A DNA stretch of 46,645 nt. Source: Geminicoccaceae bacterium (GTDB lineage Bacteria; Pseudomonadota; Alphaproteobacteria; Geminicoccales; Geminicoccaceae). Under the pieces are notes generated by a model. It made no database searches. It saw only the letters and a program-made list of their open reading frames with translations, and was not told the origin of the DNA. Both the position numbers and the translations under genes were made by a program. The stretch is from NCBI GenBank assembly GCA_025062095.1, contig JANXAZ010000021.1, positions 1 to 46,645 on the forward strand. Reading direction: 5' to 3'. This document shows, piece by piece, positions 1-46,645 of this stretch (positions are counted from its first letter, which is position 1; every line of letters begins with the position of its first letter).

Positions 1-1092
1 GGCTGCCTCGGGGGGCGGGGCGGCGGTTGGGCCGTTGTCCGCTTCGCTCCCCGTGGGGTCGTCGTCGGGGGCGGCCGGCCGCCCCCTCCGCGCGCCTCTT
101 CGGTCGATCGCCATCGCGTCATCCGCGTGACTTACGGGCCCGAGCACGGCTACGCGGCGATGGCGCTCGAAGCCTTCGCGGCTTGGGAACGTCTGTTCGC
201 CGATCTCGGCGCGCACCGGCTCGTCGAAACCGGACAACTCCTCCTCGGGCCGCCCGAAGAGCCCTGGATCGCCGCTTCCTTGGCCTCGCTCGCCCGGCTC
301 GGGCTCCCCTTCGAGGCTCTCGACGCGGACGCGCTCGCCCGCCGCTTCCCTCACGTCCGGCTGCCGGAAGGCGAGGCGGCCTGGTTCGTCCCCAAGGCGG
401 GAGCCCTCCTCGCCGATCGGATCTGCGCCGATCTCGTGGCTCGGCTCCGGGATCGCGGGGTCGAGATCCTGGAGAATACCGAGGTCGTGGCGGTGGAGCC
501 GGACCGGGCGCGGGTGGGCACGGCCGATGGCCGCAGCCTTTCCGGCGACGCTCTGCTGATCGCCGCGGGTGTCTGGACCGCTCGTCTGTTCCCCGCATGG
601 GCCGAGCGCTTGCGCCCCTCGCGCCAAACGGTGGTTTACGTCCGCCCGCCGGCGGTACTCGCCCCGGCCTGGGAAAACGGCCCCGTGCTTCTCCACAAAC
701 AGGGACACAGGGGCTTCATCTTCTACGCCCTGCCGGCGGTGGGAGGCGCCCCGCCCAAATTCGGCGACCACAAGTTCACGCTCGGAGGCGATCCCGACGG
801 GGAGCGCACGCCGAGCGCGGACGAGATCGAGCCCGTGCTCGCGCTCGCCCGGGGCGTGCTCGACCGGGCGCCCGAGTACGAGATCCTCGAGGCGCGGACC
901 TGTTATTACACCGTCACCGAAGACGAGCGTTTCTTCGCCGAGCAGCTGGGTGCGACGCTCGTGGTGAGCGCCTGTTCCGGCCACGGCTTCAAGTTCGGGG
1001 CGCTGCTGGGCGAACATACCGCCCGGGCGCTCACCGGCGCGCTGCCTTTCGCGCGCTATCGGTCTTGGATCGAAGGGCGCGAAACGGGCTGA
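1..1092 (+). CDS. FAD-dependent amine oxidase, sarcosine oxidase / N-methyltryptophan oxidase type (5' end outside window)
   Basis: This is the C-terminal bulk of a DAO-superfamily flavoenzyme that would oxidise an N-methylated or secondary amine and release H2O2. The frame is open from base 1. The block SSVDRHRVIR just after the expected nucleotide-binding region matches the GSSHG-x-RIIR signature of monomeric sarcosine oxidases. The segment TCYYTVTEDERFF carries a Cys (codon 901-903) where the family attaches FAD covalently, and SGHGFKFG is the conserved C-terminal flavin-contact loop. The first ATG-like start in frame is the GTG at 127, but homology begins before it, so the true start lies upstream. 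The first 30 or so codons do not read as a clean GxGxxG fold, perhaps because of base errors at the edge. The gene ends 4 bp from the convergent rfbA. Substrate is not determinable. Confidence 0.8.
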   Translation, partial: GCLGGRGGGWAVVRFAPRGVVVGGGRPPPPRASSVDRHRVIRVTYGPEHGYAAMALEAFAAWERLFADLGAHRLVETGQLLLGPPEEPWIAASLASLARLGLPFEALDADALARRFPHVRLPEGEAAWFVPKAGALLADRICADLVARLRDRGVEILENTEVVAVEPDRARVGTADGRSLSGDALLIAAGVWTARLFPAWAERLRPSRQTVVYVRPPAVLAPAWENGPVLLHKQGHRGFIFYALPAVGGAPPKFGDHKFTLGGDPDGERTPSADEIEPVLALARGVLDRAPEYEILEARTCYYTVTEDERFFAEQLGATLVVSACSGHGFKFGALLGEHTARALTGALPFARYRSWIEGRETG

Positions 1093-1096
1093 GACG

Positions 1097-2038
1097 TCAC
1101 TCGCGGGCGCGCGGGTCGGCTCCCAGATAAGGGGTGATGTCGCCCGCCCGCCAGGGTTCGGCATTGCGGACCAGATCGAGGAGGTAGCGGCCGTAGGCCG
1201 TGCGGGCGAGCGGCGCGGCGAGCCGTTCGACCTGCTCGCGGTCGATCCACCCCTGAAGGAACGCGATCTCCTCCGGGCACGCGATCTGGAAGCCCTGGCG
1301 CTCCTGGAGCGTGCGGACGAACTCGGAGGCCTGCAGGAGACTGTCGTGGGTGCCGGCGTCGAACCAGGCGTAGCCGCGCCCCAGACGCTCGACCACGAGC
1401 TCGCCGACTTCGAGATAGGCACGGTTGACATCGGTGATCTCGAGCTCGCCGCGCTGGGAGGGGCGCAACCTTTTGGCGATCTCGACCGCACGCGGATCGT
1501 AGAAATAAAGGCCGGTGACAGCGTAGTTCGAGCGCGGCCGCGAGGGTTTCTCCTCGATCTCCAGCGGCCGGCCCTGGGGATCGAGCACGACCACCCCGTA
1601 GCGCTCGGGGTCGGCCACCCGATAACCGAAAACCGTCGCCCCGCGCGGGCGGCGAACGGCGAGATTGAGGGCGACGCGCAAGTAATGTCCGAAGAAGATG
1701 TTGTCGCCCAGGATCAGACAACAATGGGCGCCGTCGAGGAAACGTTCGCCGATGAGAAGAGCCTGGGCGAGGCCCTCGGGTCTGGGCTGGACGGCGTACG
1801 AGAGCGCCAGCCCCCACTGGCTGCCGTCGCCGAGCAACCGCTCGAAAAGCGCGCGATCCTCCGGGGTCGTGATCACCAGGATCTCGCGGATGCCCGCGAG
1901 CATGAGGGTGGAGAGAGGATAATAGACGAGTGGCTTGTCGTAGACCGGTAAAAGCTGTTTGGAAACGGCGCGCGTCACCGGATAAAGGCGCGTGCCGCTT
2001 CCCCCCGCCAAAAGAATGCCTTTCCAGCGCAGGCTCAC
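1097..2038 (-). CDS. rfbA: Glucose-1-phosphate thymidylyltransferase
   Basis: Makes dTDP-glucose from glucose-1-phosphate and dTTP, the first step to dTDP-deoxysugars. At 313 aa it is slightly longer than the usual 290 or so. The N-terminal nucleotide-binding signature [11 protein letters not shown] is at residues 12-22, followed by [18 protein letters not shown] and ILGDNIFFG, all diagnostic. The start is the GTG at 2038: it overlaps the rfbB stop as GTGA and has GGAG on its 5' side. A longer in-frame reading up to 2185 lies inside rfbB and is rejected. It is the last gene of a four-gene minus-strand operon. Confidence 0.95.
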
Positions 2039-3114
2039 GGCTCCGCCTCCGGCGATGGTCCGGCCCCCAGGCCGAGCCGCCGGCCGTCGTAGCGTCGGCG
2101 GGTCTCGGCCAACCAGTCGCGGTGATCGAGATACCAGCGCACGGTCGCGCGCAGGCCGTCCTCGAGCCCGTGCACGGGCCGCCAACCGAGTTCGCGTTCG
2201 AGCCGGGCAGGATCGATGGCGTAGCGCGCATCGTGGCCGGGGCGGTCGGGGACGTGGCGGATCAAGCGCGCGTGCGGCCGGTGCGGGGAATCCGGCACCA
2301 GCTCGTCGAGGATCGCGCAGAGCGAGTGCAGAAGGGCGAGATTCGTGCGTTCACAGCGCGCGCCGACACAATACGTGGCGCCGGGCCTGCCGCGGGCGAG
2401 GATGGCGAGCAGGGCTTCGGCGTGATCTTCGACGAACAGCCAGTCGCGGACCTGATCGCCGTGTCCGTAAAGGGGGATGGGTTCGCCCGCGAGCGCCTTG
2501 CTGATCGCGAGCGGCACGAGTTTTTCGGGAAACTGCCAGGGACCGTAGGTGTTGGTGGCGTTGGAGACCAACACCGGGAGGCCGTAGGTGTGCCACCAAG
2601 CGCGCACGAGATGATCGGCTGCGGCCTTGCTCGCCGAATAAGGCGAACGCGGCGCGTAAGGGCTCGTCTCGTCGAAGGGCGGATCGTCGGGAGCGAGGGC
2701 GCCGAACACCTCGTCGGTGGAAACGTGGAGGAAGCGAAAGCGCGCCCGCTCGTGCCGTTCGAGACCGCTCCAGAAGCCGCGCGCGGCTTCGAGCAGACGC
2801 CAGGTCCCCAGGATGTTCGTGTGCACGAAGGCCTCGGGGCCGTCGATCGAGCGGTCGACGTGGCTCTCGGCGGCGAGGTGGAGGACCGCGTGGGGGCGGT
2901 GGCGCGCGAAGACCTCGGCCAGAAGCGCGGGGTCGGCCACGTCGCCGACGACGAGGCGGTAGCGCGGATCGGAGGCGCACTCCTCGAGCGCGCGCGGCTC
3001 GGCCGCATAAGTGAGCCGATCGAGATTGACGACCTGCCAGTCGGTGGTGCGCAGGATCCGGCGGACGACCGCCGAACCGATGAAGCCGCACCCCCCGGTG
3101 ACGAGGATCCTCAC
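2035..3114 (-). CDS. rfbB: dTDP-glucose 4,6-dehydratase
   Basis: Extended short-chain dehydrogenase that converts dTDP-glucose to dTDP-4-keto-6-deoxyglucose using bound NAD. The 359-aa length is normal. The Rossmann motif TGGCGFIGS is at residues 6-14, the dehydratase triad region reads STDEVFG, and the catalytic tyrosine is in [22 protein letters not shown] and [15 protein letters not shown] are family hallmarks. The GTG start at 3114 overlaps the rfbC stop by 4 bp (GTGA) and is preceded by GGAGAAG. Translational coupling with rfbC and rfbA is likely. Confidence 0.96.
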
Positions 3115-3677
3115 GTTTCTTCTCCGTAGCGGAACGGCAGCGGGAGAAGCTCGCGAAGCCGCGGCAGCCGGCGGTCGCGTTCGGAAAGGATCGGCTCGCG
3201 GATCGGCCAGGGGATCGCGAGCTCGGGGTCGTTCCAGGAGATCCCGGCTTCGCGTGCGGGATCGAAAGGAGCGTCCACCTTGTAGAGCACCTCGGTGGCG
3301 GGCTCGAGGACGAGGTAGCCGTGGGCGAAGCCCTTCGGTACGAGGAGCCAGGCCCCGTCCTCGGCGGACAGCTCGACCGCGACGTGGCGCTTGAAGAAAG
3401 GAGAACCGGCGCGCAGGTCGACGGCGACGTCCAGGATGCGCCCCGAGACCACGCGGACGAGCTTGGTCTGCGCCGCGGGCGGCAGCTGGAAGTGCAGACC
3501 CCGCAGCGTGCCCGCCGCGTGCGAGCGGGCGAGATTGTCCTGAACGAAATCGAAATCCAGCCCCGCCTCGCGGAAGGCGCGCCGGTTCCAGATCTCGCTG
3601 AACCAGCCGCGCGGATCCGTGTGGCGGAGCGGCCGAACGAGGCGGACCTCGGGGATCGCGGCGGGAATCACCTGCAC
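3111..3677 (-). CDS. rfbC: dTDP-4-dehydrorhamnose 3,5-epimerase
   Basis: Cupin-fold epimerase acting on dTDP-4-keto-6-deoxyglucose to give the L-rhamnose precursor. 188 aa, as expected. Family motifs seen are DPRGWFSEIW, FVQDNLARS, GTLRGLHFQ (with the catalytic-base His), LDVAVDLRAGSP and PKGFAHGYLVL. The GTG start at 3677 lies 7 nt after a perfect GGAGG and overlaps the preceding gene's end by 10 bp. Because 3,5-epimerisation is normally followed by RfbD reduction and no rfbD is in view, the final sugar made by this operon is uncertain. Confidence 0.94.
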   Translation of the reverse strand: MQVIPAAIPEVRLVRPLRHTDPRGWFSEIWNRRAFREAGLDFDFVQDNLARSHAAGTLRGLHFQLPPAAQTKLVRVVSGRILDVAVDLRAGSPFFKRHVAVELSAEDGAWLLVPKGFAHGYLVLEPATEVLYKVDAPFDPAREAGISWNDPELAIPWPIREPILSERDRRLPRLRELLPLPFRYGEET

Positions 3678-4852
3678 CGTCGATCCTCCGCGGCTTCGGC
3701 GAGGACGCGCTCGCGGATCCGACACCACAGCTCGAGGGGGCGCGAGGGCGGCAGCTCCACGTCCTCCATGTCGAGCACCTGTCCGGGTTCGACGGTCCGG
3801 CGGACGACGAGATCGCGGGCGAGCCCGATGGGCAGATGACGGGGGCGCTCGGCGATGCGCACGCACACGCCGCGGAGATCGAAGCTCCCGATCCCGTTGG
3901 CGATCCGCGTGCCGGGAAGAAGACGCCTTTTGGCCACGGCCGCGACCGACAGGCGCGGACGAGCCGAATTGTCGAGAAGCGGACCTCTGCCGGAGCGCAC
4001 CCGGGCGAGGGTCTTGAAGGCTTCGAGATGAACGAGGACCTGGGGCCGCAAAAGCGTGTAGTAGGGCCCGTCGCCCATCTTGAGGTAGCGCAACGCCGCG
4101 CGCTGTTCCTCGCGATGGCGCGCGACCAGGAACACGCCGTGGGGGAAATGCGCGCCCAAGAGATAGTCGGTGATCGGTCGGCCGAGCCGCTCCGCGGCCT
4201 GTGCGAGCGCGCGCGCACCGCGCCCGAGGTCGTCGCAGGCGACTCCCAAGAGTTCTTCGCGCGCGATATCGGCACCCAACCCGTTGCCGACCAGGCACTG
4301 CTCGATCTGGAGCTTGGTGCCGTCGGTGAAGGCGGTGACCATGGGAAGGGACAGGCCCTGGCGTTCGGCCCAATGGGCCATCGCTTGTGGTGTCGGATGG
4401 CGATCGAGGAAGCCCTTGAGGTTGCCGTAGACCAGGGGCTCGAACCCCATGATGCGCGCTTCCTCGGCGAGCGCGGCGAGCGAGCCCGGCTGATCGCCCT
4501 CGGCTTCGGTGAGAAGACCGCGGCCCGCGAACGCCGAGCCGGTGGTCACGTGGAGTTCGGCGGCGTAGGTGACGACGGGCCGTCCCGCGTCGAGCGCGCG
4601 CGCGACGATCTCGGTTCCCCAGAACACGTCGCCCGTGCATTCGACGAGGATGGTCGAGCGCTCGACCAGGGCGTCGATCGAATCGACGAGCAGCTCCTCG
4701 GGGAAGCCGGTGACGCTCGCGCGCGGCCGGCGGGTGAGCACGGCGACGAGTCGCCACTCCGGTCGATGCCGCAGCTCGCACGCGAGATGACGGGCGACGA
4801 AACCCGTCCCCGCGATGCCGATCGCGGTCGGCTCCCCCTTCTCCCCGACCAT
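3668..4852 (-). CDS. COG4091-type homoserine-dehydrogenase-like protein with C-terminal SAF domain
   Basis: 394 aa. An N-terminal Rossmann domain (GIAGTGFVAR, residues 12-21) is followed by a dehydrogenase-like centre and, from about residue 305, a SAF-like domain (RLLPGTRIANGI ... VVRRTVEPGQVLDMEDVELPP). SAF domains also occur in sialic-acid synthases and antifreeze proteins. COG4091 members are annotated as predicted homoserine dehydrogenases, but the residues for homoserine are not established for this branch. The gene heads the dTDP-sugar operon and overlaps rfbC, so a role in making or tailoring a nucleotide sugar is inferred from context only. The ATG at 4852 is the first in-frame start. 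Confidence 0.8.
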   Translation of the reverse strand: MVGEKGEPTAIGIAGTGFVARHLACELRHRPEWRLVAVLTRRPRASVTGFPEELLVDSIDALVERSTILVECTGDVFWGTEIVARALDAGRPVVTYAAELHVTTGSAFAGRGLLTEAEGDQPGSLAALAEEARIMGFEPLVYGNLKGFLDRHPTPQAMAHWAERQGLSLPMVTAFTDGTKLQIEQCLVGNGLGADIAREELLGVACDDLGRGARALAQAAERLGRPITDYLLGAHFPHGVFLVARHREEQRAALRYLKMGDGPYYTLLRPQVLVHLEAFKTLARVRSGRGPLLDNSARPRLSVAAVAKRRLLPGTRIANGIGSFDLRGVCVRIAERPRHLPIGLARDLVVRRTVEPGQVLDMEDVELPPSRPLELWCRIRERVLAEAAEDRRCR

Positions 4853-4960
4853 GCGTGTCCGCCCGTGCGGCTTCCGCGCGCGAAAGGCCGCACGAACACA
4901 GCATCGCAGAAAAGCGCGGCGGCTACCAGAGAGGACGCGACACCGGCGCCCTCGCGTATG

Positions 4961-5566
4961 TCATCCCTTCAGACGCTTGGCGATTTCGGCAACGTGCCGC
5001 CCCTGGAAGCGGGCCATGGAAAGCTCGCGCTCGGAGGGGCTGCGTTCGCCTCGGCTCCCGGCGATCGTCGAGGCACCGTAAGGCGAACCACCGGCGATCT
5101 CGTCGAGCGTCATCTGCTCGGCGCAGGAGTAAGGCAGGCCGACGTAGATCATGCCGTGGTGCAGGAAGAGCGGAAGAGCGGTGACGATGGTGGTCTCGTT
5201 GCCCCCGTGCTGGGTGGCGCTCGACGTGAACATCGACGCGACCTTGCCGATGAGCGCCCCTTTCGCCCACAAACTCCCGGTGCGGTCCCAGAACGCGCGC
5301 ATCTGCGAGGCCATACCCCCGTAGCGGGTGGGGCACCCGACGATGATCGCATCGTATTCGGGGAGTTCTTCGGGGATCGCGATCTCGGCCTTCTGATCGA
5401 GCTTGAAGTGGAACTGGCGGGCGATCTCTTCGGGAACGGTCTCGGGCACGCGCTTGACGCTCGCCTCCACCCCTTCCACCGATCGCGCTCCTTCCGCCAC
5501 GGCCCAAGCCATGGTCTCGGTATGTCCGTAACTGCTGTAATAAAGAACCAACACTTTGGTCGTCAT
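4961..5566 (-). CDS. wrbA: NAD(P)H:quinone oxidoreductase, WrbA type
   Basis: FMN-binding flavodoxin-fold enzyme that reduces quinones by two electrons and so protects against redox cycling. 201 aa, normal for WrbA. Motifs seen: the phosphate-binding loop YYSSYGHTE at the N-terminus, [16 protein letters not shown], and the FMN/aromatic segment [13 protein letters not shown]. The segment [10 protein letters not shown] near the C-terminus is also typical. The ATG at 5566 is preceded by GAGGAG at 5-nt spacing; a longer reading to 5584 lacks such a site. Divergent from the racemase-family gene across about 100 bp. Confidence 0.95.
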
Positions 5567-5667
5567 GGCAACTCCTCGCGGCATCGGGCTCGCCTGGCAG
5601 GTAGGTGGGGGGAGGCGGCGTGGCGAAGATCGGAACTCGGCACCGCACCGGTAACGGGAGGGAAACG

Positions 5668-6432
5668 ATGGGCGACGGGCGGAGACGCGTGCGCGGCGGC
5701 CGCGCGGTCTACGGGGCGGCGATCGGCATCCTCATGTTGGAGGCCCGGTTCCCGCGCATCCCCGGCGATATGGGCAACGCGCTGACGTGGCCTTTCCCGG
5801 TCCATTACCGAGTGGTGAAAGGCGCCTCCCCCGAGCGCGTGGTCCGCGAGCGGGCGCGGGGGCTCTTGGAGGCTTTCGTCGAAGCCGGGCGCGAGCTCGT
5901 CGCCCTGGGTTGCGACGGCATCACCACCAACTGCGGTTTCCTCGCCGTTTTCCAACGCGAACTGGCCTCCGCCCTGGGCGTGCCGGTGGCGGCGTCTTCG
6001 CTTCTGCAGGCGGCGGCGATCCAGGCTCTGCTGCCGCCCGGCCGCCGGGTGGGGATCCTCACGGTTTCGGCCGCGGACCTGACCGCCGAGCACCTGCGCG
6101 CCGCAGGCGTCCCCGAGGGCACGCCCGTGGTCGGTACCGAAGGCGGTCGGGAGTTCACCCGCGTGATCCTGGGCGATCGCGACGAACTCGATCCCGAAGC
6201 GGCCGAGGCCGATCTCCTCGCGGCGGCCGAGCGGCTCGTCACGGCGCATCCCGAGGTGGGCGCGATCCTCCTCGAGTGCACGAACATGTGCCCGTACGCG
6301 CGCGCGATCGCCGAGCACACCGGCTTGCCGGTGTTCGACATGGTCGGCTTCGTGCGCTGGTTCCAAGAAGGCTTGCGGCCGCGGCGCTTCGCGTCGCCGT
6401 TCGAGACCGACGGACGCGCGCGGCGCGCTTGA
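5668..6432 (+). CDS. Aspartate/glutamate racemase superfamily protein
   Basis: 254-aa pseudo-symmetric Asp/Glu/hydantoin racemase fold. The two expected catalytic cysteines are present, in TTNCGF and [10 protein letters not shown]. These enzymes use the two Cys as acid and base to racemise or isomerise a small carboxylate or hydantoin, or to cleave malonates. The substrate cannot be told here. The start at 5668 follows GGGAGGG at 5-nt spacing; a longer frame from 5605 has no site. It is transcribed divergently from wrbA and may share a regulatory region of about 100 bp with it. Confidence 0.8.
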
Positions 6433-6524
6433 CCGCTTCGGGCGATGGCCTAGGGTTCGCGTTCGACCGATCCTCGAACGGCACCGTCGGCGCAGGTCGC
6501 CCGAGAGCCCTCCGGACCGCCTCC

Positions 6525-7208
6525 ATGCCGCTTCCGACCCGCCGCCTCTTCCTCTCCGCCCTGCTCTTGTTTTCGCTCGCCTGGACCGCGCCGGCGCGAG
6601 CCGGCAGCGAGCAGCAGCGCCTGGTCGACCGGGCGCGGATCGTGGTCGAAGAGTTCCTGGCCGACCCCGAATTCCAGCGCATGCGGGTCTACGTTCAGAA
6701 CGCCTACGCCGTGATCGTGGTGCCCGATCTCTTGAAAGCCGGCTTCTTCCTCGGGGCGGAATACGGCAAGGGTGTCCTCTTGGCCCGCGACGTGCGCTCC
6801 GGCGCCTGGAGCGATCCGATCTTCGTCGAGCTTTACGGAGGGTCGATCGGCCTGCAGTTCGGAGGCAAGGCTTCGGACGTGATCTTGACGGTCATGAACC
6901 GGGCCGCTCTCGACAAGATCTTGACCTCGAATTTCAAGATCGGAACGGACGCGAGCGTCGCCGCCGGTCCGGTGGGCGCGGGAGTGGGAGCCGCCACCAC
7001 GCTGCAGTTCGGCGAGGATCTCTACGTCTTCAGCCGCGGCAAGGGCCTTTACGGAGGTCTTTCGGTCGAGGGCACGGCGATCGTCGTCAAGGGCGACTGG
7101 AACAACCGCTACTACGGCCAGTCGGTCACGCCCGCCGCCGTTCTCGACGAACGCCGCGTCACGAACACCGGAAGCCAGGCCCTGCGCGACGCTCTCGCCC
7201 GCTTCTAG
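6525..7208 (+). CDS. Secreted SYLF/Ysc84-domain protein
   Basis: 227 aa. A classic signal peptide (positive RRLF, then a Leu/Ala-rich core) ends in APARA, with probable cleavage near residue 26. The mature part is one SYLF (DUF500/Ysc84) domain: AYAVIVVPDLLKAGFFLGAEYGKG, LYGGSIGLQFGGKASDVIL, and the glycine-rich GVGAATT before DLYVFSRGKGLYGG. The family binds lipids; bacterial members are periplasmic and of unclear role. It sits alone, in the same direction as the racemase-like gene 92 bp upstream, and converges with the gene at 7230. Confidence 0.88.
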   Translation: MPLPTRRLFLSALLLFSLAWTAPARAGSEQQRLVDRARIVVEEFLADPEFQRMRVYVQNAYAVIVVPDLLKAGFFLGAEYGKGVLLARDVRSGAWSDPIFVELYGGSIGLQFGGKASDVILTVMNRAALDKILTSNFKIGTDASVAAGPVGAGVGAATTLQFGEDLYVFSRGKGLYGGLSVEGTAIVVKGDWNNRYYGQSVTPAAVLDERRVTNTGSQALRDALARF

Positions 7209-7229
7209 GGCCTCGGGTCTCCGCGCGCC

Positions 7230-7736
7230 TCACGCGGCGAGGTGGAGAGCGGGCGCGCGCGCCGGCTTCCGGGCGGCGCGACGGCCCCCGGGCCAGGGTC
7301 TCAATTCTTCGCGCACCCAGCTCAGCAAACGCCGCTCGATCATCGCGCAGTCGGCTTCGCTCGCGGCGCAGACGCGGCGAAAGAGTTCGACGAACATCGC
7401 CATCGTGTCCTCGGCGTTCCACGGCCGCCCGGGCTTGCGCCCGGCATGGGCGATCGCCGCGGCGACGAGATTGTCGCGGAACTGTTCGCTCACCCGCCCC
7501 GGTGCTCCCGCTTCGTCGAGAAGCTTGGCGAGGATGCGCAACGCGCGACCGGTCTCGAACGCCGCTTTCGGATCGTTGACCCCCGGAAGGCGCCGCATCG
7601 CGAGGACGACGGCCTCGTTCGGCCCCATCGCTCGAGGCGGAGACGTGTCGGCGAGGCCCTCGCGGTCGCCGTCGAGATCGCAGGCTCCGAGGCCGGCGCG
7701 AAAGGCTCGCTGCGGATCCGCCTTGGCTGCGCTCAT
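7230..7736 (-). CDS. Hypothetical protein, 168 aa
   Basis: I do not recognise this protein. It is soluble, with no signal peptide or membrane segment. The N-terminal 50 residues are low in structure (DGDREGLADTSPPRA), followed by a probably helical core (GRALRILAKLLDEAGAPGRV, then RDNLVAAAIAHAGRK and MFVELFRRVCAASEADC) and a basic C-terminal tail rich in Arg, Ala and Pro. The start at 7736 is supported by CGGAG six nt upstream; a longer in-frame reading to 7829 has no such site. It is monocistronic, converging with the SYLF gene. Confidence 0.6.
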   Translation of the reverse strand: MSAAKADPQRAFRAGLGACDLDGDREGLADTSPPRAMGPNEAVVLAMRRLPGVNDPKAAFETGRALRILAKLLDEAGAPGRVSEQFRDNLVAAAIAHAGRKPGRPWNAEDTMAMFVELFRRVCAASEADCAMIERRLLSWVREELRPWPGGRRAARKPARAPALHLAA

Positions 7737-8181
7737 GGTCGGCTCCGTTCGGCAGGGACGCGCTGCTGTCGCGATGATACGCGAAGCGCTCTGCAACGCT
7801 AAGGCGAAGACGATCCAGGATTGATGCAACTATGCAACGAGCGGCGCCCTTCGACACCGACGCTCGGCGGTCGAAGCCGAAGGTCTCGGGGTGGGCCCGT
7901 CCGCGACCGTCGGGACGGCCGCGCGTGCGCGGCCGCGGCGGCGCCGGCGACCGGGACGTCGGCTCCGAGCGCTTCGGCGGCCGCGATCGGTTCCTTCTCG
8001 GGGGAACCATTGCGGCTGTTCCGTCGGCCGGGCGAGCCGCTTGCGAGGACGTCCGCGCACGGATCCGGGTGCGGGCGACGGGAAGATCCCGTGCGGGTCT
8101 CGGACGTCCCCGCCCCCCGAGCCCGAGTTCGCCTCGGTCGAGCGGACGTGCGGAGCGGAGCAGAGGGCCGTCGCGCGTTTC
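7737..8181. other. Intergenic stretch without a recognisable gene
   Basis: About 445 bp between the divergent-side start of the 168-aa protein and the 3' end of the SDR gene. Several open frames cross it, but all are Arg/Ala/Pro-rich shadows with no family resemblance. Near 7826-7840 the reverse strand holds a short direct repeat (GTTGCAT A GTTGCAT), perhaps part of the promoter for the gene ending at 7230. Nothing else stands out. Confidence 0.4.
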
Positions 8182-8982
8182 TCAGACCGCTGGCGCAACC
8201 TGGAGCGACAGGCCGCCGTCGACGGGCAGACAATGGCCGGTGATGTAGGCGGCGTCGTCGGAAGCGAGGAACACGGCGGCTTTGGCGACGTCCCAGGCGG
8301 TACCCATGCGGCCGGTCGGGCAGAGGCGGTTGCGGGCTTCGACCATCGCCTCCACACTCGGATATTCGGAGGAGATCTGGCGGTAGATCATGGGCGTGTC
8401 GATGAGACCGGGCATGATCGCGTTCACCCGGATTCCGTGGCGCGCGTATTGCAGCGCGAGGCCGACGGTGAGCTGGTTCACGCCCGCCTTGGAGGCGTAA
8501 TAGCTCGCGTACGGATACAAGTAGCGGATCGCGGCCAAGGAGCTCACGTTGACGATGGCGCCTTTGCCCTGGCGCAGCATGACCGGGATCACGTGCTTGC
8601 AGCTCAAGAAGACGGACTTGAGGTTGACGGCCATCACCCGGTCCCATTCGGCCTCGTCGAGCTCGACGGGTCCGCCCATCACCGCGATGCCGACGTTGTT
8701 GTGCAAGACGTCGATGCGGCCGTAGCGCCCCACCACGGTTTCGACGAGGCGGGCGATCTCGTCGCTCCTGGTGACGTCGCAGCGCGCGGCCGCGGCTTCG
8801 TGGCCTTCGCCCGCGATGATCGCCGCCGTCTCTTCCGCTGCTTCGAGGCTGAGATCGGCGGCGATCACCGTGGCGCCTTCGCGGGCCATGAGCACGGCCG
8901 TGGCCTTGCCGTTGCCCCAACCCGGTCCCGAGGATCCCGCTCCCATCACGAGCGCGATCTTACCCTCCAGCCGGCCTGCCAT
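8182..8982 (-). CDS. Short-chain dehydrogenase/reductase (SDR family)
   Basis: 266-aa classical SDR. Visible: the cofactor-binding N-terminus ALVMGAGSSGPGWGNGKA (a stretched version of TGxxxGxG), CDVT, NNVG in place of NNAG, NVSSLAAIR with the catalytic Ser, YYASKAG with Tyr and Lys, and the C-terminal PVDGG. It should oxidise or reduce an alcohol/ketone with NAD(P). The start at 8982 has GAGG about 9 nt upstream; the longer frame to 9879 is antisense reading through wecG territory. It is followed on the same strand by nothing related, so the substrate is unknown. Confidence 0.88.
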   Translation of the reverse strand: MAGRLEGKIALVMGAGSSGPGWGNGKATAVLMAREGATVIAADLSLEAAEETAAIIAGEGHEAAAARCDVTRSDEIARLVETVVGRYGRIDVLHNNVGIAVMGGPVELDEAEWDRVMAVNLKSVFLSCKHVIPVMLRQGKGAIVNVSSLAAIRYLYPYASYYASKAGVNQLTVGLALQYARHGIRVNAIMPGLIDTPMIYRQISSEYPSVEAMVEARNRLCPTGRMGTAWDVAKAAVFLASDDAAYITGHCLPVDGGLSLQVAPAV

Positions 8983-9059
8983 CCTCGACCTCTCGTCCGC
9001 TCGTCTCCGGGCTCGCGGCCGCGGCGGCCTGCGGCGATCGACGCCCTTCGCCGCCGCGC

Positions 9060-9785
9060 TCAGAGCCGACCGAGGAGGCATTCTGCGAGAAAGCGGGTGT
9101 TGGTGTAAGCGTACCGTCTCCACAGTCGCTTGGGATCGCAGGCGAGGCGGAACGCCCATTCGAGACCCGCGCGCTGCAGCCAGCGCGGTGCTTGCGGAAC
9201 GCGGCCGGAGAGGAAATCGACGGCGGCGCCGACCGCGAACGCCACGCACGGAAGCTCGGGCGCGTTGAGGGCGATCCATTTTTCCTGCTTGGGGCAGCCG
9301 AGCGCGACGAAGAGGATCCGCGCGCCGCTCGCGCGGATGGCCGCGAGGGTGGCGGGATCTTCGGTCCCGGCCGGGCGCACGGGCGGAGCGAAAGCGTAGC
9401 TGATCACGAGCCCCGGAAAGCGCGCAGCGAGTGCGGCGCAGCAGCCGGCGAGGGCGGAAGGCGAGCCGCCGAAGATCCCGACCGGGACGCCCCGCGCGGC
9501 GGCGCGGGCGCAGACCTCGAGCATGAGATCGGGGCCGTAGACGCGCTCTTGATCGCGGAAGCCCAGGCGGCGCAGTCGCCACACCAGAGGCATGCCGTCG
9601 GGCGTGACGAGGTCGAACGCGGCGAGCGCCGCCGCGAAGGCCGGATCGTCGCGCGCTTCCACGAGCATGTGGACGTTGGCGGCGGCGACCTTGGCCGGCC
9701 TGCCGCTTCGCGCCCAGGCGAGGATGCGCTCGGCCGCTTCTTCGAGCCCGACCGCGTCCACGCGCGTGCCGAGAATGGTCGGCAC
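9060..9785 (-). CDS. WecG/TagA/CpsF-family glycosyltransferase
   Basis: 241-aa GT26-family enzyme that adds a second sugar (such as ManNAc or a uronic acid) to an undecaprenyl-linked primer at the inner face of the membrane. Motifs: NVHMLVEARDDPAFAAAL, LVTPDGMPLVW with the conserved Asp, ERVYGPDLM, GIFGGSP, and LGCPKQEKWIA. The GTG start at 9785 has GGAG five nt upstream, and the family begins exactly at this VPTILGTRVDAV segment, so the longer reading to 9989 is rejected. It sits at the edge of the exopolysaccharide locus, divergent from the priming transferase, which makes its substrate. Confidence 0.9.
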   Translation of the reverse strand: MPTILGTRVDAVGLEEAAERILAWARSGRPAKVAAANVHMLVEARDDPAFAAALAAFDLVTPDGMPLVWRLRRLGFRDQERVYGPDLMLEVCARAAARGVPVGIFGGSPSALAGCCAALAARFPGLVISYAFAPPVRPAGTEDPATLAAIRASGARILFVALGCPKQEKWIALNAPELPCVAFAVGAAVDFLSGRVPQAPRWLQRAGLEWAFRLACDPKRLWRRYAYTNTRFLAECLLGRL

Positions 9786-9837
9786 GTCGTCTCCGCTTCC
9801 TTCCCGGGGTGACGCACCAATCGCACCCCGATGCGGC

Positions 9838-9866
9838 AGAATGCGCAAGGCGCATGCGAAGGTCAA
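9838..9866 (-). promoter_or_regulatory. Candidate sigma-70-type promoter for the WecG-family gene
   Basis: On the minus strand TTGACC (9861-9866) is separated by 17 bp from CATTCT (9838-9843), which matches TATAAT at only 3 of 6 bases. The predicted start lies about 45 nt before the GTG at 9785. The position and spacing fit; the weak -10 makes this tentative. Confidence 0.3.
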
Positions 9867-9970
9867 TCGCGCCTCCCACAATGAGCGCACGAAAGGGTGC
9901 GATTTCGAACGGTATTGGAGGGACGGACGCGTGACGCGAAGAAGATTTCGAGCTATGAATCTCGGTGGTC

Positions 9971-10009
9971 GATTAAACCATAATTTCATATAGCGGAGGC
10001 ATCTTGGAG
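9971..10009 (+). promoter_or_regulatory. AT-rich leader and ribosome site of the priming sugar transferase
   Basis: The block ATTAAACCATAATTTCATAT (from 9972) is far more AT-rich than the surrounding DNA and contains two -10-like hexamers, CATAAT at 9979-9984 and CATATA at 9987-9992. No convincing -35 is visible. GGAG at 10006-10009 is 8 nt before the GTG at 10018 and decides that start. It faces the WecG promoter, so this 230-bp gap looks like the bidirectional control region of the polysaccharide locus. Confidence 0.35.
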
Positions 10010-10017
10010 CCTTTTCG

Positions 10018-11562
10018 GTGAGGGACGTCGCGCAGGGACTGTCGATCCGGCCGGCCGGCGCGGTCGCGCGCGCCGACGAGCCGGAGGGAGGCGACCACGC
10101 GCTCCGCGCGGCGAGCGCCGCGGCCCGCGAGGCCGTCGTCGGAATCCGTCGCCGGGAGCCGGGGGCGTTGCCGGAGAGCCTGCCGGGATTGGTTCTGGCC
10201 GCCCTCGACGCGCTCGTCGTGCTCGGGGCGGCCGTCGCCGTGTTCTACGGCTTCTACGCCGTTCGCTACGCCGACAGCGGGCTCGATCTCCACTACGCCG
10301 CCTTGGGCGGGCTCGGCGCGCTCTTCCTGGTCCAGCGTTTGTGGTCGGTGGGCGCTTATTCGTGTGCCCGCCTGCTCGATCGGTGCGCGCAACTGCGGCT
10401 CGTAGCGAGCTCCTGGACGATCGCCGCGGGCCTGGTGCTGTTGACCCTGTTCTTCTTGCGCGGCGCCGGGCAGCTCTCGCGCGGATGGTTCCTCGGCTGG
10501 TACCTCTCGGCGCTGCCGCTCTTGCTCGCGATCCGCACCCGCGTACCGCAAACGGTGCGCGAGCTCGCACGCAGCGGGCGGATCGCGCGCCGGATCCTGG
10601 CCCTCGTCGGTCCCGAGCCCGCGCTCTCGACAGCGCAACAACTCCTCGCGCCGGCCGTGCCGCATCTGCGTGTGTCGCGCATCCGCCTCGACGGCGCGGT
10701 CGTTCGGGCGGGCGAGGAGCGGCTCGAACGGGTGCTCGCCGAGACGAGGCGGAAGCTGCGCGCCGAGGCGGTCGATACGGTGCTCGTGTTGCCGTTCGGG
10801 ACCGATCCCGATCGTCAGATGCGCGTGCTCGGGGCCTTCGAAGAGCTGCCCGTGGATCTCTGGTACTGCCCGGCGGTCGAGCCGCGGCTCGCCCGCGCCG
10901 CAGGCGGCGCCTTCGGGCCTCTGCCGGCGATCCTCGTGCGGCCACAACCCCTCGACGCGACCGAACAGCGGATCAAGCGCCTCTTCGACTTCGTCGTGGC
11001 CGCACTCGCCCTCGTCCTGCTGGCGCCGCTGTTTCTGCTCATCGTGATCGCGATCAAGCTCGACAGTCCGGGCCCGATCTTCTTCCGCCAGATCCGCTTC
11101 GGCTACAACAACCGCCCCTTCGCCATGCTCAAATTCCGCACGATGCGTGCGGACGCCTGCGATCCCAGCGGTGCCCGGCGCACGGTGCGCAACGATCCGC
11201 GCGTCACGCGCATCGGACGGCTGTTGCGCCGCACGAGCCTCGACGAGCTCCCGCAACTGTGGAACGTGCTGGTCGGCGAGATGTCCCTCGTCGGGCCCCG
11301 CGCGCATCCCGTCGAGATGAAGATCGGCGACCGCTACTACCACGAGGTGGTCGAGGGTTATTTCGCCCGCCACCGCGTGCGGCCGGGGATCACCGGCTGG
11401 GCCCAGGTGCACGGGCTCAGAGGCGAGGTCGACACGATCGAAAAAGCGCGCGCTCGCCTCGCCTACGATCTCGAATACATCCAGCGCTGGTCGCTCTGGC
11501 TCGATCTCGAGATCCTGGCCTTGACCGTCGTGCGCGGCTTCGGTGGCCGCAACGCCTATTGA
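10018..11562 (+). CDS. Polyprenyl (undecaprenyl-phosphate) sugar phosphotransferase, priming enzyme
   Basis: 514 aa. Transfers a sugar-1-phosphate, probably glucose or galactose, from UDP to undecaprenyl phosphate and so starts each exopolysaccharide repeat. The N-terminal part carries four to five hydrophobic segments (residues about 58-185), then a soluble CoA-binding-like domain. From about residue 320 comes the conserved bacterial sugar transferase domain: KRLFDF, one re-entrant hydrophobic helix, DSPGPIFFRQIRFGYN, LKFRTM, RTSLDELPQLWNVL, MSLVGPRAHP and RPGITGWAQVHGLRGE. The architecture is WcaJ/PssY-like. It converges with the beta-helix gene across 53 bp. Confidence 0.93.
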   Translation: MRDVAQGLSIRPAGAVARADEPEGGDHALRAASAAAREAVVGIRRREPGALPESLPGLVLAALDALVVLGAAVAVFYGFYAVRYADSGLDLHYAALGGLGALFLVQRLWSVGAYSCARLLDRCAQLRLVASSWTIAAGLVLLTLFFLRGAGQLSRGWFLGWYLSALPLLLAIRTRVPQTVRELARSGRIARRILALVGPEPALSTAQQLLAPAVPHLRVSRIRLDGAVVRAGEERLERVLAETRRKLRAEAVDTVLVLPFGTDPDRQMRVLGAFEELPVDLWYCPAVEPRLARAAGGAFGPLPAILVRPQPLDATEQRIKRLFDFVVAALALVLLAPLFLLIVIAIKLDSPGPIFFRQIRFGYNNRPFAMLKFRTMRADACDPSGARRTVRNDPRVTRIGRLLRRTSLDELPQLWNVLVGEMSLVGPRAHPVEMKIGDRYYHEVVEGYFARHRVRPGITGWAQVHGLRGEVDTIEKARARLAYDLEYIQRWSLWLDLEILALTVVRGFGGRNAY

Positions 11563-11615
11563 GGCGCACGAAACGGCCCCCTTCTCCGAGGTGTTCTCGG
11601 CTCCGCGATCGGCCC

Positions 11616-13679
11616 TCAACGGGGATCGCGCAGGAGCGCGAGAAGAGCCGGAGGGGGCTCGGGGATCCCGAGACGGGCGGCCGCGGCTCGCGGGGAAAGG
11701 CGCAGCTCGCCCCGCGCGGGATCGAACACCAGGGCGAACTCGTGGGCGTGTTCGCGGCCCGCGACGTAGCGGCTTTGCTGCCAGAGCGCGAGGTCGCCCC
11801 TTCGCGCTCCCCCCGGAAGCCCGAGCGGGGCCGCGCGGAAGGCCCGCGCGTCGAACGCCGGACCGGTGTAGACGTTGCCCGCGAAGCGGGCGTTGTCCGG
11901 CGAGCCGCCCGGATCCCAGATGCTCACGGCGAGCGAGCCCGGCCGATCGCGCACGACGACGTTGCCCTCGAAGCGGTTGTTCACCATGCGCGGGCGCTCG
12001 GTCCCGCTCGCGGTTTTGTCGTCCACCACCAGGGCCGGCGCGGGACCGCCCGACAGATAGTTGAACCGGATGCGATTGTCGGACCCGTTGACGATCGCGA
12101 TCCCGCCGTAGGTCCGGGTGAGGAGATTGCTCTCGACGAGGACGCCGCGCGCGTACCAGTCGAGATAGATCCCGAGCGAGACCGGTTGCGGCCAGGCTTC
12201 GGGATCGAACTCCTCGGGCGAGAAGAAACGACCGTCCGGCTTCGCCATAAAATGGCCGGTTCCGTCGATCCAATTGGCTCGGATCGCAACATCCATCGGC
12301 TCGTCCTGCACGGCCGCGAAGAGCTTGATGCCGCCGCCGTCGGCCGTGCGGAGGTTCGAATCCCGAACGAGGTTGCCCTCGACCCGGATCGACCGGATCC
12401 GGTCCTCGCCGTTCGGGCGCGTCTGGGCGAGATAGATCCCGAACTGGGCGCTGCGCGCGATCCGATTGCCGCGCACCTCGACCCGGGTCGCGCCCTGGAC
12501 GAGGATCCCCGCCGAATCGGCGAATCGATGGCCGACGTCCTCGATGCGGTTGGCCTCGATCCGCACCTCCCGCGACGGCCGGCCGCCCCAGGGCATGCCG
12601 AGATAGATACCGTTCCCGGCGATCCGCTGAATTCGGTTCTCGGCGACGAGCGCGTCCTCGACCGAAAGGAGCGCGATGCCGACGCCGACGTCGCGGATGC
12701 GGTTGCCGCAGAGCGCGATCCCGCGCGCGTTCTCGACGCGGATCGCCCCGCCGCCGATGTGGTTCCAGGGCATGATGCGGTCCGAGCCGCGCGGGGAGCC
12801 CTCGACGAGCTCGAGCCCGCGGATCGTGACCGCCTGCGTCCGCCGAACGAGGAGAAGGCTGTCGAGCACGGAGGCGACGAGCCGACGCCCTGCAAGGCCG
12901 CGCTCATCGGGCAGTCGCAGAGCCAGGACGCGGCGACGGGGGTCGAAATGCCATTCCCCGGGCCGATCGAGGAACCGGCGACTGCCGGAGAATCGATAGG
13001 GCGTGCCGGGCCCGAGGCGGTGCCAATCGACGTTGTCGGCGAGCTCGACGAGCCCGGTGCGGGGGTCGAAACGGGCGACCCGCGCGAAGTTCGTCGCCCA
13101 TTGCGGAGCATCGTAGATCAGGACCGAAAGGCCCGGTTCCGGCGGGAGTGGGGCGAGATCCGAAGGGTGGGCGTAAAAGGCGCGCGCCCCGTCGGTTCCG
13201 GCAGCGGTGAACAGCCACCCCGCGCGCGGGTCGGCGGGATCGCCGTCGGGATGGCGCGCCGGCTCCAGCCGCGTGCCGTCGAGATGGAGGTCGAGCGGCC
13301 CCTCGGGCAGGCGCGGATCCGCGAGTTCCAGCTCGAGCGCACCGTCGGGGGCGCGCCGCCAGGACGCGGTCGCGAGCGGGATCCCGCCCACCAGGCGGGC
13401 TCCTCGCGCGCTCGCGCGCATCACCAGGCCCGCGTGCTCGGGCCCGAGCTCGAGCGGACGATCGAGGAAGAAGGTCCCCTCGAGCTCGACCACGATGGCG
13501 GAGGGCCGCCCTCGCGCCGTCGCGAGCGCTCGCAAGATCGGCTCGGGCGAGCCCTGCGGATCGGCAGGCACGCGCAAGACGTCGCGGTCCACCTCGGCGG
13601 GAGTACAGCTCGGTGCCGTCATTGCGGCGGGCGCGAGGGCGAGGACGAACACGAAGACGCACGCCGCGTACGCATTCAT
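11616..13679 (-). CDS. Secreted right-handed parallel beta-helix protein, probably polysaccharide-acting
   Basis: 687 aa with a signal peptide (FVFVLALAPAAMTA). The N-terminal third has the layout seen in GH141/GH120-like and lyase beta-helix enzymes: VVVELEGTFFLDRPLEL, a sugar-enzyme-like GGIPLATASW, LDGTRLEPARHPDGDP, and PGEWHFDPRRRVLALRLPD. From about residue 290 repeats of the form I-x-GN-x-I-x-D build the helix (ALCGNRIRDVGVGI, VAENRIQRIAGNGIYL, VEVRGNRIARSAQFGIYL, VESNLLTRTYGGIAI). It could cleave, epimerise or bind the polymer made by this locus. The start overlaps the Wzy-type gene's stop as ATGA, so the two are coupled. The specific reaction is unknown. Confidence 0.78.
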   Translation of the reverse strand: MNAYAACVFVFVLALAPAAMTAPSCTPAEVDRDVLRVPADPQGSPEPILRALATARGRPSAIVVELEGTFFLDRPLELGPEHAGLVMRASARGARLVGGIPLATASWRRAPDGALELELADPRLPEGPLDLHLDGTRLEPARHPDGDPADPRAGWLFTAAGTDGARAFYAHPSDLAPLPPEPGLSVLIYDAPQWATNFARVARFDPRTGLVELADNVDWHRLGPGTPYRFSGSRRFLDRPGEWHFDPRRRVLALRLPDERGLAGRRLVASVLDSLLLVRRTQAVTIRGLELVEGSPRGSDRIMPWNHIGGGAIRVENARGIALCGNRIRDVGVGIALLSVEDALVAENRIQRIAGNGIYLGMPWGGRPSREVRIEANRIEDVGHRFADSAGILVQGATRVEVRGNRIARSAQFGIYLAQTRPNGEDRIRSIRVEGNLVRDSNLRTADGGGIKLFAAVQDEPMDVAIRANWIDGTGHFMAKPDGRFFSPEEFDPEAWPQPVSLGIYLDWYARGVLVESNLLTRTYGGIAIVNGSDNRIRFNYLSGGPAPALVVDDKTASGTERPRMVNNRFEGNVVVRDRPGSLAVSIWDPGGSPDNARFAGNVYTGPAFDARAFRAAPLGLPGGARRGDLALWQQSRYVAGREHAHEFALVFDPARGELRLSPRAAAARLGIPEPPPALLALLRDPR

Positions 13680-14932
13680 GGCCGGCGCGCTCGCTCCCGG
13701 CGGCAGGCGACGAGCAGGGTCGCGGACACCAGCCAAAGAATGCCGGATTGCTGCAAAAGCTCGGATTCGACGAGGTTGCGGACCGAAAAGGCGAGAAGCA
13801 GGACGAGGGCGAGCTCGCCCAGAAGACGATCGCCCGCAAGGAAGGTCCGCCACGCGCGGCCGAGGGCTTGTCCGAGCAGAAGGAGCACCAAGGCGAGGCC
13901 CGGCCAGCCGAGCCCGAGGGCCGTTTCGAGATAGCCCGAATGGGCGTTGGGCGCCGGCCAGCCGAGCGTCGAAAGGACGTACTCGGCGAAGGCCGGCACG
14001 ACCCAGAAGGCCTGATAGCCCCAGCCCGTCCACGGCCGCTCCTGGATGTGGGCGAGCACCATCGACCAGAGCGGAACGCGACCGGTGAGGGTCGGATCCC
14101 GACCCAAAAGGCCCGCGAGTTCCGCCGGGAACAGGAGGAGGACGAGGGCGAGCACGGCCAGGAGCGCGAAACCGGCCGAGACGATCGCGGCGCGCGCGAG
14201 AGGATGAACCGCCGCACTCGTGGCCAGAAGGAGCGCACCGCCGACGAGCGTGACGAGCAGGGAATTGGCCGAGCGGCTGGCGACGAGCGCCAAAAGGGCG
14301 AGCCCGAGGCCGAGCAGGACGATCGGCCGGGGACCGACCCGATGGCGCCAGGCCAGGAGAAGAACGAGCACCGCCAGATTCGCGGCCTGGCCGAGGCCGT
14401 TCTTGTGGGTGAACGCGCCTCGCCAGGCCCCGTCGCTCATGGTGCCGAGTTCGGGAAGCGCGAGGCGGAAGACGAGGCTCGCGCCCATGAGCGCGAGCGC
14501 GAGCCAGACCAAGCGTTCCAAGAGCGCGCGGGGTGTGAAGCTCGCGGCGAGGACGACCGCAAGCAGCGAAAAGGTGGCGAAGGCGAGCGCGCGTCGGGCG
14601 GTGATCTCGGGAGCCACCGACCACAGGGTCGAACAGGCGACCCAAACGACGAGGAGGACCAGAAGCGGGGTGTCGCGCAGCGCCGCGAGCACCGCGCGGG
14701 CGCGGGCGAGGGCGAGAAGCGGCGCGCCCAGGAGCACGGGAATCAGCGCCAGGCGCAAAAGCGCCGAATCTTCGGCGGAAAGGCTCGGATCCGTGCCGAG
14801 CGCAAGAAGCGGAAGAACGGCACCGGTAGAGGTCACGAGGACGTAAGCGAAAAAGCTCTCCTCGAGCGCGCGCGCGAACACCACCCGGCGGGTCCGCCCG
14901 AGGCCCGCTGCGCCGGCGACCGAGCCGTTCAC
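13676..14932 (-). CDS. O-antigen ligase / polysaccharide polymerase family membrane protein (Wzy/WaaL type)
   Basis: 418 aa with about ten to twelve strongly hydrophobic segments. The O-antigen ligase domain signature is visible: WSVAPEITARRA, then GAFTHKNGLGQ, SRSANSLL, LTGRVPLW, and a late periplasmic loop with WTGWGYQAFW and NAHSGYLETALGLGWPG, whose His is conserved. It would polymerise lipid-linked repeat units, or ligate them, at the periplasmic face. The GTG start at 14932 overlaps the flippase stop by 4 bp and has AAGGA six nt upstream. Family signatures do not distinguish Wzy from WaaL; the EPS context favours Wzy. Confidence 0.85.
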   Translation of the reverse strand: MNGSVAGAAGLGRTRRVVFARALEESFFAYVLVTSTGAVLPLLALGTDPSLSAEDSALLRLALIPVLLGAPLLALARARAVLAALRDTPLLVLLVVWVACSTLWSVAPEITARRALAFATFSLLAVVLAASFTPRALLERLVWLALALMGASLVFRLALPELGTMSDGAWRGAFTHKNGLGQAANLAVLVLLLAWRHRVGPRPIVLLGLGLALLALVASRSANSLLVTLVGGALLLATSAAVHPLARAAIVSAGFALLAVLALVLLLFPAELAGLLGRDPTLTGRVPLWSMVLAHIQERPWTGWGYQAFWVVPAFAEYVLSTLGWPAPNAHSGYLETALGLGWPGLALVLLLLGQALGRAWRTFLAGDRLLGELALVLLLAFSVRNLVESELLQQSGILWLVSATLLVACRRERARRP

Positions 14933-16413
14933 GAGCGTTCCTTTCGCGCGCCCGCCACCGGGCAGGCCGCGCTTCGCGGCGCAAAAGGCGGGGAGGCCGC
15001 GAGCGTGCGCAGGGCCCTCGGGCGCAGGGCGAGGAGCACGGCCGCGGCCGCGGCGGCCGCGGCGGCCGCGGCGAGCGCGAGGAGGGACCAGGGCGCCCAG
15101 CCGTGGGGAGCGAGAGCGAAGCGCGCGAGCGTTCCCGCCAAGAGGCCACCACCGAGGGCGGCGAGATCCAGCGACACGGCTCCGAGCTCGCGGCCGAGCG
15201 GACGCGCGAGGGAGCGACGAGCGGCGAGGGCGATCACGGCCCAGCCGAAAAGGGCGCGGCCGGCCCGCAGCGCCGCCACGCCGAGGATCGAGGTCGGGCC
15301 CCAAAGGAACAGAAGCGCGAGCGTGGGCAGGTTCTCGGCGAGATAGGCGTCGAGATTGACGCGCGGCCGCCCCGTGGCGGTGAGCGCCACGGTGGGCAAC
15401 AAGCGCCGCATCGAGAACAGGGCGCCTAGCGCGAGGAGTTGGACGGCCGCCGCGGCCGCCAGCCATTCCCCGCCGACGACGAGCAGGAGCAAGAGGTCGG
15501 CGACGACGATCAGGGCCGCTACGGCCGGGACCACGGCGAGCATGAGGAGATCCACCGCCTCCTCGAGTCTGCGCGACAGGGCCGCGCGATCGTGCTGCAG
15601 GCGGCTCATGAAGGCGAGCCCGACGTGATAGAGGGCGGTGGAGACGACCCCGGCGATGTTCTCGACCAGGCGGATCGCGAGGCTCCAGTGGCCGGCGGCC
15701 GCGAGCCCGAGACGATGGCCGACATAGGCGATAAAGAGTCGTTCCCCGCCCTGGATCAGGAGCTGCACCCCCACGATCGGTCGGCAGAAGCGCACGAGCT
15801 CGAAAAACGCGCGCCCCTGCCGAGGAACGCCGGGAAGGCGAGGAGCGTCGCGCTCGAACGAGATCAGGATCGCGCCGGAAGCGACGAGCTGTTGAACCAC
15901 GATCGAGGCCGCACCGAGGCCGGAGACGGCGGCGAGTACGCCCGCGGCGGCTCCGATCGCGCGGCCCGCGAGCAGCCGTCGCGCGACGGTGGCGAAGGCG
16001 AGCGCCCGCCGGCGCAAGGCCAGGAGGGGAGCGGTCGCGGACTCGAGCACGAGAAGCGGGGCGAGCGCGCACAAGAGGGGCGAAAGCCTCGGCTCGGCGA
16101 AAGCCGAGGCGAGAAGAGGGGCGCTCGCGAGGGTGAACAAGGCGAAGCCGAATCCGGCGAGGAGCGAGCCGAACCGGCCCGCACGCAGCTCGGCGGGCGC
16201 GAGATCCTCTTTCTGGACGAGGGCGTCGTGGACGAGCGAGCCCACGACCACGAGGGGGATCTGAACGAGACCGTGGGCGAGCGAGCCGAGCCCGAACTCG
16301 GCGGCTCCCAGGAGCCGGGCGAGGACGAGCACGCTGCCCATGGAGACGGCCAACGAAAGGCCGCTCTCGAGGGCCGCCCAGACGACCGATCGCGCGACGC
16401 CGTGCCCGTTCAC
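14929..16413 (-). CDS. Polysaccharide flippase (Wzx / MOP superfamily)
   Basis: 494 aa with 12 to 14 predicted membrane helices. It would move undecaprenyl-linked repeat units across the inner membrane for Wzy-type polymerisation. N-terminal SMGSVLVLARLLGAAEFGLGSLA and central GVQLLIQGGERLFIAYVG ... GHWSLAIRLVENIAG are typical of the oligosaccharide flippase group. The GTG start at 16413 opens a three-gene minus-strand operon (flippase, polymerase/ligase, beta-helix protein). The C-terminal helix contains an 11-Ala run encoded by a short tandem repeat. Confidence 0.88.
   Translation of the reverse strand: MNGHGVARSVVWAALESGLSLAVSMGSVLVLARLLGAAEFGLGSLAHGLVQIPLVVVGSLVHDALVQKEDLAPAELRAGRFGSLLAGFGFALFTLASAPLLASAFAEPRLSPLLCALAPLLVLESATAPLLALRRRALAFATVARRLLAGRAIGAAAGVLAAVSGLGAASIVVQQLVASGAILISFERDAPRLPGVPRQGRAFFELVRFCRPIVGVQLLIQGGERLFIAYVGHRLGLAAAGHWSLAIRLVENIAGVVSTALYHVGLAFMSRLQHDRAALSRRLEEAVDLLMLAVVPAVAALIVVADLLLLLVVGGEWLAAAAAVQLLALGALFSMRRLLPTVALTATGRPRVNLDAYLAENLPTLALLFLWGPTSILGVAALRAGRALFGWAVIALAARRSLARPLGRELGAVSLDLAALGGGLLAGTLARFALAPHGWAPWSLLALAAAAAAAAAAAVLLALRPRALRTLAASPPFAPRSAACPVAGARKERS
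15040..15073. repeat. GCGGCCGCG short tandem repeat inside the flippase gene
   Basis: About three to four copies of the 9-mer GCGGCCGCG or partial copies lie in tandem. On the minus strand they encode an uninterrupted alanine tract in the last membrane helix. Copy-number change in steps of 9 bp would keep the frame and alter helix length. Confidence 0.6.
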
Positions 16414-16520
16414 CGTACGCGGTCGAGAAGAGGGGAGCGAGCGCGGGACACCCGAGATCTCTCTCGGCTGGCGTCTCGCGGTCTTGATCGACTTTTGGTA
16501 GAGCCGGTCGCGGAGCCCTC

Positions 16521-17684
16521 ATGCGTGCGGTTCGAGGAGAGCGCACCACGACCCTCGCGGAGCCCGTGCGCGCCACAGTTCGCCCGAGCGCGGTTCCGAC
16601 GTCGCGCCTGCGCGTCGCACTGGCCATGCCCGGTGGCTTCGAGTTCGGCGGCATCGGCCGGATGATGCTCTATCTCACCCGAGCCTGGGACGATTCGGGG
16701 GAGGGGCCGGGCTGGTTTGTCGTCGATGCCCGCGGTCCCGGCTCGCTCCTCGCCTCCCCCGCGTTTCTGGCCGCGAGCCTCGTCCGGCTCGCGGTCGAGC
16801 GCGCGCGCGGCCGGGTCGATCTGCTGCATCTGAACGTGGCCGGACGGGGAAGCACCGTGCGCAAGGTCCTGCTCTCGCTCTGGGCGGAGCTCCTCGGACT
16901 GCCGACGATCGTCCATCTGCACGACTTCGATTATCCGGCGGACTACGCGCGCCGGCCGCGCTGGCAGAAGCGGCTCGTGCGCCGGATGTTCGCCCGTGCC
17001 CGTCTGTGTCTCGTGCTCGGGGCGCGCGATCGCGCCTTCCTCGCCGACGAGCTCGGCGTGCCGCCCGAACGGCTGGTGGTGCGGCCGAACGCGGTCCCCG
17101 ATCCCGGCCCGCCGCCCGACCGCGGCGCCCGCGGAGGCCCGGTTCGGTTGCTGTTCTTGGGCCATCTGAGCGCGCGCAAGGGGGTACCCGAACTCCTCGC
17201 GGCGCTCGCGCGGCCGGCGCTCGCGACGCGGAGCTGGCGGCTCACCCTCGCCGGAGGCGGGGAGGTCGCGCGTTTCCGGGCCGAGGCGGCACGGCTCGGG
17301 CTCGCCGAGCGTTGCCGCTTCACCGGCTGGGTCGGGCAGGACGAAGCCTTCGCGCTCCTGCGCGAGGCCGATGTCCTCCTCCTGCCCTCGCACGCGGAAG
17401 GGCAGGCGATGGCGCTCCTCGAGGCGATGGCGCACGGCCTCGCCGTCCTCGCCACGGCGGTTGGCGCGCACGCCGAAACCGTCGCGCAGGAGGAGACCGC
17501 GCTTCTCGTCCCGCCCGGGGACGTGGGCGCGCTCGAAGCCGCGCTGGTGCGGCTTCTCGACGAGCCGGAACTGCGCGCGCGGCTCGGTGCCGAGGCGCGC
17601 CGGCGCTGGCGCGAGGCTTTCGCGATCGACTCGTACGCGCGCGAGCTCGCGTTTTTGTACCACCGAGCCCTGGCCTCGCCGTGA
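16521..17684 (+). CDS. Glycosyltransferase family 4
   Basis: 387-aa GT-B enzyme that adds a sugar from a nucleotide donor to the growing lipid-linked repeat on the cytoplasmic face. The N-terminal acceptor domain contains the glycine loop GGIGRMM. The C-terminal donor domain has LLFLGHLSARKGVPELL, ARRFTGW-like RCRFTGWV, and the E-x7-E-type element PSHAEGQAMALLEAMAHGLAVLATAVGAH. The ATG at 16521 follows GGAG at 5-nt spacing, although the first 30 residues are not part of the fold. It is divergent from the flippase and convergent with a second GT4 gene. Confidence 0.9.
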   Translation: MRAVRGERTTTLAEPVRATVRPSAVPTSRLRVALAMPGGFEFGGIGRMMLYLTRAWDDSGEGPGWFVVDARGPGSLLASPAFLAASLVRLAVERARGRVDLLHLNVAGRGSTVRKVLLSLWAELLGLPTIVHLHDFDYPADYARRPRWQKRLVRRMFARARLCLVLGARDRAFLADELGVPPERLVVRPNAVPDPGPPPDRGARGGPVRLLFLGHLSARKGVPELLAALARPALATRSWRLTLAGGGEVARFRAEAARLGLAERCRFTGWVGQDEAFALLREADVLLLPSHAEGQAMALLEAMAHGLAVLATAVGAHAETVAQEETALLVPPGDVGALEAALVRLLDEPELRARLGAEARRRWREAFAIDSYARELAFLYHRALASP

Positions 17685-17715
17685 GCACGAGCGACGCGCT
17701 CGCGCGCTGGGCGCA

Positions 17716-18828
17716 TCAAGCGGCGCGGCGCGCATGACGGGCGAGCGCCTCGGCGTAGATGCCCCGCAAACACTCGGCCACCGCCGTGCGCGACAACGGA
17801 CCGCGAGCGGCGGCGGTGGCCGCGGCGGCGAGCCGCGCGCGCGCGTCGGCGTCGGTCAAGAGCTCGGCGAGGGCGCGCGCGAGGGCTTCGGGGTCGGCGG
17901 GCGGGACGAGACGGCCCATGCCGGTCGCGCGCACCGTATGGGCGAGATCCCCGATTGCGCTCGCGACGACCGGTCGGCCCATGGCCGCGGCGAGGGCCAA
18001 CACTCCGCTTTGCGAGGCTTCGACGTAGGGCAGGACCACGAGATCGCAGTCGAGGAACAGCTGCACCACCTCCGGCTCGGGCAGATGGCCCTCCCGCAGC
18101 TCGCAACGCGGGAGCCCGGCGAGCGCGGAGCGCAGCCAGGCGGCATCGGGGCCCGCCCCGGCGACGACCAGCCGCGCGCACCCGTCGATCGCCGTCACGC
18201 GGCGCCAGGCCTCCACGAGAAAGGGCAGTCCCTTGTAGCGCATGAGCCGACCGAAGAAGAGCACCGTCGGCGGGCGGTCCGGGCGCGGGACGAGCCCGAG
18301 GCGCGAAGCCAAGCGGGCGAAGCGATCGAGGGCGGGATGCGGCAGGATCCGCACCTCCTCGATGGGCCGGCCGTGCCGGGCACAGGCGAGCCGTCTCTGC
18401 TCGGGTCCGTGGACGACGAGCACGGTCGCGGCGCGGCGCAGGCCGTGCACGCTCGCGCGCGGCACGCGTTTCGACTGCACGTCGCCCGGGTGCAACTCGA
18501 CATCGTGAACGGTCACGATGCGCGGTCGGTCGCGCAAGAAGGGCAGCGCCAAATGGAGCCAGAGCACCGAGTCGCCCAGGAAGTGCACGAGGTCGGGGCG
18601 GAAGGCGGCGATGCGGGCGAGGACCTCGCGCACCAGCCGGAGATTGGCGAGGCTTCGGTGCCGAGGCCACGAAAGGGGGGCGAGGGCGAGGGCGGGGTCG
18701 AGTTCCTCGCGGCGAGGTTCGAGTTCCGCACGCGGCCCCACGAGCATCGCGCGCGCGATCGTCGCCGCGGCTTGCGCCACCTCGAGCGCGTAATCGAGGG
18801 GGCCGGTCATCAAGCACAGAACGCGCAT
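17716..18828 (-). CDS. Glycosyltransferase family 4
   Basis: 370-aa GT-B enzyme. N-terminal domain: MRVLCLMTGPLDYA, PDLVHFLGDS, VTVHDVELHPGD. Donor domain: TVLFFGRLMRYKGLPFLVEA, LVVAGAGPDAAWL, and the nucleotide-sugar element VLPYVEASQSGVLALAAAMGRPVVAS. It likely adds one sugar of the exopolysaccharide repeat. Its ATG shares one base with the stop of the tyrosine autokinase gene (TGATG), so the two are co-transcribed and probably translationally coupled. Confidence 0.9.
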   Translation of the reverse strand: MRVLCLMTGPLDYALEVAQAAATIARAMLVGPRAELEPRREELDPALALAPLSWPRHRSLANLRLVREVLARIAAFRPDLVHFLGDSVLWLHLALPFLRDRPRIVTVHDVELHPGDVQSKRVPRASVHGLRRAATVLVVHGPEQRRLACARHGRPIEEVRILPHPALDRFARLASRLGLVPRPDRPPTVLFFGRLMRYKGLPFLVEAWRRVTAIDGCARLVVAGAGPDAAWLRSALAGLPRCELREGHLPEPEVVQLFLDCDLVVLPYVEASQSGVLALAAAMGRPVVASAIGDLAHTVRATGMGRLVPPADPEALARALAELLTDADARARLAAAATAAARGPLSRTAVAECLRGIYAEALARHARRAA

Positions 18829-21128
18829 CAGCTCCGCCCGGGCACGCCGTAATAGCGCGCGTAAGAGCCGGCGTAACGGAGCGGATCGGCGCTCCCGTAG
18901 CGGCCGTAGAAGTCGAGATCGACCGCGTTGAGCGCGACGCCCGCGACGCGCACGCCCAGTTGCGCCATCTCGCGGGCGGCGGCGCGCGCCGCCTCGCGCG
19001 GAGTGTCGTTCCAGCGCAGGACGAGAAGAGCACCGTCGAGCACGGGCGCCATGGCGAGCGCGTCGCTGACCGCGAGCACGGGCGGCAAATCGAGGATCAC
19101 GAGATCGCACAATTCCCGCAAACCGGCGAAGAAGATCTGCGCCCGCGGCGCGGCGAGGAGGGTCTGCGGCGCCTCCGCCGTCCCGCCCGCCGGCAAGATC
19201 CGCAGCCGGCTCTCCGGCTCCACGACCAAGAGCTGGTCGATGGCCCGACAGGTGCCGGAAAGGAGCTCCACGAGGCCGGGCTGGTCCTCGCCCAACCCCA
19301 GAAGCGGGGCGAGCGCGCGGCGTCGCAGATCGGCATCGACGAGGAGCGTCCGGCGGCCGCCGAGCGCCGCCTGCCGGGCGAGCGCGAGGGCGAGGGTGGT
19401 CTTGCCCTCGCGCGGCACCGCCGAGGTGATCCCGACGATCCGACCGCGCGCCTCGGCGCGCGCCGAGGTCTCGCTTTCCAACCGGACGAGGGTGCGGTGC
19501 ACGGCATCCTGCCAGGCGGCGAGCCCGGCGGGGTTTTCCGAGCGGACGCGGCGACGCCCGCGCGGGGAGCGTTCGAAGCCGGCGACCCGCGGCAGCACGC
19601 CCAGGACCGGGAGGCCCAATTCGGCTTCGGCCTCGGCGCTGTTGAGAATTCCGCGCCGGCGCAGCTCGCGCAGGAAGGCGAGCGAACAGCCCAGACCCGC
19701 CCCGGCCAGGGTGGTGAAGCCGAGCACGAGGGCGCGCGGAGCGTTGCTCGGCCGCGAGGGCGGCGAAGGCGGGGTGATCAGGCGGGCGGCCGGGCGCAAG
19801 AGGTTCTGCTGCTCGCGCGCACGCCGATAGCGGTCGAGCACCGCTTCGTAGAGAGCGCGCGCCCCTTCGGCGCGCCTCTGGAGCTCGGCCAGCTCGACCT
19901 GGCTCGCGCCGATCTCCGCCAGCCGGCGCTCGGTTTCCGCCGTCTCGGCCTCGAGCCGGGCCACCTTCTCCTCGGCGACGGCGACCTCGTTGCGCAGCAC
20001 GGTGGCGATGCGTTCGATCTCGGCGGCGATCGAGCGCCGGATGTCGGCGAGCTCGGCGCGCGCGTTCTGCATGAGCGGATGGCGGGGACCGTACTGGCCG
20101 GAGAGATCGGCGATGCGGCGCGCGACCTCGGCTTCTTGACGGCGGAGCTCGCCGATCACGGGCGAGCCGGCCACCTCCTTGAGGCCGGAAAGACCGCCCT
20201 CGCGGCGCGCGCTCTCGAGACGATCGAGCCGCGCGCGCGCTTCCGCGAGCTGGATGCGGGCGAGGGTGAGCTCGCGCCCGAGCTCGGCCCACCGGCGCTC
20301 GAGAGCGGAAACGCCCTCGACCGAAAAAAGGCCTTTGCGGCCCTGGAACTCCTTGACCCGGCGTTCGGCTTCCTCGAGCTCGCGAGCGAGCACGCCCGCG
20401 CGCTCTTCGAGGTACCGGGCGGTCTCGAGCAGAGCTTCGCGCTGGGCCGCGATCCGATCCTCGAGGTACAGCTGCACGAGCCGGTCGACCACCCGGGCGG
20501 CGCGTTCGGGATCGTTGGCCGTGAACGAGACGGTGATGACGCGGGCGAGCGGGTCGCGCCGCACCGCGAGAGCGCGCCCGAAAGCCTGAACGAGCTCTTC
20601 CTCGTCGGGGATCGGGACCTCCGGTTCGTCGGGCAGGCGCGCGGAGAGGTCGGTGGGGAATCCGGCGAAGCTCGAGCGGACACCCGCGACCCAGTCGAGA
20701 AGCCACTCCGAGGCGCCGGCGAGGAGGTCCGCGAGCCGCGGCGCGAACGCATCCGGGCCCGTGATCGCCGCGAGGCCTTCGGCTTCGATCACCGCACGCG
20801 CGAGCCGCGGCGAAGCCAGGATGCGCACCTCGCTCTCGAGATCGGCCGGCTGCGGCCGATCCGTGCGCAAGTCGATCTCCCGGCGGAGATCGGCGAAGTC
20901 GCGGTCCTCGGCCTCGATCAACAGCTCGGCGCTCGCCGTCCAGGCGAGCGGTCTCAGCCACAGCCAGCCGGCCGCGGCGAGGTCGAGGGCCAGGACGACA
21001 CCGACGATCGTGCCCAGATTGCGACGGAGAACGTCGACGAGACCGTCGGCTCTCGTGCCCGCGAAGAGCGGCTCGCCCGGCGCACCGGGAGCGACCGGCG
21101 CGGCGCTCGTCGGCAAGCGCGGTTCCAT
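18828..21128 (-). CDS. Polysaccharide co-polymerase with tyrosine autokinase domain (Wzc type)
   Basis: 766 aa. Controls chain length and export of the exopolysaccharide. An N-terminal Wzz domain has a membrane helix near residues 38-60 (GTIVGVVLALDLAAAGWLWL). A long coiled-coil periplasmic region (residues about 190-440) follows, then a second membrane helix near 465-490. The cytoplasmic BY-kinase shows Walker A (SAVPREGKTT), Walker A' (TLLVDADLRR) and Walker B (DLVILDLPPV). The last 25 residues hold six tyrosines (FYGRYG, LRYAGSYARYYG), the usual autophosphorylation cluster. The loop has Arg where many homologues have Gly (PGEGK). The ATG at 21128 is preceded by GGGAGA. No Wzb phosphatase or Wza channel gene is in view. 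Confidence 0.93.
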   Translation of the reverse strand: MEPRLPTSAAPVAPGAPGEPLFAGTRADGLVDVLRRNLGTIVGVVLALDLAAAGWLWLRPLAWTASAELLIEAEDRDFADLRREIDLRTDRPQPADLESEVRILASPRLARAVIEAEGLAAITGPDAFAPRLADLLAGASEWLLDWVAGVRSSFAGFPTDLSARLPDEPEVPIPDEEELVQAFGRALAVRRDPLARVITVSFTANDPERAARVVDRLVQLYLEDRIAAQREALLETARYLEERAGVLARELEEAERRVKEFQGRKGLFSVEGVSALERRWAELGRELTLARIQLAEARARLDRLESARREGGLSGLKEVAGSPVIGELRRQEAEVARRIADLSGQYGPRHPLMQNARAELADIRRSIAAEIERIATVLRNEVAVAEEKVARLEAETAETERRLAEIGASQVELAELQRRAEGARALYEAVLDRYRRAREQQNLLRPAARLITPPSPPSRPSNAPRALVLGFTTLAGAGLGCSLAFLRELRRRGILNSAEAEAELGLPVLGVLPRVAGFERSPRGRRRVRSENPAGLAAWQDAVHRTLVRLESETSARAEARGRIVGITSAVPREGKTTLALALARQAALGGRRTLLVDADLRRRALAPLLGLGEDQPGLVELLSGTCRAIDQLLVVEPESRLRILPAGGTAEAPQTLLAAPRAQIFFAGLRELCDLVILDLPPVLAVSDALAMAPVLDGALLVLRWNDTPREAARAAAREMAQLGVRVAGVALNAVDLDFYGRYGSADPLRYAGSYARYYGVPGRS

Positions 21129-21330
21129 GGATCGGCGTCTCCCGCCCTCTCGATCGTGGTCCGGCGACCGCGGTCGAGCGTCTCGTGGTTAGGAAGGATC
21201 CACCTTCGCGCCCCGGGGGTCAACCGCGGCCGCTGCGCCGCGGCCGTGCGGTCGTATTCCGTGATGGCGCGGTGTTTCCGCCCCGCTTTTCGCGCATCGA
21301 AGAGCCGCGCGCACCCGCGCAACCGAGCGG

Positions 21331-21360
21331 TTGACAACGCCGCGCGCAAGGTCCTGGCTA
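21331..21360 (+). promoter_or_regulatory. Candidate -35 element upstream of the first dctP
   Basis: A perfect TTGACA at 21331-21336 lies 65 bp before the ATG. The sequence at the right distance for a -10 (TGGCTA at 21355-21360 with an 18-bp spacer) is poor. The second dctP has the same hexamer at a similar distance, which strengthens both. Confidence 0.3.
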
Positions 21361-21395
21361 CGCTCGATCGAAGGGTAAACAAGGGAGGTCGCAGG

Positions 21396-22502
21396 ATGCA
21401 CAAGGCCCTCGCGGTTCTCGCCGGTCTCGCGTTGGGGGCGATCCTGGCCCTGGATTCGCCCGCGCAGGCGCAGACCGTCCGGCTCAAGGGGCAGTCCTCG
21501 CACCCGGCTTCGGCCAATCTCCATCTCTTGTTCAAGCTGTGGGCCGAGAACGTCGAGAAGATGACCGCCGGGCGCGTGAAGATCGAGGCGCTTCCGGCCG
21601 GTGCCATCGTACCCGCCTTCGAGGTGTTCGACGCCACCTCGCGCGGCGTGCTCGACGTCGGGATGGCGCCCTTCGGGTTCATCCTGGGCAAGAGCCCCGC
21701 CGGCATCCCCCTTTCGCACGGGCCGCTCTTCGGCATGGACGGCTTCGACTACTGGGGCTGGTACTACGACGGCGGCGGGATGCAGCTTTTGGAGGAGTTC
21801 TATCGCGACGTCATCAAGCTCGACGTCGTCGGCTTTCCCGCGCCCACCGATTTCCCGCAGGCGCTCGGTTGGTTCAAGCGACCGATCAAGAGCCTCGAGG
21901 ACTTGCGGGGCATGAAGTTCCGCATCTACGGCATCGGTGCGGAGACCTTCGGTCGGCTGGGCGTCTCCGTGGTGACGCTGCCCGGGGGCGAGATCGTGCC
22001 GGCGATGGAGCGCGGGGTGATCGATGCCGCCGAGTGGCTCAACTGTTCGGACGACCGCAAGCTCGGCCTGCCCAACGTCGCCAAACACTTCTACACCCCG
22101 GGCATGCACGAGCCGGTGACGGGTGGTCAGCTCATCGTCAACAAAAAGGTCTGGGAGCGGCTCGCCCCCGACGTCCAGGAGATCATGAAGGCGGCGCTCA
22201 ACGACGCCACTTTGAAGCGCAACTTCATCCTCGCTCGCGAGAACGCGGAGGCTTGCCAGCTGCTCTTGCGCGAGGGGGTCACCATCCATCGCACGCCCGA
22301 CGACATCCTCCTGCGCTTCCTCGACGAGTGGGAAAAGATCCAAGCCGAGTACGCGGCCAAGGATCCCTTCTACAAGAAGGTCATCGACAGCCAGCGAGCG
22401 TATGCCGAGAAGCTCGTGCCCTTCCGGTTGAGCTTCTATCCGCCTTACGAGTTCGCCGGAAATTACTACTGGAAAGACAAAGTCTATCTGCGCAAGGAAT
22501 GA
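21396..22502 (+). CDS. TRAP transporter solute-binding protein DctP, copy 1
   Basis: 368 aa. Periplasmic receptor that captures an organic acid and hands it to the DctQM membrane pair. The signal peptide ends at PAQAQ (about residue 26). The conserved substrate-carboxylate Arg lies in MKFRIYG (Arg176), followed by GIGAETFGRLGVSVVTLPGGEIVPAMERGVI, typical of the large TakP-like branch associated with 2-oxoacids or lactate. The ligand is not proven. The ATG at 21396 is preceded by GGGAGG. It has a tandem paralogue just downstream that is about 86% identical by hand count. Confidence 0.93.
   Translation: MHKALAVLAGLALGAILALDSPAQAQTVRLKGQSSHPASANLHLLFKLWAENVEKMTAGRVKIEALPAGAIVPAFEVFDATSRGVLDVGMAPFGFILGKSPAGIPLSHGPLFGMDGFDYWGWYYDGGGMQLLEEFYRDVIKLDVVGFPAPTDFPQALGWFKRPIKSLEDLRGMKFRIYGIGAETFGRLGVSVVTLPGGEIVPAMERGVIDAAEWLNCSDDRKLGLPNVAKHFYTPGMHEPVTGGQLIVNKKVWERLAPDVQEIMKAALNDATLKRNFILARENAEACQLLLREGVTIHRTPDDILLRFLDEWEKIQAEYAAKDPFYKKVIDSQRAYAEKLVPFRLSFYPPYEFAGNYYWKDKVYLRKE
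21480..21635 (+). repeat. Nearly identical DNA block shared by the two dctP genes (second copy at 22764-22919)
   Basis: Over 156 bp the two genes differ at a single base (21587), although other parts of the same genes differ at many synonymous sites. A second conserved block lies at the 3' ends (22327-22474 against 23611-23758, about six differences). The offset between copies is 1284 bp throughout, with no indel. Confidence 0.9.
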
Positions 22503-22510
22503 CGAAGAGC

Positions 22511-22536
22511 GGGCGCGCGGACGGCGTCGCGCGCCC
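22511..22536 (+). terminator. Hairpin after dctP copy 1 (partial terminator or mRNA-stability element)
   Basis: A perfect 9-bp GC stem, GGGCGCGCG (22511-22519) and CGCGCGCCC (22528-22536), with an 8-nt loop, begins 8 bp after the stop. TTTT follows 8 nt later (22545-22548), not immediately, so termination may be incomplete. Confidence 0.5.
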
Positions 22537-22606
22537 GAACCGCTGTTTTCGCGACCCGCCCGCTCGCCGGTGACGGCGCCGCGGCGGGCCTCGCCGGGGC
22601 GTCGGA

Positions 22607-22635
22607 TTGACACGTCGGACCGCGGCCGCTTTCCT
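22607..22635 (+). promoter_or_regulatory. Candidate promoter of dctP copy 2
   Basis: TTGACA at 22607-22612, a 17-bp spacer and TTTCCT at 22630-22635 (3 of 6 matches to TATAAT). It lies 73 bp before the ATG, mirroring the TTGACA before copy 1, so each copy may have its own promoter. Confidence 0.3.
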
Positions 22636-22679
22636 CGCGCGAGCGGTCGCGGACGCGGCCGGTACAGGGAGGTCCGATC

Positions 22680-23786
22680 ATGAAGAAGTTCCTGGCGCTG
22701 CTCGCCGGAGCCGCCCTGGGCGCGATGCTCGTCTGGGACCAGCCGGCCCAGGCGCAGACCGTTCGGCTCAAGGGGCAGTCCTCGCACCCGGCTTCGGCCA
22801 ATCTCCATCTCTTGTTCAAGCTGTGGGCCGAGAACGTCGAGAAGATGACCGCCGGGCGCGTGAAGATCGAAGCGCTTCCGGCCGGTGCCATCGTACCCGC
22901 CTTCGAGGTGTTCGACGCCGCTTCCCGCGGCGTGATCGACGTGGGCATGGCCCCGTTCGGCTACATCCTCGGCAAGAGCCTCGCCGGAATTCCGCTCTCG
23001 CACGGGCCCCTCTTCGGCATGGACGCCTTCGACTACTGGGGCTGGTACTATGATGGGGGCGGGATGCAGCTTTTGGAGGAGTTCTATCGCGACGTCATCA
23101 AGCTGAACCTCGTGGGCTTCCCCGCTCCGACCGACTATCCTCAGGGGCTCGGCTGGTTCAAGCGTCCGATCAAGAGCCTCGACGAGCTCAAGGGGATCAA
23201 GTACCGCATCTACGGCATCGGTGCGGAGACTTTCGGTCGGCTGGGCGTCTCGGTGGTGACGCTGCCCGGCGGCGAGATCGTGCCGGCGATGGAGCGCGGC
23301 GTGATCGAGGGCGCGGAGTGGATCAACTGCGCGGAGGATCGGAAGCTCGGCCTGCACAACGTCGCCAAGCACTTCTACACGCCCGGCATGCACGAGCCTA
23401 TCACCGGTGGTCAGCTGTTCATCAACCGGAACGTTTGGAACAAGCTCACGCCCGACGTTCAAGAGATCATGAAGGTCGCGCTCAACGATGCGACCCTCAA
23501 GCGCAACTTCATCTTCGCGCGCGAAGCCGCCGAGGGCTGCGAGGCGCTCTTGAAGGAGGGCGTGACGATCCATCGCACGCCGGACGACATTCTCTTGCAG
23601 TTCCTGAACGAGTGGGAGAAGATCCAAGCCGAGTACGCGGCCAAGGATCCTTTCTACAAGAAGGTCATCGACAGCCAGCGGGCGTATGCCGAGAAAATCG
23701 TGCCCTTCCGGTTGAGCTTCTATCCGCCTTACGAGTTCGCCGGAAACTACTACTGGAAGCACAAGGTCTACGTGAAGAAGGATTGA
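22680..23786 (+). CDS. TRAP transporter solute-binding protein DctP, copy 2
   Basis: 368 aa, same length and no indel relative to copy 1, with about 50 substitutions by hand count. The signal peptide (KKFLALLAGAALGAML ... PAQAQ) differs most. The binding Arg is kept (IKYRIYG). Differences cluster in the segment after residue 205 (GGQLFINRNVWNKLTPDV against GGQLIVNKKVWERLAPDV, and the next helix), which could tune ligand choice or contact with DctQM. The start follows GGGAGG. It lies 76 bp upstream of dctQ. Confidence 0.93.
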   Translation: MKKFLALLAGAALGAMLVWDQPAQAQTVRLKGQSSHPASANLHLLFKLWAENVEKMTAGRVKIEALPAGAIVPAFEVFDAASRGVIDVGMAPFGYILGKSLAGIPLSHGPLFGMDAFDYWGWYYDGGGMQLLEEFYRDVIKLNLVGFPAPTDYPQGLGWFKRPIKSLDELKGIKYRIYGIGAETFGRLGVSVVTLPGGEIVPAMERGVIEGAEWINCAEDRKLGLHNVAKHFYTPGMHEPITGGQLFINRNVWNKLTPDVQEIMKVALNDATLKRNFIFAREAAEGCEALLKEGVTIHRTPDDILLQFLNEWEKIQAEYAAKDPFYKKVIDSQRAYAEKIVPFRLSFYPPYEFAGNYYWKHKVYVKKD

Positions 23787-23794
23787 CGGAGTTC

Positions 23795-23826
23795 CGGCGG
23801 AGCGCTCCCTCGCGGGCGCTCCGCCG
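23795..23826 (+). terminator. Strong intercistronic hairpin between dctP copy 2 and dctQ
   Basis: An 11-bp perfect stem, CGGCGGAGCGC (23795-23805) with GCGCTCCGCCG (23816-23826), has a 10-nt loop and no T-tract. Such hairpins behind binding-protein genes commonly protect upstream mRNA and lower downstream expression. That would give more receptor than membrane subunit. Confidence 0.6.
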
Positions 23827-23862
23827 CCGATCCCCCTCACACCCCAGCCGAGGTCGCGAACC

Positions 23863-24411
23863 TTGTCCGCCATCGCCGTCGCGGCCGGCCATCCCCCGGT
23901 CGCCCTCGTCCGCATCGTGCGCACCATCGACCGGCTCACGCTCTCGACTGGTGCGATCTTCTGCTGGCTCGTCGTGCCGCTCGTCGGCGCCATGGTCTAC
24001 GAGGTCTTCGCCCGTTACTTGTTCAACCGGCCGACGATCTGGGCCTTCGACGTGAGCTACATGCTCTACGGTAGCCACTTCATGCTCGGTGCCGCCTACA
24101 CGCTCTATCGCGGCGGACACATCCGCACGGACATCTTCTATCAGAACTGGTCGCCGCGGACGAAGGGTATCATCGACGCCACGCTCTACGTCCTCTTCTT
24201 CTTTCCCGGCATCGCGCTCTTCTTCTGGATGGGGCTGCAGGAGGCGCTGCATTCGTTCAGCATCGGGGAAACCTCCGACGTGAGCCCGTGGCGCCCGCCG
24301 ATCTGGCCGTTCAAGATGGTGATCCCGATCTCCCTCGCGTTCCTCTTCGTCCAGGGCATCTCGGAATTCCTCAAGAGCGCCTATGCGGCGGTGACGGGGC
24401 GCACGCTGTGA
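23863..24411 (+). CDS. TRAP transporter small permease DctQ
   Basis: 182-aa membrane protein with four hydrophobic helices (LSTGAIFCWLVVPLVGAMVYEVF, MLGAAYTLYRGGHIRTDIFY, YVLFFFPGIALFFWMGL, MVIPISLAFLFVQGISEF). The conserved ARYLFNRPTIWAFDVSYMLYG and GGHIRTD segments identify DctQ of the larger TRAP subfamily. It supports DctM in the Na+-coupled uptake complex. The start is a TTG at 23863 with GAGG 9 nt upstream; no ATG is available before the first helix. Confidence 0.9.
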   Translation: MSAIAVAAGHPPVALVRIVRTIDRLTLSTGAIFCWLVVPLVGAMVYEVFARYLFNRPTIWAFDVSYMLYGSHFMLGAAYTLYRGGHIRTDIFYQNWSPRTKGIIDATLYVLFFFPGIALFFWMGLQEALHSFSIGETSDVSPWRPPIWPFKMVIPISLAFLFVQGISEFLKSAYAAVTGRTL

Positions 24412-25724
24412 GCCAAGAATTCCTCGGTCTGGTCCTGCTGGGCGCGCTGCTCACCGGGATCTTCGTCGGGTTCCCGATCGCTTTCACGCTCATCATCCTC
24501 TCGATCGTCTTCGGACTGATCGGGTTCGGCGATACCGTGTTCTACCTGATGGTCTTCCAGACCATCGGCCTCATGAAAGAAGAGACGCTGGCCGCGGTGC
24601 CGCTCTTCATCTTCATGGGCCACATCATGGAGCAGGCGGGGCTAATGGAGCGCCTGTTCCGCTCCTTCCAGCTCATCCTCGCGCCGGTCAAAGGTTCGCT
24701 GTACCTGGGCGTGCTGTTGACGGCCACGATCTTCGCCACCGCCACCGGGATCATCGGCGCCTCGGTCACGGTCATGGGCATGATGGCCGCGCCGGCGATG
24801 ATGAGGGCGGGCTACGATCCCAAGCTGAGCGCGGGCACGATCGCCGCCGGCGGCACGCTCGGCATCCTCATCCCGCCCTCGGTCATGCTCGTGGTCATGG
24901 GGCCGATCGTCGGCGTCTCGATCATCAAGCTCTTCGCCGCCGCGCTCGTCCCCGGTCTCATCCTCTCGGGTCTGTACATCGCTTACACCCTCGTCCGCTG
25001 TCAGCTGAATCCGTCGCTCGGGCCGCCGCTTCCGCCCGAGGAACGAGCGAGCTCGTGGATCGAGGTCGCCAAGGAATTCTTCACCGGCGTGGTGCCACTG
25101 GCGGTCGTGATCTTCGCGGCGTTGGGCTCGATCCTGGTCGGTCTCGCCACACCCACCGAGGCCGCGGCCATGGGCGCGTTCGGGGCGCTCGTGCTCATGA
25201 TCGCTTACGGCCGCTTCGACATCCGCAAGGTGCGCGACGCCTGCTTGAATACGCTCGAGACCGCGAGCCTCGTGCTCTTCCTCGCGATCGCCTCGAACAT
25301 CTACGGTGCCGTCTTCACCCGCCTGGGGACGAGCGGCATGCTCGCCGAGTGGCTTCTCGGTCTCGGGCTGGGGCCGACGGCGCTCCTGATCATGTTGATG
25401 GTGGTGATCTTCATCCTCGGCTGGCCGCTGGAGTGGCCGGCGATCATCTTCATCTTCCTGCCGATCTTCCTGCCCGTGGTCCAGGAAATGAAGATCGATC
25501 TCTTGTGGTTCTCGACGCTCGTCGCCGTCAACCTCCAGACCGCGTTCCTCTCCCCGCCCGTGGCCATGGCGGCCTATTACCTGAAGGCGGTCGCGCCCAA
25601 ATGGGAGCTCTCCTGGATCTATCGGGGAATGGTCGACTTCATGCTCCTGCAGGTCGTGGGGCTCGCGATCGTCTTCCTGTTCCCAGAGGTCGCTCTCTGG
25701 CTGCCCCGGGTGCTCTTCGGCTGA
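24408..25724 (+). CDS. TRAP transporter large permease DctM
   Basis: 438 aa with about 12 membrane helices, the transport subunit that exchanges the bound organic acid against a Na+ gradient. Signature segments: PLFIFMGHIMEQAGL, ATGIIGASVTVMGMMAAPAMMRAGYDPKLSAGTIAAGG, LGILIPPSVMLVVMG, and VGLATPTEAAAMGAFGAL. The GTG start at 24408 overlaps the dctQ stop by 4 bp (GTGA). It is followed by a strong terminator-like hairpin before the NO reductase cluster. Confidence 0.95.
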   Translation: MSQEFLGLVLLGALLTGIFVGFPIAFTLIILSIVFGLIGFGDTVFYLMVFQTIGLMKEETLAAVPLFIFMGHIMEQAGLMERLFRSFQLILAPVKGSLYLGVLLTATIFATATGIIGASVTVMGMMAAPAMMRAGYDPKLSAGTIAAGGTLGILIPPSVMLVVMGPIVGVSIIKLFAAALVPGLILSGLYIAYTLVRCQLNPSLGPPLPPEERASSWIEVAKEFFTGVVPLAVVIFAALGSILVGLATPTEAAAMGAFGALVLMIAYGRFDIRKVRDACLNTLETASLVLFLAIASNIYGAVFTRLGTSGMLAEWLLGLGLGPTALLIMLMVVIFILGWPLEWPAIIFIFLPIFLPVVQEMKIDLLWFSTLVAVNLQTAFLSPPVAMAAYYLKAVAPKWELSWIYRGMVDFMLLQVVGLAIVFLFPEVALWLPRVLFG

Positions 25725-25745
25725 GCTCCGCGCGAGGCACCGCAC

Positions 25746-25774
25746 GGAGCCGGGTGCGGCTTGCACCCGGCTCC
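25746..25774 (+). terminator. Terminator-like hairpin after dctM
   Basis: A perfect 12-bp inverted repeat, GGAGCCGGGTGC (25746-25757) and GCACCCGGCTCC (25763-25774), with loop GGCTT. Only TTCC follows, so it is not a textbook intrinsic terminator, but it is the likely end of the TRAP transcript. Its right arm overlaps the proposed -35 of the next operon. Confidence 0.6.
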
Positions 25775-25798
25775 TTCCGACGCTAAAAGATCGATCTT
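25761..25798 (+). promoter_or_regulatory. Candidate promoter of the norS operon with a 12-bp palindromic operator
   Basis: TTGCAC (25761-25766), a 17-bp spacer and TAAAAG (25784-25789, 4 of 6 matches to TATAAT). The perfect palindrome AAGATCGATCTT (25787-25798) starts inside the -10 and covers the predicted start, where a repressor would block RNA polymerase. Known NsrR sites are AT-rich with AAGAT...ATCTT-like ends, but the spacing here is shorter than the usual 23-bp site. NsrR binding is inferred from the nsrR gene at the end of the cluster. Confidence 0.4.
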
Positions 25799-25830
25799 GG
25801 AGCGATATTAAAGCCCCGGGGAGGCGAGCG

Positions 25831-26349
25831 ATGCAGGAGGTCGTACTCGCGGCCTCGCTCCTGGCCATCGCCCTGGTCGTGGTCGCTTTCGTCAAGGTGT
25901 TGCGCGAGCTCGGCCCGGGGGAGAGGCGCTGGAGCGGGCCCGAGCAGCTGTCGCGGCTGCGCGGCCGCATCCTCTGGCTTTCGATGATCGCCGGCGCCGC
26001 CTTGGCCCTCCTCACCCTTCTTCCCTGGCCGCACGCGGTCCCGACCGGCCCGGCGGTGGTCTCGGTCGCGGTGCGGGCGAGCATGTGGGCTTGGGAGCTC
26101 GATCCCACGCGCGTCCCGGTCGGGGTACCGGTGGTTTTCCACGCCACGAGCGGCGACGTGAATCACGGCTTCGGCGTGTTCGATCCGAGCGGGAAGCTCC
26201 TGTTCCAGACCCAGGCCATGCCCGGCTGGGTCAACAAGGTCGCGTGGACCTTCACCGAACCCGGCCGTTACCGCGTCCTCTGTCTCGAATACTGCGGGCT
26301 CGTCCACCACGGGATGATGGCCGAGCTCGAGGTCCTGCCGAGGAGCTGA
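25831..26349 (+). CDS. norS: CuA subunit II of a heme-copper NO reductase (NorS-like, cox subunit II family)
   Basis: 172 aa. Electron-entry subunit with a short N-terminal membrane helix (residues 3-22), a second one near 46-63, and a periplasmic cupredoxin domain. The complete binuclear copper site is visible: His112 (VNHGF), then C-x-E-x-C-G-x-x-H-x-x-M as Cys151, Glu153, Cys155, His159, Met162. It passes electrons from cytochrome c to the heme of subunit I. It is shorter than ordinary CoxB, like ba3-type and sNOR subunits. The ATG follows GGGGAGG. First gene of the norS-norY-senC-orf1 cluster. Alternative: a ba3-like oxidase subunit II. Confidence 0.75.
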   Translation: MQEVVLAASLLAIALVVVAFVKVLRELGPGERRWSGPEQLSRLRGRILWLSMIAGAALALLTLLPWPHAVPTGPAVVSVAVRASMWAWELDPTRVPVGVPVVFHATSGDVNHGFGVFDPSGKLLFQTQAMPGWVNKVAWTFTEPGRYRVLCLEYCGLVHHGMMAELEVLPRS

Positions 26350-26360
26350 GGGAGGCGGCG

Positions 26361-27821
26361 ATGACACCTCTGGCTGCCGCGGTCCGTGCTGCGCCGATCC
26401 TCGAGCCGACGCGCCTGGCGCTCGTCTCGGGCGGTCTGGTGTTCCTCCTCATGATGACTCTCGGCCTTCTCATGAAGGCCACCCAGGCGGGTTTTCTTCC
26501 CCTGGAGCCGCGCGCCTTCTACGAGGTCATGACGGCGCACGGGATCGGCATGGTCGGCACCGCCGGACTCACCGGCGTCGCCGTGCTGTGGCATTTCCTC
26601 GGCCGCTACGTCGAGCTCGACGAGCGCGTCTTCTGGGCGTTCCTCGCCTCGTTCCTTTCCGGCGTCGTGCTGATTTTGGGTGCCGTTTTCGTAGGCGGTT
26701 TCGCCGCGGCGTGGACCTTTCTCTATCCCTTGCCGGCGATCTCGGGCGGAGTGTGGGCGCCCGAAACGGCCGTCGTCTACCTGGCCGGTCTCGCGCTCGT
26801 GGGCACGGGCTTCTTGCTCCTCCACCTCGAATGCGCCCGCGCGCTCCGTGCCCGCTGGGGCGGTCTCGCGCACGCGCTCGGCTGGCCTCTGCTCTTCCGC
26901 GGTGCTCAGGATCCCCTGCCGCCGCCCGCCGTGGTCGCCGCTGCCGCGGTCACCGTTTTCAACCTTTTGGGGCTCGTCGTCGGCGCCGCCGTCATCGCCA
27001 TCAGCATCCTCGACATCGTGATTCCGGCCGCGAGCCTCGATCCTCTGCTCGCAAAGAACATGATCTATTTTTTCGGCCACGTGTTCATCAACGCTACGAT
27101 CTATATGGCGGTGATCGCGGTCTACGAGATCATCCCGGAATACACCGGTCGACCCTGGACGACGTCGCGGATCTTCGTCGCGGCGTGGAGCGTCTTGCTC
27201 CTCTTCGTCATGGCCGTCTATCCCCATCATCTCCTCCAGGACACGGTCATGCCCGCCTGGACATTGGCGGTCGGCCAGATCCTCTCGTACGGCACGGCGG
27301 TTCCGCTCGTCGCCGTCACCACGCTCGGGCTTTTGAGCCAGCTCCACCGTTCGGGCGCGCGGCTCGATCTTCCGGCGGCGCTCCTCGTCCTCGGGGTGGG
27401 CGGCTGGACCGCGGGTGTCATGCCGGCTTGGATCGACGGCATCGTCGCGGTCAACAAGGTCATGCACAACACGCTCTGGGTCCCGGGTCACTTCCACATG
27501 TACTTGATCCTGGGCCAGGTCGCTTTCGTCTGGGCCGTGCTCCTGCGCCTCGCCCGCGGCCGCGACGAGCGAGGCCTCTCCGCGAGCGACGGCATCGTGT
27601 TCTGGCTCTACCTTTTGGGCGGCGCCGGCCTCGCTCTGGGCTTCCTGATCGCCGGCGCGGCGAGCGTGCCCCGCCGTTGGGCGGTGCACGATCCGGCCTG
27701 GATCGTGCACGACGTCCCGGGCGTGCTCTTCGCGGTGATGGTGCTCGCGGGTGCGGCGGGCTTCTTCGCGAAGGCCGTCCCGGGTCTGCTCGCGCGTGGC
27801 GCGGCCCAGGCCCGGGGCTGA
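26361..27821 (+). CDS. norY: Heme-copper subunit I without the active-site tyrosine, NorY-like nitric oxide reductase
   Basis: 486 aa, about 12 to 13 membrane helices. All six metal-binding histidines can be assigned: His60 and His379 for the low-spin heme, His377 for the high-spin heme, and His240, His289, His290 for CuB. In O2 reductases helix VI reads GH-PEV-Y; here it is GHVFINATIYM, with Asn244 where the cross-linked Tyr belongs. Loss of that Tyr is a hallmark of NO reductases within the superfamily. Together with the gene order this supports sNOR, which reduces 2 NO to N2O. GGAGG precedes the ATG, 11 bp after norS. An unusual O2 reductase is the main alternative. Confidence 0.72.
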   Translation: MTPLAAAVRAAPILEPTRLALVSGGLVFLLMMTLGLLMKATQAGFLPLEPRAFYEVMTAHGIGMVGTAGLTGVAVLWHFLGRYVELDERVFWAFLASFLSGVVLILGAVFVGGFAAAWTFLYPLPAISGGVWAPETAVVYLAGLALVGTGFLLLHLECARALRARWGGLAHALGWPLLFRGAQDPLPPPAVVAAAAVTVFNLLGLVVGAAVIAISILDIVIPAASLDPLLAKNMIYFFGHVFINATIYMAVIAVYEIIPEYTGRPWTTSRIFVAAWSVLLLFVMAVYPHHLLQDTVMPAWTLAVGQILSYGTAVPLVAVTTLGLLSQLHRSGARLDLPAALLVLGVGGWTAGVMPAWIDGIVAVNKVMHNTLWVPGHFHMYLILGQVAFVWAVLLRLARGRDERGLSASDGIVFWLYLLGGAGLALGFLIAGAASVPRRWAVHDPAWIVHDVPGVLFAVMVLAGAAGFFAKAVPGLLARGAAQARG

Positions 27822-27825
27822 GACC

Positions 27826-28422
27826 GTGTGGCGCACGATCCTCGCCACTACGGCTGTGCTCGTCGCCGGTGTCGCGACGATCGTCATCGAGACCGACGGG
27901 CTCGCGGCTTTCACCACCGAAGGGGCGCGCCGGCTCGCGGTGACGCGGGCGCCCGTTCCCGTTCCTTCCGTCCGCTTGCGCGACGAGCGAGGGGAGGCGA
28001 TCGAGTTCCCGGTCGCCGGCCGGGCGATGCTCGTCGAGTTCGTCTACACGAGCTGCCCGACCCTGTGCGTGAGCCTCGCGCAAGCTTTCGCGCGAATCCG
28101 AGACGACCTCGAGCGCGCGGGCGCGGATCCCGTGCTTCGGCTCCTCTCGGTGAGCTTCGATCCCGCGCGCGACGATCCGCCGGCCCTTCGCGCATACGCC
28201 GAAGCGCACGGGGCCGATCGGCGCCGCTGGCGGGTCGCGGTGCCCGAGACCGAGGCCGATCTGCGGTCCCTTCTCGAGACCTTCGGCGTGATCGTGATCG
28301 CCGACGGGGAAGGGGGCTTCGTGCACAACGCCGCGCTCCACCTCGTCGACGCCGAAGGCCGGCTGGCGGCGATCTTCGATCCCGACGAGGGGGAGCGAGC
28401 CGCCCAGAGGCTCCTGCCGTGA
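27826..28422 (+). CDS. senC: SCO1/SenC-family copper chaperone
   Basis: 198 aa. Membrane-anchored thioredoxin-fold protein (helix at residues 4-22) that loads copper into the CuA site of subunit II. The copper ligands are visible: Cys77 and Cys81 in YTSCPTLC and His167 in FVHNAAL. It contains the family segments VEFVYTSCP and LLSVSFDPARDDP. The GTG start at 27826 is 4 bp after the norY stop. Position between norY and orf1 reproduces the norSY-senC-orf1 order of ammonia oxidisers. Confidence 0.88.
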   Translation: MWRTILATTAVLVAGVATIVIETDGLAAFTTEGARRLAVTRAPVPVPSVRLRDERGEAIEFPVAGRAMLVEFVYTSCPTLCVSLAQAFARIRDDLERAGADPVLRLLSVSFDPARDDPPALRAYAEAHGADRRRWRVAVPETEADLRSLLETFGVIVIADGEGGFVHNAALHLVDAEGRLAAIFDPDEGERAAQRLLP

Positions 28423-29066
28423 GAGGCGATCGAGCATCGCAGATCCTCGGCCTGACGTTCCTGCTCGCCGCTTTCGTCCTGCGCCGGCCGCTCGAGGCGC
28501 GCCTCGTCACCCACCTCCTCGTGCAATTTCCGCTCCTGCTCGCGGGCGGGGCGCTTCTCGCCGGTCCTCGGCCGCCCGAGCGCTCGCGTGCGTGGAACCG
28601 AGGCGGAGCCACGGGGCTCGCGCTCGCGCTCGTCGTCCTCGGCTTCTGGATGTTGCCGCGGGCGATCGACGCCGCTGTGGTCTCTTGGCGATACGAGCTC
28701 GCCAAGTTCGTGTCCGTGCCGGTCGCGGGAGCGGCGCTCGCCTGGAGCCTTCCGCTTCTGCCTTGGCTCGCGCGGCAGCTCGTGGCGACACAGGCGATCG
28801 CCATGGCCGCCGCCTCGGGCTGGCTCTACCTCGCGCTCCCGCAGCGGCTGTGCCTGCGATATCTCAGGAGCGATCAAGACGAGCTCGGCGCGGCGCTGCT
28901 GTTCCTTTCTGCCGCGGCCTTCGTGTTCTGGGTCGGCCGGCTGGTCTGCGGGGCGGAGACGAAGATCTCCGTTCGGACCTCGGGGGCGGCGCTCGAGCGG
29001 GATCGTTGCAGCGACGACGATCCCGGAGCTCGCGCGTCCGTGGGGCGTGCGACGCTTCGGCGGTGA
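28419..29066 (+). CDS. Small multi-helix membrane protein, Orf1 of the sNOR cluster
   Basis: 215 aa with about five hydrophobic segments (ILGLTFLLAAFVLRR, LLVQFPLLLAGGALLAG, GLALALVVLGFWMLPRA, VPVAGAALAWSLPLLPW, LLFLSAAAFVFWVGRLVCG) and a hydrophilic tail. The GTG overlaps the senC stop by 4 bp. I do not recognise a catalytic motif. By position it corresponds to orf1 of norSY-senC-orf1, which is proposed to help assembly, perhaps of heme or copper. Function is inference. Confidence 0.65.
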   Translation: MRGDRASQILGLTFLLAAFVLRRPLEARLVTHLLVQFPLLLAGGALLAGPRPPERSRAWNRGGATGLALALVVLGFWMLPRAIDAAVVSWRYELAKFVSVPVAGAALAWSLPLLPWLARQLVATQAIAMAAASGWLYLALPQRLCLRYLRSDQDELGAALLFLSAAAFVFWVGRLVCGAETKISVRTSGAALERDRCSDDDPGARASVGRATLRR

Positions 29067-29107
29067 ACGGCTCGGGCGCGTCTGCTAGCCTGCGGCCGCG
29101 ACGAGCG

Positions 29108-29123
29108 ATGCGGCGCGCCGCAT
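29108..29123 (+). promoter_or_regulatory. 16-bp perfect palindrome upstream of nsrR
   Basis: ATGCGGCGCGCCGCAT is fully self-complementary and lies 25 bp before the nsrR start. Its outer bases give GATGC...GCATT, close to the GATGY...RCATC arms of NsrR boxes but with one base less between them. It may be an autoregulatory site or a transcript hairpin. In DNA this GC-rich, chance cannot be excluded. Confidence 0.35.
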
Positions 29124-29147
29124 TCGACACCGGAGCCCCGCCCTGCG

Positions 29148-29579
29148 ATGCAGCTCGCCAAGCTCTCGGATTACGCCCTGCGGGCGCTCGTCCTCGCCGC
29201 GGTGCGCCATCCCGAACTCGTCACCGTGGCCGAGATCGCCCGCATCTATCGAATCCCCGAAGGACACGTGCGCAAGATCGCCCATCTGCTCGCCCGACAG
29301 GGCTTCCTCGCCTCGGTGCGCGGGCGCGCGGGCGGCTACCGGCTCGCGGCGCCCCCCGAGACGATCAGCCTCGGTCGGGTCGTACGAGCGACCGAGACCG
29401 ATTTCCGTCTCGTCGAATGTTTCGATCCCTCGAGCCGGCTGTGCCGGTTGGAGCCCGGATGCGCCTTGCGCGCGGTGCTGAACGAAGCGCTCGAGGCCTT
29501 CCTGGCCGTTCTCGACCGCACCACGCTCGCCGATGTCACCGCCGAGCGCCGCAGGCTGCGCGAACTCCTCGCGCTCTGA
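29148..29579 (+). CDS. nsrR: Rrf2-family NO-sensing repressor NsrR
   Basis: 143 aa. Winged-helix regulator whose [4Fe-4S] cluster is destroyed by NO, releasing DNA. It begins MQLAKLSDYALRAL, very close to known NsrR proteins. Asp8, the unusual fourth cluster ligand established in Streptomyces NsrR, is present. The three cluster cysteines are Cys91, Cys99 and Cys105 (LVECFDP, RLCRLEPGCAL). Helix-turn-helix region ARIYRIPEGHVRKI and wing VRGRAGGYRL are intact. It follows the NO reductase cluster by 81 bp in the same direction, so it likely controls it and perhaps itself. Confidence 0.88.
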   Translation: MQLAKLSDYALRALVLAAVRHPELVTVAEIARIYRIPEGHVRKIAHLLARQGFLASVRGRAGGYRLAAPPETISLGRVVRATETDFRLVECFDPSSRLCRLEPGCALRAVLNEALEAFLAVLDRTTLADVTAERRRLRELLAL

Positions 29580-29597
29580 AGGGCGAGGACGGGGAAT

Positions 29598-30761
29598 TCA
29601 CGGCCAACGATCGAGGAAATCGCGGATCCGCTCGAGCGCGATCTCGAGCCGTTCGGGGCGGATCGCGAAGCACAAGCGGATGTGGCTCTCGTTGCCCCGC
29701 CCGAAGGTGTAGCCCGCCGCCGTGCCCACTTTCTCTTCCGCCACCAGCCGCCGGCAGAAGGCGAGGCTGTCGGCGAGGCCCTCGATCCGCGGGAAGGCGT
29801 AGAAGGCGCCTTCGGGGCGCAGGAGCCGCACGCGCGGATGGGTGCCGAGGATGCGCATGACGAGGTCGCGATTGTGCCGGGTGCGCTCGCGGAACTCGGC
29901 CACGAAGGCCTCGCCCTGTTCGAGCGCGGCGATGCCGCCGTATTGCGCGAAGGAGGTGGCCCCGGTGTTGTTGACCTCCGAGAGCACGCGCATCGGCGTG
30001 GCGAGGCTCTTGGGATGGACCATCCACCCGAGCCGCCATCCGGTCATCGCCCAGGCTTTGGAAAAGCCGTTCAAAACGAACACCGGCTCGTCTTCTTCGG
30101 CGAGGGCGAGAAAGGAAGGGGCGGGATCGGGGCCCTCGAAGACGTTGCGGTGATAGACCTCGTCCGCCACGAGCGCGAGCCCGTGCTCGCGGCAGAGCTC
30201 GAGCAACGCCCGCTGCTCGTGCGGCTGCATGATCCAACCCGTGGGGTTGGAGGGACTGTTGACGTAGATCGCCTTGGTGCGCGGGCCGATCGCCGCTTCG
30301 ACCCGGCCGAGGTCGAGATGCCAGCGCTCGGGCCCCTCCTCGAGCCGGACGTCGATCGGCACGCCCCCCAGGACCTCGACCACGGTGCGGATGTTGGGCC
30401 AATAAGGCGAGATCAGGATCACCTCGTCGCCGGGTCGGAGAATACATTGGCAGGTCATCATGACGGTGAGCATCGTCGAGCCCGGAAGCGTGATCCGATC
30501 CGGGTGGACGGCGATGCCGTAAACCCTGTGGAGGTAGCGCTCGATCGCCTCGCGCACGGGCACGTGGCCGCGGGTGGGACCGTAGAAGGTCTTGCCGGCT
30601 TCGAGAGCGCGCACCGCCGCCTCGCGGACGAAGGCGGGGGTGACGATGTCGCTCTCCCCGAACCACAGGGGGATGACCTCCGGATCGTCGAGATGGTCGG
30701 CGGCCACCTTCATGATGCCGGAGGGCTCGAGGGCGAGGATCTCGGGACGCAGAGGTTTCAT
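29598..30761 (-). CDS. Class I/II pyridoxal-phosphate aminotransferase
   Basis: 387-aa fold type I PLP enzyme of the AspC-like group. Visible: YGPTRGHVPVREAI, the cofactor region LPGSTMLTVMMTC, SPYWPN, NSPSNPTGWIM with the conserved Asn, LVADEVYH, the PLP lysine in NGFSKAWAMTGWRLGW, and the substrate-carboxylate Arg near IRLCFAI. It transfers amino groups between an amino acid and a 2-oxoacid; the substrate is unclear. The ATG at 30761 follows GAGGG. It converges with nsrR across 18 bp. Confidence 0.9.
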   Translation of the reverse strand: MKPLRPEILALEPSGIMKVAADHLDDPEVIPLWFGESDIVTPAFVREAAVRALEAGKTFYGPTRGHVPVREAIERYLHRVYGIAVHPDRITLPGSTMLTVMMTCQCILRPGDEVILISPYWPNIRTVVEVLGGVPIDVRLEEGPERWHLDLGRVEAAIGPRTKAIYVNSPSNPTGWIMQPHEQRALLELCREHGLALVADEVYHRNVFEGPDPAPSFLALAEEDEPVFVLNGFSKAWAMTGWRLGWMVHPKSLATPMRVLSEVNNTGATSFAQYGGIAALEQGEAFVAEFRERTRHNRDLVMRILGTHPRVRLLRPEGAFYAFPRIEGLADSLAFCRRLVAEEKVGTAAGYTFGRGNESHIRLCFAIRPERLEIALERIRDFLDRWP

Positions 30762-30813
30762 CGCTGGCCCTCAACGATCGTACGTTTCGCCATAGGTGGT
30801 CCCCGCCGGCACG

Positions 30814-30834
30814 AAAAGAGCCCGTCGTCGGCTC
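30814..30834 (-). terminator. Intrinsic terminator of the diguanylate cyclase gene
   Basis: On the minus strand GAGCC - GACGACG - GGCTC is followed directly by TTTT (30817-30814). It lies 34 bp past the diguanylate cyclase stop and separates it from the aminotransferase gene. Confidence 0.5.
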
Positions 30835-30867
30835 GGGGGAAAGACGAGATGCCCTTCTTGTGCGGGA

Positions 30868-31917
30868 TCAGGGCACCTCGACGAGCCGCGCGTCGGGATG
30901 CGCGCCGAGCCCTCGGCGGCCGCGCTTGCGCCGGTACATCTCGGCGTCGGCGCGGGCGAGCAGGGTCGCGAGATCCTCTCCGTCCTCGGGCGCGAGTGCG
31001 GCGCCGATGCTCACCCCGACGCGCAGGGTGCGCTCCGCCCAAGAGATCGGCTCGCCGAGCCGACGCTCGATCGCGCGCTCGCGCGCGAGCAACTCCTCGC
31101 GTCCCGCCAGCTCGCCCAAGAGGACCACGAACTCGTCGCCTCCGATGCGCGCCACGAGATCCGTCGCGCGCGCCGCTTCCTCGAGCCGGCGCGCGAGGGC
31201 CCGCAGCACCGCGTCGCCGGCGGCATGGCCCGCCCCGTCGTTGATCTGCTTGAACCGGTCGACGTCGAGAAGGAGCACGCCCGCACGGCCGCGCCGGGCG
31301 AGTCGGCGGGAAAGGGTCGAGCGAGCCGCGGCCTCGAGGAGCGCGCGGTTGGCGACCCCGGTCAACGGATCGTGACCGGCGAGAAAGCGCAGCCGGCCTT
31401 CCAGGCGCACGCGCTCGCTCACCTCCCGCGCCGTCCCTCGATAGCCGCGGAAGCGCCCGAGACGATCGCGCACCGGCACGGCGCTCGCCTCGAGGATGCG
31501 GGAGCGTCCTGCCGGATCCACGTAGCTGCACCGCAGATCCCGGAAGGGCCGGCCGGGCACGAAGCGCGGAGCCGAAGCGGAGCCCAACAAGAGGGTGCCG
31601 GCGTCGCCCGCGAGCGCGCGCGGCACGCTCACGAGCTCGAAAAGACGGCACCCGAGGAGCTCGGTCGCGGGGCGACCGAGGACCCGGCTCGCCTCGGGGG
31701 AGAGGTACACGAGCCGCAGCTCGCGATCGGTCTCCCACAGGAAGTCGGCGGCGGCGCTCAAGAAATCGCGCAAGCGCGCGAGCTCCGCGCGCGTGCGCGC
31801 GGCTCCCGCGCACACGCCGAGCAGGCGGCGCAAGCGCTCCCGCAGCCCTCCGCGGTCGCGGGTCGAGAGGTCGTTCGGCGCCGTCGCGCCGCCGGTCGGC
31901 GATCCCGTTCGCCACAT
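30868..31917 (-). CDS. PAS-GGDEF diguanylate cyclase
   Basis: 349 aa from the ATG at 31917. Makes cyclic di-GMP from two GTP. A PAS domain (from FLSAAADFLWETDRELRLVYLSPEA to RFRGYRGTAREVSER) precedes a GGDEF domain with DPLTGVANRALL, LLDVDRFKQIND and an intact RIGGDEF. The RATD motif five residues before GGDEF is a product-inhibition I-site. No EAL domain and no membrane helix, so it is a soluble sensor-cyclase. No clear ribosome site supports the start; a TTG at 31977 would add 20 residues. Its output could regulate the exopolysaccharide locus, but that link is only speculation. Confidence 0.9.
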   Translation of the reverse strand: MWRTGSPTGGATAPNDLSTRDRGGLRERLRRLLGVCAGAARTRAELARLRDFLSAAADFLWETDRELRLVYLSPEASRVLGRPATELLGCRLFELVSVPRALAGDAGTLLLGSASAPRFVPGRPFRDLRCSYVDPAGRSRILEASAVPVRDRLGRFRGYRGTAREVSERVRLEGRLRFLAGHDPLTGVANRALLEAAARSTLSRRLARRGRAGVLLLDVDRFKQINDGAGHAAGDAVLRALARRLEEAARATDLVARIGGDEFVVLLGELAGREELLARERAIERRLGEPISWAERTLRVGVSIGAALAPEDGEDLATLLARADAEMYRRKRGRRGLGAHPDARLVEVP

Positions 31918-31984
31918 CTTCGGTTCGGTTCCGAGGAGCTGTCCGATCGACGCGCCCTCGCGGCGCGCGCTCGTCAACTTAGAG

Positions 31985-32015
31985 TTTTGCGCGCGCTAGG
32001 CAAGTGCGCGCAAAA
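31985..32015 (-). promoter_or_regulatory. 10-bp dyad upstream of the diguanylate cyclase gene
   Basis: TTTTGCGCGC (31985-31994) and GCGCGCAAAA (32006-32015) are exact inverted repeats around an 11-nt centre, beside the AT-rich ATTAATTTTT on the minus strand. It sits just upstream of the cyclase start and past the tusA stop. It may be an operator, a leader hairpin, or a tusA 3' structure. Confidence 0.4.
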
Positions 32016-32063
32016 ATTAATCCCCGGGTTGCACAGGCCGGGCCGGTGCGGTGCGGTGGCTCG

Positions 32064-32303
32064 CTAGCGTCCCGCTCCGCGCTCGATCACCGTGCGGTGG
32101 CCCGCGGCCGTCGCCTCGCTGGAGACGAATCTGTGACCCTGGGCGGCACAGAGCTCGGCGAGATCGGCGGGCGCTTTGGGATCGTCGGTCAAGACCTCCA
32201 GCCGCGCGCCCACCGGCATCGCGGAGAGCGCCTTGCGCGCCTTGAGCACCGGCAACGGACAGGTGAGACCGCGCAGGTCCAGGCTCCGGTTCGGTTCGTG
32301 CAC
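32064..32303 (-). CDS. TusA-family sulfurtransferase
   Basis: 79-aa sulfur carrier. The signature C-P-x-P is present with the persulfide Cys in LDLRGLTCPLPVLKARKAL, followed by LEVLTDDPKAPADLAELC and the GH segment typical of the family. TusA relays sulfur from a cysteine desulfurase to tRNA 2-thiouridine synthesis and molybdenum cofactor assembly. It sits divergent from mobB/moeA, and the window also holds a desulfurase and MnmA, so either partner is plausible. The GTG at 32303 was chosen because the family starts there; a longer frame to 32363 adds unmatched residues. Confidence 0.88.
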   Translation of the reverse strand: MHEPNRSLDLRGLTCPLPVLKARKALSAMPVGARLEVLTDDPKAPADLAELCAAQGHRFVSSEATAAGHRTVIERGAGR

Positions 32304-32373
32304 GTCCGCTCGCCCCTGCTCAACACGCCACCGCCATGCTATGCGCCCCGACGAGCGCGACAAGGGCCAAAGG

Positions 32374-32892
32374 ATGCAGCGGATCGAAACCGGACGCCGC
32401 GTCTTCGGGGTGGTCGGCTACAAGAACAACGGCAAGACCACGCTCGTCGTGCGGCTGGTCGAGCACCTCTCGGCGCGCGGCTATCGGGTCTCGACGATCA
32501 AGCACGCCCACCACGCAGTGGATATCGATCAGCCGGGCAAGGACAGCTTCCGCCATCGCGAGGCGGGCGCGGTGGAGGTCGTCCTCGCCACCGCGCGGCG
32601 CTGGGCGCTCGTGCACGAACTCAAGGACGAACCGGAGCCGAACCTCGAAGCGCTGTTGGCCAAGATGGCTCCCGTCGACCTGGTTCTGGTCGAGGGGTTC
32701 AAGCGATTTTCGCAACCCAAGATCGAGGTGCACCGGCGCGAGCGCGGCACGCCCTTGCTCGCCCGCTCGGACCCGACGGTGCTCGCCGTGGCTTCCGACG
32801 AACCCCTGCCCGATCTCGAGGTCCCGGTCTTCGACCTCGACGACGTCGAAGGCATCGCCGCATTCGTCCTCACCCACGCGGTCCCGGGGTGA
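32374..32892 (+). CDS. mobB: Molybdopterin-guanine dinucleotide biosynthesis adaptor MobB
   Basis: 172-aa P-loop GTPase-like protein that assists MobA in making MGD or delivering cofactor. Walker A is GYKNNGKTT near residues 15-23; STIKHAHHAVDIDQPGKDSFRHREAGA and VLVEGFKRFSQPKIEV are hallmarks. The ATG at 32374 has GGG seven nt upstream; an in-frame ATG at 32341 lacks a site. It is followed by moeA with a 4-bp gap, forming a molybdenum cofactor operon. Confidence 0.93.
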   Translation: MQRIETGRRVFGVVGYKNNGKTTLVVRLVEHLSARGYRVSTIKHAHHAVDIDQPGKDSFRHREAGAVEVVLATARRWALVHELKDEPEPNLEALLAKMAPVDLVLVEGFKRFSQPKIEVHRRERGTPLLARSDPTVLAVASDEPLPDLEVPVFDLDDVEGIAAFVLTHAVPG

Positions 32893-32896
32893 CGCG

Positions 32897-34159
32897 ATGA
32901 GCGCGGGAGACGCTCTCTGCTTCGCTCCCGAGCGCGGGCTCGTGCCGGTCGCGGAAGTCGACCGACGGCTGGCCGCGCTCGCGCGGCCACCAGTGCGCAC
33001 CGAGCGCGTGCCGCTCGCGCAGGCGCTCGGCCGCATCCTCGCCGCGCCTTTGCGCGCGCCGCGCGACGTGCCGGCGTTCGACAACGTCGCCGTCGACGGT
33101 TGGGCCTTCGCCGCCGCCTCGCTTTCCGCAGACGGCCCCACCCGGCTCGCGATCCTGCCCGGCCGCGCCGCCGCCGGCCATCCCTTCCCGGACCCGGTGC
33201 CCCCGGGCTTCGCGGTGCAAGCGCTCACGGGCGCGCCCATGCCGGCCGGCACCGACACGGTCGCGATGTGGGAGGAGTGCCGGGTCGAGGGCGACACGCT
33301 CGTCGTGCCCGCGGGCTTCCGCGCCTTCGCCAACCGCCGTCGGGCGGGGGAGGACATCCGCGCGGGCGCGATCGTCTTCCACGAGGGGACGCGGCTCGGT
33401 CCGCAGCACCTCGGGATCGCGGCCGAGCTCGGCGCCGCCGAGCTCGAGGTCTTCGCGCCCTTGCGGGTGGCTCTCGTCTCTTCGGGAGACGAGCTGCTCG
33501 AGCCGGGGGCGCCTTTTCGACCGGGAGCGGTCTACGATGCCAACCGGACGATGCTGCGGGCGCTGCTCGCCCGCTTGCCCTGCGTCGTCACCGATCTCGG
33601 CATTCTGCCCGACGATGCGGCTCGGGTGCGCCGCGCCCTGCGCGAAGCGGCGGCGAACCACGACCTGGTCCTGAGCTCGGCCGGCGCGTCGAAGGGCGCC
33701 GAGGACCACCTCGCGCGCACGGTGGCCGAAGAGGGCGCGCTCGCCTTCTGGCAGATCGCCATGAAACCCGGACGGCCCTTCGCCGCGGGTACGCTCGGGT
33801 CGGCGATCTACGTCGCGCTGCCCGGCAATCCGGTGGCGGCCGCGGTGTGCTTCCTGCGCTTCGCGCGGCCGTTCCTGCTCGCGCTCGCCGGCGCTCCCTT
33901 CGCCCCGCCGCGACCGGTGCCGCTTCCCGCCGCCTTCTCCTTCCGCAAGGGTCCCGGGCGCACGGAGCTCCTGCGCGCCCGCCTCGTGCACCGGGAGGAC
34001 GGGTCCGTGGCCGTCGAGCGCATCCCGCGCGAGGGCTCGGGCATCCTCACCAGTCTCGGAGAAGCCGACGGGCTGGCGGAGATTGCGGCCGAGCGCACGC
34101 GGGTGGAACCGGGGGAGCTCGTCCCCTTCTACGCTTTGAGCGCGCTCGGTTGCGGCTGA
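32897..34159 (+). CDS. moeA: Molybdopterin molybdotransferase MoeA
   Basis: 420 aa. Inserts molybdate into adenylylated molybdopterin. Domain order is normal: VPAFDNVAVDGWAF, TGAPMPAGTDTV, the MoCF-binding fold with LVSSGDELLEPG and YDANRTML, then the MKPGRPFAAG and ALPGNPVAAAV loops, and a C-terminal beta domain. The usual GGVS-x-G-x-x-D loop reads SAGASKGAEDHL here, a mild variation that keeps the acidic residue. Follows mobB by 4 bp and precedes a small membrane-protein gene by 4 bp, so all three look co-transcribed. Confidence 0.93.
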   Translation: MSAGDALCFAPERGLVPVAEVDRRLAALARPPVRTERVPLAQALGRILAAPLRAPRDVPAFDNVAVDGWAFAAASLSADGPTRLAILPGRAAAGHPFPDPVPPGFAVQALTGAPMPAGTDTVAMWEECRVEGDTLVVPAGFRAFANRRRAGEDIRAGAIVFHEGTRLGPQHLGIAAELGAAELEVFAPLRVALVSSGDELLEPGAPFRPGAVYDANRTMLRALLARLPCVVTDLGILPDDAARVRRALREAAANHDLVLSSAGASKGAEDHLARTVAEEGALAFWQIAMKPGRPFAAGTLGSAIYVALPGNPVAAAVCFLRFARPFLLALAGAPFAPPRPVPLPAAFSFRKGPGRTELLRARLVHREDGSVAVERIPREGSGILTSLGEADGLAEIAAERTRVEPGELVPFYALSALGCG

Positions 34160-34163
34160 GGCG

Positions 34164-34502
34164 ATGGCGCGGGAGGAGGCGATCGACCGAACCGGTGTGG
34201 CGCGCGGTTGGACGCTTTTCCTTTACGGCCTCTACTTTCTCGCGCTCTTCACAGCTTTTCCCATGCTCCTCGCCGCGATCCTCGCCTATTGGAAACGCGG
34301 TCTCGCGCGGGGCACCGTGTACGAGAGCCATTTCGCCAACCTGCTCACCGTCTTCTGGGTGAGCCTACTCGTGGGCGTTCCGGCGTTTCTCTTGACCTTC
34401 CTCTGGGTCGGTTGGCCGATCCTGGGGCTCTTGTTCTTGTGGGTGCTGTGGCGTTCGACCAAGGGCCTCTTCCGCGCCCTCGACGGTCGGCCCTACCGGT
34501 GA
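34164..34502 (+). CDS. COG3671-like small membrane protein
   Basis: 112 aa with three to four membrane helices (FLYGLYFLALFTAFPMLLAAILAYW, FWVSLLVGVPAFLLTFLWVGWPILGLLFLWVLW). The block RGTVYESHFANLLTVFW matches the conserved GT-x-x-SH-F pattern of the predicted membrane protein family COG3671, found near moeA in some proteobacteria. Function unknown. The last 138 bp are antisense to the C-terminus of the minus-strand hydrolase gene. Confidence 0.82.
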   Translation: MAREEAIDRTGVARGWTLFLYGLYFLALFTAFPMLLAAILAYWKRGLARGTVYESHFANLLTVFWVSLLVGVPAFLLTFLWVGWPILGLLFLWVLWRSTKGLFRALDGRPYR

Positions 34503-35579
34503 ACCACCGGCGCTCGCGCCGCCGCGCATCCAGTGCGCGATCGCCGGCCACAGCCGGGCGTGGGCGCGGCGGCCGAGCACGGCGGAGAGATGGGCGAAGA
34601 CGGTGCCGCGCTCGAACGGCCAGCGCAGGAGCCGGGCGGAAGCCCGCGACACGGCAGAAACAAAGGGCGCGACGGCGGCGGGCGGGGCGATCGCATCGGC
34701 CGGGCTGGCGACGGCGAGGAGCGGCCGCGCGAAGGCCTCGGGCCGCAGCCGGCGGCCGGCGAGCTCGAGCCGGCCGCGGCAGAGCGCGTCCTCGCGCCAC
34801 AGACGCTCGAGCACCTCGCGCACGAGCGCGGCCGGCAACGCCCGCTCCTCGAGCGTCCAGCGCTCGACCGCGAGGTGCAGGGCCAGGGCGCCGGGATCGC
34901 CGGCGCAGGCCAAGAGATCGGCGGTACGGCCGAAGAGGAAGGTTCCCGGCGCGGCGGAAGCGCTCACGAAGCCGAGAAGCGAGCCGGGCACGCGGCCGCG
35001 GAGCGAGGTCAAGACCGGCGCCGAGGCCACGAGCGCGTCGCGGAACGGGCTCGAGCCCGGGGCGAAGGAAAGAGGCGCGTGCAAGAGCACGAGCCCGCGC
35101 AACGGCTCCGGACGGAGAAGCGCGGCGAGGACGCAGAGCGTTCCGCCGAGAGAATGGCCGAGAAGCCAGATCGGCCCCGCGCGCGCCTGGGCGAGGATCT
35201 CCGCCGCGCGTGCGACCGCGAGGGCGTGGTGTTCGAGGCCGAGTTCGTCGTCTCCGGCCGCGGGCTCCGGCCATTCGAGGAGAAACGGGCGCAGGCCGAG
35301 GGCGGCAAGACGCGCGAAGAGACTGGCGCCGGGTACGAGGTCGAAGATCGCCGCGCATTTGATCGGAGCGGGGACGAGAAGCACAGCCGGCCCGCCGCGC
35401 TCGGCCGTTTCCTTCGCACGCAGGAGCCGCCAACCGCGACCCGAGGCGAGCTCGACGCGCGGATGCGCGGTCGGAGCCGGGCCGAGCCGGGCGAGGGCCG
35501 CGGCCTGGGCGCGGCGGACGAGGTCGAGCCACGCCCAGGCCGCGATCGGGGCGGCCTCGACCCAAGGAGCCCGGTTCAT
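34365..35579 (-). CDS. PHA-synthase-like alpha/beta hydrolase
   Basis: 404 aa. The N-terminal half resembles PhaC-type proteins: VLLVPAPIKCAAIFDLVPGASLFARL and LRPFLLEWPEP. The nucleophile elbow is GHSLGG with Ser143, whereas true PHA synthases use Cys, so a hydrolase or depolymerase is more likely. Asp in ASPADAIAPP and His in GTVFAHLS complete a plausible triad. The final 45 residues (QEQEPQDRPTDPEEGQ) are hydrophilic and encoded antisense to the COG3671 gene, so the natural end may have been lost and the frame extended. The ATG overlaps the bcp stop by 4 bp. Confidence 0.75.
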   Translation of the reverse strand: MNRAPWVEAAPIAAWAWLDLVRRAQAAALARLGPAPTAHPRVELASGRGWRLLRAKETAERGGPAVLLVPAPIKCAAIFDLVPGASLFARLAALGLRPFLLEWPEPAAGDDELGLEHHALAVARAAEILAQARAGPIWLLGHSLGGTLCVLAALLRPEPLRGLVLLHAPLSFAPGSSPFRDALVASAPVLTSLRGRVPGSLLGFVSASAAPGTFLFGRTADLLACAGDPGALALHLAVERWTLEERALPAALVREVLERLWREDALCRGRLELAGRRLRPEAFARPLLAVASPADAIAPPAAVAPFVSAVSRASARLLRWPFERGTVFAHLSAVLGRRAHARLWPAIAHWMRGGASAGGSPVGPTVEGAEEALGRTPQHPQEQEPQDRPTDPEEGQEKRRNAHE

Positions 35580-36049
35580 CGAGCGAGGAGCGCCTTGGCC
35601 GCCTCGAGCACTTCTTCGGCGTGACCGGGCACCTTGACCTTGCGCCAGACCTTGTGGATGCGACCGTCGGCGTCGACGAGGAAGGTCGAGCGCTCGATGC
35701 CCATCGACTTCTTGCCGTACATGTTTTTTTCGACCCAGGCTCCGAACGCCTCGATGGTCCTGCCTTCTTCGTCGGAGGCGAGGGTGATCGAGAGGTCGTG
35801 CTTTTTGCGGAACTTTTCGTGGCTGGCGGTATCGTCTTTGGACACGCCGATCACGCGCACCCCGAGCGCATCGAACTGCGGCTTCAGGCACGAAAAGGAG
35901 ATCGCCTCCTTGGTGCAGCCCGGCGTGTCGTCTTTGGGATAGAAATAGATCACGAACGGCTTTCCCCGAAGGCTCGCGGCGCCGATCCGACCCCCGTCGT
36001 CGGTCGGCAGCTCGAAGTCCGGCACGAGATCGCCTTCTTTGACGCTCAT
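35576..36049 (-). CDS. bcp: Thioredoxin-dependent thiol peroxidase, Bcp/PrxQ family
   Basis: 157 aa. Reduces peroxides. The peroxidatic Cys45 is in DDTPGCTKEAISF. The resolving Cys that Escherichia coli Bcp carries five residues later is replaced (Ile50); another Cys is at 54 in SCLKPQF. It may resolve through that residue or act as a 1-Cys enzyme. FYPKDDTPGCT, GVSKDD and STFLVDADGRI are family motifs. GGAGG lies upstream of the ATG at 36049, which overlaps the glnE stop by 4 bp. Confidence 0.93.
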   Translation of the reverse strand: MSVKEGDLVPDFELPTDDGGRIGAASLRGKPFVIYFYPKDDTPGCTKEAISFSCLKPQFDALGVRVIGVSKDDTASHEKFRKKHDLSITLASDEEGRTIEAFGAWVEKNMYGKKSMGIERSTFLVDADGRIHKVWRKVKVPGHAEEVLEAAKALLAR

Positions 36050-39018
36050 CCTCGCCTCCTCGGATCGTCGCTCGTGCCCGAAGGCGGGCACAGTTCGTCG
36101 AAGAGTTGGCGCGCGGCGGCCTCGGCTTCCACGAGCCGGCGCTCGAGCGCGGCGAAATCGGGGAGGGGCTCGTCGGGCAGGGCCCGACGGGCGGCGGCCA
36201 AGAGCGCGTGCTTGAGACCGGGCGGGGCGGTCGCGGGATCGAAGCGCGCGCTCGTCGACAGCCGCAACACGGCCTGCAGCGCGTGCAAGAGCTTGAGCGC
36301 GGCGGCCGCCTCGCGCGCGGCGTGCGGTGCGAGCACGCCGAGCTCGCCCGCGGTCTCCAGGACGGAGAGCGTGGCCGTGCGATGGAGCTCGGGATGCTCG
36401 GCGGCGTGGGCGAGGACGAGGAACTGCGCCGCGAACTCGAGATCGACGAGCCCGCCGCGGGCGTGCTTGACGGCCCAGGGATCCTCGCGCCCGTGCTCGC
36501 GCCAGATGCGCTCGCGCATGGCCCGCACCGCGCGCGCGAGCGTCTCGCGATCGCGCGGTCGGCGCACCGCGCGCGCGATGACCTCCTCGACCCGCCGTCC
36601 GAGCTCGGGATCGCCCGCGACCACGCGCGCGCGGGTGAGCGCCTGCTGCTCCCACACCTCCGCCGTCTCCATCTGGTAGCGCTCGAAGTTCGCGAGCGCG
36701 CAAGCGGGTGGTCCGACGTTGCCGGAAGGGCGGAGCCGGGTGTCGATCTCGTAGAGCTGGCCGCCCGCGGTGCGGGCGGTGATCGCGGCCACGAGCCGGT
36801 TGCCGAGCCGGGCGTACCAGCTCGCCGCGTCCAGCGGCTTGGGACCGTCCGAGCGCGCGCCTTCGGGAGCGTCGTAGACGAAAACGAGATCGAGATCGGA
36901 GCCCACGGTGAGCTCGCGCGAGCCGAGCTTGCCGAAGCCCAACACGACGAAGGCGCCACCGGGGATGCGTCCGTGCTGGGGTTCGAGCCAGGCCTCGGCG
37001 CGCGGCAGAAGCGCGCGAAGGACGGTCTCGGCGATCGCGGTGAGCGCCTCCGCCGCTTCTTCGGCCGAGGCGATCCCGAGCAGCACCTGCACCCCGGCCT
37101 GGAACTGTCGGCCGCGCGCCCAGCGCGCCGCGAGTTCCAGCGTGTCCTGCAGATCGCGCGCATCGCCCAGCCGTGCCGAAAGCTCCGCCGACAAGCTCTC
37201 GGCGCGCGGGAGAGGCTCGAAGAAATCGGGCTGGATGAGCTGCTCGAAGAGATCGCTCTGGGTCGCGAGATGCCGCGCGAGGCGCGGCGCCGCGCCCATG
37301 AGATCGGCCAAGAGGTCGAGGAGCCGGGGATTGGCGACGAGGAGCGAGAAGAGCTGGACCCCGGCGGGAAGAGCCGAGACGAACTCGTCGAAGAGCTTGA
37401 AGGCGAGGTCGGGGTCGGCTTGGCGGCTGAGGGCCTGGAGCAGCGCCGGGGTGAGTTCGGTCAACAGCTCGCGCGCGCGCGTCGAGCGCGTGGCCCGGAT
37501 GTGACCGTGGTGCCAGGAGCGGATGCGCGCCGCCACCGCCTGCGGCTCGCGGAAGCCCATGGTCGCGAGCGTCTGCAGCGTCCCCGGGTCGTCCTCGGTA
37601 CCGGTGAAGACCAGGCTGCCGCCGGCCCCGAGGTCGGGCTCGCGTTCGAACAGCGCGGCGTAGTGCCGTTCGACGGTTTGCAGTTCCGCGAGCACCCGCG
37701 CGATCATCGCCTCCGGGCTCGGGAAACCGGCGAAGGCGGCGAAGCGCGCGACCTCCTGCTCGCGCACCGGGATCGTCTGGGTCTGCTTGTCGGCGACCAT
37801 TTGCAGGCGGTGCTCGAGGCAGCGCAGGAAACGGTAAGCGCCGACGAGCTCCTCGGCCGCCCGGGGGGCGATCCAGCGCTTGTCGGCGAGAGCCCGCAGC
37901 GCCTCGCAGGTGCGCGGGCTTCTCAGATCGCGATCGCGTCCGCCCAGGATCAGCTGCTGGGTCTGGGCGAAGAACTCGATCTCGCGGATGCCGCCCCGGC
38001 CGACCTTGATGTCGTGGCCGAGCACGCGGATGGCGCCGAAGCCGCGATGGGCGTGGATCTGACGTTTGATCGAATGGATGTCGCGAATGGCCGCGAAGTC
38101 GAGGCTGCGTCGCCACACGTAAGGCACCAGACGCCGCAGGAAGCGTTCCCCCGCGGCTCTGTCGCCGGCCGCGGCGCGCGCTTTGATGAACGCCGCCCGC
38201 TCCCAGTTCTGGCCGTGGCGTTCGTAATAGGCCTCGGCCGCCTCGGTCGAGATCACCAGGGGATGACCGGGCAGATGCGGCCGCAGTCGAAGGTCGATCC
38301 GGAAGACGTAGCCGTCGCGGGTGGGCTGTTCGAGGAGATGGACGAGCGAGCGGGCGAGCCGCGTAGCCGCCGCCATCGGCCCGTCGCTCGCCCGACAGGG
38401 CAGCTTTCCGTCTTCGAAGAGCACGATGAGATCGACATCGGAAGAATAATTGAGCTCGCGCGCGCCGTATTTGCCCATGCCGAGGACGACGAGGCCGCTT
38501 CCGCGCTCGGGATCCTCGGGATCGAGGGGCCCGAGCTCGCCGCGGCGGACGCCGTCGAGCAACAAATGCCGCACGGCCTTCGATAGCGCCGCATCGGCGA
38601 AGGCGGTCAGCGTCTCGCTCGTCTCTTCGAGCGCGAGGGCGCCGGCGAGATCGGCGAGGCCCACGAGCAGGGCGATCTTGCGGCGGGCGCGGCGCAGCCC
38701 GCTCGCGAGCCGTCCGCGCTCGCTCGGATCGAGGCTCGCGAGCTCGGCGAACACGAAATCCCGCGTCGCCGCCACGCCGTCCTCGTTCAGCCGTCGCACG
38801 AGATCGGGCTCGGCGAGGAGGCAGTCGGTCAGAAAAGGACTGCCGGCGAACACCGCCCGCAGGATCGGCCCCCAACGCGGAAGATCGGGAGCCGCGCGGA
38901 TGAAAGCCGCGAGCTCGGGATCGCCGGTCGTCGCGGCGAGGGCGTGCCAGCGGCGCAGACCGGCCTCGACCAGAAGCGGATCGAGGGCGAGCGGCGGGCC
39001 GAGGGGAAAGAGGTTCAC
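36046..39018 (-). CDS. glnE: Bifunctional glutamine synthetase adenylyltransferase/deadenylase
   Basis: 990 aa, typical. Adds or removes AMP on glutamine synthetase under control of PII proteins, tuning nitrogen assimilation. Two nucleotidyltransferase domains are visible: GMGKYGARELNYSSDVDLIV (from about residue 180, with Asp194 and Asp196, deadenylation half) and GFGKLGSRELTVGSDLDLVF (about residue 693, adenylation half), separated by the regulatory linker. The second NT domain is followed by KHARGGLVDLEFAAQ. The GTG start at 39018 has no strong ribosome site. Overlaps bcp by 4 bp. Confidence 0.95.
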   Translation of the reverse strand: MNLFPLGPPLALDPLLVEAGLRRWHALAATTGDPELAAFIRAAPDLPRWGPILRAVFAGSPFLTDCLLAEPDLVRRLNEDGVAATRDFVFAELASLDPSERGRLASGLRRARRKIALLVGLADLAGALALEETSETLTAFADAALSKAVRHLLLDGVRRGELGPLDPEDPERGSGLVVLGMGKYGARELNYSSDVDLIVLFEDGKLPCRASDGPMAAATRLARSLVHLLEQPTRDGYVFRIDLRLRPHLPGHPLVISTEAAEAYYERHGQNWERAAFIKARAAAGDRAAGERFLRRLVPYVWRRSLDFAAIRDIHSIKRQIHAHRGFGAIRVLGHDIKVGRGGIREIEFFAQTQQLILGGRDRDLRSPRTCEALRALADKRWIAPRAAEELVGAYRFLRCLEHRLQMVADKQTQTIPVREQEVARFAAFAGFPSPEAMIARVLAELQTVERHYAALFEREPDLGAGGSLVFTGTEDDPGTLQTLATMGFREPQAVAARIRSWHHGHIRATRSTRARELLTELTPALLQALSRQADPDLAFKLFDEFVSALPAGVQLFSLLVANPRLLDLLADLMGAAPRLARHLATQSDLFEQLIQPDFFEPLPRAESLSAELSARLGDARDLQDTLELAARWARGRQFQAGVQVLLGIASAEEAAEALTAIAETVLRALLPRAEAWLEPQHGRIPGGAFVVLGFGKLGSRELTVGSDLDLVFVYDAPEGARSDGPKPLDAASWYARLGNRLVAAITARTAGGQLYEIDTRLRPSGNVGPPACALANFERYQMETAEVWEQQALTRARVVAGDPELGRRVEEVIARAVRRPRDRETLARAVRAMRERIWREHGREDPWAVKHARGGLVDLEFAAQFLVLAHAAEHPELHRTATLSVLETAGELGVLAPHAAREAAAALKLLHALQAVLRLSTSARFDPATAPPGLKHALLAAARRALPDEPLPDFAALERRLVEAEAAARQLFDELCPPSGTSDDPRRRG

Positions 39019-39096
39019 GGCAGAGGGCGCCGGCAGCGCAGCGGTACGGGACGGCGCACCGAATGCCGCGCTCGGGCGCGCATCCCCTTGCTCCTC

Positions 39097-40344
39097 TCAG
39101 ACCGGGCGGACGAGCACGTGCCGTTTCTTGCCGGCCGAGAGTTTCACCGCGCCGGCCTTGAAGGTGTCGAGATCGACCCGCATGGTCTCGTCCTCGATCG
39201 GGCGATCGTCGAGGCGCGCGCCGCCTTGGCGGACGAGCCGACGGGCTTCCGAATGGCTCTGGCACAGGCCGGCGAGATGGAAGAGCTCGATGATCGGCAT
39301 GCCTTCGGCCAGGCGCGTCCGGTCGACCGGGACCACGGGCAGGCCCTCGAGCGCCTGTCCTTTGTGTTCGAAGACCGCCTCGGCCGCGGCTCTGGCCTTC
39401 TCCGCCGCGGCCCGCCCGTGGCAGAGGGCGGTGGCCTCGAAGGCGAGGATCTTCTTGGCCTCGTTGAGCTCGGCACCGCGCAACCGTTCGAGCCGCTCGA
39501 TCTCGGAGAGCGGCAGCTCGGTGAACAGGCGCAAGAAGCGGCCGACGTCGTCGTCTTCGGTGTTCCGCCAGAACTGGAAATATTCGAAAGGCGGGAGGCG
39601 CTCGGCGTTGAGCCACACCGCGCCCGCCGCCGTCTTCCCCATCTTCTGGCCCGAAGCGGTGGTGATGAGCGGCGTGGTGAGAGCGAACAGGTGCCGGCCG
39701 TCGAGCTTGCGGGCGAGTTCGATGCCGTTGACGATGTTCCCCCACTGGTCGGATCCGCCCATCTGCAGTCGGCAGTCGTAGCGTCGGGCGAGTTGCAGGA
39801 AATCGTAGGCCTGCATGATCATGTAGTTGAACTCGAGGAAGGTGAGCGGCTGCTCGCGCTCGAGCCGCGACTTGACCGACTCGAAGGTCAACATGCGGTT
39901 TACGGTGAAATGGACGCCGACTTCGCGCAGGAACGGAATGTACTCGAGCTTGTCGAGCCATTCCGCGTTGTCGAGGAGCAGCGCCGACCCCTTCTCGAAA
40001 TCGAGGAACTTGGAAAGCGAACGCAAGAGCCCCGCCTTGTTGTGCTCGATCTGGGCATCCGTGAGCAATTGGCGGGTCTCGTCGCGGCCGGAAGGATCGC
40101 CGACCTTGGTGGTGCCGCCGCCGACGAGCGCGATCGGCCGATGGCCGGTGCGCTCGAGGATCCGCAACATCATGATCGAGACGAGATGGCCCACGTGCAG
40201 GCTGTCGGCGGTACAGTCGAAGCCGACGTAGGCGGTCACGCGCCCGCGGCAGAAGAGCGCGTCGAGCTCCTCGGGCTCGCTGATCTGGTGGATGTAGCCG
40301 CGGCTGGCGAGCTCGTTGAGGAAATCCGAGCGGAACCGGTGCAT
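39097..40344 (-). CDS. tyrS: Tyrosyl-tRNA synthetase
   Basis: 415 aa. Class I synthetase that charges tRNA-Tyr. The HIGH motif is HVGH at residues 50-53, the tyrosine-binding region is YDFLQLARRYDCRLQMGGSDQWGN, and the KMSKS loop is KMGKT. A C-terminal S4 RNA-binding domain (SHSEARRLVRQGGARLDDRPI) is present. Complete and of normal length. It lies alone, 58 bp downstream of the hydrolase gene on the same strand and 78 bp upstream of glnE. Confidence 0.97.
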   Translation of the reverse strand: MHRFRSDFLNELASRGYIHQISEPEELDALFCRGRVTAYVGFDCTADSLHVGHLVSIMMLRILERTGHRPIALVGGGTTKVGDPSGRDETRQLLTDAQIEHNKAGLLRSLSKFLDFEKGSALLLDNAEWLDKLEYIPFLREVGVHFTVNRMLTFESVKSRLEREQPLTFLEFNYMIMQAYDFLQLARRYDCRLQMGGSDQWGNIVNGIELARKLDGRHLFALTTPLITTASGQKMGKTAAGAVWLNAERLPPFEYFQFWRNTEDDDVGRFLRLFTELPLSEIERLERLRGAELNEAKKILAFEATALCHGRAAAEKARAAAEAVFEHKGQALEGLPVVPVDRTRLAEGMPIIELFHLAGLCQSHSEARRLVRQGGARLDDRPIEDETMRVDLDTFKAGAVKLSAGKKRHVLVRPV

Positions 40345-40402
40345 CGGCGGGCCTCGTCGCGCGGGCCCGCCGTCGCGGGCCCCCGGCTCGGTGGTGAGGA
40401 AC

Positions 40403-41071
40403 TCAGCGGGCGAGGGCCAGACTCTCGCCGGCCGGCTTGAGTCGGCGGTCGAGATAGGCCTCGCAGATCGCCTCGACTTCCTGCACGCGACCGGTGAAGT
40501 GGTGGTCGGCGCCCTCGAGCAGATGGAAGTCGATGGTGATCCCGCGCTGCTGGCTCAGTTTGTTGACCAGCCGCGCGACGGATTCGGTCGGCGTCACGAT
40601 GTCTTTGTCGCCGTGGATGATCAGGCCCGAAGCCGGGCAGGGGGCGAGGAAGCTGAAATCGTAGAGATTGGCGGGCAGGCTCACGCAGATGAAGCCCTGG
40701 ACCTCCGGCCGGCGCATCAACAGCTGCATCGCGATCCAGGCCCCGAAGCCGAACCCCGCCACCCAACAGGAGGTGCTGTTGGGATGGTGCAGCTGCATCC
40801 AGTCGAGCGCCGCCGCGGCATCGCGCAGTTCGCCTTGGCCGTGATCGAAGACCCCCTGCGAGCGTCCCACCCCGCGGCTGTTGTAGCGCAACGTGGCGAA
40901 GCCCCGCCGCGCGAAGACGTGAAAAAGCATGTAGACGATACGATTGTTCATCGATCCGCCGTAGAGCGGATGCGGATGCAGCACGATCGCGAGCGGCGGC
41001 GCGTTGCCCGCACCGCGCATGTACCGCCCTTCGAGGCGACCGTCCGAGCCGTTGAAGATGACTTCCGGCAT
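40403..41071 (-). CDS. COG2945-type alpha/beta hydrolase with Gly at the nucleophile position
   Basis: 222-aa small alpha/beta hydrolase of the COG2945 group: VLHPHPLYGGSMNN, YNSRGVGRSQG, IIHGDKDIVTP with the acid Asp, and EGADHHFTG with the His. The elbow that should read GFSFG reads GFGFG (codon 40750-40748 is GGC), so the catalytic serine is missing. Either the enzyme is non-catalytic, uses another residue, or this branch has a different function. The ATG at 41071 follows GAGG at 7-nt spacing; the longer frame to 41167 is rejected. Confidence 0.85.
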   Translation of the reverse strand: MPEVIFNGSDGRLEGRYMRGAGNAPPLAIVLHPHPLYGGSMNNRIVYMLFHVFARRGFATLRYNSRGVGRSQGVFDHGQGELRDAAAALDWMQLHHPNSTSCWVAGFGFGAWIAMQLLMRRPEVQGFICVSLPANLYDFSFLAPCPASGLIIHGDKDIVTPTESVARLVNKLSQQRGITIDFHLLEGADHHFTGRVQEVEAICEAYLDRRLKPAGESLALAR

Positions 41072-41294
41072 GGAAAAACCTCTGGCGACCTCGGCTCCTT
41101 CCCCGCTCGTGGCCGCGCCCGCGCGGTCGCGGACCTTCGGATCCGGCGCGCGATTGCACGACCCCAAAACGCGCTCTATACCCGAACCGTGGCGTCATGT
41201 GGTGACCCCGACCGCTCCGACAAGAGGGCGCGGGGACGCTCGAATCCCCGTTCGAGCGGCGACGGGTCCGGTCTGTTAGCCGAGGCGCGAGGCG

Positions 41295-42005
41295 ATGTTC
41301 AAGGCGCTCAGAGAAGACATCGAGGCGGTCCTGGAGCGGGATCCGGCTGCCCGTTCGCGCCTCGAAGTACTCCTGTGCTACCCCGGCGTCCACGCCGTGA
41401 TGTTGCACCGCATCGCGCACGCGCTTTGGCGTCGTCGCTTCTTCCTGCTCGCGCGCATGCTCTCGACCTTCTCCCGGTTCCTGACCGGGATCGAGATCCA
41501 TCCCGGCGCCAAGATCGGCCGGCGTTGTTTCATCGATCACGGCATGGGGGTGGTGATCGGGGAGACCGCCGAGATCGGCGACGACGTCACGATTTATCAG
41601 GGCGTCACCCTCGGCGGGGTGAGCCTCGATCGACGCAAGCGCCATCCGACCATCGAAGACGGGGTGGTGATCGGGGCGGGAGCCGCGGTCCTGGGGCCCT
41701 TCCGCGTCGGCAAAGGCGCGCGCATCGGCTCGAACGCGGTGGTGCTCAAGGAGGTCCCGCCGGGGGTCACGGTCGTCGGGATCCCCGCCAAACCGGTAGG
41801 GCCCCAGCCGGTCGAAGGCGGCGAGAAGGCCTTTCCCGCCTACGGCACCTGGCCCGGTGTGGCCCCCGATCCCGTGAGCCGGGCGCTCGAACGCGTCTGC
41901 CTGCAACTCGAAGAGCTGCAAGCGCGGCTCGAACGCCTCGAGCGTCGGCTCGCGGAGAGCGAGGAGCGCAGCGAACCCGTGCCGTTGCGCCGGGTCGGCT
42001 CGTGA
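41295..42005 (+). CDS. cysE: Serine O-acetyltransferase
   Basis: 236-aa EpsC-type enzyme making O-acetylserine, the precursor for cysteine. The left-handed beta-helix hexapeptide repeats are visible ([55 protein letters not shown]), with the catalytic His/Asp segment DHGMG. The C-terminal 60 residues form a coiled-coil-like tail ([20 protein letters not shown]). GAGG lies close to the ATG. It opens a five-gene operon for cysteine and sulfur use. Confidence 0.95.
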
Positions 42006-42012
42006 CCGCGGC

Positions 42013-43116
42013 GTGAGCGCGCCCGTCTATCTCGACTGGGCCGCCACCGCGCCGGTCCGACCCGAGGCCGCGGCCGCGGTCGTGGAAGCCCTGCGCGAGG
42101 TCGGCAACCCTTCTTCCGTCCACGCCTTCGGTCGGCGCGCGCGGGCTCGGCTCGAAGCCGCCCGGCGCACGGTGGCCCGGTCTTTCGGGCTCGCGCCCGA
42201 CGAGGTCGTCTTCACGAGCGGGGGCACCGAGGCCAATCAGCTCGCCGTTCATCAAGCGCGCGGACCGATCGCGGTCGGTGCGATCGAACATCTTTCCGTG
42301 TTGGAGGCGGTGCCGGATGCGGTGCGGATCCCGGTGGCGGGCTCGGGCGTGATCGATCTCGCCGCGGCCGAACGGCTCCTGGCCGAACACCGTCCCGCGC
42401 TCGTCGCCTGTCAGCTCGCCAACAACGAGACCGGGGCGATCCAACCGGTGCGCGAGCTCGCGCGGCTCGTGCGGGCGGTCGGGGCGCGCTTGCACGTCGA
42501 CGCGGTGCAGGCCGCGGGCAAGCTCGACTGCGCCCCCGAAAGCCTGGGTGCCGATACGGTGGCGGTCTCCGCCCACAAGCTCGGCGGGCCCATGGGGGTG
42601 GGCGCGCTCCTGCTGCGTCCCGGCCTCGCGCTCGCCCCCCGTCAGCCCGGAGGCGGCCAGGAATCCGGGCGCCGGGCGGGTACCCCCAATCTGCCCGGGA
42701 TCGTCGGCTTCGCCGCGGCGCTGGAGTGTCTGCCGGGCGTCGACTGGGCGGCGGTCGGTGCCCTGCGCGACCGGCTCGAACGGAGGCTGCGAGCGATCGC
42801 GCCGGAGCTCGCGATCGTGGCCGGCGAAACCGCACGCCTTCCCACCATCAGCTGCGTCCTGCTCCCGGGTCTGTCGGCCGAGGCCCAGCTCGTCGCGCTC
42901 GACCTCGAGGGCATCGCGGTGAGCGCCGGCTCCGCCTGCAGCTCGGGCAAGCTCTCGCCCTCGCACGTGCTCGTCGCCATGGGCTTCTCGGAACGCGAAG
43001 CGCGCTGCGCGATCCGGGTCAGCCTCGGGTGGAGCACGAGCGCGCAAGACATCGACCGGTTCCTCCGCGCCTGGGAGAGGCTCTATCGGAGCTGGTGCGC
43101 CCGGCGCGCGGCGTGA
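42013..43116 (+). CDS. Cysteine desulfurase (NifS/IscS family)
   Basis: 367 aa. PLP enzyme that removes sulfur from cysteine as a protein persulfide. PLP-binding Lys189 is in [11 protein letters not shown], and the sulfur-accepting Cys309 is in [15 protein letters not shown], with the extended loop typical of group I (IscS/NifS). [11 protein letters not shown] and [12 protein letters not shown] are conserved. The GTG start at 42013 is 7 bp after cysE. It probably supplies sulfur both to the IscA-like protein downstream and, via MnmA, to tRNA. Confidence 0.93.
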
Positions 43117-43168
43117 CGAGCTCCGGCGCCTTGTCAAAGGCGCGAGGCGGGGCAATCTCAGGAAGCAG

Positions 43169-43185
43169 AGGCGGAAGATCCGCCT
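43169..43185 (+). other. Short hairpin in the gap before the IscA-like gene
   Basis: AGGCGGA and TCCGCCT are exact inverted repeats around AGA, with GGAAG and CTTCC forming possible competing arms. It lies in the 85-bp gap after the desulfurase gene. It may be a leader structure or a processing site; no T-tract follows. Confidence 0.3.
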
Positions 43186-43201
43186 TCCGGAGCCGCAAAC
43201 G

Positions 43202-43537
43202 ATGGATCGCTCGCTGCTCACGCTGACCGAAGCGGCCGCTCGCCGCGTCCGTTATCTCCTGGAGAGCAAAGGCGGAGGAGCGAAAGGCTTGCGCCTCGCC
43301 GTCAAGCCCAGGGGTTGCTCCGGCTTTTCTTATCACTTGGACTTCGCCCGTACGATCGAGCCCGAAGACCGCGTGGTCGAATGTTTCGGCGTCACGGTCG
43401 TCGTCGATCCCCAAGCGGTCCCGCTCGTCGCCGGAACCGAGGTCGACTGGGTGGAAGATCCACTCGGCGCCCAGTTCGTCTTCAGGAACCCCAACGAGAA
43501 GGCGCGCTGCGGCTGTGGCGAGAGCTTCAAGGTCTGA
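43202..43537 (+). CDS. A-type iron-sulfur carrier (IscA/HesB family)
   Basis: 111-aa scaffold or carrier that passes Fe-S clusters to client proteins. The three ligand cysteines are Cys39 ([11 protein letters not shown]) and Cys103 and Cys105 ([11 protein letters not shown]), the diagnostic pattern. [13 protein letters not shown] is the usual N-terminus. GGAG is 9 nt before the ATG. The neighbouring desulfurase and ferredoxin make an Isc-like set, but iscU and hscAB are absent here. Confidence 0.94.
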
Positions 43538-43547
43538 GGCAGCGGTC

Positions 43548-43877
43548 TTGCCCGTCGTGCATTTCGCTCTGCCGAGCGGTCGCGTCGTTTCGGTCGAAGT
43601 CGGCGCCGGCACCACGGTGCTCGAGGCGGCGCGCGCCGGGGGGATCGACATCGAGGGCGCCTGCGGGGGCTCCATGGCCTGCGCGACCTGTCACGTCTGG
43701 GTCGACGAAGGGTGGTTCGCGCGGCTGCCGGCGGCCGCAGCGGAAGAAGAGGCGATGCTCGATCTGGCCGCCGATTGGGTGCCGACCTCGCGACTGGGGT
43801 GTCAGATCCGCCTCGATGCCGCTCTCGACGGACTGTTCGTGCGCGTTCCGCGCTCGAGCCTCTTGAGCGATGACTGA
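43548..43877 (+). CDS. fdx: Isc-type [2Fe-2S] ferredoxin
   Basis: 109 aa from a TTG at 43548, which has GAGG eight nt upstream; the GTG at 43515 inside the IscA-like gene is less likely. An adrenodoxin-type electron carrier with cluster ligands Cys39, Cys45, Cys48 in ACGGSMACATCHV and a fourth Cys in RLGCQIRL. It likely donates electrons for Fe-S assembly. Its 3' end overlaps mnmA by 8 bp. Confidence 0.93.
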   Translation: MPVVHFALPSGRVVSVEVGAGTTVLEAARAGGIDIEGACGGSMACATCHVWVDEGWFARLPAAAAEEEAMLDLAADWVPTSRLGCQIRLDAALDGLFVRVPRSSLLSDD

Positions 43878-45018
43878 GCCGATCCCCGATCTCGATCTCC
43901 CGCCGGGCGCGCGCGTGGTGGTCGCCATGTCCGGCGGGGTGGACAGCTCGGTCGCGGCCGCGCTTCTGCACCTCGCCGGCTGCGAGGTGGTGGGCGTGAC
44001 CCTGCAGCTGTACGACCAGCGCGGCAGTCGTCGCGACGGCAAGAGCTGCTGCGCCGGGCGCGATGTCCACGACGCGCGTACGGTGGCCGAACGGCTCGGC
44101 ATCGCGCATTACGTCCTCGACTTCGAGGACCGCTTCCGGGAAGCGGTGATCGAGGATTTCGTGGCGTCTTATGCGATCGGGCGGACGCCCGTTCCTTGCG
44201 TGCGCTGCAACGAACGGATCAAATTCCGGGACCTTCTGGAATTCGCGCGCACCATCGGGGCGCGAGCGCTCGCCACCGGCCATTACGCGCGGCGAGTCCC
44301 GAAGGGCGACGGGAGCGAGCTCCACCGCGCGCGCGACGCGCGCCGCGACCAGAGCTATTTCCTCTTCGCGACCACGCCCGAGCAGCTGTCTTTCTTGCGC
44401 TTTCCCGTGGGGCATCTCGACAAGGAGCGGGTGCGCGCGATCGCCGCCGACCTCGGCCTGCCGGTCGCCGACAAGCCGGACAGCCAAGACCTCTGCTTCC
44501 TCCCCGACGGCGATCGCATCCGCCTGATCGCGCGCTCCCGTCCCGAAGGGCTCGTGCCCGGCGAGATCGTCGATACGGACGGCCGCGTGTTGGGCCGGCA
44601 CGAGGGCATCGCGCGCTTCACCGTGGGCCAGAGGCGCGGCCTGCGCATCGCCGCCAAGGAGCCGCTCTACGTCACCGCGATCGATGCCGAGCGCGCGCGC
44701 ATCGTGGTGGGGCCGCGGCGCGCCGGTCTCGTCGCCGCCGCACGGCTCGAGGCCTGCTCTTGGCTCGCAACACCCGACAAAGAGGAGCTGCTCGCGGTCA
44801 AGCACCGCTACAACGAGCCCGCGGTGCCGGCGCGGATCGAGGCGGCTCCGGACGGCACGGCCCGCGTGCGCTTCCTCGAACCCCAGGCGGGGGTGGCACC
44901 CGGCCAGGCCTGCGTCGCCTGGCGCGGCACGCGCCTTCTCGGCGGCGGCTGGATCGCCGCCACCGAGGCGGCGGCGACCGCCGAGCCGCGCCTTGACGCG
45001 CCGCCCGCCCCTGCTTAG
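43870..45018 (+). CDS. mnmA: tRNA-uridine 2-sulfurtransferase MnmA
   Basis: 382 aa. Installs 2-thiouridine at U34 of Lys, Glu and Gln tRNAs, with sulfur delivered from a cysteine desulfurase. PP-loop SGGVDSS is at residues 21-27; CVRCNERIKF carries the catalytic Cys110, and KPDSQDLCFLPDGD contains the second. ATGHYARR and FTVGQRRGL are family motifs. It is co-transcribed with the desulfurase and ferredoxin and ends just before tRNA-Met. Confidence 0.96.
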   Translation: MTEPIPDLDLPPGARVVVAMSGGVDSSVAAALLHLAGCEVVGVTLQLYDQRGSRRDGKSCCAGRDVHDARTVAERLGIAHYVLDFEDRFREAVIEDFVASYAIGRTPVPCVRCNERIKFRDLLEFARTIGARALATGHYARRVPKGDGSELHRARDARRDQSYFLFATTPEQLSFLRFPVGHLDKERVRAIAADLGLPVADKPDSQDLCFLPDGDRIRLIARSRPEGLVPGEIVDTDGRVLGRHEGIARFTVGQRRGLRIAAKEPLYVTAIDAERARIVVGPRRAGLVAAARLEACSWLATPDKEELLAVKHRYNEPAVPARIEAAPDGTARVRFLEPQAGVAPGQACVAWRGTRLLGGGWIAATEAAATAEPRLDAPPAPA

Positions 45019-45021
45019 CTC
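44993..45021 (+). promoter_or_regulatory. Candidate promoter of tRNA-Met
   Basis: TTGACG at 44993-44998, then 17 bp, then TAGCTC at 45016-45021. It lies inside the end of mnmA, with the likely start about 10 nt before the tRNA. The -10 matches consensus poorly. Confidence 0.4.
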
Positions 45022-45037
45022 ACGGGCATCGGATCCG

Positions 45038-45112
45038 GGCGGAGTAGCTCAGCGGTAGAGCAGGGGAATCATAATCCCTTGGTCGGGGGTTCGAATCCCT
45101 CCTCCGCTACCA
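45038..45112 (+). tRNA. tRNA-Met (anticodon CAU), elongator type, with encoded CCA
   Basis: A full cloverleaf: acceptor GGCGGAG/CTCCGCT including a G1-U72 pair, D arm GCTC-GAGC, anticodon stem GGGGA/TCCCT with loop ATCATAA (CAT at positions 34-36), T arm GGGGG-TTCGAAT-CCCTC, discriminator A and encoded CCA. The initiator features (C1-A72 mismatch, three G-C pairs next to the loop) are absent. A tRNA-Ile2 with modified CAU is less likely given the A37-A38 loop and stem. Confidence 0.92.
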
Positions 45113-45306
45113 TCGCACGATCGTCCCCGTTTTCGGCATTCGTCTCGGCGAATTCCGCGCTCGCCTTGGCCGCGCCGAAGGGGCGGCTGCGCGCCCGCGG
45201 CCGTCGCGCGGTGCTTCGGGCGGCCTTTCGCGAGGCTCGCCGTCGAAGCCCGCGATCCGGGGTACCGAAAAAGCCCGGGGAAGGGTCGGCGCCAAGGCGT
45301 GTCCCG

Positions 45307-45335
45307 CTGTCGGTTTTCCGGTTTCGTGCTATAGT
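45307..45335 (+). promoter_or_regulatory. Candidate promoter of the E1 dehydrogenase operon
   Basis: The extended -10 TGC-TATAGT (45327-45335) is a good match. The -35 position CTGTCG (45307-45312) is weak, as often with extended -10 promoters. The start would be about 20 nt before the ATG at 45363. Confidence 0.4.
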
Positions 45336-45362
45336 TGCACGAGATCGGACGCGAGAGCGGGC

Positions 45363-46454
45363 ATGGTCGAGGTCGCGAGCTTTCGCATCGAGCGGGTCGA
45401 ATATCTGCGCCCCGATGGAACTCTCGCCGCGCCGCTGCCGGATTGGGCCGAGGAGGGGAGCGAGCTCCTCCGGCTCTACCGCGCGATGGTGCTCACCCGA
45501 ACCTACGATACCAAAGCGGTGAACCTGCAGCGCACCGGCCGGCTCGGCACGGTCGCTTCGTCTCTCGGGCAAGAGGCGGTGGCGGTCGGCACGGCGGCGG
45601 CGATGCGGCCGGAAGACGTGCTCTTGCCGTCGTTCCGCGAGCAGGGGGCGATGCTCTGGCGCGGGGTGCGCATCGAGGAGCTGCTGACCTTCTGGGGCGG
45701 GGACGAGCGGGGATCGAACTGGAGCGGACCGCGCGAGGACTTCCCGATCTGCATCCCCGTCGGCACCCACGCGCCGCACGCGGCCGGGGTGGCGACCGCC
45801 TTCAAGCTCCGCCGCGAGGCGCGCGTCGCGGTCTGCATCCTCGGCGACGGCGCGACCTCCAAAGGCGACGTCTACGAGGCGTGGAACCTCGCGGGGGTTT
45901 GGCGGCTGCCGATGGTCACGGTGATCAACAACAACCAATGGGCGATCTCGGTGCCGCGTTCGGCCCAGACCGCCGCCGCGACCCTCGCCCAGAAGGCGAT
46001 CGCGTGCGGCATGCCGGGCGTCCAGGTCGACGGCAACGACGTCATCGCCGTGCGCGAGGTCGTCGGCCGGATGATCGAGCGGGCGCGGGCGGGCGAGGGG
46101 CCGGCGATCGTCGAGGCTCTCACCTACCGGCTCTCGGATCACACCACCGCCGATGACGCGCGTCGGTACCGCGACGACGCGGAGGTGAGCGCACACTGGA
46201 AAGAGGAACCGATCGCTCGGCTGCGCACCTTCCTTCTCGCCCGCGGCCTCTGGGACAAGGACAAGGAAGAAGCGCTTCTGGCCGAGTGCGCGCGCGAGGT
46301 CGAGCGCGGCGTGGAGGCCTATCTCGCGCGCACGCCCGCCCCCGCCACCGAGATGATCGACTTCGTCTTCGCCGAGTTGCCGCGACCGATGCGATCCCAG
46401 CGCGCCGAACTCTTGCGCCGTTCGGCGGCGCGCGCCGAAAGGGCCGGCCGATGA
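45363..46454 (+). CDS. pdhA: 2-oxoacid dehydrogenase E1 component, alpha subunit (pyruvate or branched-chain type)
   Basis: 363 aa. Thiamine-diphosphate subunit that decarboxylates a 2-oxoacid and passes the acyl group to lipoyl-E2. The ThDP motif is [47 protein letters not shown] and the phosphorylation-loop-like [16 protein letters not shown] are conserved. It resembles the Gram-positive/Thermus-like heterodimeric E1 family that includes both PDH and branched-chain enzymes, so the substrate is unsettled. Overlaps the beta subunit start by 4 bp. Confidence 0.88.
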
Positions 46455-46645
46455 CCGCGATGACCCTGGTCGAGGCGGTGCGCGCGGCCCTCGCCCGCGC
46501 CATGGCCGAAGATCCCGCCGTGCTCGTCTTGGGCGAAGACGTCGGCAAGGACGGTGGCGTGTTCCGCGCCACCGAGGGGCTCCTCGAGCGCTTCGGCCCC
46601 GAGCGCGTGTTCGATACGCCGCTTTCCGAGGCCTTGTTCACGGGT
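46451..46645 (+). CDS. pdhB: 2-oxoacid dehydrogenase E1 component, beta subunit (3' end outside window)
   Basis: First 65 codons only. [40 protein letters not shown] and [14 protein letters not shown] are the conserved N-terminus of E1 beta, including the Glu of GEDV that activates thiamine in this family. The ATG at 46451 overlaps the alpha-subunit stop as ATGA, consistent with coupled production of the alpha2-beta2 enzyme. Confidence 0.9.

Follow-up and report, generated by a model that had tools for sequence, protein, structure and literature searches.

An sNOR operon with a predicted NsrR-type switch in a Geminicoccaceae genome that also carries NirS and an eNOR-type gene

Introduction

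Does an sNOR-type heme-copper enzyme answer NO or O2, and what turns its genes on? The question is raised by five genes in a window of 46,645 nucleotides (the whole stretch of DNA analysed, contig JANXAZ010000021.1), which an earlier note, made from the sequence, had read as a norSY-senC-orf1-nsrR module of a probable alphaproteobacterium. The taxonomic call proved sound, as the organism belongs to the same genus as Geminicoccaceae bacterium KatS3mg117 (a MAG). We found no activity in print for any alphaproteobacterial sNOR.

Results

Architecture and conservation of the locus

Gene calls and Pfam matches recovered all five genes in the order proposed by the earlier note (Table 1). The CuA motif of NorS reads C151-L-E153-Y-C155-G-L-V-H159-H-G-M162, and such a motif was present in 79/79 NorS homologs read; CPxxC, counted at that spacing alone, was seen in 52/77 Sco homologs read. 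Of 80 named homologous loci, 79 have norS near norY; sco is there in 77 and orf1 in 75, and 45 have an Rrf2 gene. The grouping is not a matter of chance, because the same neighbours recur in these loci, and the norS-norY-sco-orf1 core is nearly universal among them. An Rrf2 gene within reach was absent in 35 of the 80 loci, and in 20 of the 54 with full flanks. Of 142 sampled genomes of the class, 2 have sNOR, this genome and another of its genus; among 60 relatives it was present in 7, this genome counted. The gene is therefore patchy. Two of the six genus genomes had no NorY match.

Table 1. Features of the sNOR locus and its upstream region.
Feature	Position	Strand	Evidence
norS, CuA-type subunit II	25831-26349	+	PF00116, 28.5 bits
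norY, heme-copper subunit I	26361-27821	+	PF00115, 142.7 bits
sco/senC, copper chaperone, GTG start	27826-28422	+	PF02630, 55.1 bits; CPTLC motif
orf1, membrane protein, GTG start, 4-base overlap with sco	28419-29066	+	no Pfam match
nsrR-like Rrf2 regulator, D8 and C91/C99/C105	29148-29579	+	PF02082, 122.8 bits
Predicted NsrR operator AAGATCGATCTTGGAGCGATATT, 23-bp dyad, 21 bases before norS start	25787-25809	.	8/11 symmetric pairs
G+C-rich hairpin, 12-bp stem, probable terminator of upstream TRAP-transporter operon	25746-25774	+	-28.4 kcal/mol
Possible promoter TTGCAC-N16-CTAAAA (weak inference), overlapping hairpin and dyad	25761-25788	+	similar bases in L022 and L021

The orf1 protein had no Pfam match. 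It carries 12 invariant residues in 38 sequences; 13 of 39 homologs matched DUF1404 weakly (best 5e-5). Its predicted model is confident (mean pLDDT 89.9). No solved relative of it was found by Foldseek (best E 3.1), and none that was clear by VIA-align (best Z 6.3 over 58 residues). The orf1 profile gave an hhalign score of 24.6, at a probability of 5%, to an annotated CtaG-type cytochrome oxidase assembly protein (L014); 10 other membrane proteins reached no more than 18.6, and 11 shuffled or reversed controls no more than 15.5. For L170 (incomplete sequence), the other protein annotated as an assembly factor, the score was only 11.2, and a profile search of orf1 against L014 and L170 returned nothing significant. 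Given the 5% probability, the L170 score and the null profile search, CtaG serves as a lead only; orf1 is possibly a CtaG-like copper-centre assembly factor.

The active site and clade of NorY

NorY keeps all six histidine metal ligands (H60, H240, H289, H290, H377 and H379), as do 30/30 sNOR-like rows of the residue table. Asn244 of NorY aligns with ba3 Tyr237, the catalytic cross-linked tyrosine of O2 reductases. The residue at this place was Asn in 29 of the 30 sNOR-like rows (the remaining row reads X), Tyr in 6/6 ba3-type rows and Gln in 5/5 eNOR-type rows. The published assignment is N for sNOR and also for bNOR, Q for eNOR and Y for O2 reductases (Table A4, PMC8756737). Full O2 reduction by NorY is unlikely, because Asn244 replaces the catalytic tyrosine. 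At other ba3 positions considered in a proton-channel check by alignment only, Y244V, S309L and T302S are changed, and Y248 and T312 are kept.

In a tree built without named bNOR sequences and without the N. europaea NorY, our NorY and a Ruegeria (Silicibacter) pomeroyi protein (L012) fell into one sNOR-like clade with branch support of 100/99, separate from the Tyr-type ba3 oxidases and the Gln-type eNOR candidates. The R. pomeroyi protein is presumably the "Silicibacter" sNOR of the published table (PMC8756737). A subunit I phylogeny had been suggested by the earlier note as a check, and NorY did not group within the O2-reducing B-family oxidases; the sNOR identity stands on this clade, the active-site Asn and the operon order. 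The predicted model of NorY matches heme-copper oxidase subunit I (best Foldseek E 1.9e-11), the top rows being A-type oxidases.

An NsrR-like regulator

The regulator does have Asp8 and Cys91/99/105, as the earlier note had seen, and they line up with Asp8 and three cysteines of E. coli NsrR; in this alignment, which was made without any RirA protein, IscR has Arg at the place of Asp8. A further Rrf2 protein of this genome, whose gene lies next to sufB, has Asp8 and three cysteines as well, and the signature is therefore not sufficient for NsrR. The NCBIfam models gave the regulator 118.6 bits for RirA and 105.6 bits for NsrR, both below the cut-offs. Because the NsrR cut-off is 182 bits (E. 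coli NsrR scores 292.8), we term the protein NsrR-like and not a curated NsrR. With the same models the Ruegeria regulator scored higher for NsrR than for RirA (100.8 and 84.8 bits), and the L021 regulator higher for RirA (120.0 and 106.5 bits). The closest solved relative is S. coelicolor NsrR (5n07, 61 bits).

The predicted operator

The earlier note had proposed 25746-25830 for a test of NsrR binding, and this interval does contain a dyad with the length and register of an NsrR site; together with Asp8 and the three cysteines it supports NsrR-type control. A 23-bp dyad of this layout stands upstream of norS across much of the family. The family dyad had a log-likelihood gain of 377, compared to 59-70 in 10 shuffled sets, and its 7-N5-7 layout is that of the published NsrR motif, gATGyAT-(N5)-ATrCATc (PMC1274295). 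The genus dyad has the same length and register as this published motif and matches its half-sites at 5/7 bases in one half and 3/7 in the other. Scanned with a family motif trained on 71 loci with this genus left out, 25787-25809 ranks first of 128 positions at a low score of -9.7 bits; the three genus sites score low (-9.7, 0.1 and -7.1 bits), and their dyad symmetry is modest (p 0.018). The site is the sole match to the genus pattern at <=2 mismatches in the 3.3-Mb genome.

By symmetry alone the neighbouring hairpin beats the dyad (9/11 vs 8/11 pairs); L022 has a similar hairpin, with CTTTTT after it. Scans of 25650-25900 and 28950-29700 returned no sigma-70 promoter and, on the + strand, no terminator, the hairpin at 25746-25774 included. 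Between orf1 and nsrR there was no convincing dyad (best 7/11 pairs).

Across the family the dyad and a nearby Rrf2 gene co-occur (21/27 vs 3/18, Fisher p 7e-5), and the helix class of the regulator covaries with the dyad type: NHxxK-like helices pair with AATAsGTAT, GHVRK with AAsATCGAT and SSLMK with TATATTCCG.

Comparison with known systems

The locus shares its gene order with the norSY-senC-orf1 (sNOR) of ammonia oxidisers (PMC4940428), and the Asn signature as well (published table, PMC8756737). It differs in having nsrR as the last gene of the operon and in its host, which carries NirS together with an eNOR-type gene. In N. europaea, nsrR (NE0926) lies near nirK (NE0924), far in number from norSY-senC-orf1 (NE0683-86) (PMC4940428). 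For Nitrosococcus oceani, a nitrifier, a published table lists NsrR as Noc2967 and SenC, NorY and NorS as Noc2969-2971 (PMC3772326); these numbers imply the same order, NsrR included, and NsrR beside sNOR is thus already visible there. The R. pomeroyi megaplasmid (NC_006569, 195.7-199.4 kb) encodes counterparts of NorS (40%), NorY (52%), Sco (51%), orf1 (38%) and the Rrf2 protein (43%). A strong 23-bp dyad precedes norS there, with the half-site ATTAGGTAT compared to AAGATCGAT in our locus; the Rrf2 gene is divergent and upstream instead of last in the operon, and a formate/nitrite transporter gene lies 3' of orf1. The eNORs share the B-family heme-copper subunit, but have Gln at the active site, where this sNOR has Asn, and form a separate clade. 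The ba3-type B-family O2 reductases share the six ligand histidines and the CuA subunit II, but have Tyr237, Tyr244 and Ser309 where NorY has Asn, Val and Leu.

Genome context

That no denitrification genes lie nearby holds for this contig and the families searched, but not for the genome, where NirS (phmmer, 648 bits to cytochrome cd1 nitrite reductase) and a second NO reductase (L003; Gln-type and eNOR-like by residue table and tree) are encoded on other contigs. With both in the same genome, the description of the locus as a stand-alone detoxification unit is not supported. NirK, NapA and NosZ had no match over the cut-off in the six genus genomes. Of the other oxidase subunits I in this genome, one groups with an annotated CcoN in the tree and another looks A-type by motif. 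The link of sNOR to a NirS-type gene within the family is weak (6/7 vs 12/24, p 0.19). Because other contigs encode NirS and the eNOR-type enzyme, the best reading of sNOR is that of an NO-inducible relief valve alongside their pathway.

Discussion

On what the DNA itself gives (gene content and order, residues, clade, dyad, and the NirS and eNOR-type genes), we consider it likely that the five genes make up an sNOR operon that encodes its own repressor, has an NO reductase role and is under NO-responsive NsrR control. NorSY, a member of an already known enzyme family, probably destroys toxic NO. We infer the cluster type, DNA binding, NO induction, NO turnover, copper loading and division of labour as follows. 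NsrR, with an Fe-S cluster held by Asp8 and the three cysteines, would occupy the dyad at 25787-25809 and silence norS-norY-sco-orf1-nsrR; NO would damage the cluster, the repressor would leave and the operon would be read. Copper would be loaded by Sco, perhaps by orf1 too. NorS would accept electrons at its CuA and hand them on, via heme, to the heme-CuB centre of NorY for the conversion of two NO to N2O. NsrR would limit its own output, because nsrR is the last gene of the operon that it represses. The NO would most likely come from the cell's own NirS; most of the respiratory NO reduction would fall to the eNOR-type enzyme, with sNOR as the inducible valve.

NorSY might instead be a high-affinity O2 reductase, a degenerate B-family oxidase that does no more than tolerate NO. 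Whether sNOR reduces NO is disputed in the literature: induction at low O2 and B-family affinity have been used to argue for an O2-reductase role in N. europaea, cNOR being the main NO reductase there (PMC6967387), and CuA and Sco in the operon are as in oxidases. We regard it as unlikely here in view of the Asn for the catalytic tyrosine in every readable sNOR-like row, the clade apart from the ba3-type oxidases, the NsrR-type dyad and regulator at the locus, and the two other oxidase-type subunits I already in the genome. A bNOR (CuA-NOR, Bacillus-type), which would also have Asn but with a proton channel, is highly improbable: the shared Asn (PMC8756737) and the retained residues at ba3 312 (Thr) and 248 (Tyr) would fit it, but ba3 Tyr244 and Ser309 are replaced, NorY clusters with the Ruegeria/Silicibacter protein (in a tree without a bNOR sequence) and the gene order is the published norSY-senC-orf1.

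The regulator could likewise be RirA- or IscR-like, the operon then answering iron or Fe-S status and not NO. The higher RirA scores of this and the L021 regulator point that way, as does the recurrence of Asp8 and the three cysteines elsewhere in the genome. Set against these are the NsrR preference of the Ruegeria regulator, an NsrR as the top solved relative, the Asp8 shared with E. coli NsrR where IscR has Arg (RirA being outside that alignment) and a family dyad in the published NsrR layout (the RirA operator form being left out of that comparison). On balance an iron or Fe-S response seems quite improbable, and NsrR-type control by NO is the reading that we prefer.

More broadly, and with some leaning towards doubt, we suggest that in many proteobacteria a local NsrR-type switch may target sNOR, its 23-bp length fixed and its half-site and recognition helix changing together; in Geminicoccaceae denitrifiers this switch may run a second NO reductase (without a proton channel, per the published table), a relief valve for a NirS-eNOR respiration encoded elsewhere in the genome. 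We found no statement of such a switch or relief valve in open-licence papers; the new detail is the predicted switch site and its change between lineages. The predicted operator offers a direct handle on whether sNOR answers NO or O2, and a genome with NirS, eNOR-type and sNOR genes lends itself well to the question of why a denitrifier should retain two NO reductases of the B-family. Possible N2O formation by sNOR is easily overlooked, because the Ruegeria and Thermomicrobium records label its subunit I a cbb3-type cytochrome c oxidase subunit I.

The sNOR operon and its host

The window is contig C57 of a genome of 3.30 Mb (143 contigs, 99.6% complete) and carries norS (CuA subunit II), norY (heme-copper subunit I), sco, orf1 and an Rrf2 regulator gene, all in one direction. 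The sco and orf1 genes start with GTG and overlap by 4 bases, and an 81-base gap lies upstream of the regulator gene. Domain search and alignment bore out the gene order, the domains and the regulator residues (Asp8 and Cys91/99/105) named in an earlier note made from the sequence alone. The alphaproteobacterial host guessed there also holds: it belongs to the Geminicoccaceae, because a kinship search placed the window genome in one genus with Geminicoccaceae bacterium KatS3mg117 (G005), which has the same sNOR locus. In the proposed mechanism, NsrR would repress the operon and NO would lift the repression; CuA would feed the heme-CuB site, where NO would be converted to N2O. Upstream of the operon, two very similar tandem genes for TRAP solute-binding proteins, 5' of the TRAP membrane subunits, look like a duplication.

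Features of the window, the window genome and related loci
Feature	Location	Evidence or remark
TRAP solute-binding protein genes	window 21.5-22.5 kb and 22680-23786	
TRAP-transporter large subunit	upstream neighbour of the operon	PF06808, 246 bits
Predicted operator	window 25787-25809	
norS, norY, sco, orf1, Rrf2 gene	window 25831-29579	
orf1	window 28419-29066	
Aminotransferase gene	downstream neighbour of the operon	opposite strand
NirS	C106:3327-4508	PF02239, 491.8 bits; phmmer, 648 bits to PDB cd1 nitrite reductase; CxxCH heme motif
eNOR candidate (L003), heme-copper subunit I	C86:10082-11386	Gln-type (GHSSQQ); residue column and tree
Cupredoxin-type match	C86:11519-11731	adjoins L003
NirS and eNOR-type gene, G005	1,310,762-1,326,582	closed genome
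Second genus-pattern match, G005	C1:1155256-1155278	2 mismatches; outside the sNOR operon
L116, heme-copper-like subunit I	G003 C233:2626-3969	divergent
L013, norY in two open frames	Parasedimentitalea plasmid, 6854-8325	no gene annotated
L168, eNOR-like gene, then Rrf2 gene	Thermus thermophilus plasmid, 5932-8095	Gln-type

The sNOR operon holds up as a genuine finding and fits well into a known family. Among the best 80 of 545 named homologous loci, norS was found nearby in 79, sco in 77 and orf1 in 75. An Rrf2 gene was nearby in 45 (34 of the 54 with full flanks), and 44 (32 of the 54) had a gene for a formate/nitrite transporter, including those of Ruegeria pomeroyi (L012), L013 and L021. 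This frequent neighbour hints at nitrite traffic at sNOR; it is absent from the window operon, and in L021, a relative of the window, it sits between orf1 and the Rrf2 gene. The CuA residues C-x-E-x-C-x3-H-x2-M were present in all 79 NorS sequences read. The distribution of sNOR is patchy, with the gene in 7 of 60 relatives and in 2 of 142 genomes sampled evenly across the class (window genome included in both counts). Twelve residues are invariant in the orf1 family (H32, W77, M78, P80, D84, K96 and C145 among them), and the family weakly resembles one protein of the CtaG type; orf1 may be a copper-centre assembly factor.

The catalytic subunit NorY

NorY keeps all six histidines (H60, H240, H289, H290, H377 and H379) that, from knowledge of ba3 oxidase, we take to be the ligands of the low-spin heme, the high-spin heme and CuB. 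Its Asn244 aligns with the cross-linked Tyr237 of ba3 oxidase. This column holds Asn in 29 of 30 sNOR-like rows (the other reads X), Tyr in 6/6 ba3-type rows and Gln in 5/5 eNOR-type rows. A published residue table assigns Asn to sNOR, Gln to eNOR and Tyr to O2 reductases, with Asn also given for the CuA-NOR, bNOR (PMC8756737). The subunit I phylogeny, proposed as a check in the earlier note, was built by maximum likelihood from 45 rows, a single A-type row among them and bNOR absent. The sNOR-like rows formed one side of a branch (support 100/99, in 100% of 200 bootstrap trees), apart from the ba3-type and Gln-type rows, each in its own group. The deep root of the heme-copper tree is unsure, because the only A-type row sits on a long branch that joins next to the sNOR clade. 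The nearest protein tied to a published sNOR carrier (PMC8756737) is that of Ruegeria (formerly Silicibacter) pomeroyi, with 52% identity to the window NorY. An AlphaFold model of NorY, with a mean pLDDT of 83.4, finds its matches among structures of heme-copper subunit I; this confirms the superfamily and is silent on the substrate.

The literature on that substrate is divided. O2 reduction has been argued for the Nitrosomonas europaea enzyme in a paper that also points to indirect evidence that Nitrococcus mobilis reduces NO (PMC6967387), and Tyr-less alphaproteobacterial relatives have been called degenerate B-family oxidases (PMC6431628). Two side observations concern other subunit I genes. 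L116, from the genus member G003 that has no NorY match, aligns Tyr at one CuB His position and at the high-spin heme His position, and is possibly a non-catalytic relative. The broken norY of L013 is a possible pseudogene or sequencing error.

The regulator and its predicted operator

The nearest PDB relative of the window regulator is Streptomyces coelicolor NsrR. Asp8 of the window regulator aligns with that of E. coli NsrR, where IscR has Arg; among 49 regulators beside sNOR, Asp8 is found in 46 and the three Cys in all. Residues alone leave the NsrR identity unsettled, because NCBIfam favours RirA (118.6) over NsrR (105.6), both below cut-off, and a second Rrf2 protein of the genome, whose gene adjoins sufB, has the same residues. 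A 2005 survey saw NsrR among alphaproteobacteria only in Rhodobacter capsulatus E1F1 (PMC1274295). On L168 an Rrf2 gene follows an eNOR-like gene, so B-family NO reductases may have come under Rrf2 control on more than one occasion.

A palindromic motif search of 23-base width, run over the 74 norS upstream regions left after dereplication, arrived at AATAGGTATTTAAAATACCTATT; its log-likelihood gain was 377, and ten shuffled sets gave 59-70. The layout is that of the published NsrR motif, gATGyAT-(N5)-ATrCATc (PMC1274295). When the named loci with full flanks were dereplicated, the dyad was present in 21 of 27 with a nearby Rrf2 gene versus 3 of 18 without (p 7e-5), at a threshold that shuffled regions reached in 16 of 1480 trials.

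In the window genus the predicted half-site is altered. Under a motif trained on 71 regions with the genus left out, AAGATCGATCTTGGAGCGATATT at 25787-25809 ranked first of 128 positions at a low score (-9.7 bits), as did the matching sites in the genus loci L021 and L022 (0.1 and -7.1 bits). Taken alone, the three sites are modestly symmetric (p 0.018); an upstream hairpin surpasses the dyad in symmetry in both the window and L022. A pattern derived from the three sites (at most 2 mismatches) matched once in the window genome and once in G002, each before norS, and twice in G005, once before norS. It had no match in G001 and G003, both without a NorY match, or in G004, whose contig begins inside norY, and a reversed control pattern had none in the genus genomes searched. 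Because the pattern was built from the sites, these counts show uniqueness, not independent discovery.

The regulators' recognition helices were compared with the dyads (49 regulators, near-copies kept; canonical dyad, >=10 bits). A canonical dyad accompanied 0/4 GHVRK-helix regulators (window, L021, L022 and L017), 0/3 SSLMK-helix regulators (three Gallionella-type loci) and 40/42 others. The window, L021 and L022 have the half-site AAsATCGAT in common, and no clear dyad was found at L017. The SSLMK loci carry a 23-bp dyad, TATATTCCG-N5-(C/T)GGAATCnn, with 6-7 of 9 outer pairs. This pattern suggests, as an inference, that the neighbouring regulator reads the dyad, but the odd helix groups are few and related.

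Denitrification genes elsewhere in the genome

The earlier note saw no denitrification genes nearby. This stands for the contig, where nir/nos profile searches matched, in the families searched, only the cupredoxin part of NorS; it fails for the genome, which has NirS and an eNOR-like gene elsewhere. L003 is 74% identical to a homologue on a Defluviimonas plasmid. Two further PF02239 proteins, on C106 and C86, are presumably NirF/NirN-like. In G005, a stretch of about 16 kb contains both NirS and the eNOR-type gene; sNOR is ~1.05 Mb away. A strong NirS match (about 490 bits) occurs in 5/6 genus genomes, including all four with sNOR. Across 60 relatives, PF02239 (E <=1e-60) was found in 6/7 sNOR carriers versus 13/53 others (p 0.003), 2 of the 13 having only weaker, NirF/NirN-like scores; within the family the link is weak (6/7 versus 12/24, p 0.19).

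Because its genome encodes NirS, an eNOR-like subunit and sNOR, the host is probably, judging from gene content, a partial denitrifier; sNOR is probably the second, separately placed, of its two B-family NO reductases. NsrR-sNOR adjacency is already visible in a published Nitrosococcus oceani table (NsrR Noc2967, sNOR Noc2969-2971; PMC3772326), and among open-licence papers searched we found none that describes an NsrR operator linked to sNOR. What the analysis adds is the predicted operator, its change along with the regulator, and a genome that combines NirS, eNOR and sNOR. In Bacillota, sNOR is likewise mostly accompanied by another NO reductase gene, its occurrence without one being rare (2/433 genomes; PMC11388526).
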